From Sipunculus nudus (taxonomy: Eukaryota; Annelida; Sipuncula; Golfingiida; Sipunculidae): a stretch of DNA of 64,000 nt. The first letter of the stretch is position 1. Every line of letters starts with the position of its first letter. Location: positions 52,657,618-52,721,617 of the forward strand of contig CM049317.1 in the NCBI GenBank assembly GCA_026874595.1. The letters run 5' to 3'. The notes beneath the pieces were generated by a model. It searched no databases, had not been told where the DNA came from, and saw only the letters and a list, made by a program, of their open reading frames with translations. The translations under genes and the position numbers were made by a program. This document shows, in pieces, positions 1 through 64,000 of the stretch.

Positions 1-445
1 CTCAAATTGTCCTGATCTTACATGTGCTTGGTATATTTTCGATTATAATGAAATGCGCATATATACAGTGGGACCCCTCTAATTCGGCAGCATCGGGGTA
101 TCCAACCGTTTGCAATTACATGTAGTCGTATGTTATCTATGAAACCGCGAGTCTCTTTGCTCTGCTAGGCATGGGACACAGGTCATGTTCGCGGTGGGAA
201 GATTAGTCACAGGAGACGGATAAGATTAAGCATTTTTAGGAATCAGGGACTCTGGTTCTCGGCAATAGTGCCGGGGCCGGATAGAGACAAAAAATTTAGA
301 TTATGTTAGAACTTTTAAGAATAAAAAAATCTTTCGTGTATTTTTTTTTGCCGTAATAAGCCGTGTGTCGAATTATCGGATACCGGATTAAAGAGGTCCG
401 ACAGTATATAATTTTCACTTTTAATATTTTAGTCTTTCATTCCAG
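1..445. other. Non-coding, probably intron of the gene ending at 587
   Basis: No coding frame of note is seen. The stretch ends in a pyrimidine-rich acceptor (TCTTTCATTCCAG) at 445, so it is most simply the last intron of a plus-strand gene that enters the window from the left. Confidence 0.4.
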
Positions 446-587
446 ATTGCAAGGAGCTGTTACTCAGGATTCAGCAGAAAAACCTGAATCATTACTAGGT
501 TTTACAGATGTGAATAATGCACCGTCCTTTGGTGGGCTGGATCAGCATCACGCGCATCCTGGCCTAAGCAGGAATACACAAGTCTAG
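446..587 (+). CDS. Terminal coding exon of an unrecognised plus-strand gene
   Basis: An acceptor with a good pyrimidine tract ends at 445. From there one frame is open for 46 codons to a TAG at 585-587 and reads LQGAVTQDSAEKPESLLGF and onward, ending LSRNTQV. One base (446) completes a codon split by the intron (phase 2). The composition is hydrophilic and unlike the AT-rich flanks, which favours real coding sequence. The last three residues, TQV, fit a class I PDZ-ligand pattern; that is only a pattern match. A poly(A) signal follows 88 bases downstream. No domain is recognised and the gene identity is unknown, because all earlier exons lie outside the window. Confidence 0.5.
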
Positions 588-674
588 CTATCAGGGGAAA
601 TCATAATTGTTTTAATGAGCAATGAACGTATAATATCTGCTCTGCTATTTATTGTGAGGCTTTTACATTTCTAT

Positions 675-680
675 AATAAA
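675..680 (+). promoter_or_regulatory. Poly(A) signal AATAAA
   Basis: A canonical AATAAA lies 88 bases after the stop at 587, at a plausible 3'-UTR distance. AATAAA is common by chance in such AT-rich DNA, so the support is mainly positional. Confidence 0.35.
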
Positions 681-689
681 AATGTAGAT

Positions 690-1789
690 TGGAAAAATAT
701 TTTTAATTTTCTAAAATATTTCTTTATATATACTATATGTCTCTTATACAAAAACCAGATTCCAAGTATTTTCATGCATGGTTTTCTCAAGCCTGTATAC
801 TTCAAATCAACACATCATTAATATGTATATCTGAAATATATTATGTTCAGATTATTTTACGGTTGTTTCCAAAAGTAAAAGTCAGTTATGCAACAGGTTG
901 GCTATACCATTCATTGATCAAGTGCACAAAGTTATATTAGAACTGAATCAATGTATCATAAATTTGTATATATGGTTGTATATAAATGCACATGAAGATG
1001 CGTTTATATGCAACAAGCCTATTAATTAAGGGGCTCTTCACATGCATAGGGTTACTTACATATTTCTGTTGCTCTTTTGCAGTTATGTCGGGCTGTTATT
1101 GCTCTCATTTTAAATTGTGCTTTTCACAACGAGTATAATGGATTATTTTCAAGAATTATTAATTAGTCGTTTATACTTTTAAACTATGAGATATGAAACC
1201 AGTGTAAAACTGGTAAGAAGTTCTATTTTATGATGTTCAAAATGTCATTTATTAGTGTATTTGAATTTCGTATTACACTGCATGTTTGTCTGGTTTGTGT
1301 AAATGGGACACATCATATAGACATAGTTGTAAATATATATTTTATCGGAATTTTACCATTATATGAGTTTATTTATGCTTTTTCTTTTTTTTTGTTATTT
1401 TTATTGATCACGTGTAATGGCTTGTTTTACGTATTATATATCAACCATTTGCATTTACATGTTCTACGAAGCATAAAACCAGTGTAAACTTGCAAGCTTG
1501 GTACGAAGCACTAAATCATATGAACTAAAAACAGTTTTATTATTTCATTTGGTATATTAAAAAGTTGTGTTTCGCTAAAGCTGTCTTTAACAGTTGGCAG
1601 GTAAATGCCTGTGTCTGTAGAGTCCGCTCTGTTTGCGGGGGTTTCAGGATTAGCTGAAATCTGGGAGTTTTTCATTGTCGAATGACAGCAGCTCACTAAA
1701 TCACATGATAGCTAGGCCTACACATTTGAAGATGCTGAATTAAGAGGAAGAAAATTCGTGGGTGGCACACTAGGATTTGTGTCATTTTT

Positions 1790-1792
<3 letters not shown>
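690..1792. other. No gene seen; AT-rich intergenic DNA
   Basis: Only short open frames with Phe/Ile/Tyr-rich content typical of AT-rich sequence. A short minus-strand frame at 1511-1696 has no recognised domain. Confidence 0.5.

Positions 1793-1833
<41 letters not shown>
1793..1833. repeat. (TA)n microsatellite
   Basis: About 20 uninterrupted TA units. Confidence 0.95.
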
Positions 1834-1838
<5 letters not shown>

Positions 1839-2889
1839 TACTTGCTACATAAAGTTATTGTTGCTCACCTTATCTCCTATCTAAATAAAGGCTGCATGAT
1901 TCAGGTGTTATTGCTAGTACAAAAATAACAGCTTAAGATATAATTATATTGACCATTTCAGCGATTCGCTCCGATGTTTGACAAGTAGTAATGATTCCTG
2001 GATTTTGTTTTCAGCCCAATGCATACAATGCCTAAAACCAGGTATTAAACGGATTTTAAAATAACATATCATCCTTATCCAAGACAGAAGCCATATCTTT
2101 ACTTTATTAACAAAGTAAGGACCTTTTCTTGGGTTTTAAAAACAGTTTAGACTCGTATGTTACATCAAACATTTAACTAAGCATCATGTAATTTAACAAA
2201 TAAATGTGCATAATATATGGTTATGTTTATATTAAGATTATAAAAGATGAAAAACCGGTATAGATATGATTTAAAGGTTTAAATTATTGTTAATAATAGA
2301 ATCTCGAAAACCAAAGAATGGCTTTTTACATTTTTACATTAGATATACCATGTTGATTATATTCTATTGAATATTTCATATTTGTGTTACTGTTTCATAT
2401 GTATACCTTTTTATGTGATACATGAAATTGTATAATGAATATATGATAAGTGGTTACCGTCATGAAAACTGCTGGTGTACGTAACATACGGTATTCGAAT
2501 TTGTATCTAACACTTCAACTTTCTTTTCTTGTTGGTGAATATATATTTATTTCACAATTGTGACAAAAGGGTGATAGTGTTATTGTTATTTTGCATTCGC
2601 CAGCAATAAATTAATTGGCCTTTGTCCCTTGTCCTTCTCGCAATGAAAGTCTTTTGTAACTATCCATTTCAAGGCAATAAGATAGATTTATCAGTAGTCG
2701 ACTTACCAGAAAGAGTCCTCGTGTTTCATTCATTTTTACTGATGATAAATTTATGGGAATTATTCACTCACTCTTTCAAAAATGACTTGCTTCGTCTGGA
2801 TTTATTGTAGATGCAGGAAGCCCTACATTAGTGATGATAACTGTGATAATCTGCCCATCGGTTGAAATATCCCCCTTTTCATCCGAAGC
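1834..2889. other. No gene seen
   Basis: AT-rich sequence without a coding frame, inverted termini or tandem structure that I can support. Confidence 0.5.
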
Positions 2890-3020
2890 AACCTTTTTAA
2901 AGGTTTCATACAATTTTTTTTTGTCCTGGACCCCCCTCTTCCGGATCTAGGGACTTTTTTAGGTTTTCAATTAGTCCTTCTGGGTTGGACCCCTTTTCCT
3001 AAAGCCTGGATCCGCCCCTG
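2890..3020. repeat. Remnant of a hAT-like MITE end
   Basis: The right end reads CCTGGATCCGCCCCTG, the inverse of the CAGGGGCGGATCCAGG type of terminus seen in hAT-like MITEs, and the same family as the better preserved copy at 13641-13944. A matching left terminus was not found, so this is a truncated copy. Confidence 0.4.
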
Positions 3021-4447
3021 AAGGGATTATTTAGGGGGAATTTCGTAAACCTGCGGTGACTGGTCGGTTGTTATATCTAAGATTGTAATTTGATCATATT
3101 GCACTCTCAATTATATTTCCAGGCCTTGTTTATAATCTCGATCGTGCGTGTCTACCTACCATTATGGTTAGGCTTATTTTGAGAATACTGGCGTTTATGA
3201 ATTTAATTTGGAAAAAAAGATGCAAAGTATCTCACATACTAATGGTGATATGTTTTGTCATTTGTAAGGATATTCCTTAATGTCCTGTGCCAAGCCAGGT
3301 GTTGGGCCCCATAGGCACTCGACACAATGTAATATTCACCGGTTGAGCGATATTACAAGCATCCTCGTCACTGATCTAACCAAACTTCACACTAATTAAA
3401 CATGGTTCCCTTACTTTGACTGCCCTTCAACCCAATTTATGCCATAATCATCTCTAAATAAAACCTATAAACAACTTTCCAATCTTCCAACTAAGCCGCT
3501 TCCATCCAAGCTCTTATTTATCACAACATATGAAAGCTGACATAAACACACGAGGGGTCATGCGAAGAGATCGTCATGAATATTCATGGGTTTATAAACA
3601 TCAGGAACAACATGAAACAGTATGCTGATGTATTCATAAACACGGGGATACGGAGTCTTATTAGCCTGCGGGGGTAAATGTATAAACCAGACCCATTAAT
3701 CAAATTAGACTAATTTGTAAGCAGAATACTCACAGATCACTGCATGTTCACCATTAACACATGGATTCATATTTTCTCCAGAATACAGAAAAGGTACTGT
3801 TGACGTCCTATGGCGTGCTTTAACACCCCTGTTTTATTAATGGTGCAAACTACTTTGACAAACTGTTACCGTCACAGACGGCACCTTACGTATTAGATAT
3901 ATGCAGCGCTGGTAAGCTCAGTTAGTCTCTAAAACAACGGTTCTTGTATATAAACACATGTATCAGCACTTGTATAAACATGTGCCGTTATGTGTTTTTG
4001 CAACTGATGACCTATTTCCATTATATTAATGACGTATGGGCAGGGATTGACATTGGCAAGTAGCACTCGTCAGCTGGGCTTATATTTCAGTGACCCTCCA
4101 AGAAAACCTGTGGATACCGAAATGTATACTTATATATTTTCATTCTAATAAAGGAAACTCTAGAACTGTTTGATTAATATCTCATTGCTTAATCATGTAG
4201 TTAACGCCTCTGTACTAATACAAATGGACCAAAATGTTTACATATTAGATTAGCCGTTTGTTAATCACTAGTAACAAATTTGTCATATATATATTTACTT
4301 TCTTAAAACTTAGTTACTGATATATTCACATATATTTTCACAGAACTCTTACAATGCTTTATTAGGAGTATTAAATAAAGCTAATGAGTCAAATGCTACT
4401 TTTCCATGTCTGCTCACTTGTAAATGGCCCTAGGTAATTTAAAAAAG
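3021..4447. other. No gene seen
   Basis: Mixed intergenic sequence; no exon with domain similarity and no repeat termini identified. Confidence 0.45.
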
Positions 4448-4450
4448 TAA

Positions 4451-4785
4451 GGCCAAAATAAAAAAAAGGTATGGTTCTCAGGCACTTTTTTTCAGAAATC
4501 AATGCGGGCGGGCGGTTTTATAATTTTTATTTTTTGGTATGTTTCGATATTAATGACAAATGATTAGGGAAAAGCATGATAATAACAGATTTATTTTGCT
4601 AAACAAGTAAAACCCTACATATAAAAGGAAATTGTATGATTTTATCTCCTTGAAAGAAATGTACGAGCGGTTGCAGCACAAAATTGGTAAGTTTCTATTG
4701 AAAATCAAAATAAAAATATTTGATGCGGGGGTTTGAAATTGATGCGGGCGGTGCCTGAGAACCATACCTTTAATTTTTTTTGGCC
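4451..4785. mobile_element. PIF/Harbinger-type MITE, copy 1
   Basis: A 335-bp non-coding element with long inverted ends. The left end begins GGCCAAAATAAAAAAAAGG and continues TATGGTTCTCAGGCAC; the right end is its near-perfect reverse complement (GTGCCTGAGAACCATACC, then a T-run, then GGCC). TAA flanks both sides (4448-4450 and 4786-4788), matching the 3-bp TWA target duplication of PIF/Harbinger elements. Sub-terminal GATGCGGGCGG sequence is shared with the copies at 24565-24858 and 58853-59115. No transposase is present. Confidence 0.8.
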
Positions 4786-4788
4786 TAA

Positions 4789-5445
4789 TTCTTATTTGCT
4801 GAGTTCACAACATCGTGCGTTTCGTTTAGTTAATTTGGACAACACGTACTCGCATACGCCATACACATACAAACACCATCTGCTTGTGATGTGTATCAAT
4901 GATAAATCGTTTACGTGTTACACATATGTATTTATACAGATCTATCCTTGAATTATAAAAGAATAAAAGATATAACAATGGAAAGCATTGATTGAATAAA
5001 TGAAGATTATTGAACTGCAGATTACAATTGCACATTTAAGTTTGCGTGTGTTTCTTCTCATCGTAGGGTATATAACCGTACGGCTTCTTATGTTGCCTCT
5101 GCAAAGATTTATTCTTTGAACAACCATCTTCTTATACTTAATGGCTTCTCCTCACATGTCCTTATCTTTGGAAGGGAGAACTTTAAAATACTGCCAAACT
5201 CCAGCCAGTCTCGGCATGGTTCCATAACCTGCACAATGGGTGGTTGGTCTCTCTAGTTACGAAGCTAGTAAAAGGGCTGCTGTGCCAAATCATATCATGT
5301 TTTGAAAACGATAAGGGTTTGTTTTTATGCCGCCTAACGACTGCTCGGAAAAGCTTTAGTTTGATTGTGAAAATTCACTTTCATGATTTACCCTTCGTTT
5401 TTATGGTTTTATATAAATTCTGGCCTGTAAGATATTTGCTGGGGT

Positions 5446-5476
<31 letters not shown>

Positions 5477-8148
5477 TTCGGTTCAAATAGAAGCGCACTT
5501 GTTCATGCGATATTTTCGCTTCGGGCAAGTGGACAAGCATTAAAGCAGAACCCTGCACAAGTCTAGTCATAACAAACAGCGTGTCTTTTCCACGTGTTTC
5601 TGTGTAGCATGTCCCCTGGTACGTTTAAAATGTAAAACATGAATCACCCTCTTCGTTAATTACTAACTGCATCCTGACCGGCATGGAGTGAGCGAAAGCC
5701 GATCCAAAGTTGTACCAATTTCTTCAATATGGTGGTGTGCATATCTATTTAGATACATTCAATAAATGTGTTTGTGCTTCACTTAGTCATGAAAACAACT
5801 ATTTGTATTTAAACCTTGTTGGATACTCTCTGTTCTAATATTTATTAATATTTGTCGGTGTCCCTAAGATTAGGGAAGCCCCAAAAATCTTCTTACACGT
5901 ACCTAGGTTATACGTGAAAAGGGTATATATATATATGATAGTGTTATCCCGGTATTAAAACTGTCCTGACATTTATTAAAGGATCCGTAAGGAACACGAT
6001 CACCACATCGTCGAAAATATACACTCTACGAAAAAAAAAAATGTCCAGCTTTACCCAAAAGGGCTCTACATAGTGCACTAAGTGGGGAACCTTAAAAGGT
6101 TCAAACTAGAACCTTAAAAGAATCATCAGAAACACTTTTTTCTTCGAGTGTAGGAACTATTCAAAAGGCTTCGGTATTCCGATGACAAAATCAAATAACA
6201 TCCTTAAAATGTTATCATACTCATAAATAATCTACAGGTAATTCAGGTATGAAGCAACGTTGTACCTAATGATCTAACTGACCTAATGTACTATACTTTT
6301 TATCGGTGGTTATACAGGAGTAAACACATGTGTAAGCAAATCGACGGTGAAAGGTTATGCATTCAAGAGTGGTCAAACCACAGCTGTCCTTACTGAACTA
6401 ATTGTTAAAACAAGCTTTCTTGCTGATTTCATATTCAGGTTCTTTTTTACAATGGCAGCATGCGGCTCCCGGGTGTGAAAATCCGTCTCGCCCCTACATG
6501 ACCTTGAACCGGGAGAAGCAAAGGTTAACGTCATTCCAGGGTATAAATGTATCACCATGACCGGTTCTCGTATCCGGGGTGAACCCACACACGGAACAAT
6601 ACAAAAAGGAGGAGTGTTATGTTAATTTACTTGTGTTGGAAAAGGTTCAGCTGAAGCGCTGTGTTATTTTGCTGTTTGAAATACATACTATTTTTCACTG
6701 TATTACACTTAGGACAAGACGATGGTCATGTAATATTTCTGCAATATGTAACGACTGTATTTATATAACAGTCAACGCTTCCTGTAATATATGACATATG
6801 ATTTATCCTTAGTCTTAGCACTTACCGTACTTGAACTTTTTCCAGATGTGTCATAACCACCACCAGCAATTAACCCCACCTCATTCCGAGGTCGTTAATA
6901 ATCTTATAACTGTTACCACACACTTGTTAAGAACTATGACATAACCTGTATGGAATCTCATTATGCCGTATCATTATTGGTCGAATTGATGTAAAGCAGC
7001 GTTTGCATTCAGTCATGTGTGTGCTTCCCGCTGGGTATGACACATCACTATGTAAGACGATATTATCTGCATTGACATGTACAAAGTTCAGGATTGTTGT
7101 GGGACAGATACAACAAAGCTCGCATAGAAACATCAAATGTGAAGAGCGGGGTCTGCTAAACAAGCATATACATAATAAAAATCTAAATAGAATAAAACAT
7201 ATATTTTAGACAATGTTAAAGTTTTAAAGTATTGAAGTACTATATTTTCCTGTTCAATCGCTCTCATGTAATTTGCTCCCATAAATGTATGACCGAATTT
7301 GCTACCATAACTTCAGGAAAGTGGCTTTTCAAGTCGTGCTCTCATCACGACTACTATAAAAAATTATAAGAAAGTACTTGCAACTGTAAACCCTCATGAA
7401 CTCATGAACTTCTTTAACATAAAAGGATTGGAAGAAAAAAATCAGTCTGTTGAATATTTACCATAAGAACAACGAAATATACCTCAAAGTTCCCCCTTTA
7501 AATATGTATCAGTACGTTTACATGCATAAACCATCCTGGCTTTAAGATTTTCCCCTTTTTACTTTTTGTTCGCATTAATTTAGTCCTGACTGATTCTTCT
7601 TCTAGATGAATATGCCAAATCATCAATGCATCTCCAATGTGTTGAGGTTAATATTACATCTCACATCAAATCCAATACACGAATTATCTTCACCATAAGT
7701 TGTACAATTGACTTAAACCTCGCAGACTTGCTCCGCCCCTTGGACCTGGTTATTTCTTATGAGCCCCAGAAACGATCAATCAATGAAGGCTTTCCATGTC
7801 GATGGTAGCGAAAGCTGTTTATTAGAAGATAGTGACGTCACCAAAACGTCACAAAGGTCAATCGCGTACTGACCGACGTCATCAGATGGAATTGCAAAAT
7901 AACTGTTGCCATAGTTTGGCCATATTTTGGAGTATTTCTCTCATAGTTCTGTGCAAGGCAATACATTATAATCCAGTGGACAAAATGGCTCTTGCAACCT
8001 TTGAACTGGAACTTTTTTATATTTTTCTCAAATTTATAAATAATATCTAGGGTAAAAAATGCAGAGAGGGGAACTGGTAAAACTACGGTCGTTTTTCAAG
8101 GCGGCACCAACCTAGTTGAATGACCTACCTAACAACCTGGGGAATTAA

Positions 8149-8153
<5 letters not shown>
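4789..8153. other. No gene seen; contains a TG/poly-G tract
   Basis: A TG repeat runs into 17 G at 5444-5476, and a short repeated ACCTTAAAAG motif lies at about 6090-6120. No open frame has a recognised domain. A GC-richer patch at 6460-6590 is open on the minus strand for 71 codons without similarity I recognise. Confidence 0.45.
5444..5476 (+). repeat. (TG)n followed by 17-base poly-G
   Basis: Several TG units pass directly into an uninterrupted run of G. Confidence 0.9.

Positions 8154-8217
<64 letters not shown>
8154..8217. repeat. (TA)n microsatellite
   Basis: About 32 uninterrupted TA units. Confidence 0.95.
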
Positions 8218-8219
<2 letters not shown>

Positions 8220-9026
8220 AATACACCAGCTTGCATTTCCGAAAATAACCTCTCTAACAGCAAATTTATAAATAATGGCAAATATCACATATCCTTGGGT
8301 ATAAAATATGTTTATGGTAACATTTCACGTTTAAGCTTTGTGAAAGCACCGGATTCTAAAATGGTGCTTCGTAACGTCCATGTGGTTTCACCTCTAGATA
8401 CACTGAGACTAATAAAAATACCTTGGGGCGTCCATGTATTACCATTTAAGACTGGCTGAATAAATAATAATTATGTATTTTAATTTTAATACATGTATTA
8501 CATGATAGATCATTTAACGCTTCAAGCGAAACACGGATCATTTCTCACGGTTGATGGGCTGGCCGTGTAAACACACACGTAACACATACATATACATACC
8601 GAAGGTCTTGTACGTTATTCGACCACTGGGAGTTATCCTTGAAGAACGATACTGATTTTTAATCATTGTATTTTTCTTATAAGAATTAACTTAAAAAGTT
8701 CCTCAAATTGCAAAAGTGCTTTTATTTTTTAACAGTAGGGCAATTGTTTGTAACAATTATGATAACATCACCGCAACAGGAATTATGAGATGAGCAATTT
8801 ATATCCTCAGAAATTAATATTTGCTTAGGTGCTCTCAATGGGGAAATGATTTTTATTATCTTAAAATATATTCTTATCTTCAGTCTCTTTCTAAAGTTAA
8901 AGTATATTGTCTGGTGATTGGCTTTTGGGCATACAAGGATCATTTTGATTTTATGCACGAGCTAGTGTGATAATATACCCTGCAGTGTCTCTATGTTCAT
9001 CGTAGAGACACTTTATTGTCTCCTGA
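8218..9026. other. No gene seen
   Basis: AT-rich sequence between a microsatellite and an orphan lectin fragment. The minus-strand frame at 8722-8958 has no recognisable motif. Confidence 0.45.
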
Positions 9027-9302
9027 GAAATATATTATTATAAATATAATGCCATTGTTTTACATGCTTTGATGGGGTTCAAAGTTATTGCTGCAGCTGG
9101 GACATATGATGAAGCTAAAAACACGTGCGAAAAATTAAGTAATGATGCATGGATGTTACCTACTCCATCTTCACAACACAATTCTATGCAATGGTACAGG
9201 TATGTAACAAAAGTTATGGCAAAACACAACTTGATGGAGACGTGGCTCCCTCTGGTGAAGAACCCTGGTACTTCGTGGCTTAATCTTGATAAAAGTTCAT
9301 AA
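9027..9302 (+). pseudogene. Orphan C-type-lectin-like domain fragment
   Basis: The frame that contains GTYDEAKNTCEKLSNDAWML and then METWLPLVKNPGTSWLNLDK has the CTLD layout: aromatic plus A-x-x-x-C helix, the L-P motif after the conserved Cys, and a W-L-P-L strand. It covers roughly the first half of a CTLD. The position before KVIAAAG, where the domain usually has the CYKV-type cysteine, is occupied by GF, and a TAA follows 66 codons after the helix. A donor-like GTGAGA sits only just beyond that stop. There is no clear acceptor, second-half exon or signal peptide nearby, so a decayed or isolated exon is more likely than a working gene. It is only distantly similar to the two CTLDs at 22-27 kb. 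Confidence 0.55.
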
Positions 9303-10009
9303 GCGTGAGATGTTTAAAATTATACATCATATATAAATGTGAATCATTACTGAAGGAGGATAAAACTGGAGTAAACAAACTTAAGGTTTGCAAAGAGGAA
9401 CTATAACTGAACATCATCACAAACCAATGAAATGCATAAAATTAGTGTAAGTCATACCTGAGCATCAACACTGACAGAAGCAGAACATTGGATTACTGTG
9501 TCTGAAAGTAGAACGTATAGCTGAAAACCCGTTCATTAAATACTTTACATGTTATGTTGATAAGATAAAATGTACCGTGGATGTAATGATGAACTCAAAT
9601 TTTAAAGCTGGACGGCTAAAGTGGTGATATCAGGAAAACGTATGGGTTGGTGAAATTGATCGAGATACGAGGCAGCCGTCAGCGACTTTTGCCAGAGTTC
9701 TGGATACGGGTTCATCTGTATGGTAAAAGGTAACTCCTATGACATTATCAAAATATATTGAAACAGCATTTAAGAACTGGAATCTTTTTCTTCCATCAGG
9801 ATTTATACATATATGACCTTCAGGAAAGCCGAGGATAACCAATTTCAGTTTGAATCGGTTTCACAGATTTTTGGTACACGTTGGATAATCTTAGATAAAA
9901 AATAATAATAATAAAATATAAATCTGCATTCTATAAAAAGCAATCCTCCGTCATTTGGTGGGGTGGGGGGGGGGGGGGGGGGGGGAGACGTACCGTGGGA
10001 TGATTCCAA
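9303..10009. other. No gene seen; contains a 21-base poly-G tract
   Basis: 9965-9985 is an uninterrupted run of G inside otherwise ordinary AT-rich DNA. No coding feature is supported. Confidence 0.5.
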
Positions 10010-10255
10010 AACCGTGTTAGCATTCACTTACCCGGCTCATATTCCCAGCTACCTTCATGAAAAGGTGACTTTACATTTGAGAATACTCATTGATGGCATT
10101 CCTGAATCCGGATTATGTGCCGGAACCACAAAAAAAATCTAGTTTATACACCCGTCCATGCGCGAACTTTCCTGAAAATTTCATGAGATTCCGTTCGTGA
10201 TTGCGTGAATTATGTTGTGAACAAACAAACAAACACACGCAAACTGGGATGAGCA
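10010..10255 (+). repeat. Interspersed repeat, LINE/SINE-like 3' tail family, copy 1
   Basis: Shares segments with 34378-34660 (GCATTCAC, then TATTCCCAGCT, then TTCAT) and, at its 3' side, CATGAGATTCCGTTCGTGAT, then GTTGTGAACAAAC repeats, with 22640-22855, 34950-35115 and 49690-49945. The tail resembles the short-repeat 3' UTR of RTE-type non-LTR elements; that class assignment is inference. Confidence 0.45.
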
Positions 10256-10516
10256 CATTTCTCCTGGCTGAGTCAAAAACCTCTATGTTTAAGGTTATCT
10301 ACTGTGCCAGTTATCTTTTACTTTCTTTCAGATTGCTCTGTGTGCCCTTCTAACATTTCTCCACATAACTGTATTATCCTTAGACAGAACTGTTATATAT
10401 ATATATGTTATAAAATCCCATCTTTATTGTTATTTATAATAATGATCTGATTTCAGCCGTAAACTTCTAATTTCGATATGCGACCTGTGACATCCGGGCT
10501 TTAGTGTGTGCAAATT

Positions 10517-10660
10517 ATGGCAGCCCTCACGAGCAGTCTCGCAAAACATCGAGAAATAAACCTGTCATGGTTTAATAAAAGACGCGGAGATGCTACACGG
10601 ATGTTTTCATGGGACAGCGTACAGGCGAGAATCGATCTGCTTACATGGTTTGATGGCAAG
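10517..10660 (+). CDS. Possible exon, unrecognised
   Basis: A frame open for at least 80 codons starts at ATG 10517 (MAALTSSLAKHREINLSWFN). It is richer in polar and Trp codons than the AT-rich flanks and meets a usable donor (GGCAAG|GTAATG) at 10661. Without splicing it runs on to a stop at 10774. No matching upstream acceptor gives a stop-free frame and I recognise no family. It could be an isolated exon, an ancient pseudogene piece or chance. Confidence 0.2.
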
Positions 10661-11090
10661 GTAATGTGCATGGGAAAAATTAAGAGAGGAACAAATTTTT
10701 TGGACGTGCCAATACGGTCAAATTATAGTTGGATACCTCTGCACAAACTGTCAACAACGCCATTTGCCACATGAATTTACGAACAATATTTTGCCCTTTT
10801 ACATAGCTATCACATATCATCACCCCTTGGATGTATATAGTGCAGGTTTTTTGTCTGGCTTATTAACTACATGACACAGAGAGGTATATGAGTATATAAG
10901 GCATTCTTGCTCTTGTTTTGATAAATGAAGGTATATATATCCTACTGTTTCCGACAGTGGGCTGCATTTTTATTTTGCCTTTTTTAATTTTTTTTTTCAA
11001 GATTTTCTATATCATCGTCAAATAATATACATTGTAAAATAGAAACCTGATTTTAATCTTCCACAAAGAAAAGAAGACTGTAGGGGCCAG

Positions 11091-11165
11091 GACAGTCGAG
11101 GGGGTAGACCGCTCGACTCTCTTTGCTAGCGACCCGGCTTCGATCCCCGATTATCAAATAAAGTT
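11091..11165 (+). repeat. tRNA-derived SINE head
   Basis: GGGGGTAGACCGC resembles a Pol III A box and CGGCTTCGATCCCC resembles a B box, spaced about as in a tRNA. The sequence does not close into a full cloverleaf with an acceptor stem, and an AT-rich body follows, so a SINE head fits better than a tRNA gene. Confidence 0.45.
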
Positions 11166-12059
11166 TGTATTAATATAAAACAAGAAAACTTGCTATTAAA
11201 TCTCCCATTTAACTAGAATGGCGTATAGTAATATAGATACATATAATATAGCATCATATTTCTTTCCTACGGATAAGAATAAACATGGTACCTTATATTT
11301 ATTTATGAACATTAATCTAAAACAATGAGATACCATTTCCGGGACGAAACCAAGACGTAGATTAATTTCTTATTATTGCATACTAGGGGATAACCCGTGT
11401 TATGTGGTTAGCGATTTTAGGCAAATAACTATTTGAGATGGTTTCAGTGTGTGGGCAATTATCTTGCGTTTGCAATGAAAGACAACACTGTTTAGTATTA
11501 AAAATGATCCCCAAACCACAGGACTAATTTTCTTTGTCTTGTTTTACTATAATCCACACCATTGCAATATACATGTATTATATTTCTGTACACTGTAGGT
11601 GTTCTTGTAAAACCCAAAAATTCTATAATTATGGGCTACACATTAGTTACCACAAAGGAATTTGTAGGTATAAGTACTTACGACACCGGTATTTGATATT
11701 GTAAAAAGAGAGCTTTGTTCGATCCGTTCTGGAAAAAAGCGAACTGGTGAGATGTTCCGCGTGGAAAATCATCCCAACGATTAACCCGCAACATGATTCA
11801 CTTGTGCCAAAATTGGGGGACAAATTGCCGATATGGGCAGCGGTCAACCCACAACAACATGCATTTGTATTGACTTTACCGGACTGCTTACAAAAGACCG
11901 ACGCGTAGCGAATGTTTGGCAGACTATGTCAGGTTTGATTTGATTGGTTAGCGAGAGGAGATTCAGGACGACGTGGGCGCACTATATGAGAATTGCCATG
12001 GCACACCGCAGGTATTAAACCCATGATATTTTTATCGATTTTGAGGCCATTTCTTTACC

Positions 12060-12180
12060 AAACGCCTAAAAAAATATAAACTCGTTCTTCCCCGGACCAA
12101 GATGCACCCTCCCATGAAGTTTGACGACCGTGCGATCCCTAGCGTGTGAATGAATCCGGACAGACAAACAGATTCCCGTG
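12060..12180 (+). repeat. Possible non-LTR element 3' tail
   Basis: ATGAAGTTTGACGACCGTGC, then GATCC, then CGGACAGACAAACAGA has the look of non-LTR element 3' tails that end in short ACAGACA-type repeats. It is a single short match judged by eye. Confidence 0.3.
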
Positions 12181-12419
12181 AATTATAGTATAAATGAAAT
12201 ACATAGTTCCCTTATACAAATTAAGGTAACAGTGTAAAATCATGGATTAACGAAATAAATCAGCATAAAGCACAATTCATGGCCCTTTTGGTCGACTAGT
12301 TACAGTTTCTCGAGATAAATGTTGCTTTGCGTGTGTGTGAACGGTTTTAGAATCAATCAGGTATGAACAAAAACTTATAATACAAATTCAGTTTCAGGAA
12401 TCTTGTCAGGAATTTTCTG

Positions 12420-12421
12420 TA

Positions 12422-12479
<58 letters not shown>
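12420..12479. repeat. (TA)n microsatellite
   Basis: About 30 TA units with one TG interruption near the left end. Confidence 0.95.
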
Positions 12480-12482
<3 letters not shown>

Positions 12483-13635
12483 TTTTACTTGCAGATTATC
12501 ACTTTACCGTGCTGGGTCATTTGCTCTGGTTACAAATAGCTACTATTTTGATTCTTATACTTAACACTGGCTTCGTTGTAACAGCATTACTGAAATCACT
12601 GACCAGAAAAATGAAGTTAGTGGAAAACTTAATACTATACCTAACTGAGTACAGCTTACCTTGAAACATTAAGGATACGAATCGAGTTAATCTTACCGGT
12701 GTGACACTGACCGAGATTAGTAAATATTTAAGCGTTTGTCTTTTACCTTCTTACAGTGCTGGCAATGTGTAAACATGGAAAGAATTGCCAAGGAATTTGA
12801 CTGAATCTTTAGAAATTTCTTCTTTAAAATTCAATATGAATAAAATCTTCAATATCATGAATCTAAAGCCTATATTGTAATAAATACTCAACAGTTTCAA
12901 TTTATTATTTATATTTTATGTATTTATATATATTCTATAATTATCAGTTCAAGAGAACCTATATAAATTGGCGTAACAAAGCCTACATTTAATCTTATGT
13001 TATGCATCTACTTCCTATTTCCAATATTTATCTATATGGCACATCTTTCGATCCATCTGTTTGGCCAAGGTGTAGCATAAGGGTAGCATAAATAATTGCT
13101 TAACTGTTTATTTTTTTTTTCAAGTAAAAATGTTAATATATTTTGATCCTGCCTGAACTAGGTTATATAAAGTAGATTAGGTTAATGCAGCCCTACCTTA
13201 AATATTTATGTTAATGTAGCAATTTATTTTTTTGTAATAAAAGGATTGGGGGCATCCCGTTATAGTATGAGGGTTTGGGCTTGGTCCAAAACAGCGTAAT
13301 CCAGCTGTTATATTGGCCAGTACCATACCACTAACCTCTCTTCGCACCAAGCACTTCGAGGTGTGCTTCTGTGTCACACTTTTCGCCTTTTTCAAACCCA
13401 TACAGGATTATGGCTTCAAGTTTCTTGACATTTCTCATCGGGCTGCTATTTTTATACTAACTAAACTCAGATGTCGCAGGTTGGAAGTCGCATGGCCAGA
13501 TTATGCGTTTTCGCTAGTAATATATACATGTACATTTGCTCGTCAAAATCGTGTTGCAGAACACCTGGGTTACAGGTTCGAGAAGATAGCGCCAAATACT
13601 TGCGAGGTTGTGTGACTGGATTACCATGTAATGAG
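12480..13635. other. No gene seen
   Basis: AT-rich to about 13.2 kb, then a GC-richer stretch (13250-13630) open in several frames on both strands without recognised motifs. Multiple overlapping frames of equal quality argue against any single one. Confidence 0.4.
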
Positions 13636-13640
13636 AAGTC

Positions 13641-13944
13641 CAGGGGCGTATCCAAGAGGGTGTCGCAGGGTACCATGGTGTCCCCCTCCACCCGACTTTG
13701 CGTGCATTTAGGGCAAAACATTCTAGACAGTATTATCTACCAAGAAAATTAAGATTTTCCTCTTGTTTTCAGTCTTAGAAGGGTACAAGGTAAGTGCAGT
13801 AGGCTGATTATATATTATATTATATTATATAACATATACACTCCTTGTCAAGGGGTATATGCTGTAGCCCACTCCCCCTCCCGAGACCCGTTCGAGGCCC
13901 CCCTCCCACTCCCCCCACCCCTCTTAATACTGGCTGCGCCCCTG
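13641..13944. mobile_element. hAT-like MITE
   Basis: A 304-bp element with inverted ends: left CAGGGGCGTATCCA, right TGGCTGCGCCCCTG. AAGTC directly flanks both ends (13636-13640 and 13945-13949). CAGGGGCG-type termini are typical of hAT-like MITEs, although the visible duplication is 5 bp rather than the usual 8. The interior is non-coding and ends in a C-rich stretch at 13870-13922. Confidence 0.6.
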
Positions 13945-13949
13945 AAGTC

Positions 13950-14749
13950 TCGTATGTTGATCGGAGTTCTGAGACAACACCTACAACACTGGTGCCTCCC
14001 TTTCCGCCATAGTGTTAACCAAAAATCACCTCGGAGGTGAAGGGCGATTTCAGCCAGTACACATATTTACATGTACACGCTCCACTGATAGACATTAAAT
14101 AAATCGAATAAAATGGTGTACTTTACTTCCTTTTAAAGCATCATGATCTCACATCTTAAACCTGTATGTCAAAAATATCATATACCATCGCTACATCGCT
14201 ACCATGGTATCTCGGATGTTAACGCACAAAAATTCCGTGTGCTTGGTTTGGAGGCATCATCTATGTGTGTCGTTTATTTATAACATACACCACATACATA
14301 GCTAAATATATGGTCCGAGTAGGCAATATTCTACTTTTCTAGACACAGTGGAATTTCGCTCGCTTGACGAAAAGAAAATACAAAAAAATTCTTCATATAT
14401 TGAAATGTTGTATATGATCAATACAAAATTTAGCCGATGTTTTATACCTTAAAGTATTCTTTTGAGGAGTTTGTGTAGCACCTGGTTTTCATAGGATCTG
14501 GTCTTGATTGTTGGGAGACATCCTTGTGTACAATGTTCTATCCATGTTTTATGGTTAATCTGTTATGACTTTATCAAAGCGCACATGGTGGATGTTGAAG
14601 TACAGAAATATATCTAACGGTTGTACTGGTTTAGCAAACAATGTACATTTAGACAGTGGTTTTTGTAAGAGGACATCATTCCTCATCGATATTTTTAGTA
14701 AGATTTTCGGTAGGATAAGGTCTTTTACTCTGGCATCTCGGGAAACTCT

Positions 14750-14752
<3 letters not shown>
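13950..14752. other. No gene seen
   Basis: Ordinary intergenic sequence. A minus-strand frame at 14555-14752 (65 codons) abuts the next microsatellite and has no recognised domain. Confidence 0.45.
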
Positions 14753-14806
<54 letters not shown>

Positions 14807-14819
14807 ATATATATATATA
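14753..14819. repeat. (TA)n-(GT)n-(TA)n compound microsatellite
   Basis: A TA run, then eight GT units, then a second short TA run. Confidence 0.95.
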
Positions 14820-16197
14820 GGCTTCTGATAAATTAAGTATCGGTTATATTTGACTTTACGGGTCCTAAGGGGTATTTTGATTGACGTCTCTCCTCCTCTC
14901 GAAACCGGTTTTTCATTTCACTTTTTAGAAAAAATTGCTTGGAAAAGAAATTCTATACAGGATAATTATTATTAAATAAACTGATAATCAGTATGTTTAG
15001 TTTCACGGACGATAATTCGCCTGCAGATGCAAATTACCATCGAATGGAAAGTTTTTATCATTTTAATGAGGCATTTTTTTCGGTGCGGGATAAAAAAAAA
15101 TACATGTTTATCTAATTGCTCTGAATGGCTGCAAGCAGATAACGCATTGGAAATAGAGACATCGTATGTTGATAATCGGTTATCCTGCTGGTGTATGCAG
15201 GCTCGTTTCAGAGGGACGTACACCAAAAGACACGAGATGCGGGCCTTGTGGTTTTGTAGCATTACTTATACACGATATATGTTACGATATTACGATATCT
15301 AATATTACGAACGTGATCATTTGTTTTTTTCAACCCGGACCAAACTGTGGTAGAGTCACACTTCCCTGTTCAGGAATAAAACGGACACTCACGGTTACGT
15401 ATACTTCTATTTTGAAAGATGGTGGTTCCGGTTGGCTTTAACGGGCTCTTACTGTGATTACTTTCACAAACGATTTCATTTGGAATAGGGAGTTATACCT
15501 CATGTATTCCAGTATTATATTTGCTGTATATTTATGGGTCGTCTCGTTACAATGGCAGGGGACGTGTGGGGACACGTTTCATGGGTCCAGGGATGAACGT
15601 CCACTCGTTGGTGAGTACATTAATAACCACTGTCATTTTGATATACCTCAAACATAAGGTTCATTTTTGGGGAAAATATATCATAATAGAGACCTGGTAT
15701 TTGTACCCAGTCTTCATAGTGTCTACACTAATGGTTTATCCTAAGGTTGTACCATACGCATAAACTTGTGCATGCCCTACTTACAAGCCCATGTTGAAAA
15801 AAAAAAGAACGCTACTATATCGGAATCATGGAATTTCAAGCACAAACATATGTAGCTTATTTATTGATTAGACGCATCTGGATATTTTTTATTGCAATCT
15901 GAGGTCTCCTGAATTTTCGAAGATATTAATTTAGGGGGGTCGTGCCTGATGCGCAGGGATAACAACTGATAATGTAACAATCATCCTATAATGTAATATT
16001 AAAGGATAATGTAATAACAAATCAACCTATAATGCATTACTAACAGATACAATTAATCATAATTTGTTATAACATTATCATTTAATATGACATTATAGAA
16101 AGATTATTACATTACCAGTTGTACCACGCCCCTTTTGAGTACGTCCCCTGACGGTCGACCTCGCATTGAACCCTTGTCGGTGGCTCGCCATTATACA
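14820..16197. other. No supported gene
   Basis: Several 60-96-codon frames overlap at 15000-15660. One ends next to a strong donor (CGTTG|GTGAGT at about 15610) but no paired acceptor or domain was found. The AATGTAATA-type motif recurs irregularly at 15960-16110. Confidence 0.4.
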
Positions 16198-16219
16198 CCC
16201 CCCCCCCCCCCCCCCCCCC
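16198..16219 (+). repeat. 22-base poly-C tract
   Basis: An uninterrupted run of C, i.e. poly-G on the minus strand. Confidence 0.95.
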
Positions 16220-16605
16220 GGTACCATAAGAATGCCACACAACAGAGCGCTCACCCCCGCAAAGAGAAAACAACCCTGCTGCATCCATCCCTTTATCCTG
16301 ATTAACACCAGTCAGGTCTTCCTAGACCTGTCTTCTTATCCTACATTTCAGTGTTACCAGGTAACACTCTACAATATTATTTAAGTTTCAACAGATCAAA
16401 AACATTTTGCTCGATCCTCCTCCGTTTTATCTGCATCCGCATCATGATTTCATTTGGTCTTCCCTGTCCCATGCTCCAATATGCCACAAAATGTCCTGGA
16501 AAAAGAGACACTTATGCTTAAAATTAAACAAACAAACAAGCAGAGGGACGGAGGTTTCGGGTAGGGGGGGAGAGAGGGGGGCACAACCTTTATGAAGGAG
16601 GTAAT

Positions 16606-17510
16606 ACATCTCCGTCTCACAAATACATCTGTCTCCAAAATACATCTGTCTCCCAAATACACCTGTTTCCAAAATACATCTGTCTCCCAAAAACACCTGT
16701 CTCCCAAATACACCTGTTTCCCAAATACATCTGTCTCCCAAATACATCTGTCTCCCAAATACACCTGTCTCCAAACTACATCTGTCTCCCAATTACACCT
16801 GTCTCCCAAATACATCTGTCTCCCAAATACACCTGTCTCCCAAATACACCTGTTTCCCAAAAACACCTGTCTCCCAAATACATCTGTCTCCCAAATACAT
16901 CTGTCTCCCAAATACATCTGTCTCCAAAATACATCTGTTTCCCAAAACATCTGTCGCTCAAATACATCTGTCTCCCAAATTCATCTGTCTCCAAAATACA
17001 TCTGTCTCTCAAATACATCGGTCTCTCAAATACATCTGTCTCTCAAATACATCTGTCTCCAAAATACATCTGTCTCCCAAATACACCTGTTTCCAAAATA
17101 CATCTGTCTCCCAAAAACACCTGTCTCCCAAATACACCTGTTTCCCAAATACATCTGTCTCCCAAATACATCTGTCTCCCAAATACACCTGTCTCCAAAC
17201 TACATCTGTCTCCCAATTACACCTGTCTCCAAAATACATCTGTCTCCCAAATACATCTGTCTCCCCAAAAAACATCTGTCGCTCAAATACATCTGTCTCC
17301 TAAATACATCGGTCTCCAAAATACATCTGTCTCTCAAAAACATCGGTCTCTCAAATACATCTGTCTCTCAAATACATCGGTCTCCAAAATACATCTGTCT
17401 CCCAAATACACCTGTCTCCCAAATACATCTATCCCAAAATTCATCTGTCTCTCAAATACATGTCTCCCAAATACATCTGTCTCTCAAATACATCTGTCTT
17501 TCAAATACAT
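16606..17510 (+). repeat. 17-bp minisatellite, about 53 copies
   Basis: Tandem copies of ACATCTGTCTCCCAAAT with common variants ACACCTG, CTGTTTCC, CTCTCAAA, CATCGGTC and single-base indels. Because 17 is not a multiple of 3, three units (51 bp) give a 17-residue period: SVSQIHLSPKYICLPNT on the plus strand, and a GRQMYLGDRCIWETDVF-like period on the minus strand. The plus frame at 16592-17512 is open for 306 codons. This follows arithmetically from a stop-free unit, so it does not by itself show a protein. A stretch of about 175 bp is present twice, 424 bp apart (about 16631-16807 and 17055-17231). Confidence 0.95.
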
Positions 17511-19333
17511 AAACTAAACGTTAATTGCGGTTTGGCTCGTTATGTCATTTGTGGTTGATATGCAAAACAAGGGACCTATGGGTCACTGCGCTCTGCTGAA
17601 GTTTGAAATTTTTGCAAATGCAAAATATGCAAAATATTCTATTGTAATTGGTTTCATATATATAAGCATATGAGAAGTTAAGAGGAAAGGGCCCTCCTAC
17701 TTGGTTATAGTGAAGTTCAAAATATATGATTGCGAAACTAATACTCTGACAAGACTGTCATGAAGAAAAAAAATAAAAGTTTTGAGATACTGTGATACAT
17801 ATGAAAAATTTGCAAATGGACAGACCAGTGGACAGAATTCACTAGTACCTTTATTTCACTTTCAAGGGAATAATGCATTTAAGTTTATATTTAATCCTAT
17901 TTTTTTTTAGCATATCCACATTTTCCATTAATAGTTTTTATCAGATTCATATTTTTATTTACAAGATTAATAAATTTGTAATAAAAAAATCTGAAAATAT
18001 AAGTTAAAATATCAGAATTCTAAGTTGCAATCATTATTTATCCAGTGTGTAGCTCCTATCGGGTCATATTATGCATACACATATATTTTATTATTTTTAA
18101 AACACAAATGTTTAAACTGAATTTAAAAGAAAATAATGCCACAAAATGGCATCTTCAAGATTATTCCTTGAATCACTATTAAAAAGTTGTGTACATTAAA
18201 ATTTTATGTACATGCTTAATTCTATTCACCAAAATAAAAGTTTCAGTAAATTTGATAAAATAAAAACATCTTTTCAATAAAGTATACACACTGTTGGTTG
18301 AATGAGGGACAAACAATATCATTATGCTAATTACTATCTCAGCTTTAATTTATTACTGGAATTAATAGTCAGTTTCACACCTGGTGAAGTTTTTACTCCT
18401 CTGAAGAAAGGAATTACTTATCTGATGAACATCCACACTTTCATAGCAATACACCACTTTGTGGATACAGTTAAATGTGCACTTTAATAATTGTAACCCT
18501 GGTGGTACATACAAAATCTAAAATGTAGCATAGCCTAGAATAAGAATGAATCAAATACAGAAAATTATAACATTCATCTAGTTTTTGCACCCATGGGTGG
18601 GGGGAGGGTGGGAATGCAGGGCAGGGGAGGGGGGGGGGGATGGAGCCTGATAGTAGTGGTCAAGCTGAGCCAAGGCCAGCATCCTGGAGAGGGTTACATA
18701 ACACAAGTCAAGGCTGTACTACTAGGTGGGCTTGATGTAAACAACACTTGACATGGTGTTTAAAAACTTGAATAAAAGCTCTCTTTTCAATAATTCCTTG
18801 TAATTCAAGTGTTTCAGATTTTAAAAGATTAAATCCTTATGTATGTATTCGGTGAAAATTAAATAAACAGTGCTTACGGGGAAAAAAACGTGCCCTAGCC
18901 AAAGATGGACAAAATTTAAGGTATTGATTTTTATTTATGCTAACAACTTAAAATATTTGCAAAATTCAGATCTAATTTGGGATAAACAATTGAATCTTGA
19001 TTAAATAAAGTTATATCCCTGAAAAAAAAGTCTCCAGCTTCAGCAATTCTAATGGTAAGTGAGTAAATATATTTCCAGATTTTTAAACAAGAAAGAAACA
19101 TGCCATGGTCAAACTTGGGCAAAATGTTAGGTACCAAATTTATATTTTTCCAATATTTAAAAAAACATTAAAAGATTTTGATCTAATTTTTGGTATACAA
19201 TTAAATGTTGATTAACTCAAGTTGTATTACTGAAAAAAGTCCCTAGGTTAAACATGTTTGGTCTTATGTGACCAAATATCTTCCCTGATTTTTCTTACAA
19301 AGTCCATTATGTTTGAGCCTATTACTTTTTTAA

Positions 19334-19803
19334 AGGGGCCCAATCACCTAAAAAGCATGTTGAGTTAACACGAAAAATAGCTTCTTTCCTTTAAAATAAA
19401 TATGTACCTACCAAAATATTGCCCTGAAACCGTTTGCTTTCTCCTGTAAACAAATGTTAAAAACAGTGGACCGGGCACGATTAAAGGTGTCAACATGAAC
19501 ACAGCGCGTGGGGCCGTTTGCATCGAGCCAAAACACATGTCAATCGGGAGATGCCAAAAATGTAATTCATGTTTCTGCTGGCTAAAACACAACGTGTTGC
19601 CCTTCTTAATCGGACCTCCGGTCACGCGGCCTTGTTATGGTAAACAGACTGTGTTTACCAACACGCAAAGCCATAACATGGTGTTAAACAACTGTACGCG
19701 AGATGAGACCTTATGCTGGGTTGGTTTTATTGGGAAACATTTGTATCAAGCAAGACTGAACTGATAGTGTGAAAGAATAGATTTAGCTCCTGATTATGTC
19801 CCT
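19334..19803. mobile_element. piggyBac-type MITE, nested
   Basis: A 470-bp element flanked on both sides by TTAA (19330-19333 and 19804-19807), the target duplication of piggyBac elements. The ends are inverted: left AGGGGCCCAATCAC, right GATTATGTCCCT, differing at a few positions. The interior is clearly richer in G+C than the surrounding repeat. Short frames on both strands have no recognised domain and no transposase is present. Confidence 0.65.
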
Positions 19804-20036
19804 TTAAATATGAAGAAAACCAGATGAGTGGTTTTGATATTAGGCAGTCCTGAATAATGAAAATAGATTTATAATAGAAACACAGATGTATTTATTTTTC
19901 TAAAAATATATATTTTTTAAATTTGCAAAATAATAAATATCTGAAAATAACATTTGATTCAGGATTGGAAAAGTTGTATACATTGGATCGGAAACAGCAA
20001 TGGGTTAAAGAATGTTAGCAATGCAACATATCTGCT

Positions 20037-20054
20037 TGGGGGGGGGGGGGGGGG
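20037..20054 (+). repeat. 18-base poly-G tract
   Basis: Uninterrupted G run followed by GCAGGGCAGGG. Confidence 0.9.
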
Positions 20055-20929
20055 CAGGGCAGGGTTGCCACATGTGATTCTACATTTGTAAAAGCAGTGT
20101 TGCATCACTGATACGTTTACCCAGACAAGGCTGTAGGGACCAGACATGGCTGGTCTGGATCTTCAAAATGTAAATACATTAGAGCCTCAGAAAAAACTTC
20201 AATAACTCAAATATGTTTAAGCTTTTACTTTCAAATTTCAGAATTTAACAGAATAAATCTATATATATGTATATATCGACGGTGAAAAGTAAATCAAATG
20301 TTCTTGAAAAAGGGGGCATGGTCAAACTTGGGGAAAATTAAAGGTACCAATTTTATATTTTTGCAAATATTTAATAAAATTAAAAGATTTTGATCTAATT
20401 TTGGTATACAATTAAATTTTGATTAATAAAAGTTGTATAACTGAAAAAAAGTCCCTAGCTTCAACACTTTTTCTCTTAAGTGACCAAGTATCTTTCCTGA
20501 TTTATACAAAGTCCATTATTTTTCGGCACATAACTTTTTATCATTTATAAAATACTGACTTTATTTCTGGCATGTACATCGGAACTATATAGAGGAATAT
20601 TTATGGTAAATATGAAGAAAACCAGATGAGTGGTTTTGATATTAGGCAGTCCTGAATTGTGAAAATAGATTTTTGATAAAAAAATGAGGTTTTCCCTTAA
20701 AGGAACGATGTCCTTTTGACCCAATTTTCGGTATGGTAGGAGCTTTTGGGGACATCTAACTATATGCCGAATTTCAGATTCGTGGGTCCAATGGTGTCGA
20801 AATGTGCCAGTCTTACGGACGGACATCCGGACGGACGGATTGACGGCCGGACGGACTGATGGACGACGGACAATTAACCACGACTATAGCTCAGATGACT
20901 TATAGTCAGCTGAGCTAAAAATGTATTGA

Positions 20930-22019
20930 GGGTCATTAGCTTTTAACTCTAAAATCGGAAAGAAAACTTTCCTTTATTTTTATTTGTTAACAAGGAAGAG
21001 ACATGGAGGCAAAAAAAAAAAAAAAAAAAGATTTTAAAAGAATTTAATATAAGCTTACAAATAGAGCTATCCGTTTACTATGTAAATAAATTTAGTTTTT
21101 AAAAGTTTTAATGACATGGATGAATGAATGAAATGTTCATCAATACATATACCAGTATAAAGAACACTATACTGGCTTTAAAATGATACATATTTTATTG
21201 TGTCGAATACGTATAAAACATTAAGACTAAACCTTAGACGTATGTCTTAAGCTAAACTATATCTTTGCCGTATTAGTTTACAAGCTACATGCAATATGAA
21301 TGAATTAATTACAATACATTTTACTTTGCAATATTTGCTGTACATATTTGTATTTGTTATATCAATTTTGTATTTTGTGGGTATTATTGTGAACAAGACT
21401 TGCTTTGGTAACAACATGTGATTGGGAAAAATAAAGAAAAAATATGTTTTAAAGAAAAACATATGCGATATTGTGGGTGGGTTGATATACGAATGTAACA
21501 GCATCGAATTAGAATTAATGGGTTCATATATGGCTAGGAGTTGTAAATACAATCGTTACTTGATAATCCGACACTAAATGTAATACAACATTTGTCAGCT
21601 TATGTCAGCGATAAGCGGCATTGATTCCGTGGGCTCTGCTGTCGCATGCGGGGTATCCCTCCGCGGTCACGGGGGTAAACTCTGGAGTGTGTCCAGACCT
21701 CGTTCTCCACCTCCGCTTTGTTGGACGTGTTTTCAGCGAGTTCGTCGGCACAGACTTGTTAATATCCGCGTATACTGCCTGCATTTGGCTGTATTTGATC
21801 GTGCATATCCTTAAACGCGTCCAAGATGACATTCCCCAAAGAGATTCAAAGGACTAAACCGTGGTCCCCACATTGAAAAGTGTTTGTCCACTAAATGATA
21901 CAAACTGGCTTGATTAGTGAAACAAACTGACTGAATCAGTGGGTGCACCCCATGGTTAGAACAATGTATGTTCTGAAAGATGTCATGTTTAAGAACATTG
22001 GTTTTACTTTAAATTACAG
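20930..22019. other. Presumed 5' flank or intron of the lectin receptor
   Basis: AT-rich except for 21600-21850, which is GC-richer and open in plus and minus frames of 70-78 codons without a recognised domain. The plus frame there contains a hydrophobic run (ISAYTACIWLYLIVHIL), but nothing ties it to the downstream exons. The stretch ends in the acceptor at 22019. Confidence 0.4.
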
Positions 22020-22262
22020 ACTGCTGTAACCGCACAAACAGTGACTTGTATTGTCGGATTACTGCGTCCAAAAATGCCAACTGGAGAGACGCAAATGAAA
22101 GTTGCCGGCAGGCCGGAAGTGACGTTGGTCTTCCGCAGGACCAAACTGTGGTAGAACATCAGAGGCTACTGAAAATTATGAGAACTCTCGGATATCAGAC
22201 GATTTTTCTTGCCCTGAGGAGCAAGGAACTAGACAATTGGATGTGGATCAATGGCACTCCAG
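22020..22262 (+). CDS. C-type-lectin-like receptor, CTLD 1, first exon
   Basis: Acceptor TTACAG ends at 22019 and donor CCAG|GTATTA follows 22262; both borders are phase 1. The exon begins (x)DCCNRTNSDLYCRI, with the extra N-terminal cysteine pair of a long-form CTLD, continues NANWRDANESCRQAGSDVG (helix alpha-1 with the first conserved Cys) and ends DNWMWINGTPG, the W-x-W strand just before the ligand-binding loop. CTLDs are secreted or cell-surface ligand-binding folds. The carbohydrate EPN/QPD motif would lie in the next exon and is absent there, so classical calcium-dependent sugar binding is not supported. The upstream exon, which must end in a single base of a split codon, was not identified. 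Confidence 0.85.
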
Positions 22263-22639
22263 GTATTAAGGAATCTGTTTACCATCTGCTGTTGATATAA
22301 CCATCCAGGGCGGTCAAGGGGTGGGGGGGGGGGGGGGGGTGTAGCAAAGGGGATATGGTCAATGTAATGCTCGCCCCTGATATTCACAGAGTATTTATAT
22401 ATTGGATATAAATTATATTATTAATTAAAGTGATAGGCTTTGGTTCCATTTCTGAGATTACGATGAAATATTAGATAGAAAAACCTAGATTAAAATTAGC
22501 CTATACTTGAAACATTACAAATTATTTTTTTAAAACTGTATACTTGATTGTAATATATTTGAAATGTGTCACACAGACAGTAGCATGCAAAACGGCCGAG
22601 ATTACAACGATCAAAAGTCAATCTGATAAAAAAACTAGA

Positions 22640-22855
22640 AATATGCATTCTCAGGAACGTAGACCAATTTGCCATTGTGCATATGTGACTGCACATTTGT
22701 GAATATTCCTTGAAGTCCTTGTTCCGGAACATGAGTCGGACCCACGGTTTAATCATTCATTTCTCTATTTGTCCATTCCCGAGGTGCCATTAAATTATGG
22801 GATACCGTTCATGATTGCGTGAGGTATGTTGTAAACAAACACACCACGAACCAGT
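22640..22855 (+). repeat. LINE/SINE-like 3' tail family, copy 2
   Basis: Begins AATATGCATTCTCAGGAACG, as does 34378 onward, and contains TTTGTGAATATTCCTTGAAG as near 34985. It ends with CGTTCATGATTGCGTGA, then GTTGTAAACAAACAC, matching the tail at 10170-10255. Confidence 0.5.
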
Positions 22856-22860
22856 GGTGG

Positions 22861-22995
22861 ATCCAAAAGTTCGAGAACGTGGGGGGGGGGGGGGGACTAA
22901 TGTACAAGATTAGCGGTTGATGGGTATTAAGCATTATAATGGGATGGGGGTGGAGGGGGGGGGGGGGAATTGAGTAGCATATTCCCTCAGCTTGT
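22861..22995. repeat. Short hAT-like remnant carrying poly-G
   Basis: GTGGATCCAAAAGTTCGAGA at the left and GCGCCCCTATAG at the right resemble CAGGGGCGGATCC-type MITE ends. Between them lie two runs of at least 12 G. Confidence 0.35.
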
Positions 22996-23994
22996 GCGCC
23001 CCTATAGCTCCATTTTTTCCCATTCATTAACTGTTATAGTTTATATAATGTGTTTCCTTCTAGATAAAGACGGGTGATAAATAAACAAAAGGTAGACATA
23101 CTGTAAGCACTTAATTTGGATTTGTTGGTGTGATCGAGATAATTTACCTTCGTGTAAGCATATGGAAGTTGGCTTTATATTCGGGAGGTTGTTATTTCGT
23201 GATTTTTACATTTTTAGTGTTTCGTAGGTTTAACTTTCGCGATGTCACAATACACCAACCTTCCCATCTACATTTTATATTATATAAATAGAATAAAATT
23301 GTGTAAAAAAGTAATAACTGGACGGGGACCCGAGGGAACATGGAACCTGTTTGAATTATTGCTCATTATTGGCAGATGCTTTGCAAGATCTGATATTTTT
23401 AGTATAGCAGCTTATCAGTAATTGGTTAAATGAAAGATGTATTGTTTTTCTTTATAATACAATATTTCGCCTTTCGACTTTTCTTCGGCGATGGGGCCTT
23501 TTATTTAGAAAGGTATCAATTTCTCTATAGTAACCCTTTCGCGATTATCGGGAAATTGAAACTCTTATAAACAAAAAGGCAGTCACAAAGAGCGTAGTCT
23601 ACGCGTAGTGAGCTGTTATTACGCTCTGACGCTTTTCATGTGCCTGTAACAGCTAGAAACATGCAAGCAGACTGTGGCTAAATTACGTACGACAGCACTA
23701 GCCTAAACTTGGATACTACGGACAGCCGTTTAATCTGTTAATATTACATCAATCCTCTGCCGTTTTATTTGCCTTTTTTTATCTAAAAATAAAAAGAAAA
23801 GAAAATCTGACGCATGACAAAGTTATATCTAATGACCACTTCCATTCTTTTCTGGTTTGCTCAAACACACACACTTACATAAAAACATGTCACCTTAGTT
23901 ACATTCTTAAGGATCAATGTTTAGAATACTCTTTGGAAGTACTTTAAATATTATTCTATCTATTAGGGACGCCATTGTTTTATGGTAAAAGACA

Positions 23995-23998
<4 letters not shown>

Positions 23999-24030
<32 letters not shown>
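23999..24030 (+). repeat. (CT)n microsatellite
   Basis: Sixteen CT units within the intron, about 60 bases before the next acceptor. Confidence 0.95.
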
Positions 24031-24033
<3 letters not shown>

Positions 24034-24088
24034 GAATATTTATCTGTAATAAACCAAATTACATGTATTTTGCCATAATATTTTGCAG

Positions 24089-24211
24089 GCAAAGCTCCTA
24101 CTATCGGGAAACAAAATGGAAGTTGCGGGTCATTTTCAGTGAACGATCGAAAGGTGGTCAAAAGTGACTGTTTCTCCAAACAACCCTATAAATATGCTTG
24201 CAGACATAACG
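24089..24211 (+). CDS. C-type-lectin-like receptor, CTLD 1, second exon
   Basis: Acceptor TTTTGCAG at 24088, donor AACG|GTACAA after 24211, phase 1 at both ends. Joined to 22262 the frame continues without a break. It codes for GSCGSFSVNDRKVVKSDC and then PYKYACRHN, which is the C-terminal third of a CTLD with its three remaining conserved cysteines. Where calcium-binding lectins have EPN or QPD and then WND, this exon has no such motif (VVKSDC stands at the WND site). The domain is therefore probably a non-canonical CTLD binding protein or another ligand. Confidence 0.85.
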
Positions 24212-24369
24212 GTACAACACTTTTATATAACAGATGTTATATAATTCACTCGCTTAGTAGAATATTAAAATAGCATTTTTATTTGTTTTTAATATTTTTT
24301 AAAAAGACGTTAACTACTAAATACATTAATGTCATGTTAAATTCTTAGCTTTCGCGATCACCTTTAGTC

Positions 24370-25258
24370 CGTAATCTACACGGCCGTCAAGACTTCCAGG
24401 CGGCCGCTCGTTTACAGGCACAAATCGTAACCGTGAAACCTAATAAAAACTGTTTACTTAATGTTCATGAAGGTCATAAGCGAACAATGGAGAAATTAGG
24501 TCATGAGCTTCTTGCTAAAAACCTAATTTTGAGCAGTCAGGCAGAGCACATATTGTATAAGTTAGGCAAAAAAAGCTATGGTTCTCATGCACTTTTTTTC
24601 ATAAATCAGTGCGGGCTGGCGATTTTTTCCCCTTTTTTATATGTATCGATGAAAATATCATATTATCAGGGAAAAACACAATAATAACAGAAACAGAAAA
24701 AAACCACTACATAACAAATCAAAATTGTATTATTTTATCTTCTTGAAAGAAATATCCGAGCGGCTGGAGCTAAAACATTGGTAAGTTTATATTGAAAATC
24801 AAAATTTAAAAAATTAAAATTGACGCGCGCTGTGCCTTAGAACCATACTTTTTTCGCCTTAGGCCCAGGATTTGTTAACGTAATATCTAGAGAGGTCCTG
24901 GGCAAAATTATTTGAAAACCTTAAATTAGCTATGTGAAACAACATTATTTCAGGACCCTTTAAGTTAGACGGGCACACACCATATCAATTGCACATAGAA
25001 ACATCTGACTTAGCTTCCAGGTAGTTCCTATTTTCTAAGAAAAATGGGCAAGAAGCGTAATTTTGAGTACTCTGAAATCCCTTCTAACGATTGTTCATTG
25101 CTCAAATATTTTCCATCAGACCATAACATCGGTATTTAATACACGCATAGCTTGTAGGTCACATTCAGCTGAGCGTCATGGCCCATGGGCTACGTATTTA
25201 TTATTTCATTCAATGCTGAAATGTTGTAATAAATATGTTTGCGATAAAAAGCTTCTGT
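24370..25258 (+). repeat. Interspersed repeat ending in CAGCTGAGCGTCATGG
   Basis: Internal ACAGGCACAAATCGTAACCG, then GAGGTCCTGGGCAAAAT, then GAAAACCT matches 54560-54650. The terminal CAGCTGAGCGTCATGGCCCA is at 25166-25185. The part from about 24975 to 25258 is present again, inverted, at 27303-27585. A Harbinger-type MITE has inserted inside it. Confidence 0.6.
24565..24858. mobile_element. PIF/Harbinger-type MITE, copy 2
   Basis: A 294-bp relative of 4451-4785. Ends: left GGCAAAAAAAGCTATGGTTC, right GAACCATACTTTTTTCGCC. TTA flanks both ends (24562-24564 and 24859-24861), a TWA target duplication. The internal GAAAGAAATATCCGAGCGGC corresponds to GAAAGAAATGTACGAGCGGT in copy 1. Confidence 0.8.
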
Positions 25259-25305
25259 GCAGAAAGTGGCCAATTAATCTAGATAATGTAAGAGATTTAT
25301 TTATG

Positions 25306-25425
25306 TTAGGAAAAAATAATAATTTAAGACAAACCTCAAAATGATCCCAAGAAGTAAAGTATTTCATCGCTTTTAATTGGTAAACATGCATGTTCAATTA
25401 AACTGATGATTTAGTACCAATAAGT
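25306..25425 (+). repeat. Duplicated block B
   Basis: Contains AAACCTCAAAATGATCCCAA and AGTATTTCATCGCTTTTAAT, found again in the same orientation at 27187-27301 with few differences. Confidence 0.8.
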
Positions 25426-25676
25426 GACAAAGCATTTTTCATAAAAAGGAGAAGTAAAGTTCATAAGTTAAATACGTTTAGTACGGATAGAGGTGTTTTG
25501 ACGATTGACTTAAGGAACACATCTTGAAACCTATTCACTGCGGCTGCTTAAATAAAATATGCATATTATTGTCAAACATTATCATGTTCACCTTAATATA
25601 GGAAAAGTGTATCACAAACCACATTTTGTTATATGATTCGCTGATTCGTGTCCAATTAACTTTGACTTTACAATAG

Positions 25677-25913
25677 ATTCTACCTGTCCTGAGACCGTCC
25701 CGAGGTTCAACTGCATCATTATTGATGGTGTAGCCATGACACTTCACGACGGTGTGTACGACTGGTTTACAGCCAGAGCCCTGTGTAGGACCATCGGAGC
25801 GTTTTTGGCCGTTATGAATGAAGATCAGTTTAAAATATTAACAGAAAACGAAGAGAAGGGTGTGCTGATAGGAATGAACAAGGAAGACTGGTTCTCTATA
25901 AACCCATTTAGAG
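25677..25913 (+). CDS. C-type-lectin-like receptor, CTLD 2, first exon
   Basis: Acceptor TTTACAATAG at 25676, donor TTTAGAG|GTATGT after 25913, phase 1 on both sides. The frame is (x)STCPETVPRFNCIIIDG and so on, then YDWFTARALCRTIGAFLAV, the usual W-x-x-A-x-x-x-C-x-x-x-G-x-x-L-A core of a CTLD first half. It then reads GVLIGMNKEDWFSINPFRG, which corresponds to the WIGL region and the following strand. The opening C-P and F-N-C give the long-form N-terminal disulphide. The two CTLDs of this gene are split by introns at the same place and in the same phase. Confidence 0.85.
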
Positions 25914-26475
25914 GTATGTAGCAACTTGTATAATTTCATCATAAAAACGTTGGGCAATTTTGAGACTGATCAGTGGCAGTCAACTGAAACTCTAAATTGT
26001 TGGCTTTTTCATCAAGTATTTCTTTTGGACCATAACACTGATATTGTGTACTTCGGTCTGTTTTATGTCACTCTCTTCATTCAACGAAGTGATTTGGACT
26101 GAAGTTCTATCATTTAATATAGATTTAGAAAACTAGCTTGGCGCCATGGACCTTGGGTCATTTGTCCAGTAAGCTCTGACTACCTCGAAAAAAAAAACTG
26201 GAGATCACATTTTTTTAATATATAACGAATCAAGTACAATTTAAAAAAAGGGCTCTCTTTCATAAATGAAATATGCTGAAACTTTATAAAACGAGGGGCC
26301 CATGGGCCATGACGCTCAGCTGACACACTACTACAGGTCATACCAGATTTATTTTCTCTTGCTTGAAAGTTAACCATGAGGTTTTCCTTTTTACTTTGGT
26401 CATTCTCTCACCGGTTCCCTTTTATCATGATATCTGAGATATTTGCACAGAATGGAATTTTTACATTGAATATAG
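25914..26475 (+). other. Intron within CTLD 2
   Basis: GT-AG, phase 1. It carries an approximately 190-bp repeat bounded by inverted CATGGACC/GGCCCATGG-type ends (26130-26327). Confidence 0.7.
26130..26327. repeat. Short repeat with inverted GCGTCATGGCCC-type ends
   Basis: Left TTGGCGCCATGGACCTTGGG, right GAGGGGCCCATGGGCCATGA followed by CGCTCAGCTGA, an imperfect inverted pair. It uses the same terminal motif as the longer interspersed repeats here. Confidence 0.45.
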
Positions 26476-26619
26476 GTGAAGCTGGCTTGGAGAGAGTATT
26501 TTGGAACAAACAGCTTGGCGATGCTGCTACAGTTCGACAGTGTGCTGTTTTAGATCAAGAGAGTGAGATGTGGAGCCCTGTAAGCTGCTCATCGGAGCAT
26601 TCATATTTCTGCCAAATTT
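26476..26619 (+). CDS. C-type-lectin-like receptor, CTLD 2, second exon
   Basis: Acceptor TGAATATAG at 26475; donor AAATTT|GTAAGT gives an end at 26619, phase 1. It codes for RVFWNKQLGDAATVRQCAVL, then EMWSPVSC and HSYFCQI: the third, fourth and fifth CTLD cysteines, and the closing Y-x-C strand. The EPN/QPD calcium-sugar motif is replaced (QLGDAATVRQC), and W-S-P stands in the WND region. The acceptor pyrimidine tract is weak but the reading frame joins 25913 exactly. Confidence 0.85.
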
Positions 26620-27186
26620 GTAAGTATCCGCTGTCTATACATGTTCTTCATTTTAACTTGCGAAATTTCGGCCCCTGACAACAGACAGTCCCCGACCAGG
26701 GTCAGAGTGCCTTTAAATCTTGTATGGAGGGCAGCACTAAGGTCCTATGAGGATGCATTTTTTTCTGTCATATTTGTCAACGCCTTCGGACCTACACATA
26801 TGGTGTCACTTGACATAAACCAGACCAATCGTTTGCTTTTTTAGTATACTTTCTAGCAACACCTACGATGTGCATGAGAAAAAAAATCCATTTTCACGCA
26901 GCATATTGCTAAATCCCCCTGCATGTGTGTTGATATTCTGACCTCACGAATACAAGCGTTTTCCGCACTTGTTACTGGACGATAGTCAACTTGTATGCCA
27001 CATGACAACTGATCTGCTACCACAGCGATGGATTTACCATTTGGTTTGTGAGCTCATTCATATTCTTTTGTGTTAATTCATCACTCGTAGCCTAATGTTA
27101 AGATTACCTATTACTCATCGTGTAATTGATGCAATCGGATGTATGGCTGGTATAGTGTTTTTCAGAGGAGTAAGGCCCACTGTAAT

Positions 27187-27301
27187 TGTGTTAGGAAAAA
27201 ATGATAATTGGAACAAACCTCAAAATGATCCCAAGAAGTAAAGTATTTCATCGCTTTTAATTGGTAAACATACATGTTCAATTTAACTGATGATTTAGTG
27301 C
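27187..27301 (+). repeat. Duplicated block B, second copy
   Basis: Direct copy of 25306-25425; it stops where the inverted block A begins. Confidence 0.8.
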
Positions 27302-27302
27302 C

Positions 27303-27585
27303 GCACAGAAGCTTTTTATCACAAACAGATTTATTACAACATTTCAGTATTGAATGAAATAATAAATACGAAGCCCATGGGCCATGACGCTCAGCTAAAT
27401 GTGACCTACAAGCTATGCGTGTATGAAATACCGATGTTATGGTCTAATGGCAAATATTTGTTAGGAAGCAATGAACAATCGTTAGTAGGGATTTCAGAGT
27501 GCTCAAAATTACGCTTCTTGCCCATTTTCCCAAAAAAATATAAACTACCTGGAAGCTAAGTCAGATGTTTCTATGTGCAGTGGAT
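27303..27585 (-). repeat. Duplicated block A, inverted copy
   Basis: Reverse complement of about 24975-25258. It includes GGGCAAGAAGCGTAATTTTG and TTAGCTGAGCGTCATGGCCC when read on the minus strand. The junction to block B falls at the GCACAGAAGC end of the block. Confidence 0.8.
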
Positions 27586-27620
27586 ATGGCTTGAAAATGA
27601 AACGTTATGTATATTCACAG

Positions 27621-27710
27621 ATGCCGGTTTAGGGGGCACTTCCGATCAGGATCCTGCTCATACATTAGACAATGGCACCTCCGTCACTACGTCAGGAGGA
27701 CAAACGACAG
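27621..27710 (+). CDS. C-type-lectin-like receptor, Ser/Thr/Gly-rich linker exon
   Basis: Acceptor ATATTCACAG at 27620, donor GACAG|GTAAAA after 27710, phase 1 on both sides as in the preceding exons. It codes for about 30 residues, AGLGGTSDQDPAHTLDNGTS and then VTTSGGQTT, with one N-glycosylation sequon (NGT). Such a sequence is typical of a stalk between lectin domains and the membrane. Its small size means that support rests on the borders, the phase and the composition rather than on a domain. Confidence 0.6.
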
Positions 27711-29034
27711 GTAAAACATGTGTTACTTGAAAAATACTCTCTCTCTATATATATATCTGTAAATATTTTTTTAAAATAGAACTCGTGCTATACCTGACGG
27801 TTAATTACTGAAAAAGTATTTAAACTGTGGCTTCCCCAGCAGACGTGTCAAAATATAACATGCTTGAGGCTGCGTTTACCGGGCGCTTGGGCATCTTGGG
27901 GGCGGTAAAACACGGCGATATGGGCCCGATGATGTCAAAACCCGCGAGATCGCACTGCATCATATAGCCATACATACAGTAATCAGAGCCTATGGTCGCT
28001 ATACCGCGCGCGGTAGGGCGGATCAAATTCTTCACGGAAAATTCCATTTTTCCGCGCGTTTCATACCGAATACCGCATACTGCGGGCCGGTTAATGGTAT
28101 ATGATAAAATAACCAGAGCAAGCAAAACATTTTTCGCCTGCCGCATACCGTTTACCGCATACCGCCTTGAATAGCCGTCTAAACGATCATCTGTATTGTC
28201 ATGGTTTGGCTGTCATCGACAAATGCCCTCATTGTCCACAAACAGGAATTACTACTCATTTTTTCAATGAATGTTTAAAGTAAGAGGTCGCCTGACTGGA
28301 GCTCCGGGCTAAGTCTGAAAATATTATACTTCAATCCATGGTAAATTTTACCTTAAATCTCTGGAACCATTCAGCTATTGCTTCCTTTGTGACAACGGCT
28401 TTCATTTTCCGACTCTTGAAAATAACTGGTCGAGACAGTTCACGTGAATATTTTTTTTAGCAAGAGATTCCTATAGCGCCTTGTTCATTGTGTACTTCAT
28501 CCTTATTATTTAATTCTTTATTTAGATATCTTTGCATTTTACCCATGAAATTATATTCTACCTATGAACCAGATCCATCTATCTTTACTATACTAACCGA
28601 TGTTCTTAGTGAACTCCAGTTTTTGAATGAAGATGTTCTGCTTGATTAGAAATGAATTACATTTGACCACTCACATGCCTGTGTTTATGATATCCTCTTA
28701 TCAAGGATTTTTATACGTATATGTATATGTGTAAGTGTATGTATGTGTATATATGTTTACACTTTAAATTGATATATAAATTTTATATGTTAATTTAAAA
28801 TTTTATATATTTTTGCATAAACATGTATATACATGTGTGTATACTTTCATGTAATCGCATATGTGTTTGAAGTTACTATGTCTTTTTCTGCCTGGTATTC
28901 ATGCTTACTGCACTTTTACTGATGATTATTTATGTGTGCATAATGTATACATATAACTACCGAAAACATGTGTACCTCAGACATCAATGTCATATTATTG
29001 TATTGCATGACTGCAATATATATATATATATATA
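27711..29034. other. Intron; expected but unidentified transmembrane exon
   Basis: A receptor with this layout should have a membrane-spanning exon here. A GC-rich patch (27830-28180) with a good acceptor (CTTCCCCAGCAG at 27841) opens a phase-1-compatible frame of about 40 codons (SKYNMLEAAFTGRLGILGAV and onward), but it is not clearly hydrophobic. A hydrophobic AT-rich frame at 28871-29000 has no usable acceptor. Neither is accepted. Confidence 0.35.
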
Positions 29035-29038
29035 TATA
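29018..29038. repeat. (TA)n microsatellite
   Basis: Ten TA units at the 3' end of the minus-strand Penelope-like fragment. Confidence 0.9.
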
Positions 29039-29117
29039 GTCAATGAACACAAAAAGAAGAGAGACATCAACGCCAACATTTCAAACAATCATATTATTTG
29101 GATAACATGTACAGATT

Positions 29118-29160
29118 GTTGCTAAATTTTCAGCTACCCCTGTAGCCTTCGTCAGAGCGA
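29118..29160 (-). ncRNA. Degenerate hammerhead-like core in the Penelope-like 3' region
   Basis: Read on the minus strand: CTGACGA (29155 to 29149), a stem II AGGCTAC/GTAGCT with one bulge, then GAAA, a self-complementary AATT in the stem III place, U at the cleavage position, and AGC able to pair with GCT just before CTGACGA (3 bp stem I). Penelope-like elements are known to carry hammerhead motifs. Here stem I is very short, so activity is doubtful. Confidence 0.35.
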
Positions 29161-29318
29161 GTGACTAACTGTAAAGAAAGCTGATAGTGTGACCCTTCGC
29201 TAGGTCAATGGGGCTGGCTTGCCAGCTAAACTCATTAATCAATCTGATGTCTTGTCAGGACTGGCCTGTGTTTGTCCACATGAAAACAGGGCTGCTGGGG
29301 TGTCAAAGCGGGGAGGGG

Positions 29319-29680
29319 TTAGTCTCGAGGGGAAAAGTATGTGCTGAGTGCCGGGTATTTACAGAGAAAAGCCAAGTCTTTGTTTAATCCTTTTATGTGC
29401 GTACGTAGTGTATGAATGTGCCTTTGTTCTGATGTGAATCTGTCTTTGCTGGAGGGAAAGTTGCCTTTAAGGATGGTGCATGTTAAATCTCGAAGAGAAT
29501 GGTCGGATTTGTTGAAATGTGCGGCCACGGGGAATCCGGGAGTGTTGTCGCGGATGGTTTTTTTGTGGTTGTTCATTCTGAGCCTGAATTTGGTGCCGGT
29601 TTCTCCTATATAATTTCCCTCCCCATTGGGGCATTTTTTACAAGTAATGAAGTAAATGACATTTGAGGAATTGCAAGAAA
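29319..29680 (-). pseudogene. GIY-YIG endonuclease domain of a Penelope-like element
   Basis: About 120 codons open on the minus strand to a stop at 29319. The motif order is VIYFITCKKC, YIGETG, R-x-R-M-x-x-H, HFNKSDHS and LNKDLAFL. The first part has no in-frame start because the upstream reverse transcriptase is missing. In intact elements this domain nicks target DNA. Without the polymerase this copy cannot be autonomous. Confidence 0.75.
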
Positions 29681-29698
29681 AAGGGGAGGTAACAGCAG

Positions 29699-30273
29699 AT
29701 CAGTCATTTGATGACGGGAAGTTTGGCGAGGGAATGACAGCACCTGGACATGTCTTTAAAGATGTCAATGTCTCATCCCAAAAGGAACAAATGCAGCCGT
29801 TCTACTCTCAAGTTAATAAAAAGAAGAAGTGCCGGAAGCCTGATGAAAACGAGGCTGCTGATAAGAGCAACTACTGTATGGCGGGCACACCAGCCTCTCT
29901 ACGATCGATGACACGTTTCGATTCCGGAAATGACGTTGGGCCTGTACCATTCGCTTCCGGGAATGACGTAGTATCTAAGCCGCTTATTATTGAAGATGGC
30001 ATGGTATCTACGCCAGTCATTTTCGAAAATGAAGTTGTACCTCCCTCCCTCGTTTCCGGAAATGACGCTGCATCAGAGCTGATCATTTTCGGAAATGACG
30101 TGTCATCTGGCCTACTCGTTTCCGGAAATGACACTAAACCCGAATCCCTCTTTCCTAGAGATGACGTTTCAGCTGGCCGCACAGATGCTGACACCCCCGA
30201 GATAGGTACGTCACATCCGGAAAGTCAGATGTTAGTATCGAATCCTATCTACATGTCTGCGTCTGAGGTTTGA
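29699..30273 (+). CDS. Putative receptor tail exon with 11-12-residue repeats
   Basis: The frame is open to a TGA at 30271-30273. Possible starts after CAG at 29695 or 29698 both give the phase 1 entry expected from 27710, but the pyrimidine tract is poor because Penelope-like sequence lies directly upstream. The product, about 191 residues, begins DQSFDDGKFGEG, has a basic stretch (NKKKKCRK) near residue 42, and then about eight imperfect repeats around a core like SGNDV-x-x-x-P-L-I-F, with variants IEDGMVS, ENEVV, GNDVS and RDDVS. It ends SNPIYMSASEV, which includes an NPxY-type tyrosine motif and an S-x-V C-terminus. An intracellular adaptor-binding tail is the likeliest role. The link to the lectin exons is inferred from strand, order and phase, and no membrane span has been found. 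Confidence 0.5.
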
Positions 30274-30686
30274 AAGAAAACCTGGTCGCGTAATCAAGTA
30301 ACTCAAGTTACTGTCTGGCTTGTTAATCCTGTTGAGTATGACCCACATAAAACGTCAACGGGCCGGGGGTTTATATCAGAACAGCAAGATGTATATACAA
30401 ACTAGGGTCGGATCCAGGATTAAGGAAAAGGAGGGGACCAAACCCTTTATTTCGGATCCGCTTCTGCTTTCCGTTGCGTTTATGGAGAAAACTGTTATCC
30501 TACGTGATTAGGTAAAAACTGACTTGCGAGTAACTAAGGCCTCAGTTATTTAAATAGCTTTAAATCACGACGAGTCTCTAGAAAAATAACAAGGCGTATA
30601 CCAACAAATTTGTAAAATGCCTGGTAATGCAAAGAACACAGCGCAAAGCAAGTGCGTACATATACAGGAAAATGGATTCGCATAAT

Positions 30687-30692
30687 AATAAA
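30687..30692 (+). promoter_or_regulatory. Poly(A) signal AATAAA
   Basis: First canonical AATAAA after the stop at 30273, about 410 bases downstream; a plausible end for the receptor transcript. Confidence 0.3.
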
Positions 30693-30699
30693 TGTCCTA

Positions 30700-31315
30700 C
30701 TGATTAAGCAGTGCAGGATACATGTAGACATCTTCCAAAGAGGCAATGAAACAGTAAAGCTGTTTATTTTGAGGTCCGGACATCATTATTGTCCAGTCAT
30801 ACACAAAACCATGTACATATTTTTTTGTAAAGTTATACATCATGACTGTTGTAAATTTGTGTTGCAGAATGTCTCAAATGTAACTCCACGTGAGTATCAC
30901 AAACTCCATTTCAGCTTGGTGGGCTCGTGGTAATCGTTGGAATGCGAAGGAACTGTAATTTATATTTTACTACCAGGCGTTACTAATGAAAATAAGGTTC
31001 ATTGCACATATACTCACCTCTTGGGTTAATTTACATTCCGGGAGACAAAAAAATGATGCTTTGTTACGTGTTAAAATAAAGTGTAACCAATAAGAATTTC
31101 ATAAATAAATTCCTGAAATTAGTCTACTTGATTTTTATCTTTTATTTCCTGCAGAATTTGCTGTTAAATTGCATGAGCTATGTCCACTACCGCGAGATAT
31201 AAATTATGTTTCCGTTGCTTGTCTATCTTTCAAATCCTCTTTATAATGAAACAACATTGCAATATTTACCAAGCACTTTATTTAAATAGAACAATTCAAA
31301 AGAATCTTGTCTATA
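30700..31315. other. No gene seen
   Basis: Two short acceptor/donor-like pairs (for example GTTGCAG at 30867 and CTGCAG at 31155) are present, but nothing coding with a domain. Confidence 0.4.
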
Positions 31316-31317
31316 TA

Positions 31318-31559
31318 CAGTCGAACCTCTATAATGTGGGCACCCTTGAATTGGGACTATAGGCCATACTACCGACTATATAGAGGTGCCCACTATATGG
31401 AGGTAGTAGCTTTCGTATTTAGTGCTACCACCTACTTTGTAATAATACCATAGTTGCACCTGTTTTAAGAGTAATTTATTAAATTTGATACTTTTCCTTT
31501 CTCGGTGTTTTTAACCGCAAAAGTTAATAAATCAAAATGTTTAATTGTATGTGTATATA

Positions 31560-31600
<41 letters not shown>

Positions 31601-31621
31601 TAGTATATGTGATTGTTAGTA

Positions 31622-31676
<55 letters not shown>

Positions 31677-32579
31677 ATGGATATAACCCACGTTATCCAA
31701 TGTATCCTTAGATATACCGTAACAAACTTTCTCTATGAGAAGCTACTCTATGAATCGTTCAATAGGTACACGTGTAGGGCTATGCCAAACTTTATATTTC
31801 AGTTGACATTTTTTAAGTTGTTATTAACAGTGAACATGACACAGTGTGCATATGATTGACCAATGCTTGGCGTTGATCATTAAGTGCGACTGCTCAGTAA
31901 ATATTGCACTAGACCGGGGGGGGGGACCTAACGCTATTACCTTATCTGGGAGTACCAAGAATTTGGCTGAATGACCAGGGCTTCCATTCATGGTATTGAA
32001 TAAACATGTTTTACTTTGCTTCACAGGCATAAGAAAGTCTAATGACTGTCAGATAAGAAGTATGCACAAAATATATAGCTACTGAGCGGTACATCCACTA
32101 ATGGCTATAAATCATCAAAGGAAGAGCCAGTCTGGGCTTAGGTCTGACTGGAGCCTGTGCAGGAACATTAGTAGTGTAATTATAGTCTCTCTCAGTATGC
32201 CAGTTTCCCATGCCTAGCCTTGAGTCAAGAAGGCTATTATTATGAAGATGCAATCAGAGAGTAATTCATTTCTGACTTTGTTCACCTGTTTAATTACTGA
32301 TAGTTGAAATATAAATATTTAATATATAACGGTTATTCTGATTGGTATAATAATTAAAAATCAACAATAAATGAAGCTCCGAAAGTTTAAATATGAAGAT
32401 TCTTCAACAGGGAAATAACTGTCGTGCCCACATTAGCCCGGGTGGTGTGCCAACTTTACAGAATACAGAGGTGCCCACATTAGCTAAACATTATAAAGAG
32501 CAGAAAAATGTGACTACCCAAAAGTGCCCACTTTATAGAGGTGCCGTCTTTATGAAGATGCCCACTAAGAGAAGTTTGA

Positions 32580-32582
<3 letters not shown>
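31318..32582. mobile_element. pogo/Tigger-like non-autonomous element
   Basis: Left end CAGTCGAACCTCTATAATGT followed by GGGCACC; the right end is an imperfect inverse (GATGCCCACTAAGAGAAG, then TTTGACTG). TA flanks both ends (31316-31317 and 32583-32584). CAGTCGAACCTC-type termini with TA duplications are typical of the pogo/Tigger branch of Tc1/mariner. GGTGCCCAC motifs recur just inside each end. The interior is non-coding and contains two (TA)n runs (31553-31600 and 31628-31675) and a G run at 31917-31925. Confidence 0.6.
31553..31675. repeat. Two adjacent (TA)n microsatellites
   Basis: TA runs at 31553-31600 and 31628-31675, separated by about 27 bases. Confidence 0.9.

Positions 32583-32633
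<51 letters not shown>
32583..32633. repeat. (TA)n microsatellite
   Basis: About 25 TA units that start at the target-site TA of the adjoining element. Confidence 0.95.
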
Positions 32634-32637
<4 letters not shown>

Positions 32638-33224
32638 TAATGCTAATAAAATTAACTTTGTTTCGCGGTTGCGGGGGAGGGGAGAGTCAAAGGAATAAAT
32701 AAATGTTTGCCCTCAACTCTTAGGAATAAGTATATATAAGTATATAAGTATATATAATAGTATTTAAACGTAACGATGGTGAGGTTGTTCTACTATCATA
32801 AAATCCTTACAAAGGGTTATTTAAGTTCATCATAAAGGTTTGTTATACATAAGATTATCTTTAAGTTTTTATCTTTTTTTGCAGTCATTAAATTTTTTGT
32901 GATATTTTGATATCTATTGGTTTGAAATACATTTAGCTTTATTCTACATAAAAAAATATCCCCTGAGTGCTTCTTTTATCACATGTTCTCATCAAACAAA
33001 GGTAATTTTATCAGCCATTATTTAATATTATGTTATACCAATTTGTGACGCCAGTCTGTATCCTGGCGTTAAAGGGTAAATGTAAATAGCATAGCATTTC
33101 TATTTTCACTCTACATGGCTGATTTAACATCAGGGCTCATCTAGCTACTATTCGCCAAAACAGGAACAAGTGCTACTAAACCTTAAAATTTGTGAAAGTG
33201 TAACATCATGACCCTCCATCTTCT

Positions 33225-33480
33225 ATTGTTTAAGGGTAGAGCACATAATTTGAAGTCGGGAGATCATGAGTTCGAATCCAAGCCGAGGCGGTGAGATTTT
33301 TTTACGGTCGGCCCTCATCCACGGTGGGCGTTCTGAAAGCGAGACAGGAAACCAGTTTACCCTCACACTATAGTGCGTTTTTCGGGGATTCCTCAGTGAT
33401 ATGAACCAACAATGAAGACTAATTCACTCCCAAGCCCCGCAGGTGCAGAAGGCACAGGGCCTGGTAAACACTAGAAAATG
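33225..33480 (+). repeat. tRNA-derived SINE
   Basis: AAGGGTAGAGCACATAATT (A-box-like) and GAGTTCGAATCC (B box) have tRNA-like spacing. A non-tRNA body follows to about 33480 (ACCCTCACACTATAGTGCGT and onward). The 5' acceptor stem does not pair with a 3' strand, so it is not a tRNA gene. The tail boundary is not sharp. Confidence 0.5.
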
Positions 33481-33959
33481 AACTCAGAGGAAGAAGCGGA
33501 ATGGAATTCTGCAGATGTTTTGCTGGCATTTAGAAAATGGACGGGGTTACCTCCATCATATGTTATAATACAATAAACAAATGATGTAGTACATGGAAAC
33601 TATTATCCTGTGTATTCATGTCAAAAGACAATAATCAAAAACGAACACCAGCGGAAAAGGGAACAAGGGTTATATTTAAAATAAACATCCTATATACGTT
33701 TGAGTGAAATGCAATGTGTATTTCTCCTATATAGTCCTATAGTACCCGGTTGTATTATATCATATCATATGCGTTAAACTGTATTATATAAATAATGATT
33801 TTAAACAATGGTATTAATAAGTGTTAATTAGTATAACTGGTAAAGGCAGGTTCATACTTTGTATTTTATTTTTATTTCACCAAGGAGGTTATGTGTTCCC
33901 CCTTGAACAGTTGTTGTGTTTAACATCCAGTTTATTTGACACGCCTCATTACTACTGCA

Positions 33960-34220
33960 GAGGAACATTTTAAAAAGGCGCTTGGTACATTTGCAGATTA
34001 ACATGAGACAACGGTTGTAACACTAATATCACTTATTATATTGCAGATATGGTGGTTATATGTCTGTTCACAGGGCCACATGTACCGCTTCTATGCACAG
34101 GGCTCGAAGTTAAAGAACATTTTCGGTCGGCAGCGCAGAAACTGTACCGGTCTTCCAAGAATTTTACTTACCCTACTTTTATTATTATTATTTATTAAAT
34201 TATCTCTTTTTGCTACCTTT
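33960..34220 (+). repeat. Duplicated segment C, copy 1
   Basis: Shares with 38035-38295, in the same orientation: TTTGCAGATTAACAT, then AACGG-TGTAACA, then TTATATT-CAGATA, then TCGAAGTTAA, GGCAGCGCAGA, AGGAATTTTAC and a T-rich end. The two copies are clearly diverged. No coding frame is shared. Confidence 0.65.
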
Positions 34221-34377
34221 TAATATATCAACACAGGTATAAAACGGCATTGTACCAAGGTTGCTATTTGCACAATCATACTTTCCCCTACACGTATCCT
34301 CGTAAACATTTTCACACCAGCATTCAAATGTTGCTATGAACATGGCTCATTTCGAACTGGAAACCATACGCTAACTA

Positions 34378-34660
34378 GTAATATGCATTCTCAGGAATGC
34401 AGGCCTCCGCCATATGGGCGGTCCTTATTTTGCTCCCGAACACGTGTTTGCATTCTCTTATTCGGCCCATCCTCTCAGGTTCATTCGTCCAGAAGTACCC
34501 GAGGTCCCACTAATCCGTGTTTGCATTCACCTATTAGGCCTATATTCCCAGCTTCATTCCAACCTTCCGCTAGGTGTCGTTTCTACTTGAAACAAACTTC
34601 TTTCTGGTGGGCACTGTGGGACGGCCGGACTAATTGTTTAAACTGTCAAACTGCAAATTA
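34378..34660 (+). repeat. LINE/SINE-like 3' tail family, copy 3
   Basis: AATATGCATTCTCAGGAATG start as at 22640, and TGTTTGCATTCACCTATTAG, then TATTCCCAGCTTCATTC as at 10020-10060. GTGTTTGCATTC occurs twice within it. Confidence 0.5.
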
Positions 34661-34949
34661 AACAATTGTTACAATTCAAGGATACATCTTCTGTTTATAT
34701 TTCACATGCGTATGTTTCCAAAATATTACTTATACTGTGGAGTACTTGCCACAAAAACACACATATGTATGTAATTTGCCTTGAAAAAATTCTGACCCAG
34801 CATTTTGAACGGAAATCATTATTCTCTTCACTACACTTATACCTAAGCCGCTATTGTATGTAACAGCCGCGGTGCAGTGTGGGGATGAAATTGTGCTTTA
34901 AGCCTAAACCCTAAACAGCAAAGTCGTAACCCTGGGAGTCCGAGTGCGT

Positions 34950-35135
34950 AGTGTGGATTCATTCTTGCATTAGTGAATGTATATTTGTGAATATTCCTGG
35001 AAATCCTTCCTGGGCCCGGATCATGAGGCGGATCAATGCTTCCTTAACCTATTCCCGAAATATCCTGGAATGTTCATGAGATTGCGTTCAAACACATTGA
35101 CACACCCACACACACACACACACAGGCACACCCAT
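34950..35135 (+). repeat. LINE/SINE-like 3' tail family, copy 4, with (CA)n
   Basis: TTTGTGAATATTCCTGGAAA and TGTTCATGAGATTGCGTTC match copies 1 and 2. It ends in an ACAC run at 35099-35125. Confidence 0.5.
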
Positions 35136-35280
35136 AATGGAAAATGAGGGACTTCAATGGTCGGCCAAGAACCGTATAGACATTGTGGGGGAACAGATTC
35201 CCATGGTTGTGGGTTGGTTGTGGGCATTCACGACGTCACGGCTATTCAGGGATAGCCTCACGGACACGAAATGGTTGTTT

Positions 35281-35305
35281 GGGGGGGGGGGGGGGGGGGG
35301 GGGGG
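35281..35305 (+). repeat. 25-base poly-G tract
   Basis: The longest uninterrupted G run in the window. Confidence 0.95.
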
Positions 35306-35309
35306 TCCA

Positions 35310-36390
35310 GGGTGACGCGCCGGACAAACACCGCATCACGCACTGCGTTACAAAAAAGTACTCAAATATAACTTATTTCGTATTTCCTGCACAATTTAGC
35401 CAATGTTTACGTATATATTTAGAAAGATCTATAAGAAAAACCGTGTAAAGAATTCTTTTGTCGCTGGTGATATGTCTAGATATATCAAAATATAAAAAAG
35501 ATATGCCTAATGAGCGATATTCGGATTTGTTGTCGATCTTACAGTTCATTTCATTTAGCGTTTCTAATGAAATGTTAAGTTAAAATGTGATAATTTTTGG
35601 ATTAGTTTGTTGGCTAAATAAATGTTCATGCTAAAGAAATTACAAAATGCGACCTTTCGTTCGACCATTGAGCTGTCTGTCAATTTATGTGGGCCATTTA
35701 TTTAATATAGTCGAGACTCGTTGCAAGTTAACCGGTCGGTGGATTGTGGACAGTGGGTTGTTGGATCTTATTCGGAATTATTCGAGAAAGTGCTACGGAT
35801 TCTCACGGATCCTCAAATCGGCTAAGAAGGACTGGTCGTATCGAAATTCCCTGCTTCCTTACTCCTTCGCTGACGATTAACCAGGGAGGTCCTAGACCAA
35901 AGACTTGCGCATGTACGGAGGTAGCATTCACGGACAAGCACGTACCGTGTCGTCACGGCCAATGACGGTAACCTTACGGTCTATCGACAGAGTTACCCAT
36001 ACCTTAAGCCTATAGGGCATACTGTCGCGGATGAGGGTACGAAGACGGATGGTCTTGGATTGAGTAATCACGAACATCCATGGGAAACACATATTTTTTT
36101 ATCCTATCAGAGAAATTGCTTACGGTTTGAGTACGGAAACGCGCTCCTTGGGGCCAATTAAGATGTTCACTGGGGATTATTAACGGATGAACGGGGTTGG
36201 CACTTTTTTAACCGCACAATCAATGTTGATCTGTGGTGGATCCGTGATAATGCGAAGTAGCCCTCGATTGAACACCTGCGGGGATATATCAGCGATTATA
36301 ATGTAATCAATGTCATAATATTCGCTACTGTTTTTTTTTTTGTACGCATACTTTGGGGCCAACTTGTAAACACATAACCCTAGCACGGCG
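35310..36390. other. No gene seen
   Basis: 35640-36180 is GC-richer with scattered CACGGAC and CGTCACGG motifs and stops in all frames; possibly an old decayed element. Confidence 0.35.
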
Positions 36391-36394
36391 AGGT

Positions 36395-37010
36395 ATAAGG
36401 GGAGAGAGCAAGCGGTTTTGAGCAGCTAAAAGGCGATTATGCTTGTTTCCTTGATTTGTGTCGCACTAGTTCAGTGAACACAACATTTTCATGTTGCTTT
36501 GTAAGTGATTCTATAACTTAAAGTTGTAAATTATACAACTCAGCCACACGTTGCCAGACAATGACGTCACACAGTTGTAACAACGTTATTAAGACCTAAA
36601 ACTGGGCTTAAGTCGAGTAAAATGATATATCAACTGGACCCTTGTCTATGACAAAGGAATGCATAAAGTTATGATGGTCATGTGCATCGCTCAGATATAC
36701 GAGTGGTTTAGGAAATCAGATATGATAAATGAATGGATTTACTTGCTGTGGCAATGGTTGAACGTCCTTGATCCAGAGGCTGATTTTTGCACAAAGTGCT
36801 TGGTCCTTGAAGACCTCAGTTTTTGTGGCCCCAGAGTAGACCCAGTTGTGGCTCTGTTGCTGTGTTAACAACAGAGCCACAACTGGGTCTAGGCCCCAGA
36901 GGTACCGGGAGCAAACGATATAAAGCGTGGCCGGGCTCACAGTGAGAACTGGCACAATGCGTAGAATCGGACTTACAAGAGTACGACTCTGATGGTTAGG
37001 GTTTGTGGGC
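36395..37010 (-). repeat. Duplicated segment D, copy 1
   Basis: Diverged copy of 50560-51110, same orientation: GGGAGAGAGCAAGC, CAGACAATGACGTCAC, GAGTAAAATG, ACCCTTGT, CTTGAAGACCT (GAAGACTTCC in copy 2), GTACCGGGAGCAAACGATAT (TACTGGTAGCAGACGATACA in copy 2). Both copies have a minus-strand frame with a Cys-x-x-Tyr-Leu segment, which hints at a decayed coding origin. This copy has gained a 53-bp hairpin (36838-36890). Confidence 0.65.
36838..36890. repeat. Perfect hairpin, 22-bp arms, 9-base loop
   Basis: AGACCCAGTTGTGGCTCTGT and two more bases (36838-36859) pair exactly with 36869-36890 around the loop CTGTGTTAA. The hairpin is absent from the related segment at 50.6-51.1 kb. Confidence 0.95.
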
Positions 37011-37019
37011 GTCACAAAC

Positions 37020-38034
37020 TGACCTCAACGATGCACCACGGCTTCTTAATACACATATGGCATAGGTATAAATGTAGTGAAGAGCGTAATGTAGTCCGTT
37101 CATGTACGTCCAATGAGGATTATTTCAAGGCAAATTACGTAAACATGGGTGTTTTTGTGGAAAGGACTTCACGGAATATGTAATAATTTGCAAATATGCG
37201 CATATGAAATGTAAACAGAAGATTTCCTGGGAATGTAACAAATTTTTATTTCAAAGTTTGACAGTTGAGATAAATAGTCTAACAGATATCGGTTCGTTTT
37301 GAGCATAAACGACCTACGGCGGAAGGGTGGAGAGCTTGGTGTTTGGACGACAACAGCAGCGCTGATTATGCAGACAAGGCGTATAAGACCGAATTTTGGG
37401 TCTCACGCCTTAGATCGTTGCTATACTTCTGCATATGGGAGATATGTGAAATCCATTAACATCCCGGCACACTTGTTTATCAATGACAGTTTGTTGAGCC
37501 CCCCCCCCCCCCCCCCTCTAAAATTCTTTATCCGCCGTCATTTTCATCAGGAGTGACACCGACTTGGCACTGCCCTGACACTATTAGTCAGACAATGTTA
37601 CGTGACATAACATGATGTGGTTCGTCTCTCGTACCACCACCGGAATGTTGGTTTTCTCTGGTATAATATTCCATTTCCTATTTACATTTACAGCCCGTTA
37701 CAGCCTTAAAGTACCCGCATTGCTTGTTTTATCTATCGACACCATGCAGCTACATTGTCAGGGAAAAGATTTTGTTTTTATTTTATCTCTTGCGATAGTA
37801 ACACTTCTTTTTTATCGGTATGGAGTATACCGGTGGGAATCCCTGGCAAAACCATGTCTGGAAGATAAAAGACGACCGATAACCGATTATTATAATGGAT
37901 TATTTAACGTGCCAACTATTTCACCGTGAAATACGCTGGATAGAATCGTAACTAAAACATTGTCCGGGCAAATTCTGGCTATTTTTTGTACATCACAAAA
38001 TGTCAAGGCAGAGGTTGCATTTTTATGCTGCTCG
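37020..38034. other. No supported gene; contains an 18-base poly-C
   Basis: A 105-codon plus frame at 37615-37929 starts MWFVSRTTTGMLVFSGIIFH and has two hydrophobic stretches. There is no recognised family, poly(A) signal or splice context, so it is not called. Poly-C lies at 37499-37516. Confidence 0.35.
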
Positions 38035-38295
38035 CTTTTTGATGCATTTTGCAGATTAACATAAGAAAACGGATGTAACAATATTATCCCTGATTATATT
38101 ACAGATACAGTGGTTCTATACCAAGTCACATAACCACCTGTACCTGGACTATGTACAGCGATCGAAGTTAAGAACTTTCCACAAAACAAATCGTGCCGGC
38201 AGCGCAGATATTTTACCGGACCACCAGGAATTTTACTGCACCCCACTTTTATGTTGTTTTATTTTTTTTTCTTCAACTTATCTCACCTTGCTATA
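38035..38295 (+). repeat. Duplicated segment C, copy 2
   Basis: See 33960-34220. The right edge abuts the terminal motif of the next interspersed repeat. Confidence 0.65.
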
Positions 38296-38305
38296 TTTAA
38301 CAATT

Positions 38306-39400
38306 AGGGACCCATCGGTCTCAGTGCTCAGCTGAGTTTGCCTATACGGATATGTTTATGAGCTTTTTCAATATATTGGTCCTGTGATACGTTTTAAGCA
38401 AACCGGTCTACTCAAACTGGAGTAATCATCAATAATCTAATTTGTGAATGGATGAACCCTTGTGACGTTGACCTTTACCTAGTGACCCTAAAATCAAAAG
38501 GAAACTCCCCCGCTGGCAGATGCGCCACATGTGGTAGGCGGAAGGTTTGCGCTGAAAAGTTTGGCCTAAATGCATTCACAATCTTTCTAAAACAGTAGGT
38601 CCTGTGACTTCGACGTTAGATCTCATGACTCCAGAATCAAAGATCTTACTTTAGTAGTATGTCATATAGAAGTCAGGGTTGAAACAAATTTCTCAATCCA
38701 TACTGGTGTTATTATCTGGAAACCAATGTGTTGATAAATGGCTCCCATGATCACGACTGTTGACCTTGTGACCCCAAAATGCACAAGTTTCTTCCACTCT
38801 TGGCAGGTGAGCAATATCTGGATTCTAGGTTTAGGATGAAAACTCATGCTTACAATACATCCAGAATCATTTTAAAGATGTGGGTCCTGTGACCTTGACC
38901 TTAGACCTTATGACCCAAAAATCAAAGGGGTTCGTACATTATTGGTGGGTCATATGTGCGTCAAGATTAAACCAGCATGTCAATCCAAAATGGAGTTATC
39001 ATCTCGGAACAAATATGATGACAGATGGCCCCTGTGACCTTGACCTTTGACCTTGTAATCTTTCAATGAATGATTTTATTAGTAGTATGTGTTGTGCGGC
39101 CTTTCTCGACCTCCACCGTATAGCTTCCATCCGGCGTTTCCTCTCTACTAATGCGTGCTGTCGGCTCATTTGCGCAACTGTAATAACTCGCCTGGATAAT
39201 TATAAACAAAATAATGATAAACAAAGTTTTGCGGATACTATGTTTTTGACCGGGTGCCGCCGCCGACGCCCCCGCGTTCGTTTCCGGAATAGAACTCTGA
39301 GACCACTAGACCAATTTTTTTCCGAAATTTGACACCATTATCGGGTCACATGTGAACTAGTGCTAATTTTTTTGCGTTGACCTCTGATCTTTCCTATCCG
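38306..39400. repeat. Interspersed repeat with GTGACCTTGACCTT units
   Basis: Starts GGGACCCATCGGTCTCAGTG, then CTCAGCTGA (the family terminus). Inside are repeated units with GTCCTGTGACCTTGACCTT and GACCCNAAAATCAAAG at about 38465, 38600, 38760, 38890 and 39035. The same unit reappears at 41461-41640, beyond the LINE fragment. Confidence 0.55.
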
Positions 39401-40790
39401 CAGTGCGTCCATCTGTGTGTCAGTTTCGATACATGAATTCACATATCTTCGGACTCGTTTGACCGATCGGGCTGAAAGTTTGCACGAATGTAGCTCTTGT
39501 ATAGCTTTATAACATACTCAAAATGTTGGCGCGCCCTGCAACCATTTTTTCACAGCTTCCATCTGGTCATCTGGTTAAATTACTCATATCTCTGCAGTGG
39601 TTGGACTTAATCGCCTAAAATTTTGCATGCCTATACATACTGGAGCGCTTTCCTGATTTTATGACAGGTGGCGCCACTACTTTCACGTTCACGCTGCAGA
39701 CATTCATGCTAATATCTCCGGACTGGTTTGACGTATCTTCATGAAAATTTGCATGTGTAAAAATCTTACATAGCTTTGTATCATAAACAAAATGGTTCCG
39801 CCACCTGCAACCGTTCCTGCATAGCGTCCATCTATTTGTCTGCCTAGGGTTACAATCACTCATATCTCTGCAGTGGTTGGACTTATTCGTTTGACCGCTC
39901 GGGCTGAAAGTTTGCACGAATGTAGCTCTTGGATAGCTTTATCAAATATAATATACACAATTAAAATTGGTGGCGCCATCTATAGCAATTTTTGCACAGC
40001 GTCCATCTGGTGATCTGATTAAAATCACTTATATCTCTGCAGTAGTTGGACCTATTCACCTAAAATTTGCATGCGTATACATCCTGGATAACTTTCTTAA
40101 TTTTATGACAGGTGGCGCCACCTACATTCGCGTTCACGCTGCAGACATTCATGCTAATATATCGGGACTGGTTTGACGTAATTTCATGAAACTTTGCATG
40201 TGTATAGATCTTTCATAGCTTTTTCTTATAAACGAAACTGGTGGCGCCACCTGCAACCTTTTTTTTTGTAAATCGTCCATCTGTTCGTCTGTCTTTAGTT
40301 AAAATCGCTCATATCTCTGCAGTGGTTAGACTTATTCACCTGAAATTTTGCATGCGTATACATCCTTGATACATTTCTTAATTTTATGACAGGTGGTGCT
40401 TCCTGCATTCACGTTCACGCCGCAGACATCCATGCTTAAATATCCTGACTGGTTTGACGTATCTTCATAAAAAAATTGCACATGTTAAGATCTAATATAG
40501 CTCTTTATTAGAAACTAAACTGGTGGCTCCACCTGCAAGCATTTTGCACAGCGTCCATGCGTTAGCCTACTGTGGGAATAAATCACTCATATATCGGCAG
40601 TGGTTTGACTTATCCACCTGAAATTTTGGTTATGTATACATCTTTGATAGTTTCTCTTTCAAATAACAGGTGGCGCCACCTAAAATCATGTTAACGTGGA
40701 AGACATCCATGCTAATATGCAACACATCTCACTCTATTTCCCCTTGCCACTCAATCCATGCCTCGCATCACCCATCATTCTCGGCGGAAA
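39400..40790. repeat. Tandem block built on GGTGGCGCCACC
   Basis: Roughly 280-bp units. Each has ATCTCTGCAGTGGTTGGACT, then a TTTTGCATGCGTATACATC-like stretch, then ACAGGTGGCGCCACC, GACATTCATGCTAATAT, a GGTTTGACGTATCTTCATGA-like stretch and a second GGTGGCGCCACC. Intact or near-intact palindromes occur near 39664, 39968, 40109, 40230 and 40668, with decayed ones near 39537, 40395 and 40520. No coding frame. Confidence 0.75.
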
Positions 40791-40794
40791 CGCG

Positions 40795-41420
40795 TCGACT
40801 ACCCGTAACCTAGTTGTTATACAGTTTTTGCTGGGTTACCGGCAGAGCAAGTCTCGCGGCTACAGATGTTCAGAATAATGCTGCGCACCTCATTGTTAAG
40901 AATCGTAAGACTGACCACGTCACCCCGCTGCTCAAACAGCTCCATTGGCTTCCCGTCAAGTACCGTGTACAATACAAAATTTCTGTTTTTGTTTTACGGC
41001 ATTTTGATGGCTCACTTCCATCATATTGGTCTGAAAAATAATAAAAAATAAAATAACTATCGGCCTCGCTTAAGCTGCGCTCGGCTGGCGGAAACCTTCT
41101 TAAAGTACCAAGTGTAATATGAAAGTCGATGAACGTTCTTTCCGTTTCATAGCCGCGAAATTCTGAAATTCGCTTCTTATTACACATAGAAAATCATCGA
41201 GTCTTCCATCATTATAAACCGATTCGAAAACTTTCTCTTTTGGCAATATAATATTTTTATATAATATTTATATATATATTTATATAATTTAATATGCATC
41301 ATTTCTTTTATCTTGGATAAGGCAGGGGAGTAGATTTCCTTGAAATGGTGTGTGGGTATGTTTTGGTGCGTACATTGCGCTAAGTCCGACCATCGGAGAA
41401 TCGGCGCCATATAAATACTA

Positions 41421-41460
<40 letters not shown>
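40795..41460 (+). mobile_element. CR1-like LINE 3' end fragment
   Basis: The frame near 40814-41041 reads QNNAAHLIVKNRKTDHVTPL, then LKQLHWLPVKYRVQYKISV: the conserved C-terminal stretch of CR1/Jockey-type reverse transcriptase ORF2 (NAAR-type, HVTPLL, LHWLPV, R-x-x-YK). Frames then shift, with decayed VDERSFRF and AAKF codons at about 41125-41165. The 3' end GGCGCCATATAAATA is followed by an (ATT)n tail to 41460, as in CR1 elements. This is a 5'-truncated dead copy. Confidence 0.8.
40814..41041 (+). pseudogene. Reverse transcriptase C-terminal remnant (CR1-like)
   Basis: About 75 codons with the HVTPLLKQLHWLPV motif. No catalytic motif is present because the polymerase core is truncated away, and the downstream frame is broken after YWSEK. 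Confidence 0.75.
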
Positions 41461-42065
41461 GTGACCCCAAAATCTTTTAGGTTCTTCCCCTATTAGCAGA
41501 TCAGTTATATGTGCAAGATGGAAGGTTTCCGTTGCAAACTTTTGGCTTTAAATGCATCCACTATCTTTCTAAATAAGTGGGTTCTGTGACCTTGACCTTT
41601 GACCTCTTGATCCCAAAATCAAGAGTTCATGCATAAAATCAGTCATTTTAAAAAGTCTATCGGATTTTGCTATTTAGATACTTAGATTTTGCTATTTAGA
41701 TACTTAGAATTAATAGGGAAAAGTTCAAAAACCTTTAAAATCTTCTCCGATACTGTCCTGCCAAATTGTTCAAAATTTCACAGAAATAATTCCAAAAACA
41801 ACCTCTCTCAATTTTGTTTAAATGGTTCCAGTTCGGTGAATTATAGTTGAGTAACAGGAAGCTGAACTAAGTCATTTGGCCAAAAAAATACTAAAGTTAC
41901 AATATCAGAACTGCTGGACAAATCATCACCAAATTTTAGGCAAATGTTGCCCACATAAGTCACATATGAAATTGAGGTATTGGTGGCGCCGCCTGCACCG
42001 ATCTTTTTTTGTACGGGGGTATTCGGTATTCAGTACAATAACTCATTATAAAAAAAAACTTCTCG
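41461..42065. repeat. Continuation of the GTGACC / GGTGGCGCC repeat
   Basis: GTGACCCCAAAATC, then CTGTGACCTTGACCTTTGAC as at 38.5-39.1 kb, and GGTGGCGCCGCC at about 41983. A 24-bp unit (TTTTGCTATTTAGATACTTAG) is tandemly doubled at 41665-41708. Confidence 0.6.
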
Positions 42066-42772
42066 GAATGTTGATATTTGCATTTTTTTTTTAATTTACA
42101 TCCTTCACAAATCGTTCGCGTGTCCCGTGAAAACTTAGTCCATACATGGACCTCTATGTCCTATGATACTTCTGTTGGACGGACATTACGGTCCATGGGC
42201 CCATGTAAATTCAATATAAACACTCCGCAACGTATTTGCAACGATAGGTCGAGGGCCCCTGGAGGAGATGACAGGTCTGATCACTCGAAGAAATTGCATC
42301 AGGCTTATCAAAACTATATTCACTAACCTTTTGCATGTATGATTTTACATTCTAATTGACAAAAAGTCTTATTTTACAGGTTCTTTCTTGTACAACCCAC
42401 ACAACGCTGTTCATCCAATGTGGCCATTGGTCGCAATGCAACGTGGGAAGGATTCATAACCCGTTTTAAGGCGAATTGAGCATTCAGTTGAAACCTTAGC
42501 AAGCGGATAAAACGATGCGCTTTCGTAACGGTTTGAGACGATTTCCTGAGCTTGATTCCAAACGCTTTGACCAAAACGGTCTAAAAACGCTTTGATTGCC
42601 CTTTTGGTGTGAACGCTCAATTCGAATTCAAAATGGTTTGAAACCGGTTTCGACTTGCCGTGTGAAATTGGTAGCTTTTCCACTGTTCCATGTGGGATCC
42701 TCAACCAAGTGCCAGTTCACCTTACATGTGCTGCTTCAGAATGTGAAAATCAGTCATCCTAATATCAATATA
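42066..42772. other. No gene seen
   Basis: A patch at 42400-42700 is open in both directions without a recognised domain; its GTGTGAACGCTCAATTCGAA style suggests an old repeat. Confidence 0.35.
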
Positions 42773-43700
42773 CGGGTCAAAATATGAGTAAACCCCAAAC
42801 GAATTGCAAGAAATTGTTTTATGGTGATTGCCTGTATTATAGGACGAGCTTTACAATATATCAAAAGTTTACCAAAATTGGACACCGGGAAAGTTGTTAT
42901 TTTAAAAAGGGCGTCAAAAATGGCCGCAAAGTCCTTAAAATAGCTATAAATCATTCATATTTAATCGTAGAGTTGTAATTTTGGTATCTAGTACCAGGTT
43001 TCTTGGGGTCCAGAAATCCATTGGAACCGATAAAAACATCTTTGCGTATTTATATTTCTTGTAAATCCAAGGTGGCGTCCAAAATTTATTTTTTCTTATA
43101 GAATTTTAATTTTGGTATCTTCTACCAGGTACTTTTGGGTCCCAAAATCCAAAGGGGGGACCAATAAAAGATCTTTCTGTATTTATATCACTGGCAAATC
43201 CCAGAGAGCTTCCATAATTGCCGAAAAGGCCTTAAAATGGCCAAACATCAATTATTTCACCATGCATTTGTAATTTTGGTTTGTGCATTTTTTGTTTGTA
43301 AATTCAATGAAGTAAATAAAGCATTGCTTTGGAGTCATGTGAACGGCAAATCAAAGATGGCTCAAAATGGCTAACAATTAGATCATTTACAGTAGTTCCT
43401 TACAGTATTGCCGTAATTTTGGTTCCAATAACTTTTCTTTTAAGGGTTAAAAAGTTGCCCGGTAGTAAAAAAAAATTTAGAATAAAGCCTCTATCAGCTG
43501 CTAACCTATACATCCAAGATACTAAACAGAATGGACACCGAATAATCTTACACACTAATATGGTTAGAGCAGTTACTTTTATCATAGATGTGTGTTTGAT
43601 GTCTACATCTAGGTTTTAGGGTTTGCAAATAAAAACAAGACAATACTCACGTTACTTTAAATATCAAATATGACATCCAATATGGCCACTTATGCATTGT
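42773..43700 (+). repeat. Left inverted arm with sub-terminal tandem units
   Basis: Units share GAGTTGTAATTTTGGTATCT, ACCAGGT, GGGTCC and AAATCCATTGGAACC. The inner part (TCAAAGATGGCTCAAAATGG) pairs with GCCATCTTTGATTTGCAAGC near 46910. Confidence 0.7.
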
Positions 43701-44399
43701 AAAATATTAAGGCGGTTCTGAGACACTAAATTTTAGCGGAGGATAACATAACGAAAATACCCGGGGATAACAAAGTATTTGCCATATATATATATATTTG
43801 ATATAAATGAACTCGAAGGTCTTGAACTCGGCCCTGTACATGAGGCCACGTCTCGAAATCTAGGCCAAATCCAGCCCCAGTCCAATATGAACACGCTCTG
43901 TTTATCATACTGGAAAACATGCATGCTGCTAACATATTCACGTATATGTAGCATGCATATGTAGAACTGTTAAAGAATGCTAAAATGGTTGATCATTCTT
44001 TTTCTGTATGTACCCTTTGTTTTGCCCTTATACTCCTTGTATTAATGTTTTTATTTATTTGATTTTCCAAATACATCACTGACATCTTGGAAGTCTATCA
44101 AGTCCGGCGTTTACGTCTATTTGCGTCATAATTATATTTTGTGGGTTAGTAGCCCTGTTTTTCATGTGCACTGTATTGTGCTTTGGGATTCCTCTTGATT
44201 TCATTGGTACTGCTACTTCGGGATTTTCCTCTGTTTGCTTCCAGCATGCTTTATTGGTGACCCTTTTTTAATTTGTTGCAAATATTGGGTGATTTCAACG
44301 ATGACGATAATGGCAAAACTATGGCAAAACATAATTTTGAAAGCATTCCTTGGTCCTTCCTTTCTTTTTCCTAATCTGAGTTCAAGATTTAGCTGTTGC

Positions 44400-46060
44400 T
44401 TACTGATTCTCCATACAAATGAGTCGGGTCCCAGGAAAGCTGAGCTTTTGTAATTCCTTCTCTGTGATGCACACCAGGATCTTCTCAGAAATAGACAAAA
44501 TTATATGCCTCTCTCTGATTAACTGTTCGCTAGAATTAGTTTTTAAAGTCACTAGAGAGACACGGTTGAGATGATCTGGGATCACCGTCCCAGTTGTCTC
44601 TTTAGAATATACATTTTGAGTAGTCGATAGACGCCATGCCATAACCAAGCCAAGCCTCGGGAGCCGAGAGACCGCCAATTTAGAACCTTGGGAAGGCCAC
44701 AGCACCAACACCCACAAAAGCAGAAGGAGCATGCATTCCCTCCACCGATCCAAGCAGCGGAGACCCAGCCATGCCAATCGAGAGCATAACTTGATCTATG
44801 AAACGAGAGAGCTTCGAGACAAGGGCCATTTTATACTTGCAGTTTCGGTCATTTAGACAGCATTAGCAAGTTTTTTTTTGTCATACGCCCGATTAACTGT
44901 TTGATGTGCTGCTCTTGTTATTAATTGTGCAGAGAATAACTGTGGCATCCTTGAAATCCTGTGGCATGACCTCTTCCTCCGAGACACTGCAGAGAATGTT
45001 ACGTTAAATTGCAGATAAGGAAGGCCTGGGTAGCTTTCATGACCCCCTGTAGTATGGGACAGGGCAAGCTTATAGATGGTAGGTTACTAATGGATCTAAT
45101 CCAGTTTATCTGCAATGACTGGATAGTCTATATATGAGTGTATGAAAGTGTTGAAATTTCTCTCGGTGATGACACTCTTCAGTTTTAATGGTGCTTGCAG
45201 TTTGTATAGAGGAGGGATTGGGATTTTTTTTGCAATTTCCATATACTACTTTGATAGACCTTAAGAAAATGTAGAGGTCTTAGTTTCAGCAGGGTGCTTT
45301 GTCAAGTTTCTACTCTCACCATGCTTACTTCTTCCTACACTGAGCTGCTTGCACCTGATATTGCAGCACCTCCAAACAGTTCATTTGTAGAAGTGAAAAA
45401 CATTTTTCAATCTATGAAGGCCTTGTTCAAGGAAACCCATCGAATGTTAACTCCTTCATCTTAACCAAAATTCTGAACTGGTTTCCGTTTTGGAAGATCT
45501 TTGTGAGGTCAGCATGTTTTCCAGGCTAGTGGCAAAATGGTTATGAAGATATGTTTGTTTTAATTCATCAATATTTAATGTTATATAGGACCTGGTTGTT
45601 TCCTGGTGGACTGTGTAGTGTGCAGTGAGGAGATCTATCTGAGCAGAGGGTGGTGTTTCTAAAACTCGGCTGCATCCCAGGTGATCCTGTGGTTTTTTAT
45701 ATCGCACCCTCGGCTGATGGCTTTGTAGAAAAGTTGGCACTGTTTGGATCTCAGATGCTTCCACTTAATTTTGTATTTGTCTGATTATTTGAAAGAAGTT
45801 TTGATAGTCAGGTTGTTCTCTACAGAGATGATTAAATCAGACCTTTATCTAGAACCATATACTTTGGCCATGTGAAACAGGTACGCAACACTTATTCTGT
45901 AGGCGGTACCGCGACTTTGGTATTTTAGGACGACCAGCAACCTGCACTTGTTTCCAAATGGAATTGCTCTCAAGATCTCCATAGACGAATGCTGGCGAGA
46001 TTTGGAGACCAGGCTGTCTTGTGTGGCAAGTGTGTTTCACCAGCTGCTCATTGATTGGAG
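44400..46060 (-). pseudogene. Decayed coding remnants inside the inverted-arm element
   Basis: Minus-strand frames, broken by stops and shifts: about 46060-45849 (CHTRQPGLQISPAFVYGDLE, then SNSIWKQVQVAGRPKIPKSR), about 45764-45456 (HLRSKQCQLFYKAISRGCDI in one frame) and 44777-44400. Codon content looks protein-like and the strand is consistent, so a disabled transposon gene is likely. I do not recognise the family and claim no catalytic residues. Confidence 0.4.
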
Positions 46061-46689
46061 TTAGTGAACTGATAGCTGTTCGAAATGTTGGTTTAATGGC
46101 AACATATTCCCCATTAATCTTCCTCTATATGCACGCATTATGTTAGCTTTGAATCTCGAAGAAAAAGGTTGTATCCTTCACTAAATATTTCAGTCTTTGA
46201 ATTAACTATTATGTTATGATATAGACTTGGAACTACAGTGAATGAAGGACAATCAATCAGTTTATTCTATTACTGGCTGGCATTGTCCATAGCTGGCATG
46301 GTCCATAGCTGCTGCTTCATAGAAAGATGTAGCTGTAGGAGCATGAGACAATTCCAGCGATTTTTTGGACATAGTAAACTGGACAGATGCTGCAACCCAT
46401 ACAGCAAGTAAATGGAAGATCAAGGATGGTAATTTTTCACTTGACTTTTATCAGATAACTAGAATCCTCACACAAATAACTGTGTCTCAGTGATGACGCT
46501 CACTGTGCGATCTTGATTTAATTTGCCCCAGCTATTTTGTTCCTGCTTTTTTCCTATTTTGTCGTTGAGTAAACACTTTCATCTAATAGATCTCATAGAA
46601 ATGCGCACGTTTTATGCGATTTCATTGTACTGGTGGCCATTTTGATTCCATTGATTCATATTTTAGAATACCTGAAGGCAAGGATTTAC

Positions 46690-48842
46690 TCCTGGTCTTA
46701 ATTTCTCATTTTAGACACTAAGTGTAGCGGAAGACATCAGACTATCGTAAACGATAGAACCTTTTTACCCTATAAATGTACAGTTAATCGGCTGACATCT
46801 TGGATGACATTCCTAAAAATAAGTATAGACACCAAAACTAATGCAATAATATAAAGAGTGACTTATGAACATTTAATGCAAATGACGTAATCGGTATACA
46901 GTTTGGCGCCATCTTTGATTTGCAAGCCACATGACTACATAGCGATGCTTTATTTGGCCTCATTTGATTCACAAACCAATAAATATAACAGTTGATACAT
47001 AACTTACAACTCCATGATGAACTAGAATATCAGCAGAAGCTGACAAAAGCCCTCAGCCAAAAGAACAGTGTTTAGAGCTGGTAACAGTAACAAGTACAAA
47101 ATATCTGTTCTCACATGGATGTATATCTGTACATGTCTCAGTTATAAATTTAAAATGGAGAGATATGTACCATGATTCATAACAATCCACTAAATGCTTC
47201 CTGAAAAATAAGCTTCTAAGTATTATTCTATTATAAGCTCTGTGACCTTGAAAAGTAGGTCAAGGTCATCCATCTTCAAACTTGACCGAGATTTTGTCGA
47301 TATACATCTTCACCAAAGAAATAAAATTCCTATTGTGAATCCTTTTAGAGATATCCCGCTCACAAGGCCAAAGTTGAAAAATCCAAGAAAAATTAATTAA
47401 AATTAGAAATTGTTAGTGGCGCCCCCAAACTTGTGCAGCAGTTACAGACCATCAGTCCCTATGATCATAGTAAGTTTTGTGAAAATCCACTCAATGGTTC
47501 CTGAGAAATAAGCTTCTAAATGTTTTTGATAAAATAAGCTCTAAAACGTAGAAAAATAGCTCTAGATCACCCATCTTCGAATTTGACTGAGATTTTGTCA
47601 ATATACATCTTCACCGAAAAAAATAAAATTCTTACGGTGAATTCTTTTAGAGATATCTCGCTCACAAGTCCAAAGTTGAAAAATCAGATAAAAATTCATT
47701 AAAAATCAGAAATTGTGGGTGGCGCCACCAAACTTGTGCAGCAGTTACAAACCATCAGTCCCTATGATCATAGTAAGTTTTGTGAAAATCCACCAAATGG
47801 TTCCTGAGTAATAAGCATCTAAGTGTTTTTCTATAATCAGCTCTAAAATGTAGAAAAATAGGTTAAGGTCACCCATCTTCGAACTTGACCGAGATTTTGT
47901 CGATATATATCTTTACTGAAGAAATAAAATTCTGACGGTGGATCCTTTTCAAGATATCCCGCTCACAAGGTAAAAGTTAACGGACGCCGGAAGGACGGAC
48001 GGACGGACGGACGGACAGACAGCTTGGGTGACGACAATAGCCCATCAGCCTAAGGGCTGAGGGTAAAAAAGGACTTGTATGTGCGGGTGACGTAATGATG
48101 TTTCTGTTGGTGACAATGGATTCCAAATCAAGCAGTAGATACCAAAATTACAAATGAAACATGGAAAAAAAATTATGGCAATTTTTAAGGACTTGGCGGC
48201 CATTTTAGCGCCATATTGGATTTTTCAGTGACATAAATACGTAATGATGTTTTGTTGGTTCCAATGGATTTCTGAATCCAAAAACCTAGCAGTATAGAGA
48301 GCACATTTACAACTCTATGGTGAAAAATAAATGAAAAAGTTTTAGAACTTGGAGGCCATTTTGGACGCCACCTTGAATTATACAGTGACATAATAACGTA
48401 ATGATGTTTTTGTTAGTTCCAATTGCTTTCTTGACCCCAAAAACCCCATCAGTAGAAACCAAAATTACAACTCTACGATGAAACATGAATGATTTATGGC
48501 AATTTTTTAGGACGTGGCAGCCATTTCGGACGCCATCTTGGATTTACCAGTAATATAAATACGCAACGATGTTTTAATTGGTTTTAATTGATTCCTAGAC
48601 CCCAAAAACCTAATCATATAAACCAAAATTACAACTCTTTGATGGAAAATTAATGATTTATTGCCATCTGAGTGGCTTGGGGCCATCTTGGACGCCATCT
48701 TGAAAATAACAACTTGCCCTGGGTCCAATTTTGCTAAACTTTAGATATATCATTAAGCTAGTCCTAAAGTACAGAAAATCATCATAAAACAATTTCTTGC
48801 AATTTGTTTGGGGTTAAGCTATTTTTTACGTATTTTGACCCG
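46690..48842 (-). repeat. Right inverted arm
   Basis: Counterpart of 42773-43700 in reverse, enlarged by an inserted repeat. Four units of about 150 bp lie between 48095 and 48700 (GGACGCCATCTTGGATT, then ATAAATACGTAATGATGTTT). Confidence 0.7.
47051..48066. repeat. Repeat inserted in the right arm, three 300-bp units
   Basis: Edges CCCTCAGCCAAAAGAAC and CCTAAGGGCTGAGGGT are roughly inverted. Three units about 300 bp apart (near 47222, 47524 and 47825) share CCATCTTCGAACTTGACCGA, then GATTTTGTCGATATA, TTTAGAGATATCCCGCTCAC and GGTGGCGCC. It ends in GGACGGACGGACGGACGGAC near 47995-48015. Confidence 0.6.
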
Positions 48843-49689
48843 TCTTGTCTTGACCAAGTCGAAAGTGATTAGTCTACTTCAATCTTGCACCAAGCATTTA
48901 TTTTCCGCGGTGCAAAAATATGCGTTATACTCACTCCTTTGGCGCGACCTAAATTTTCGATGAAAGCTTGACAAAGGGTGTAAATGATACATCATTATCT
49001 TTCATAGATTTTTAAATTTATCAAGTTCGGATAGAAAATTATACATTTCACGATATCTGAAACTGTTTGCAGAATGGGCTTCTCAGATCTCAAGCATTCT
49101 AGCTGCTCGTCATAATCTCGGCGAGCCATTTCCCTATTGACCAGCGTCTCGCAACAAGCTGGCTGATTTGAATGGATATATGTTGACAACAAACGCATGT
49201 GTTTCCAAGAACGTGGACATTTACCAGATAATAAATAAAGGTAAGATCATTGCCGTAAATAAGGAATGAAATAATATAACGGATACATGCTCGTTATACC
49301 CCACTAACCATTCCACTGAACACTTTTATTGAAAGAAGAATAAACATGTTTAGGATAAGCACGCACTTTCAGGCCGAAGCGGTTTACGGCCACGCCACCT
49401 AGCCTGAAAAGACCGTACCGCTTAATTAAATGCATACATGGTCAGAAGGCTGCGCGATGGCTTACAGCCGTCAGTTCAAAAATGCATGAGTGTTTGGACT
49501 GTGGAAAGGCTGGCTCGTGACAGGCACTTTTTCTTGCCACTGCATATTTAATTTCTTTTGTAGACATTATTTGTTTCTGAAAATCAGGTGATTATAGTTG
49601 TAATAAATACTGAATGTATTAACCCTGCAACTTCTCGTACGTCTTTTCGCCTTTCCTGACCAGCTTTTATATCCACCCGGCTGAAAGTG
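48843..49689. other. No gene seen
   Basis: Unique-looking intergenic sequence. A minus frame at 48995-49198 has no recognised motif. Confidence 0.45.
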
Positions 49690-49945
49690 CAATCCACAGA
49701 ATTCCCGAATTTAAAGTCCGGGTCATATATTCGAACAGAAAACCCTCAGAGAGCGCATACCTCCCTTAAAGCATGTACATGCATCCTGGATTATATATTC
49801 TCCGGACCCACACCAAAATCACATCGATTCTTTACTGGCCCTTTACCGAAATGCTCTGAATATTTCACCAAATTCTTGAAAGCCGGAGTTGTGAACAATC
49901 ACACACAAACACATACACGAACGGGGATGAACACATAGACATATT
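49690..49945 (+). repeat. LINE/SINE-like 3' tail family, copy 5 (diverged)
   Basis: Ends GTTGTGAACAATCACACACA, then AACACATACACGAACGGGGATGAACACA, matching the ACAAACAC and GGGATGAGCACA tail at 10215-10258. Confidence 0.4.
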
Positions 49946-49949
49946 AAAG

Positions 49950-50559
49950 AATAATTTAAATAGAAAATCTGATGGTAAAAGAGTCATCAGAATTTCCAAA
50001 CATGCTTGGAAAACAGCGCAGCAGACAAAAGGATTAAATTTAGATTTAGACTCGCATATTAAGAGTTACATGTCAATCCCGAAAACTGTAGTACATGTAG
50101 TTGTGCTAAGGTCCATGGATCATAGAAATTTATCAGAAGTAATTTGTAATTATACAAGTAATTAGTAAACACAACAATGCTGACAAACTGAAAAAAAGGC
50201 TCCCAAGGTGGTTGGTTGCACATATGCGGAAGTTTAAGGATCGCTTGTTGCAAAATGCAATTTGCAAAACTCTGGTTTATCTGACTTGCCGCCAGATGTC
50301 CTTGTTGACAGTGTCTGGGTCATCTTGTCGTTTCCCCCCAAACTTCATAAACAGTTCAAAACAAACCATTTATGCAGTGTGATGGGTGTTTTTTGAGGCC
50401 TATGTTTAAGTAAGGTTTGAGGGGTTATCTTTAGTTAACAGGCACCAGACATCAGAATAGGCCCTTTTGAAGTTTAACGCCGTCTGGTGAGCACCTGGTG
50501 TACAACTTTTTTTGTGTGTGCGCGCAACATGACTGACTTATACACAGTATAATCATATT
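49950..50559. other. No gene seen
   Basis: No coding or repeat structure that I can support. Confidence 0.4.
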
Positions 50560-51110
50560 ACCGCTTCACGGCGTAGCGTTGGGAGAGAGCAAGCAAGTTG
50601 CAGCTGCCAAAAAGTGAGTTAAAGTATGCATGTTTCCTAGGTTAATGTTGCACTTGTTATGTAATTACAATATTTGCATGTTGTTTTGTAATTTATTTTT
50701 ATAACTCAGCTGCGAAATCATACCACCCGGCCAGACAATGACGTCACAATTGTAACGATTGTATTTATACCTGCCACTGGTCTTAAGCAGAGTAAAATGT
50801 TATTTTGCAGGAACCCTTGTTTATTAAAGAAGAAGGAAGAACGTTGTGATGAAATAAAATGTGCATCACCCAAATAAATAAGTTATGTAGGAATTCAATT
50901 GAGATAATTGAACTGACGTACTTTGGTAATGGCTGGGGCAGTCTTGGCTAAGAGGTTGATGGTACTACTTCTGCTCCAAGAAGTGCCTGAAGACTTCCAG
51001 GTTTTGCAGCTCCGAAGGTACTGGTAGCAGACGATACATGGCCAACATCCAAGATCTGTTGGAATAAACGATACGCCCTTGCGACTATCCATACACACGG
51101 TCAGGCAGTC
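50560..51110 (-). repeat. Duplicated segment D, copy 2
   Basis: Homologous to 36395-37010 without its hairpin. A minus frame reads LGCWPCIVCYQYLRSCKTWK, then SSTINLLAKTAPAITKV, open for 67 codons; family unknown. Confidence 0.6.
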
Positions 51111-51114
51111 TCAC

Positions 51115-52447
51115 ATACAGGGGCCAAGCTCTTTTGCCTCATATGGACAGACCCTGCAGATTATGATGATTTTAAGTAACACAGGCACTTGAATCCCTTT
51201 CTGTATAGATAATTGCTTAAATAATGTTTAACGTTTGTATAAACAATCTTCTACCCTGTACTCAACGTTTAACCAGGTAATATTGCTTGCCGGTACTTCT
51301 TTATACAAAGAAATGACAAGGCCAGCATGCTCGTTTGCGATCGATGGGCGATAATACAAGAACTCATTTAAAATTCCTATGATGCTCAGGTATTTCCGTT
51401 GGGAGAAACTTACAGTCATGGAATAGCCAATTCTTCTTTCTATTAAAGAATCAAGTTTTCGAGTACACCCAATGTACCACATAAATGAACTTCTGTTTGC
51501 GACTGATCTGCATCCATTCAGCAGCTGTTACCCAATGCAAGGAAAACCCCATGTATCTAGTTCCGCAGTAAGGATACCCCGGCCCTGGAACCTAACCTCT
51601 GATTGATGGTTAGAGATGGAAAAAATCCATCTGGGATAAATCTGTCTGTTAGGCAGGTGGTTGTTCATATTGGATCTTGAACATTAATTAAGCCAATATC
51701 TATACAAACAGGGATTCATACGGCCAGGATTATAATTGCTTTGAACAGCATGTGACCCTCGACCCATTGGCATTCACTTATTGTGACTTCATACTGTACT
51801 GGACAATCTCCCAACTGCATTTCAGTCAAATGATGCTAAGGTATGATATTGAACCTGCCATAACAAGTTTCACTGAATGGTCACATTGCATAGTAATACA
51901 TCTTCAATAATTCTAGAAACAGATGAACCACGTAGCTAGCAATGCCGCATCACGGATATTAAACCGCAAAATAGGTCAACAGGTTTGGCAGATATGTTTA
52001 TCTGGCAAATACTTGATGTTGGTTATATTTGAAATGTATGTTGTCGATATATGCTCCATATTTACCTCATTTACTTGATCACTGTAATATACAAATTCCG
52101 AGGCAAAATACCTTGATTTCATTGTGAAAGTGTGCTGAGTCCATGAGTATAGGCAGGAGCTCTATCCTTGACATTAACAGATAGATCTTTCGTGTGGAGA
52201 ATGATACAGTGCATGATACGGTTGTCCAAAGGTGTGTTTCTGAGAGCCAATAGGTGTCGCTAGTGTGGTTGGACAGGTCAATTTTATACTGAGATGAATG
52301 TGTGTCCAGTATAACAGCCATTTGTGCTTTATCGATTCATGAGCGGGAAAAAGGGAGTTTATTCTGTATTTATATAGCTAACAGACATAAAACCAAGTAG
52401 ATTGCTATTACAGGCGAACACGACGACAATGTCAATAAAGGAATGTA

Positions 52448-52449
<2 letters not shown>
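51115..52449. other. No supported gene
   Basis: A minus-strand 84-codon frame (51228-51482, starting MWYIGCTRKLDSLIERRIGY) looks protein-like but has no recognised domain or splice context. Confidence 0.35.

Positions 52450-52508
<59 letters not shown>
52450..52508. repeat. (TA)n microsatellite
   Basis: About 29 TA units. Confidence 0.95.
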
Positions 52509-52512
<4 letters not shown>

Positions 52513-52728
52513 CATGTGGTATCTTTGTACTTGCAACTTCCTGAATAAAAAAAGTGTTATTCATCATATATTCAACATATGCATCAGCACTTTCGCTTTT
52601 AATGCCAGTAACATTCAGGACGTTTACAACAGTAGAACCAAGTACACCACTGTCTTCTGTGAAGGGGGATCTCGTCAATGCTGTAGTCCTTCATAGAAGG
52701 AAGGTGAGTATGAACGTCCGAATGACAG

Positions 52729-52764
52729 AGTGTGTGTGTGTGTGATGGGGGGGGGGGGGGGGGG
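52729..52764 (+). repeat. (GT)n followed by 18-base poly-G
   Basis: Seven TG units, ATG and then a G run, similar in arrangement to 5444-5476. Confidence 0.9.
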
Positions 52765-52769
52765 AGGGG

Positions 52770-53931
52770 ATAAACGGAGTCAGTATGTATACTTCTACTA
52801 TTGGCAAATATTTCTAATTAAGAAACCTACTTGTAAAATGTTGCAATGTTTTTTTATATCCGTTTTACTCTAACATGTGAAGCTATAACAAAGGATAGTC
52901 GTAGTTTTAACCCCTTAGTTTATTTGGAAAACGTTAGAAAGTCGGTCTTTTATAATCAATTTGGACTCTAAAAGACGGTCAAGCTAAGGTGTAGGTATAT
53001 AATAAATATACAAAGGTGCTAGAATTAAGCTTCTGTTAAGAACCCACCTGTTTCTGTCTAAACCCATAATTCCTTCTGGAACCCCTTTTCCGATGTTAGG
53101 ATTCTTGCATAGGGAGGTTTGGGCCGTGATAATAAGGTTGCGTCGACAACCTGTGTTGTTACACAATGGCCCGGTTATTTAAATGCCCATGACATGCGTA
53201 GTACTTTGAAGAATACATTTACAGAAGACAATTAATCTTGAAATCAAGTCATAAATCTCATTTTAGAACTTTTACTTTAAAATAAAGCTCCTGTCATAAA
53301 AATTTCTTTTAACCAATTTTGTCCCTTTTTAATAAATATTAACAATTTTTAATAAAAATTATTATAAATATTTAAATAATGAAAATACCTCTCATACATC
53401 TATGATGAACCCGGAAATTTTCTAGTGGCATAGGTTTCTAATTTCGGAGGTTCGGATTTAAATCTGATTTACTTCTGTGAGGTATATGTTAAAATCCTTC
53501 AGTGGTCTTTAATGACCGTGGTTGATACACAACACTCATCATCTCTGCAATTTTCGGACCCCGTGCCGGTAGTTAACATTAATTATAAAATATAAATTGT
53601 GACTTTCTAGAATCACCCGTGTGTTCACCACACCGAGGACTTCACATTAATTTGTAAATTTTCATCCGTTGCTTATATGGTTGCATTTATAAATGACCTT
53701 TTTTTTCCCAGAAGTATAAGCACACGTACTCGGCACCAATGTTTACAGATGCCAGTTAGGAAGAGCAGTCACGTTGTTAATAACACACTCGTACAAACAG
53801 AGTTGATTATGAAAGTGATGTTATGGGATACAGACTGAAAGCTGCCTTAAAAGGGAAAGTGGAGCTTTTGCTAAATCATGGGTAGTCTGTGTTACAATGT
53901 CCCTTCTGAAACACATGCAGATACGGCGCTC

Positions 53932-53933
<2 letters not shown>
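52770..53933. other. No gene seen
   Basis: AT-rich, including a nearly pure A/T stretch at 53300-53390. Confidence 0.5.

Positions 53934-53995
<62 letters not shown>
53934..53995. repeat. (TA)n-(GT)n compound microsatellite
   Basis: About 20 TA units followed by nine or ten GT units. Confidence 0.95.
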
Positions 53996-54292
53996 TACCG
54001 TCTCCCATATACCGTATATGTATATATATTGTGTATTCGTAACATATCTGATTTAGTAAGTAAAATAAATCTCGAAAAATATTTTGATATTTTAGTATTA
54101 ATATTATCATTATGACATTATAATATTATTTTTATATCGCAAAAGTTCGATAATTATAGATAGATATAATTCCAAATGATCCAGCACCTGGAGAAAAAGA
54201 AAGAAATGAGGTTATCTGATCAGCTGGACTGTGTCGAGAACTATTTAAAGTTGTTCTTCCTTCCGCCGGGTGTCTGGGTGTTGTGTTGTCTG

Positions 54293-54366
<74 letters not shown>
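54293..54366. repeat. (TA)n microsatellite, the longest in the window
   Basis: About 37 uninterrupted TA units. Confidence 0.95.
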
Positions 54367-54368
<2 letters not shown>

Positions 54369-54487
54369 TCTGTATACACCACTAGCTGTAAATAAAAAAC
54401 ATGCTTTTAACATGTCATTTTTTTTATCTTCGCGCCATTTATTTTCACAATCAGAGATTATTTTTCTTCTGTTCGCCCAGTTATATT

Positions 54488-55670
54488 AGCTCAGCTGACT
54501 TTCAGTCATATTGAGCTATAGCGATGGGTCATTGTCCGTCCTCCTTCCGTCCGGCCGTCTGTTAGCAAGGCACAAATCGTAATCGCTAGACCTAGAATCT
54601 TCTAACTGGATATCTAGGGAGGTCCGGGTAAAATCTCCTTGAAAACCTGAAAATAGGTCATTGTTACCTATATCCTCCGACCAATGGTGCTCAAAATTAC
54701 CCCCAGAATAATGAAAAACTTGATACAGAAGTTCCTATATCTGTATAACTAATGCATTGATTGTCACGATTCTCTCCATAGTTATTGATCTATTAGTGTT
54801 TCATCATTTCCTGAAGACTGTAGGGGCCACCTGTATTTTTGTTATTGTATATTTTTGATACCTTCAAAGATGAGGTCATCTGTAAACAGAAGACAAATCG
54901 TAGCCATCAGACCTAGAAACTTCTAACTCTAAATCCCTGATGGTCTATAAAAAAATCTTCATGGAAGCCTGAAATTAGGTCTCTGTTACCATTATCATTA
55001 GAGCTATGGGGCTCAAAACACCTCCTAGAATAATTAGAAATTTGATTCAAAAGCTCCAGTGTCTGAAGTACTAATGATTGTTTGCATGCATATTCATCAT
55101 GGAGTGTTTCATCAGATCCTGCAGACTGGTGGCGCCACCTGGATTTTTTTTTCTAAATTTTTACGCATTTACTTAATTTTTTTTTTGTTTGAGACCTTAA
55201 AAGATGCTGTCATCTGTTAACACTGCACAAATCGTACCTATTGCACTTAGAATCTTCTACCTTGACATCCAGGGAGGTCAATGAAAAATCTCCTTGGAAA
55301 CCTGAAATTAGGTCTGTGTTACCCATATACTCCGAGCTATGCTTCAGTTGAATGGGGAAACCTCCTACAAAATTTGGTATTCAGATGATAAAATTTCTTT
55401 GTGAATGTCTTCCTAGTTTCAAATTTTACACATTTTCATCATCGCAGGTGCTGAATCGTGACAATTTTGCACCTAGTGACCCCTTCTCATCATCTACCTC
55501 CACATGGTTATTTAGGTCACCGTGACCTCATTTTGATAAATTACCGGTTTCTGCTCAGTGTCCTTACGACAACCAGTACCAAACATAAATGCATCTAGTT
55601 TCACACTACAGCCAATATCAACTTGTCAACCAGCTGAGCGTCATGACCAATGGGTCACTTGTTTTAGTCG
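54488..55670 (+). repeat. Interspersed repeat, TTAGCTCAGCTGA to CAATGGGTCACTTG
   Basis: The left end TTAGCTCAGCTGACTTTCAG is followed by TCCGTCCGGCCGTCTG; the right end is CAGCTGAGCGTCATGACCAA, then TGGGTCACTTG. Inside, GCACAAATCGTAA, then AGACCTAGAATCTTCTAACT, then GGGAGGTC recurs three times (about 54560, 54890 and 55225), and GGTGGCGCCACCTGG lies at about 55127. Same family as 17562-20925 (reverse) and 24370-25258. Confidence 0.6.
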
Positions 55671-55679
55671 CATTTGACA

Positions 55680-56133
55680 AACTTCAGATTAATTACCCCA
55701 ATTCACGTAGCATACCAATGTTGTTATCTTCACATGATTTGATAAACAAACCTTAACTGTCTGTACAGCTTATCAACTGAACGTGTGACATTGATATCGA
55801 TCTCGATAATTGCAGGGGACCACCTTCTCTCTCTTTATGTGATTGGCGTGTTTTAATTACCTTTACCACCTTAAACATAAAATATTTCATGTATAGGTCT
55901 CGTGAAAGACTTGTTTTATTTTATTGACATCAAGCAAACTAAACACCTACATCTTTCGCCGGTGGTAGATCAATAGGGCAATAGGTTTTAGGCCTTTAAA
56001 GGTCATGGAATGTTGATGAGAATTCTGCATGTATTCCAAAGAAAGTGTCCCATAATTGTTCATTTTGAATACATTATTAAACATTTTCTTGCGGAGACTC
56101 CCACCAGGGTATATTGGACTGTCTTTCTCTTCT

Positions 56134-56137
<4 letters not shown>
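55680..56137. other. No gene seen
   Basis: No coding or repeat structure that I can support. Confidence 0.45.

Positions 56138-56174
<37 letters not shown>
56138..56174. repeat. (TA)n microsatellite
   Basis: About 18 TA units, 60 bases left of the large palindrome. Confidence 0.95.
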
Positions 56175-56177
<3 letters not shown>

Positions 56178-56263
56178 GGTAGTGTTACCCTCCGATGTAA
56201 AGTGCTCTATGGCCTGCAAGCTAGGCCAGAGCGGTATAACTCTGAAGAAAAACAACACTGTTA

Positions 56264-56311
56264 ATTCACAACAGACTGTTTCACGGGATGCGACCCGATC
56301 ATCAGGTGAAT
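56264..56311 (-). ncRNA. Candidate hammerhead ribozyme, minus arm
   Basis: Exact mirror of 56358-56405 on the other strand. In a transcript across the whole palindrome the two arms would instead pair with each other, which would hide both cores. Confidence 0.55.
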
Positions 56312-56357
56312 GTGGTTAGAATGAAGCTAACGTCGTGGTTAGCTTCATTCTAACCAC

Positions 56358-56405
56358 ATTCACCTGATGATCGGGTCGCATCCCGTGAAACAGTCTGTTG
56401 TGAAT
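56358..56405 (+). ncRNA. Candidate hammerhead ribozyme, plus arm
   Basis: Stem I ATTCAC (56358-56363) pairs with GTGAAT (56400-56405). The core CTGATGA is at 56364-56370. Stem II CGGG/CCCG (56372-56375 and 56382-56385) has loop TCGCAT. GAA is at 56387-56389, and stem III ACA/TGT (56390-56392 and 56396-56398) has loop GTC. U at 56399 is the predicted cleavage position. All invariant core bases (CUGANGA, GAA, U before H17) are present. One weakness is U facing U at positions 10.1/11.1, where natural ribozymes usually have a pair. Confidence 0.6.
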
Positions 56406-56429
56406 TAACAGTGTTGTTTTTCTTCAGAG

Positions 56430-56434
<5 letters not shown>

Positions 56435-56462
<28 letters not shown>
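56435..56462. repeat. (TA)n microsatellite
   Basis: TA units that continue directly from the right arm of the palindrome. Confidence 0.95.
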
Positions 56463-56467
<5 letters not shown>

Positions 56468-56469
56468 CC

Positions 56470-56717
56470 GTTGGCTTAGGTCTGAGAAAATCCTCGCAAA
56501 TGTTTTTTTTTTAAGTTTTGTCCGTGTCGAATATTGTGGTCAATGGGATCTGCTGACCAGCTGAACGACATTGAATATGGGTCATACCGTGATTACGTTT
56601 CCCGTTCACTTAATTCTGGTTGCCTTATAGCTGCGGGGCTGTATATTCGTGGTTTTATCATTATTTTCTGTGTTTCACGGAAATCTTGTTTCGCGGTCAA
56701 TCAGTGTATATATATTT

Positions 56718-56772
<55 letters not shown>

Positions 56773-57300
56773 CTTCATTCACTGAAATCTTTCATACTCC
56801 GTCGGCTTAGGGACTGCGAGCCCAGCATTTTTGTGCGTTCGCCACATGTTTTAACTATGATAGGCCCAGCTTATCCAACAAGGACGGGGTCACCTGACTC
56901 ATGCCGGTGGACTGCTTGTATCATTAAGCTTACAAAAGCCAAAGCCCAGCTAAAACGAGTCGCATGTTAATTTGGTTAATGTGAGCATGTGACTCACTAA
57001 TTTACGAAGTGGCATCACGTATTTCGCAAAATATCAAATGAAGATTTAAAACAGTCTGTGGGTTAAGGGATTTTTTTTAATTGAAATCTACAATGTAAAC
57101 TTGTGGTCCTAGAAAGATTAATAGGTTTCTGCTGTGCACCAAACATGAACATTTAATTATTGCAAATAATACAGCAGACCTCTTTCTTAATATATAAATC
57201 ATTTAGACTAACAAAGAGCATGCATTCATGACACATTTTATTTCGTTTAGGGATAGTCAAATGATCCATTGATGTGCCTGATCATGAACGTAAGGCTACC
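56470..57300. other. No gene seen; another (TA)n at 56722-56771
   Basis: CAGCTGAACGACATTGAATA, then TGGGTCAT at 56558-56586 looks like a decayed end of the CAGCTGAG repeat family. Otherwise nothing is supported. Confidence 0.45.
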
Positions 57301-57420
57301 GGGGGGGGGATACAGGAATTGAGCAGGGGGGGGGGGGGGACTCACATTGCGAGGCCGCGAAGCGCCGAGGGGGGGGGGGGATTTGCGGGGGAACCCCCCC
57401 TCCCAGGTGTAGAATTCTTT
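57301..57420 (+). repeat. G-tract cluster with GCGAGGC motif
   Basis: Three runs of 9-14 G alternate with GCGAGGCCGCGAAGCGCCGA. A C run lies at about 57539-57550. Confidence 0.7.
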
Positions 57421-57799
57421 TGAAAATTTAGGTTGTTATCGTGCAATCTGAGGTAGCTTAAATGAAAGAAAGACATACATTGTAACTGTTCTATAGACTT
57501 TGTGTTTGTGTTCATTATGTGTACTATGAGATTTGCCACCCCCCCCCCCCTTAAATCCACCCATGGCTGCAGATATGCCAATAATGCTATGTTATATATT
57601 CGGTCAGACAAAATTATTTCATCAATGACATTGGTACATTAGGTGCACTATTATCAAAGGTAGAAAAAATTATAAAAAAAACTATGGCTCTTTAGGAGCA
57701 ATTGCGCATTTTTCTCAGAGAAATATTTGTCGGTTGTTATGATGCTGTGAGGGAAATATGAAACGGAATAAGGTTGGAACAAATAAAGTCTATGTGTAT

Positions 57800-57801
<2 letters not shown>

Positions 57802-57847
<46 letters not shown>

Positions 57848-57862
57848 TATATATATATTAAC
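57802..57862. repeat. (TA)n microsatellite
   Basis: About 30 TA units with one interruption. Confidence 0.95.
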
Positions 57863-57869
57863 AAAATTC

Positions 57870-58852
57870 TTTTATAAGAGACTATAACTTCTCCTAGATA
57901 ATCCGAAAGAAGCTGATCTTGAGTCCTGCTAGAAAAAAAAAAACATGTGGAAACGGCTGATGTAATATGCTGGGCACAACCCAGGGCTTATAACGGGTGA
58001 AACTTTGGTAAATACTAGGTTCGATAAAAAAAGGTTTTACCAAGGTCAGATGGGAGCCCTGAATATACTACTGTATTATTGACCTCAAATCAGATATAGA
58101 GCAGCAGTAGTGATCGTAAAACTTTTAAATATTCACCTTTCCAACGAAAAGGCATTAATACAGGTTCGCTTTTTCGCAGGAAAATTTGCATTTCCACTGA
58201 AGATTCATTTTACCATCATATCAAACTTTCAGTGACACTTTAGTGTAAACCTGACATTGACATCTTAAATGTCTTACAAGTCATCTTTGTGACTCTTACA
58301 TCCTACATAAACACACCTGCATGCAAAAGAACTGAACGTTTTCAATAGTAACACTGTTATATCAGAAACACGATTTTGCAGAGAAAAAAGGAAAAATGAG
58401 ATGGGGACCTAATTGCCGGAAAGTATAAGACATTATTAAACATTTTTATAGGTAAAATATAAGAAATCTGCAGTCTGAGCACCATCTGTAAATTATTTCG
58501 TGTTTGTGTCATGTTTGTTACTACTTATCAGCTACTAATGTGGAAACATATAGGTGTTTATTTTTCCAACGGAATGATACACAATAAAAAAAATGATTTT
58601 CTGTGCACATGTTTCCCTGTCTGAAACAGGTTAAAGGCGTTATTACCAGCCCTGAGTAGGTCATTCTCCTTGTTTAACATTAGCCCCCCACCCCCCACCC
58701 CCCAAAGGTAAAGGCTAGAGATCGGAACTATCAATAGAAGATAAAAATGACTTTAAATGCAGAAAGATTAATTAATTGAGCTTTTTTATTCAGGTTTGAT
58801 TGCGAATTAATGACCTGTTTTGGTTCAATGCATGAATTATTAGATGCAATTT
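57870..58852. other. No gene seen
   Basis: Intergenic AT-rich DNA with a short CCCCCCACCCCCC patch at 58684-58703. Confidence 0.45.
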
Positions 58853-59115
58853 TAGGCCATAAAGATAATAAAAGGTACGGAGTTTCAGACACCGCCCGCG
58901 TCAATGAAAACCCCCCACATCAAAACTTTTTATTTTGATTTTCATATTTCAAGAAGATAAAAAAGTAAAGACTTCCTTTGTTATGTAGTGCTTTTACCTG
59001 TTTAGGAAAAATTCTGATATTTTCATGCTTTTCCCTGATGACATTTTTATCGAAACATACGAAAAAGGTAAAAATATAAAATAAAATAAAATATCGCCCG
59101 CCCGCACTGATGCCC
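58853..59115. mobile_element. PIF/Harbinger-type MITE, copy 3 (inverted, decayed)
   Basis: Reverse orientation relative to copy 1: GGCC, then ACCGCCCGCGTCAATG, the TTTTTATTTTGATTTTCA segment, AAGACTTCCTTTG..., ATCGAAACATACGAAAAA and CGCCCGCCCGCACTGATGCC. TTA precedes and TAA follows. The inner part of the right terminal repeat (GTGCCTGAGAACC) is missing. Confidence 0.65.
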
Positions 59116-59731
59116 TAATATAAAGTGATGGTCATGTATGAGTGTGGATATGTTGACAGATGATCTTGATGCAATTAAAGGCACTGAATCTAGGTCACAA
59201 ATGAAACTTGAATAAAGTCCCCCTTATTACAACGGACAAAATTTAAGCTTTGTCTGTTATTATTATTGGATTCAACGCAATTTTCCATCATTCCGTACGA
59301 TCCATGTAAATTAAATAGGTTTATGATATCTCCTTTTCACCCGGTCATGAATTCGGGTAACTTTCATCTCACATGTTGACATCATGGCTCACAAGGATGT
59401 GGATAAAATGATATTAGAAGTCGCAAAGACTTATGACAGCCATTTGCTGCTTAGGTAAAAACATATTGAAACACTGAAGCATTTACTTACTCCCAAGGAT
59501 GATCTCATTGAGAATTTACTGGTCGGTTATGGCAACAGTATCATTTATCATTTGTTAGCAAAACTGTTTAGGGGGAAACACGTAATCGAAAACTTAATGT
59601 GTAGATTGTAAGTCATTTGAACATTATCAAATCAAAGGATCAGCTTCAGTCCCTGACACGACATGGGATTCCTGCATGCCGGCTCGATGTAAAGGAATGT
59701 GTTGGTCTCGATGACGATAAATGAGCGTCAT
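59116..59731. other. Intergenic, with a broken ORF
   Basis: From ATG 59384 a frame runs 75 codons to a TAA at 59609-59611 with one internal TAA at 59456-59458 (MAHKDVDKMILEVAKTYDSH before it, KHIETLKHLLTPKDDLIENL after it). The hydrophilic, helix-like composition suggests an old gene piece. No family is recognised. Confidence 0.4.
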
Positions 59732-60181
59732 TGTTAGTGACGGCCATCATGCCATGTGACTTTATATACAAACTGGTGGATGAATAGTTGCCTTTTCACG
59801 CCTACGGTGCCCTATTTAAGCCTACGCGTATGTAGTTCCTTATGCATAAATTACTTTCGGGGAAACTCCCCTTTTTGTTTTGCAAAGGAACCTTGCGAAT
59901 TTTTAACACAGGCGATATTAACGTAACGGTAGTGACCTCTGCTGGAGATTGGACACTGTGATTTCTATAGGTAGGAATGTTTATAATTCGATCATGTACC
60001 TGTCATATACAAGTTTATGTATGATTTGTAATTTTACGACATGTCAGATATACGGCATCATGACCGTTTTCCGGCACCTAGTGTTAAGCAAGTGAACTGA
60101 GTAAAGTGCGCCAAGCAAAGACCAGCCTCGTCATTCTTTCAACAATCAATCATTTAAAACACGTTCTAACAGAACACGACA
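59732..60181 (+). mobile_element. 5' LTR of a Gypsy element
   Basis: Starts TGTTAGTGACGGCC and ends AACAGAACACGACA, directly before the primer-binding region. It includes TATA-like TTTATATACAAACTGG (59759) and CTATTTAAG (59811). The right edge is firm because TTGGCGACGACGG and then gag follow. The left edge is inferred from the TG start and cannot be checked, because the 3' LTR lies beyond the window. Confidence 0.55.
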
Positions 60182-60199
60182 TTGGCGACGACGGATAAA
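60182..60199 (+). promoter_or_regulatory. Primer-binding site
   Basis: TTGGCGACGACGGATAAA follows the LTR immediately. TGGCGAC-type sequences in this place are usual in metazoan Gypsy elements. The priming tRNA is not assigned. Confidence 0.5.
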
Positions 60200-60415
60200 A
60201 CCCGAAACAACCCATTCATGTTCAGATTGACCGCTGTCAGTCTCGTGTTTGTGTGCATTATCCTCGCTCTAACAGCGGCAGGCTCAAGAACTCTTATTAT
60301 CGCCCAGTCAGGGGCTAAACGTGAGTACGAACTTTCTCTGTTAACTTATGAACTCATACGATATCGTGATCGTCAGTTCTTCTCTGGACATTTGTTAAAA
60401 CATTCAGTAAACGAA

Positions 60416-61051
60416 ATGGCAGCAGCTCTGCCTCATTATGAGCGTTTTGACGCAACCAGTGATGCTCAAAGGGGGGCTCGATGGGAAGCTTGGCTGAACG
60501 GACTCTCATATTTGTTTGAAGCCCTAGAGTTAATTCAAGCACCCGTACCTCCACGCAACGGTGACGACGTGCTAGCCGCTAACAGGAAAATCAACCGGCG
60601 TAAGAGAGGCATGCTCTTGCATTATGCTGGACCAGAAACACAGTCAATATTCCAAACATTATCTGAATCTGAAACTGGTGACAGTTCTGATTATGATAAG
60701 GCTGTGTCAGCACTAACAAAATATTTCAACCCAGAGAAAAACAAAGAGTTCTGCCGATACAAGTTTCGCACTGCATATCAACTTGATGGAGAATCCATTG
60801 ATGAATTCCATACTAGATTGAAACAATTATCATCAGGATGTGCTTTCAGTGACATTAACTCTGAGATTAAAAGCCAAATCATACAGAAATGCTCCTCATC
60901 AAAGCTAAAGAGACAAGCATTGGAGCAAGGCTATGACCTCAGCACATTGCTGTCAGCAGCCAGAACTTCTGAAGCGGTAGGTAACCAACTCCAAGAAATG
61001 AACATTACATCAAAGAAAAAATCCAGTAAGAGTGCAAATGATCAAAACTAA
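60416..61051 (+). CDS. Gypsy Gag, capsid part
   Basis: The likely start is ATG 60416 (MAAALPHYERFD), the usual beginning of Gag in this kind of element. The frame ends at TAA 61049-61051 after 211 codons. Family features are WEAWLNGL near residue 27, LLHYAGPETQSIF near residue 70, YDKAVSALTKYFNP and then FCRYKFRTAYQLDGESIDEF, and SQIIQKCSSSKLKRQAL. These match the retrotransposon capsid region that forms the virus-like particle. The same frame is open upstream to 60182 and has an in-frame ATG at 60218 followed by a hydrophobic stretch. The zinc knuckles lie in the next frame, so the reading frame changes between about 61002 and 61051. Confidence 0.8.
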   Translation: MAAALPHYERFDATSDAQRGARWEAWLNGLSYLFEALELIQAPVPPRNGDDVLAANRKINRRKRGMLLHYAGPETQSIFQTLSESETGDSSDYDKAVSALTKYFNPEKNKEFCRYKFRTAYQLDGESIDEFHTRLKQLSSGCAFSDINSEIKSQIIQKCSSSKLKRQALEQGYDLSTLLSAARTSEAVGNQLQEMNITSKKKSSKSANDQN

Positions 61052-61613
61052 ATCTCACAAACAAAAACAAACATCAAGCAGTCAGTTCAAGCCTGATAAA
61101 CCAGTTACATGCTACTTTTGCGGAGGATCTTACCCTCACTTCAGCACGTGTCCTGCGAAAGGTAAAACTTGCCACAAGTGTGGCAAACAAAACCACTTTG
61201 CTTCTGTATGTTGGGGAGGAAAGAAACCAGCTAAAAAAACTAACCAACATGGTGTAACAAACCAGTATACCAACAAACAGAGACATGAAAACAAACAATC
61301 TCTTAACCAAATACAGACATCAAGCTTAACTGTAACAAACAGTGAATCTAGTGATTCTGACTCTGATGAAAGCTCTGAGCTTTGCTTTAAACTCAAAACT
61401 GGGCAGAATAATCAGTTACCTTTAACATCAATAACAATAGCTGATCATGAACTTGATGTGTTAGTTGACACTGGTGCTAGTGTCAATGTGATTGACCACA
61501 CTGGTTATAATACCATACAGAAACCTCAGCTAAAAACATCCAGAACAAAAGTGTTCCCATATGGATCTGACAAACAAATTCCAATTCTTGGTGAATTTAC
61601 AACTGCGATTTAA
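61032..61613 (+). CDS. Gypsy nucleocapsid and protease segment
   Basis: Frame +1 relative to Gag, overlapping it by 20 bases, with no ATG of its own that precedes the conserved part. It contains two CCHC zinc knuckles (CYFCGGSYPHFSTC and CHKCGKQNHFASVC), a Ser/Asp-rich spacer and the aspartic protease active site LVDTGASVNVID near residue 150. A TAA at 61611-61613 ends it, but the same frame resumes at once with recognisable Gypsy sequence, so the stop interrupts what would be one Gag-Pol reading. Whether the frame change is programmed or a mutation cannot be told from one copy. Confidence 0.8.
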   Translation: MQMIKTKSHKQKQTSSSQFKPDKPVTCYFCGGSYPHFSTCPAKGKTCHKCGKQNHFASVCWGGKKPAKKTNQHGVTNQYTNKQRHENKQSLNQIQTSSLTVTNSESSDSDSDESSELCFKLKTGQNNQLPLTSITIADHELDVLVDTGASVNVIDHTGYNTIQKPQLKTSRTKVFPYGSDKQIPILGEFTTAI

Positions 61614-63911
61614 CACAAAAACAAAATCACAATCGCTACATTCCTGGTATCCAGCAGCGAATCAGGATCACTGATAGGATATCAGACAGCTTTGGAACTG
61701 GGAATTGTAAACACAATCAACAAGCTTGAAGTGCAGCCGACAGTGCAAACATACAAAGTGAAACATCCTAAGCTATTCACAGGTATTGGAAAGCTCAAAG
61801 AAACACAGATTAAACTTAGTGTGGATCCAACAGTCAAACCAGTTGCACGAACTTATCACAGAAAACCATTTCATTTAAGACAGAAAATATGTGACAAACT
61901 CAGACAAATGGAAGAACAGGACTTGATAGAGCCAGTTGAAGGCCTAACACCCTGGGTAGTACCGCTAGTCTGTGTACCCAAACCGAAAAACCCTGAGGAC
62001 ATTCGTTTGTGTTTAGACATGCGTGCACCGAACACAGCCATTCAGAGGACCAGACATATTACACCACACCTAGATAACCTGATTGCTGATCTGAATGGTG
62101 CTGCTGTATTCTCAAAACTTGACATGAATCAAGCATATTATCAACTAGAACTGCATGAAGAATCGCGTTATCTCACAACTTTTGCATCACCGCTAGGCTT
62201 GAGAAGATTTAAACGCTTAGTATTCGGTGTGAACTGTGCATCAGAAATATTTCAAGATGCTATCTCTAAAGTTTTGAGTGGACTTAAGGGTGTCATTAAT
62301 GTATGGGATGACATCATTGTATTTGGTGCCAATCAAGATGAACATGATCAGAACCTTGAAGCTGTGTTTCAGAGACTTGAACAGCATGGCTTAACATTAA
62401 ATGCAAATAAGTGTGAGTTCCACAAGGACGAAGTGACATTCTTCGGCTTCGTGTTCAACAAGAATGGAATTGCACCTGACAACACAAAGGTTGAAGCCAT
62501 CAAACAGACAAAACCACCAACATCGCCAACCGAAGCCAGAAGCTTTCTTGGAATGACAAATTACCTGTCCCGATTCATTCCGGATTATTCAACTATTTCA
62601 GAACCAATCCGTAACCTCACAAGGCAGCAAACAAAATGGCGATGGACTGAACAAGAACAAAACACATTTGATAAGTTGAAGCAAACACTTGCCAGCAGTG
62701 AAGTTCTTGCCTACTTTGACCCGAACTTGAAAACTGAACTCGTTGTGGATGCAAGCCCTGTAGGTGTCGCTGCAATCCTGCTGCAGTGTCAAACTGATGG
62801 TTCATATAGACCGTTAGCATATGGAAGCAGAGCGCTCACAGACGTAGAACGTCGATATTCACAAACGGAACGAGAAGCGCTCGGTATTGTTTGGGGGTGT
62901 GAACATTTCCATACATACATATATGGAGCAGATTTTGATCTTGTGACCGATCATAAACCCCTGGAACTAATCATGAACAATCCCTACTCAAAACCTCCAG
63001 CTAGAATTGAACGATGGGGTCTTCGTCTCTCCGAGTACAAATTCAACGTAATCTACAGACCTGGTAAAAACAACCCGGCTGTCTTTATGTCTCGAAATCC
63101 TTATGTGACTCGTGCAAGTGATAAAATGGCAGAACAGTACGTACATTTCCTCGCAAATCAAGCTATGCCATTAGCTCTCTCACTTCAAGAAGTTGAGATC
63201 ACAACCAAACTTGACCCTACACTACAGGCAGTGAAATTCGCTCTTCAGAGTGGTAACTGGCATAAAGCAAAACAAATGTCAGATGTCAACATGAAAGATT
63301 TTAATGTGCTACACACAGTACGAAATGATCTGACCATAGTTGACAATGATCAAGACCGTGATAATTTCATTGTGTTAAACAACAACCGTATAGTTATTCC
63401 AAAGTCACTGCAGAGCAGAGTAATTCAGTTGGCCCACGAAGGCCATCAAGGTATTGTTCGAACCAAACAGCTCCTACGAACAAAAGTTTGGTTTCCTGGT
63501 GTAAACAAACTCGTAGAGGATGCATGTCAAAACTGTCTACCATGTCAATCATCAACACCTGCAAAGAAAACTGAACCAGTGCAAATGTCACAACTGCCAC
63601 CAGGCCCATGGCATTCCCTTAGTGTCGATTTCTGTGGACCGTTTCCTAATGGTTACTATGCCTTGGTTGTGATTGATGACTATTCTCGATATCCAACAGT
63701 TTCGTTCATGAAATCAACATCAGCCACAACTACAATCGACAAGTTTGACAATTTATTTGCGTTGTTCGGCATTCCTTCATGTTTTGTACAGATAATGGCC
63801 CTCCGTTTCAAAGCCGTGAATTCCGCAGATTCTGCCAGACTATGGGCGTCTCACACCGCAAAATCACGCCATATTGGCCTCAAGCCAATGGGATCGCTGA
63901 ACGATTCATGA
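61614..63911 (+). pseudogene. Gypsy Pol: reverse transcriptase, RNase H, integrase N-part
   Basis: Same frame as the protease segment, open from 61614; the first ATG-type codon is at 61692. Counting from there, the RT has VVPLVCVPKPKN near residue 90, FSKLDMNQAYYQL near 140, FKRLVFGVN near 175 and the catalytic pair in NVWDDIIVFG near 205. RNase H has VVDASPVG near 351, RYSQTEREALGIVWGCEHF and then TDHKPLE. The integrase zinc finger is HEGHQGI with CQNCLPC near 582-620, followed by SVDFCGPFP with the first catalytic Asp. After about 63787 the frame leaves the integrase core and ends at a spurious stop (63909-63911). Confidence 0.85.
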
Positions 63912-64000
63912 ACACTTTGACTAAAGCCATTAAATCAGCAGTAGTAGAAACTGGGAATTGGGTCACACAAATCAACCAATTTCTCAGAAATTATCGTGCT
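63788..64000 (+). pseudogene. Gypsy integrase core, continued in another frame
   Basis: From about 63788 the integrase core continues in the frame one base back, open to the window edge. It carries TDNGPPF with the second catalytic Asp and PQANGIAERFMN with the catalytic Glu. The shift equals one lost base near 63780-63790. The C-terminal integrase region and the 3' LTR lie outside the window. Confidence 0.8.

Follow-up and report, generated by a model that had tools for sequence, protein, structure and literature searches.

The hammerhead-bearing palindrome described here, located in a 64,000-nucleotide stretch of Sipunculus nudus DNA (the window; GCA_026874595.1, contig CM049317.1, positions 52,657,618 to 52,721,617), is probably a recent, very short insertion of an autonomous Penelope-like element (PLE), whose two arms were primed from both cut strands of the target. 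Its mirrored pair of hammerhead-like motifs is explained by the known architecture of Penelope elements, the motif being present twice because copying of the element apparently started at both cut DNA ends simultaneously.

The motif and the palindrome in the window

The hammerhead-shaped sequence occupies 56358-56405 on the forward strand, and an identical mirror copy occupies 56264-56311 on the reverse strand. Its possible stems I, II and III, read from the sequence letters and a structural descriptor, measure 6, 4 and 3 bp, its core is formed by CUGAUGA and GAA, and U17 precedes a predicted cut at 56399|56400 (between 56270 and 56269 on the minus strand in the mirror copy). These coordinates, stems, core letters and U17 had been proposed in an earlier sequence-only reading and were confirmed by sequence and descriptor, as was its claim of a U.U at positions 10.1/11.1. 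When the strict descriptor was applied to both strands, the window was matched at exactly these two sites, and no match was obtained on either strand of 150 first-order Markov windows. In the covariance search suggested by the same reading, a 63-nt stretch matched Hammerhead_1 (RF00163) at 23.8 bits, with an E-value of 2.6e-4 for that stretch against all 4227 Rfam families, but this lies below the 34-bit gathering cut-off, and an Rfam scan of the window returned no gathering-level hits. The mirror copy scored equally (23.8 bits), in line with the earlier claim of a motif in each arm, and Hammerhead_1 was unlisted in two longer E-value Rfam scans (311 nt and 96 nt).

The two motifs lie in the arms of an inverted repeat (56235-56331 and 56338-56434; 97 bp, 100% complementary, 6-nt spacer), which is part of a 260-bp insertion sited in (TA)n. 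Within the window, blastn found no further copy of the palindrome and only short weak matches, and a six-frame Pfam scan of 54001-57002 detected no family in any of the six frames. The features are given below in window positions and in element coordinates (E), in which E +1 is the first nucleotide 3' of the predicted hammerhead cut.

56138..56174, no strand assigned: (AT)n target microsatellite on the long-tail side (sequence, window self-comparison)
56175..56234, minus strand: 60-bp 'tail' of the minus-strand copy, E +36 to +95 (similar long end in 29 similarity-fetched loci)
56175..56193, minus strand: terminal hairpin of the tail with loop ACAC, adjoining the long end (predicted fold)
56235..56331, minus strand: left arm of the 97-bp perfect inverted repeat (pLTR piece)
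56264..56311, minus strand: mirror copy of the hammerhead-like motif (RF00163 at 23.8 bits; descriptor)
56322, minus strand: mirror position of the inferred transcription start
56332..56340, no strand assigned: head-to-head junction, comprising the 6-nt spacer and a GTT that fits both copies (3-nt overlap)
56338..56434, plus strand: right arm of the repeat, with its end at TTATA (E +35)
56347, plus strand: inferred transcription start, the A of an Initiator-like TCATTC at E -52 (peak of insertion 5' ends)
56358..56405, plus strand: hammerhead-like motif, predicted cut 56399/56400 (Rfam, descriptor, copy alignment)
56432..56463, no strand assigned: (AT)n target microsatellite on the short-end side

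At the junction, the left copy extends to E -70 and the right copy begins at E -61. The long copy (-70 to about +97) matches an intact element elsewhere in the genome at 99.4%, and the short copy (-61 to +35), which overlaps it by the GTT, matches at 100%. The sequence-only reading had considered a mirrored pair odd and had expected both motifs to be hidden in a transcript of the full palindrome. Such pairs are not odd for Penelope elements, in which head-to-head inverted pLTRs have been described (PMC3846280, in part), and a transcript of either strand carries a single hammerhead in sense orientation, the other arm being its antisense.

Elsewhere in the window, consecutive open frames at 60170-63911 on the plus strand, near the window end, contain by eye zinc-knuckle-like CCHC, protease, reverse transcriptase and integrase-like sequence, and look like a Ty3/Gypsy-type retrotransposon. 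A long minisatellite-like array at 16603-17510 (self-match offsets of about 17 bp) is open in several frames, and 39443-40718 and 47184-47978 are diverged direct repeats of several hundred bases.

The parent element in the genome

Across the genome (1.43 Gb, 153 contigs), the motif was found in 3,426 copies when searched as a 36-mer with at most 3 mismatches, a reversed-pattern control giving no match in the same genome. With the 260-bp insertion as query, 82 matches were obtained among 40 scored of 1,843 candidates, and copies of the whole palindrome are present elsewhere in the genome. At one locus (L040), motif copies occur in tandem units 2,924 bp apart that carry intact 700-aa reverse-transcriptase-like ORFs; two such tandem arrays stand head to head (L040:557-9501) and form a near-perfect 8.9-kb palindrome (99.9%). 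The hammerhead-like motif is carried by the pLTR of the element, and the first ATG of the ORF lies about 180 nt 3' of the predicted cut.

Protein comparisons gave few matches. The reverse-transcriptase piece of the ORF matched Pfam RVT_1 with an E-value of 0.0022 and 18.2 bits, below the cut-off of 29.6, and the GIY-YIG model was absent among the ORF matches in Pfam, NCBIfam and PHROGs. Read by eye, the ORF contains what we take to be YRDD and, near its C-terminus, an IVY...YIG-like stretch, presumably the endonuclease. PDB sequence searches returned entries with unrelated names (best E 0.077 and 0.3), none of four stretches in viral_contigs that matched a peptide pattern was confirmed as a relative, and exact-pattern scans found nothing in viral_contigs or genome_contigs.

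The parent is taken here as an autonomous Penelope-like element by its architecture, the protein evidence being weak. Tandem units with pLTRs are accompanied by head-to-head inverted copies, and one of the inverted pLTRs carries a tail. The targets are AT-rich: in 28 of 30 aligned palindromes, one or both ends have 6 or more TA or GA units within 25 bp, the flanking units being mostly TA. Genome copies, tandem units and pLTR location thus bear out the link to Penelope elements drawn in the sequence-only reading. One of the two palindromes with no flanking microsatellite (L023) has TACATAC in both flanks, perhaps part of a longer, decayed target duplication.

Two fixed ends and the priming of the arms

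The ends of the insertions were compared in two sets. The first comprises 30 aligned palindromes, namely the window copy and 29 loci picked by similarity to it, so that the ends they share are partly a product of selection. The second, taken in list order, comprises 88 copies at 74 loci from 100 listed of 1,129 exact 30-mer matches, after omission of 11 copies in tandem arrays (L039-L042) and one that was unfetched. Two ends recur. The short end, at E +35, reads UUAUA and is joined to (TA)n, and the long end, at E ~+97 (95-97), lies just beyond the ACAC-loop hairpin. All 14 two-armed palindromes of the list-order sample combine a short end (+33 to +35) with a longer one, which in 10 of them was followed only to +69/+70. 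Given 27 long ends among the 88 copies, independent ends would yield 14 of 14 mixed pairs with a probability of about 6e-6. Among the 30 aligned palindromes, two (L033 and L036) are without the +35 end.

These pairings bear on fold-back (self-priming), in which a folded-back first strand primes synthesis of its own complement, as proposed in 2013 for Penelope families of Adineta vaga, there on an antisense template (PMC3846280, in part). In the window, pairing of the end GTT with AAC over the 6-nt spacer is possible and the arms are perfect, and in the aligned set the arms are equal within 4 nt in 15 of 30 palindromes and the long arm reaches further upstream in 7, all of which suits fold-back. 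It is contradicted in the remaining 8 of 30, where 7 to 59 nt of upstream sequence occur in the short arm only and the tail in the long arm only (the exclusive 7 nt of L033 being marginal), and likewise in L043, where the short arm holds 214 nt of exclusive upstream sequence. Since each arm in these copies has sequence that the other lacks, neither can be a copy of its partner there. In addition, fold-back from +35 should yield +35/+35 palindromes, and none was found among the 14. As a general account, fold-back is thus unlikely, although it could apply to the palindromes outside the 8, the window included; for the window copy alone, it fits as well as dual priming does. The fixed short and long ends, together with the exclusive sequence of the arms, favour dual priming at two fixed sites.

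Upstream ends and the inferred RNA start

For the upstream ends, the two arms of one palindrome were counted separately. After removal of 29 of the 88 ends at a stretch edge, 6 at alignment breaks at -96 and 2 beyond -85, 51 usable ends (-85 to +1) were left, 15 of which fall exactly at E -52. This position is the A of TCATTC, which we take to be Initiator-like. An exact pattern that extends to -52 in both arms is matched by 31 palindromes across the genome, 17 of which stop at this position in both arms, to within one nucleotide (list read by eye). The peak at -52 fits run-off at the 5' end of an RNA. Furthermore, an extra C follows -52 at 25 of the 34 arm ends in the 17 palindromes, and at 16 of 22 when CTA-type fillers are left aside (P about 2e-4 against a background of 1/3). 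An untemplated C would point to copying of the cap; it is suggestive only, because the arms can be the source of a filler and some end positions carry an ambiguity of one nucleotide.

Conservation, predicted folding and possible use of the hammerhead

In combining CUGANGA, GAA, A15.1-U16.1 and H at position 17, the motif has the core letters of a type I hammerhead. In the consensus of that type, the closing pair at 10.1-11.1 is G-C. Here U.U occupies these positions in 154 of 156 fetched copies and a standard pair in none, which marks it as a family trait and not as local decay. The remainder is similarly uniform, with 46 of the 48 motif positions varying in 0-7 of the 156 copies; the two variable positions are one in loop III (96/156) and H17 (11/156, of which 8 are A). 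No pair with a double change was found in the 156 copies, and there is nothing to score for covariation because they form one family. A search of the Sipunculus genome with RF00163 found no match and found none in 14 control genomes either, and is therefore uninformative. In predicted folds, other pairings are favoured over the motif stems: all 11 folded stretches give stem III a pairing probability below 1%, and the probability for stem I, 0.89 in the bare motif, is at most 1% once RNA from -52 extends to +35 and further.

Would an active hammerhead nevertheless cleave the element RNA in vivo and set the insertion template? The core letters are conserved, and protein can enable a PLE hammerhead to cleave (PMC11167929). 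Moreover, in two palindromes (C6:62108037 and C15:20081620), identified among 8 that match a pattern for arms meeting near the cut, neither arm ends more than 1 nt from the predicted site, and one arm of L051 begins at +1, so that rare use of cut RNA is possible. Against this, none of the 88 list-order copies clearly starts at the cut site and one possibly does (L064), compared with 15 at -52; the peak of ends at the cleavage site that would be expected if the ribozyme shaped the templates is absent, and U.U occupies 10.1/11.1. In L019, the fetched sequence reads G for A14 in both arms, so that a template with a damaged core was inserted. Template-setting cleavage is accordingly unlikely, and the data argue that the hammerhead is usually uncut in the insertion template. 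L019 and the end data agree with what is described for the hammerhead of the Anolis element PAc, which is dispensable for insertion in vitro (PMC11167929).

Centres of the palindromes and the source of the arms

If the palindrome were itself a mobile unit, a fold-back or MITE-like element amplified whole, the many genome copies that share both ends would be expected. This origin is very improbable. There are 28 distinct centres among the 30 palindromes, whose junctions show an overlap of at most 7 nt or a filler of at most 32 nt, so the palindrome arises anew at each insertion and is not copied as a unit; single-arm and ORF-bearing copies, furthermore, have the same ends. The arms within one copy also covary more than shuffled pairs do: in the 29 copies compared (L036, with its broken right arm, was omitted), within-copy arm distances sum to 96, a value as low as which was reached in none of 10,000 shuffled pairings (minimum 122). 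A common RNA for both arms is thereby likely but not proven, because the partner arm is nearest or co-nearest in just 17 of the 29 copies (strictly nearest in 4). At L044:2962-3260, E -56 is joined to E +210 and the sequence turns back at +48, which looks like a template-switch product.

The least credible origin is a retrozyme, the term for small non-autonomous units, repeated in tandem, that have a canonical type I hammerhead and circular RNA: animal type I hammerheads are often located in such units, but these are described as tandem copies of 150-450 bp (PMC7229834, in part), whereas the copies here are inverted and belong to a parent element with a 700-aa ORF.

Proposed insertion mechanism

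For the dual priming preferred here, the following course is proposed. The element endonuclease would cut both strands of a (TA)n target. One target 3' end would pair with UAUA, reverse transcription beginning at +35, and at the other it would begin at the hairpin, at about +97. Both copies would then proceed upstream through an uncut hammerhead, and their ends would be joined head to head via microhomology (GTT in the window) or filler. In many copies the RNA 5' end would correspond to the Initiator-like start at -52, the source RNA of the window copy having apparently reached at least -70. The hammerhead-like motif would thus be located in the 5' leader of the element RNA, where the putative ribozyme may serve to trim read-through multimers of the RNA, conceivably only when assisted by protein; its cleavage would be unneeded for these insertions.

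A more specific version is put forward tentatively, at slightly less than even odds. A single RNA with two fixed start sites, one per cut strand and probably served by two enzyme subunits, would make the short/long palindrome a regular product, whose 5' ends record the RNA start and whose tails record both primings, a small minority of the templates being hammerhead-cut.

Significance

How inverted and tandem PLE insertions are built is unsettled between fold-back (PMC3846280, in part) and two-strand extension (PMC11167929). The Sipunculus genome holds thousands of motif copies with ends readable to the base, and the sampled copies argue that in at least some of the palindromes each arm was copied from RNA independently, from two fixed starts. 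The gain is a genomic record of PLE insertion, with two fixed start sites, an inferred RNA start and a usually uncut hammerhead, through which existing genomes can be used to test both the priming model and what PLE hammerheads do. Altogether, the interpretation given in the sequence-only reading is partly supported.

Comparison with known systems

In the open-access literature searched, no statement was found that attributes palindromic PLE copies to dual priming at two sites. The closest precedent is a 2024 study of PAc of Anolis (Penelope/Poseidon), in which two start sites and cleavage and extension of both strands were described in vitro (PMC11167929).

Compared with RF00163, the Sipunculus motif has all the catalytic-core letters and three possible stems, but scores 23.8 against 34 bits and has U.U in place of the base pair at 10.1/11.1. 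Metazoan retrozymes likewise carry a type I hammerhead within a retroelement; they are tandem and non-autonomous, whereas the Sipunculus copies are inverted pLTRs of an ORF-bearing element (PMC7229834, in part).

In the Penelope families of Adineta vaga, the inverted pLTRs are mostly head to head with an optional tail on one, and these families share with the Sipunculus element the solo pLTRs and junction palindromes as well; the tail measures about 60 nt in Sipunculus and 31 bp in Adineta vaga, and the fold-back model proposed there misfits 8 of the 30 Sipunculus palindromes (PMC3846280, in part).

PAc likewise has tandem units with pLTRs, a hammerhead motif near the ORF start, AT-rich targets and two start sites, and its hammerhead, which needs protein to cleave, is not required for insertion in vitro. 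Its reverse transcription initiates internally, 111-118 nt into the ORF, at an AC-rich stem-loop; since PAc is cut at +26, this is 85-92 nt past the cut, a distance similar to that of the Sipunculus long end (~95-97, after the ACAC loop). The two elements differ in that the first ATG of the ORF lies about 180 nt 3' of the cut in Sipunculus (L040) and at stem II in PAc, and in that the two ends of the Sipunculus element are about 60 nt apart, unlike the adjacent start sites of PAc (PMC11167929).
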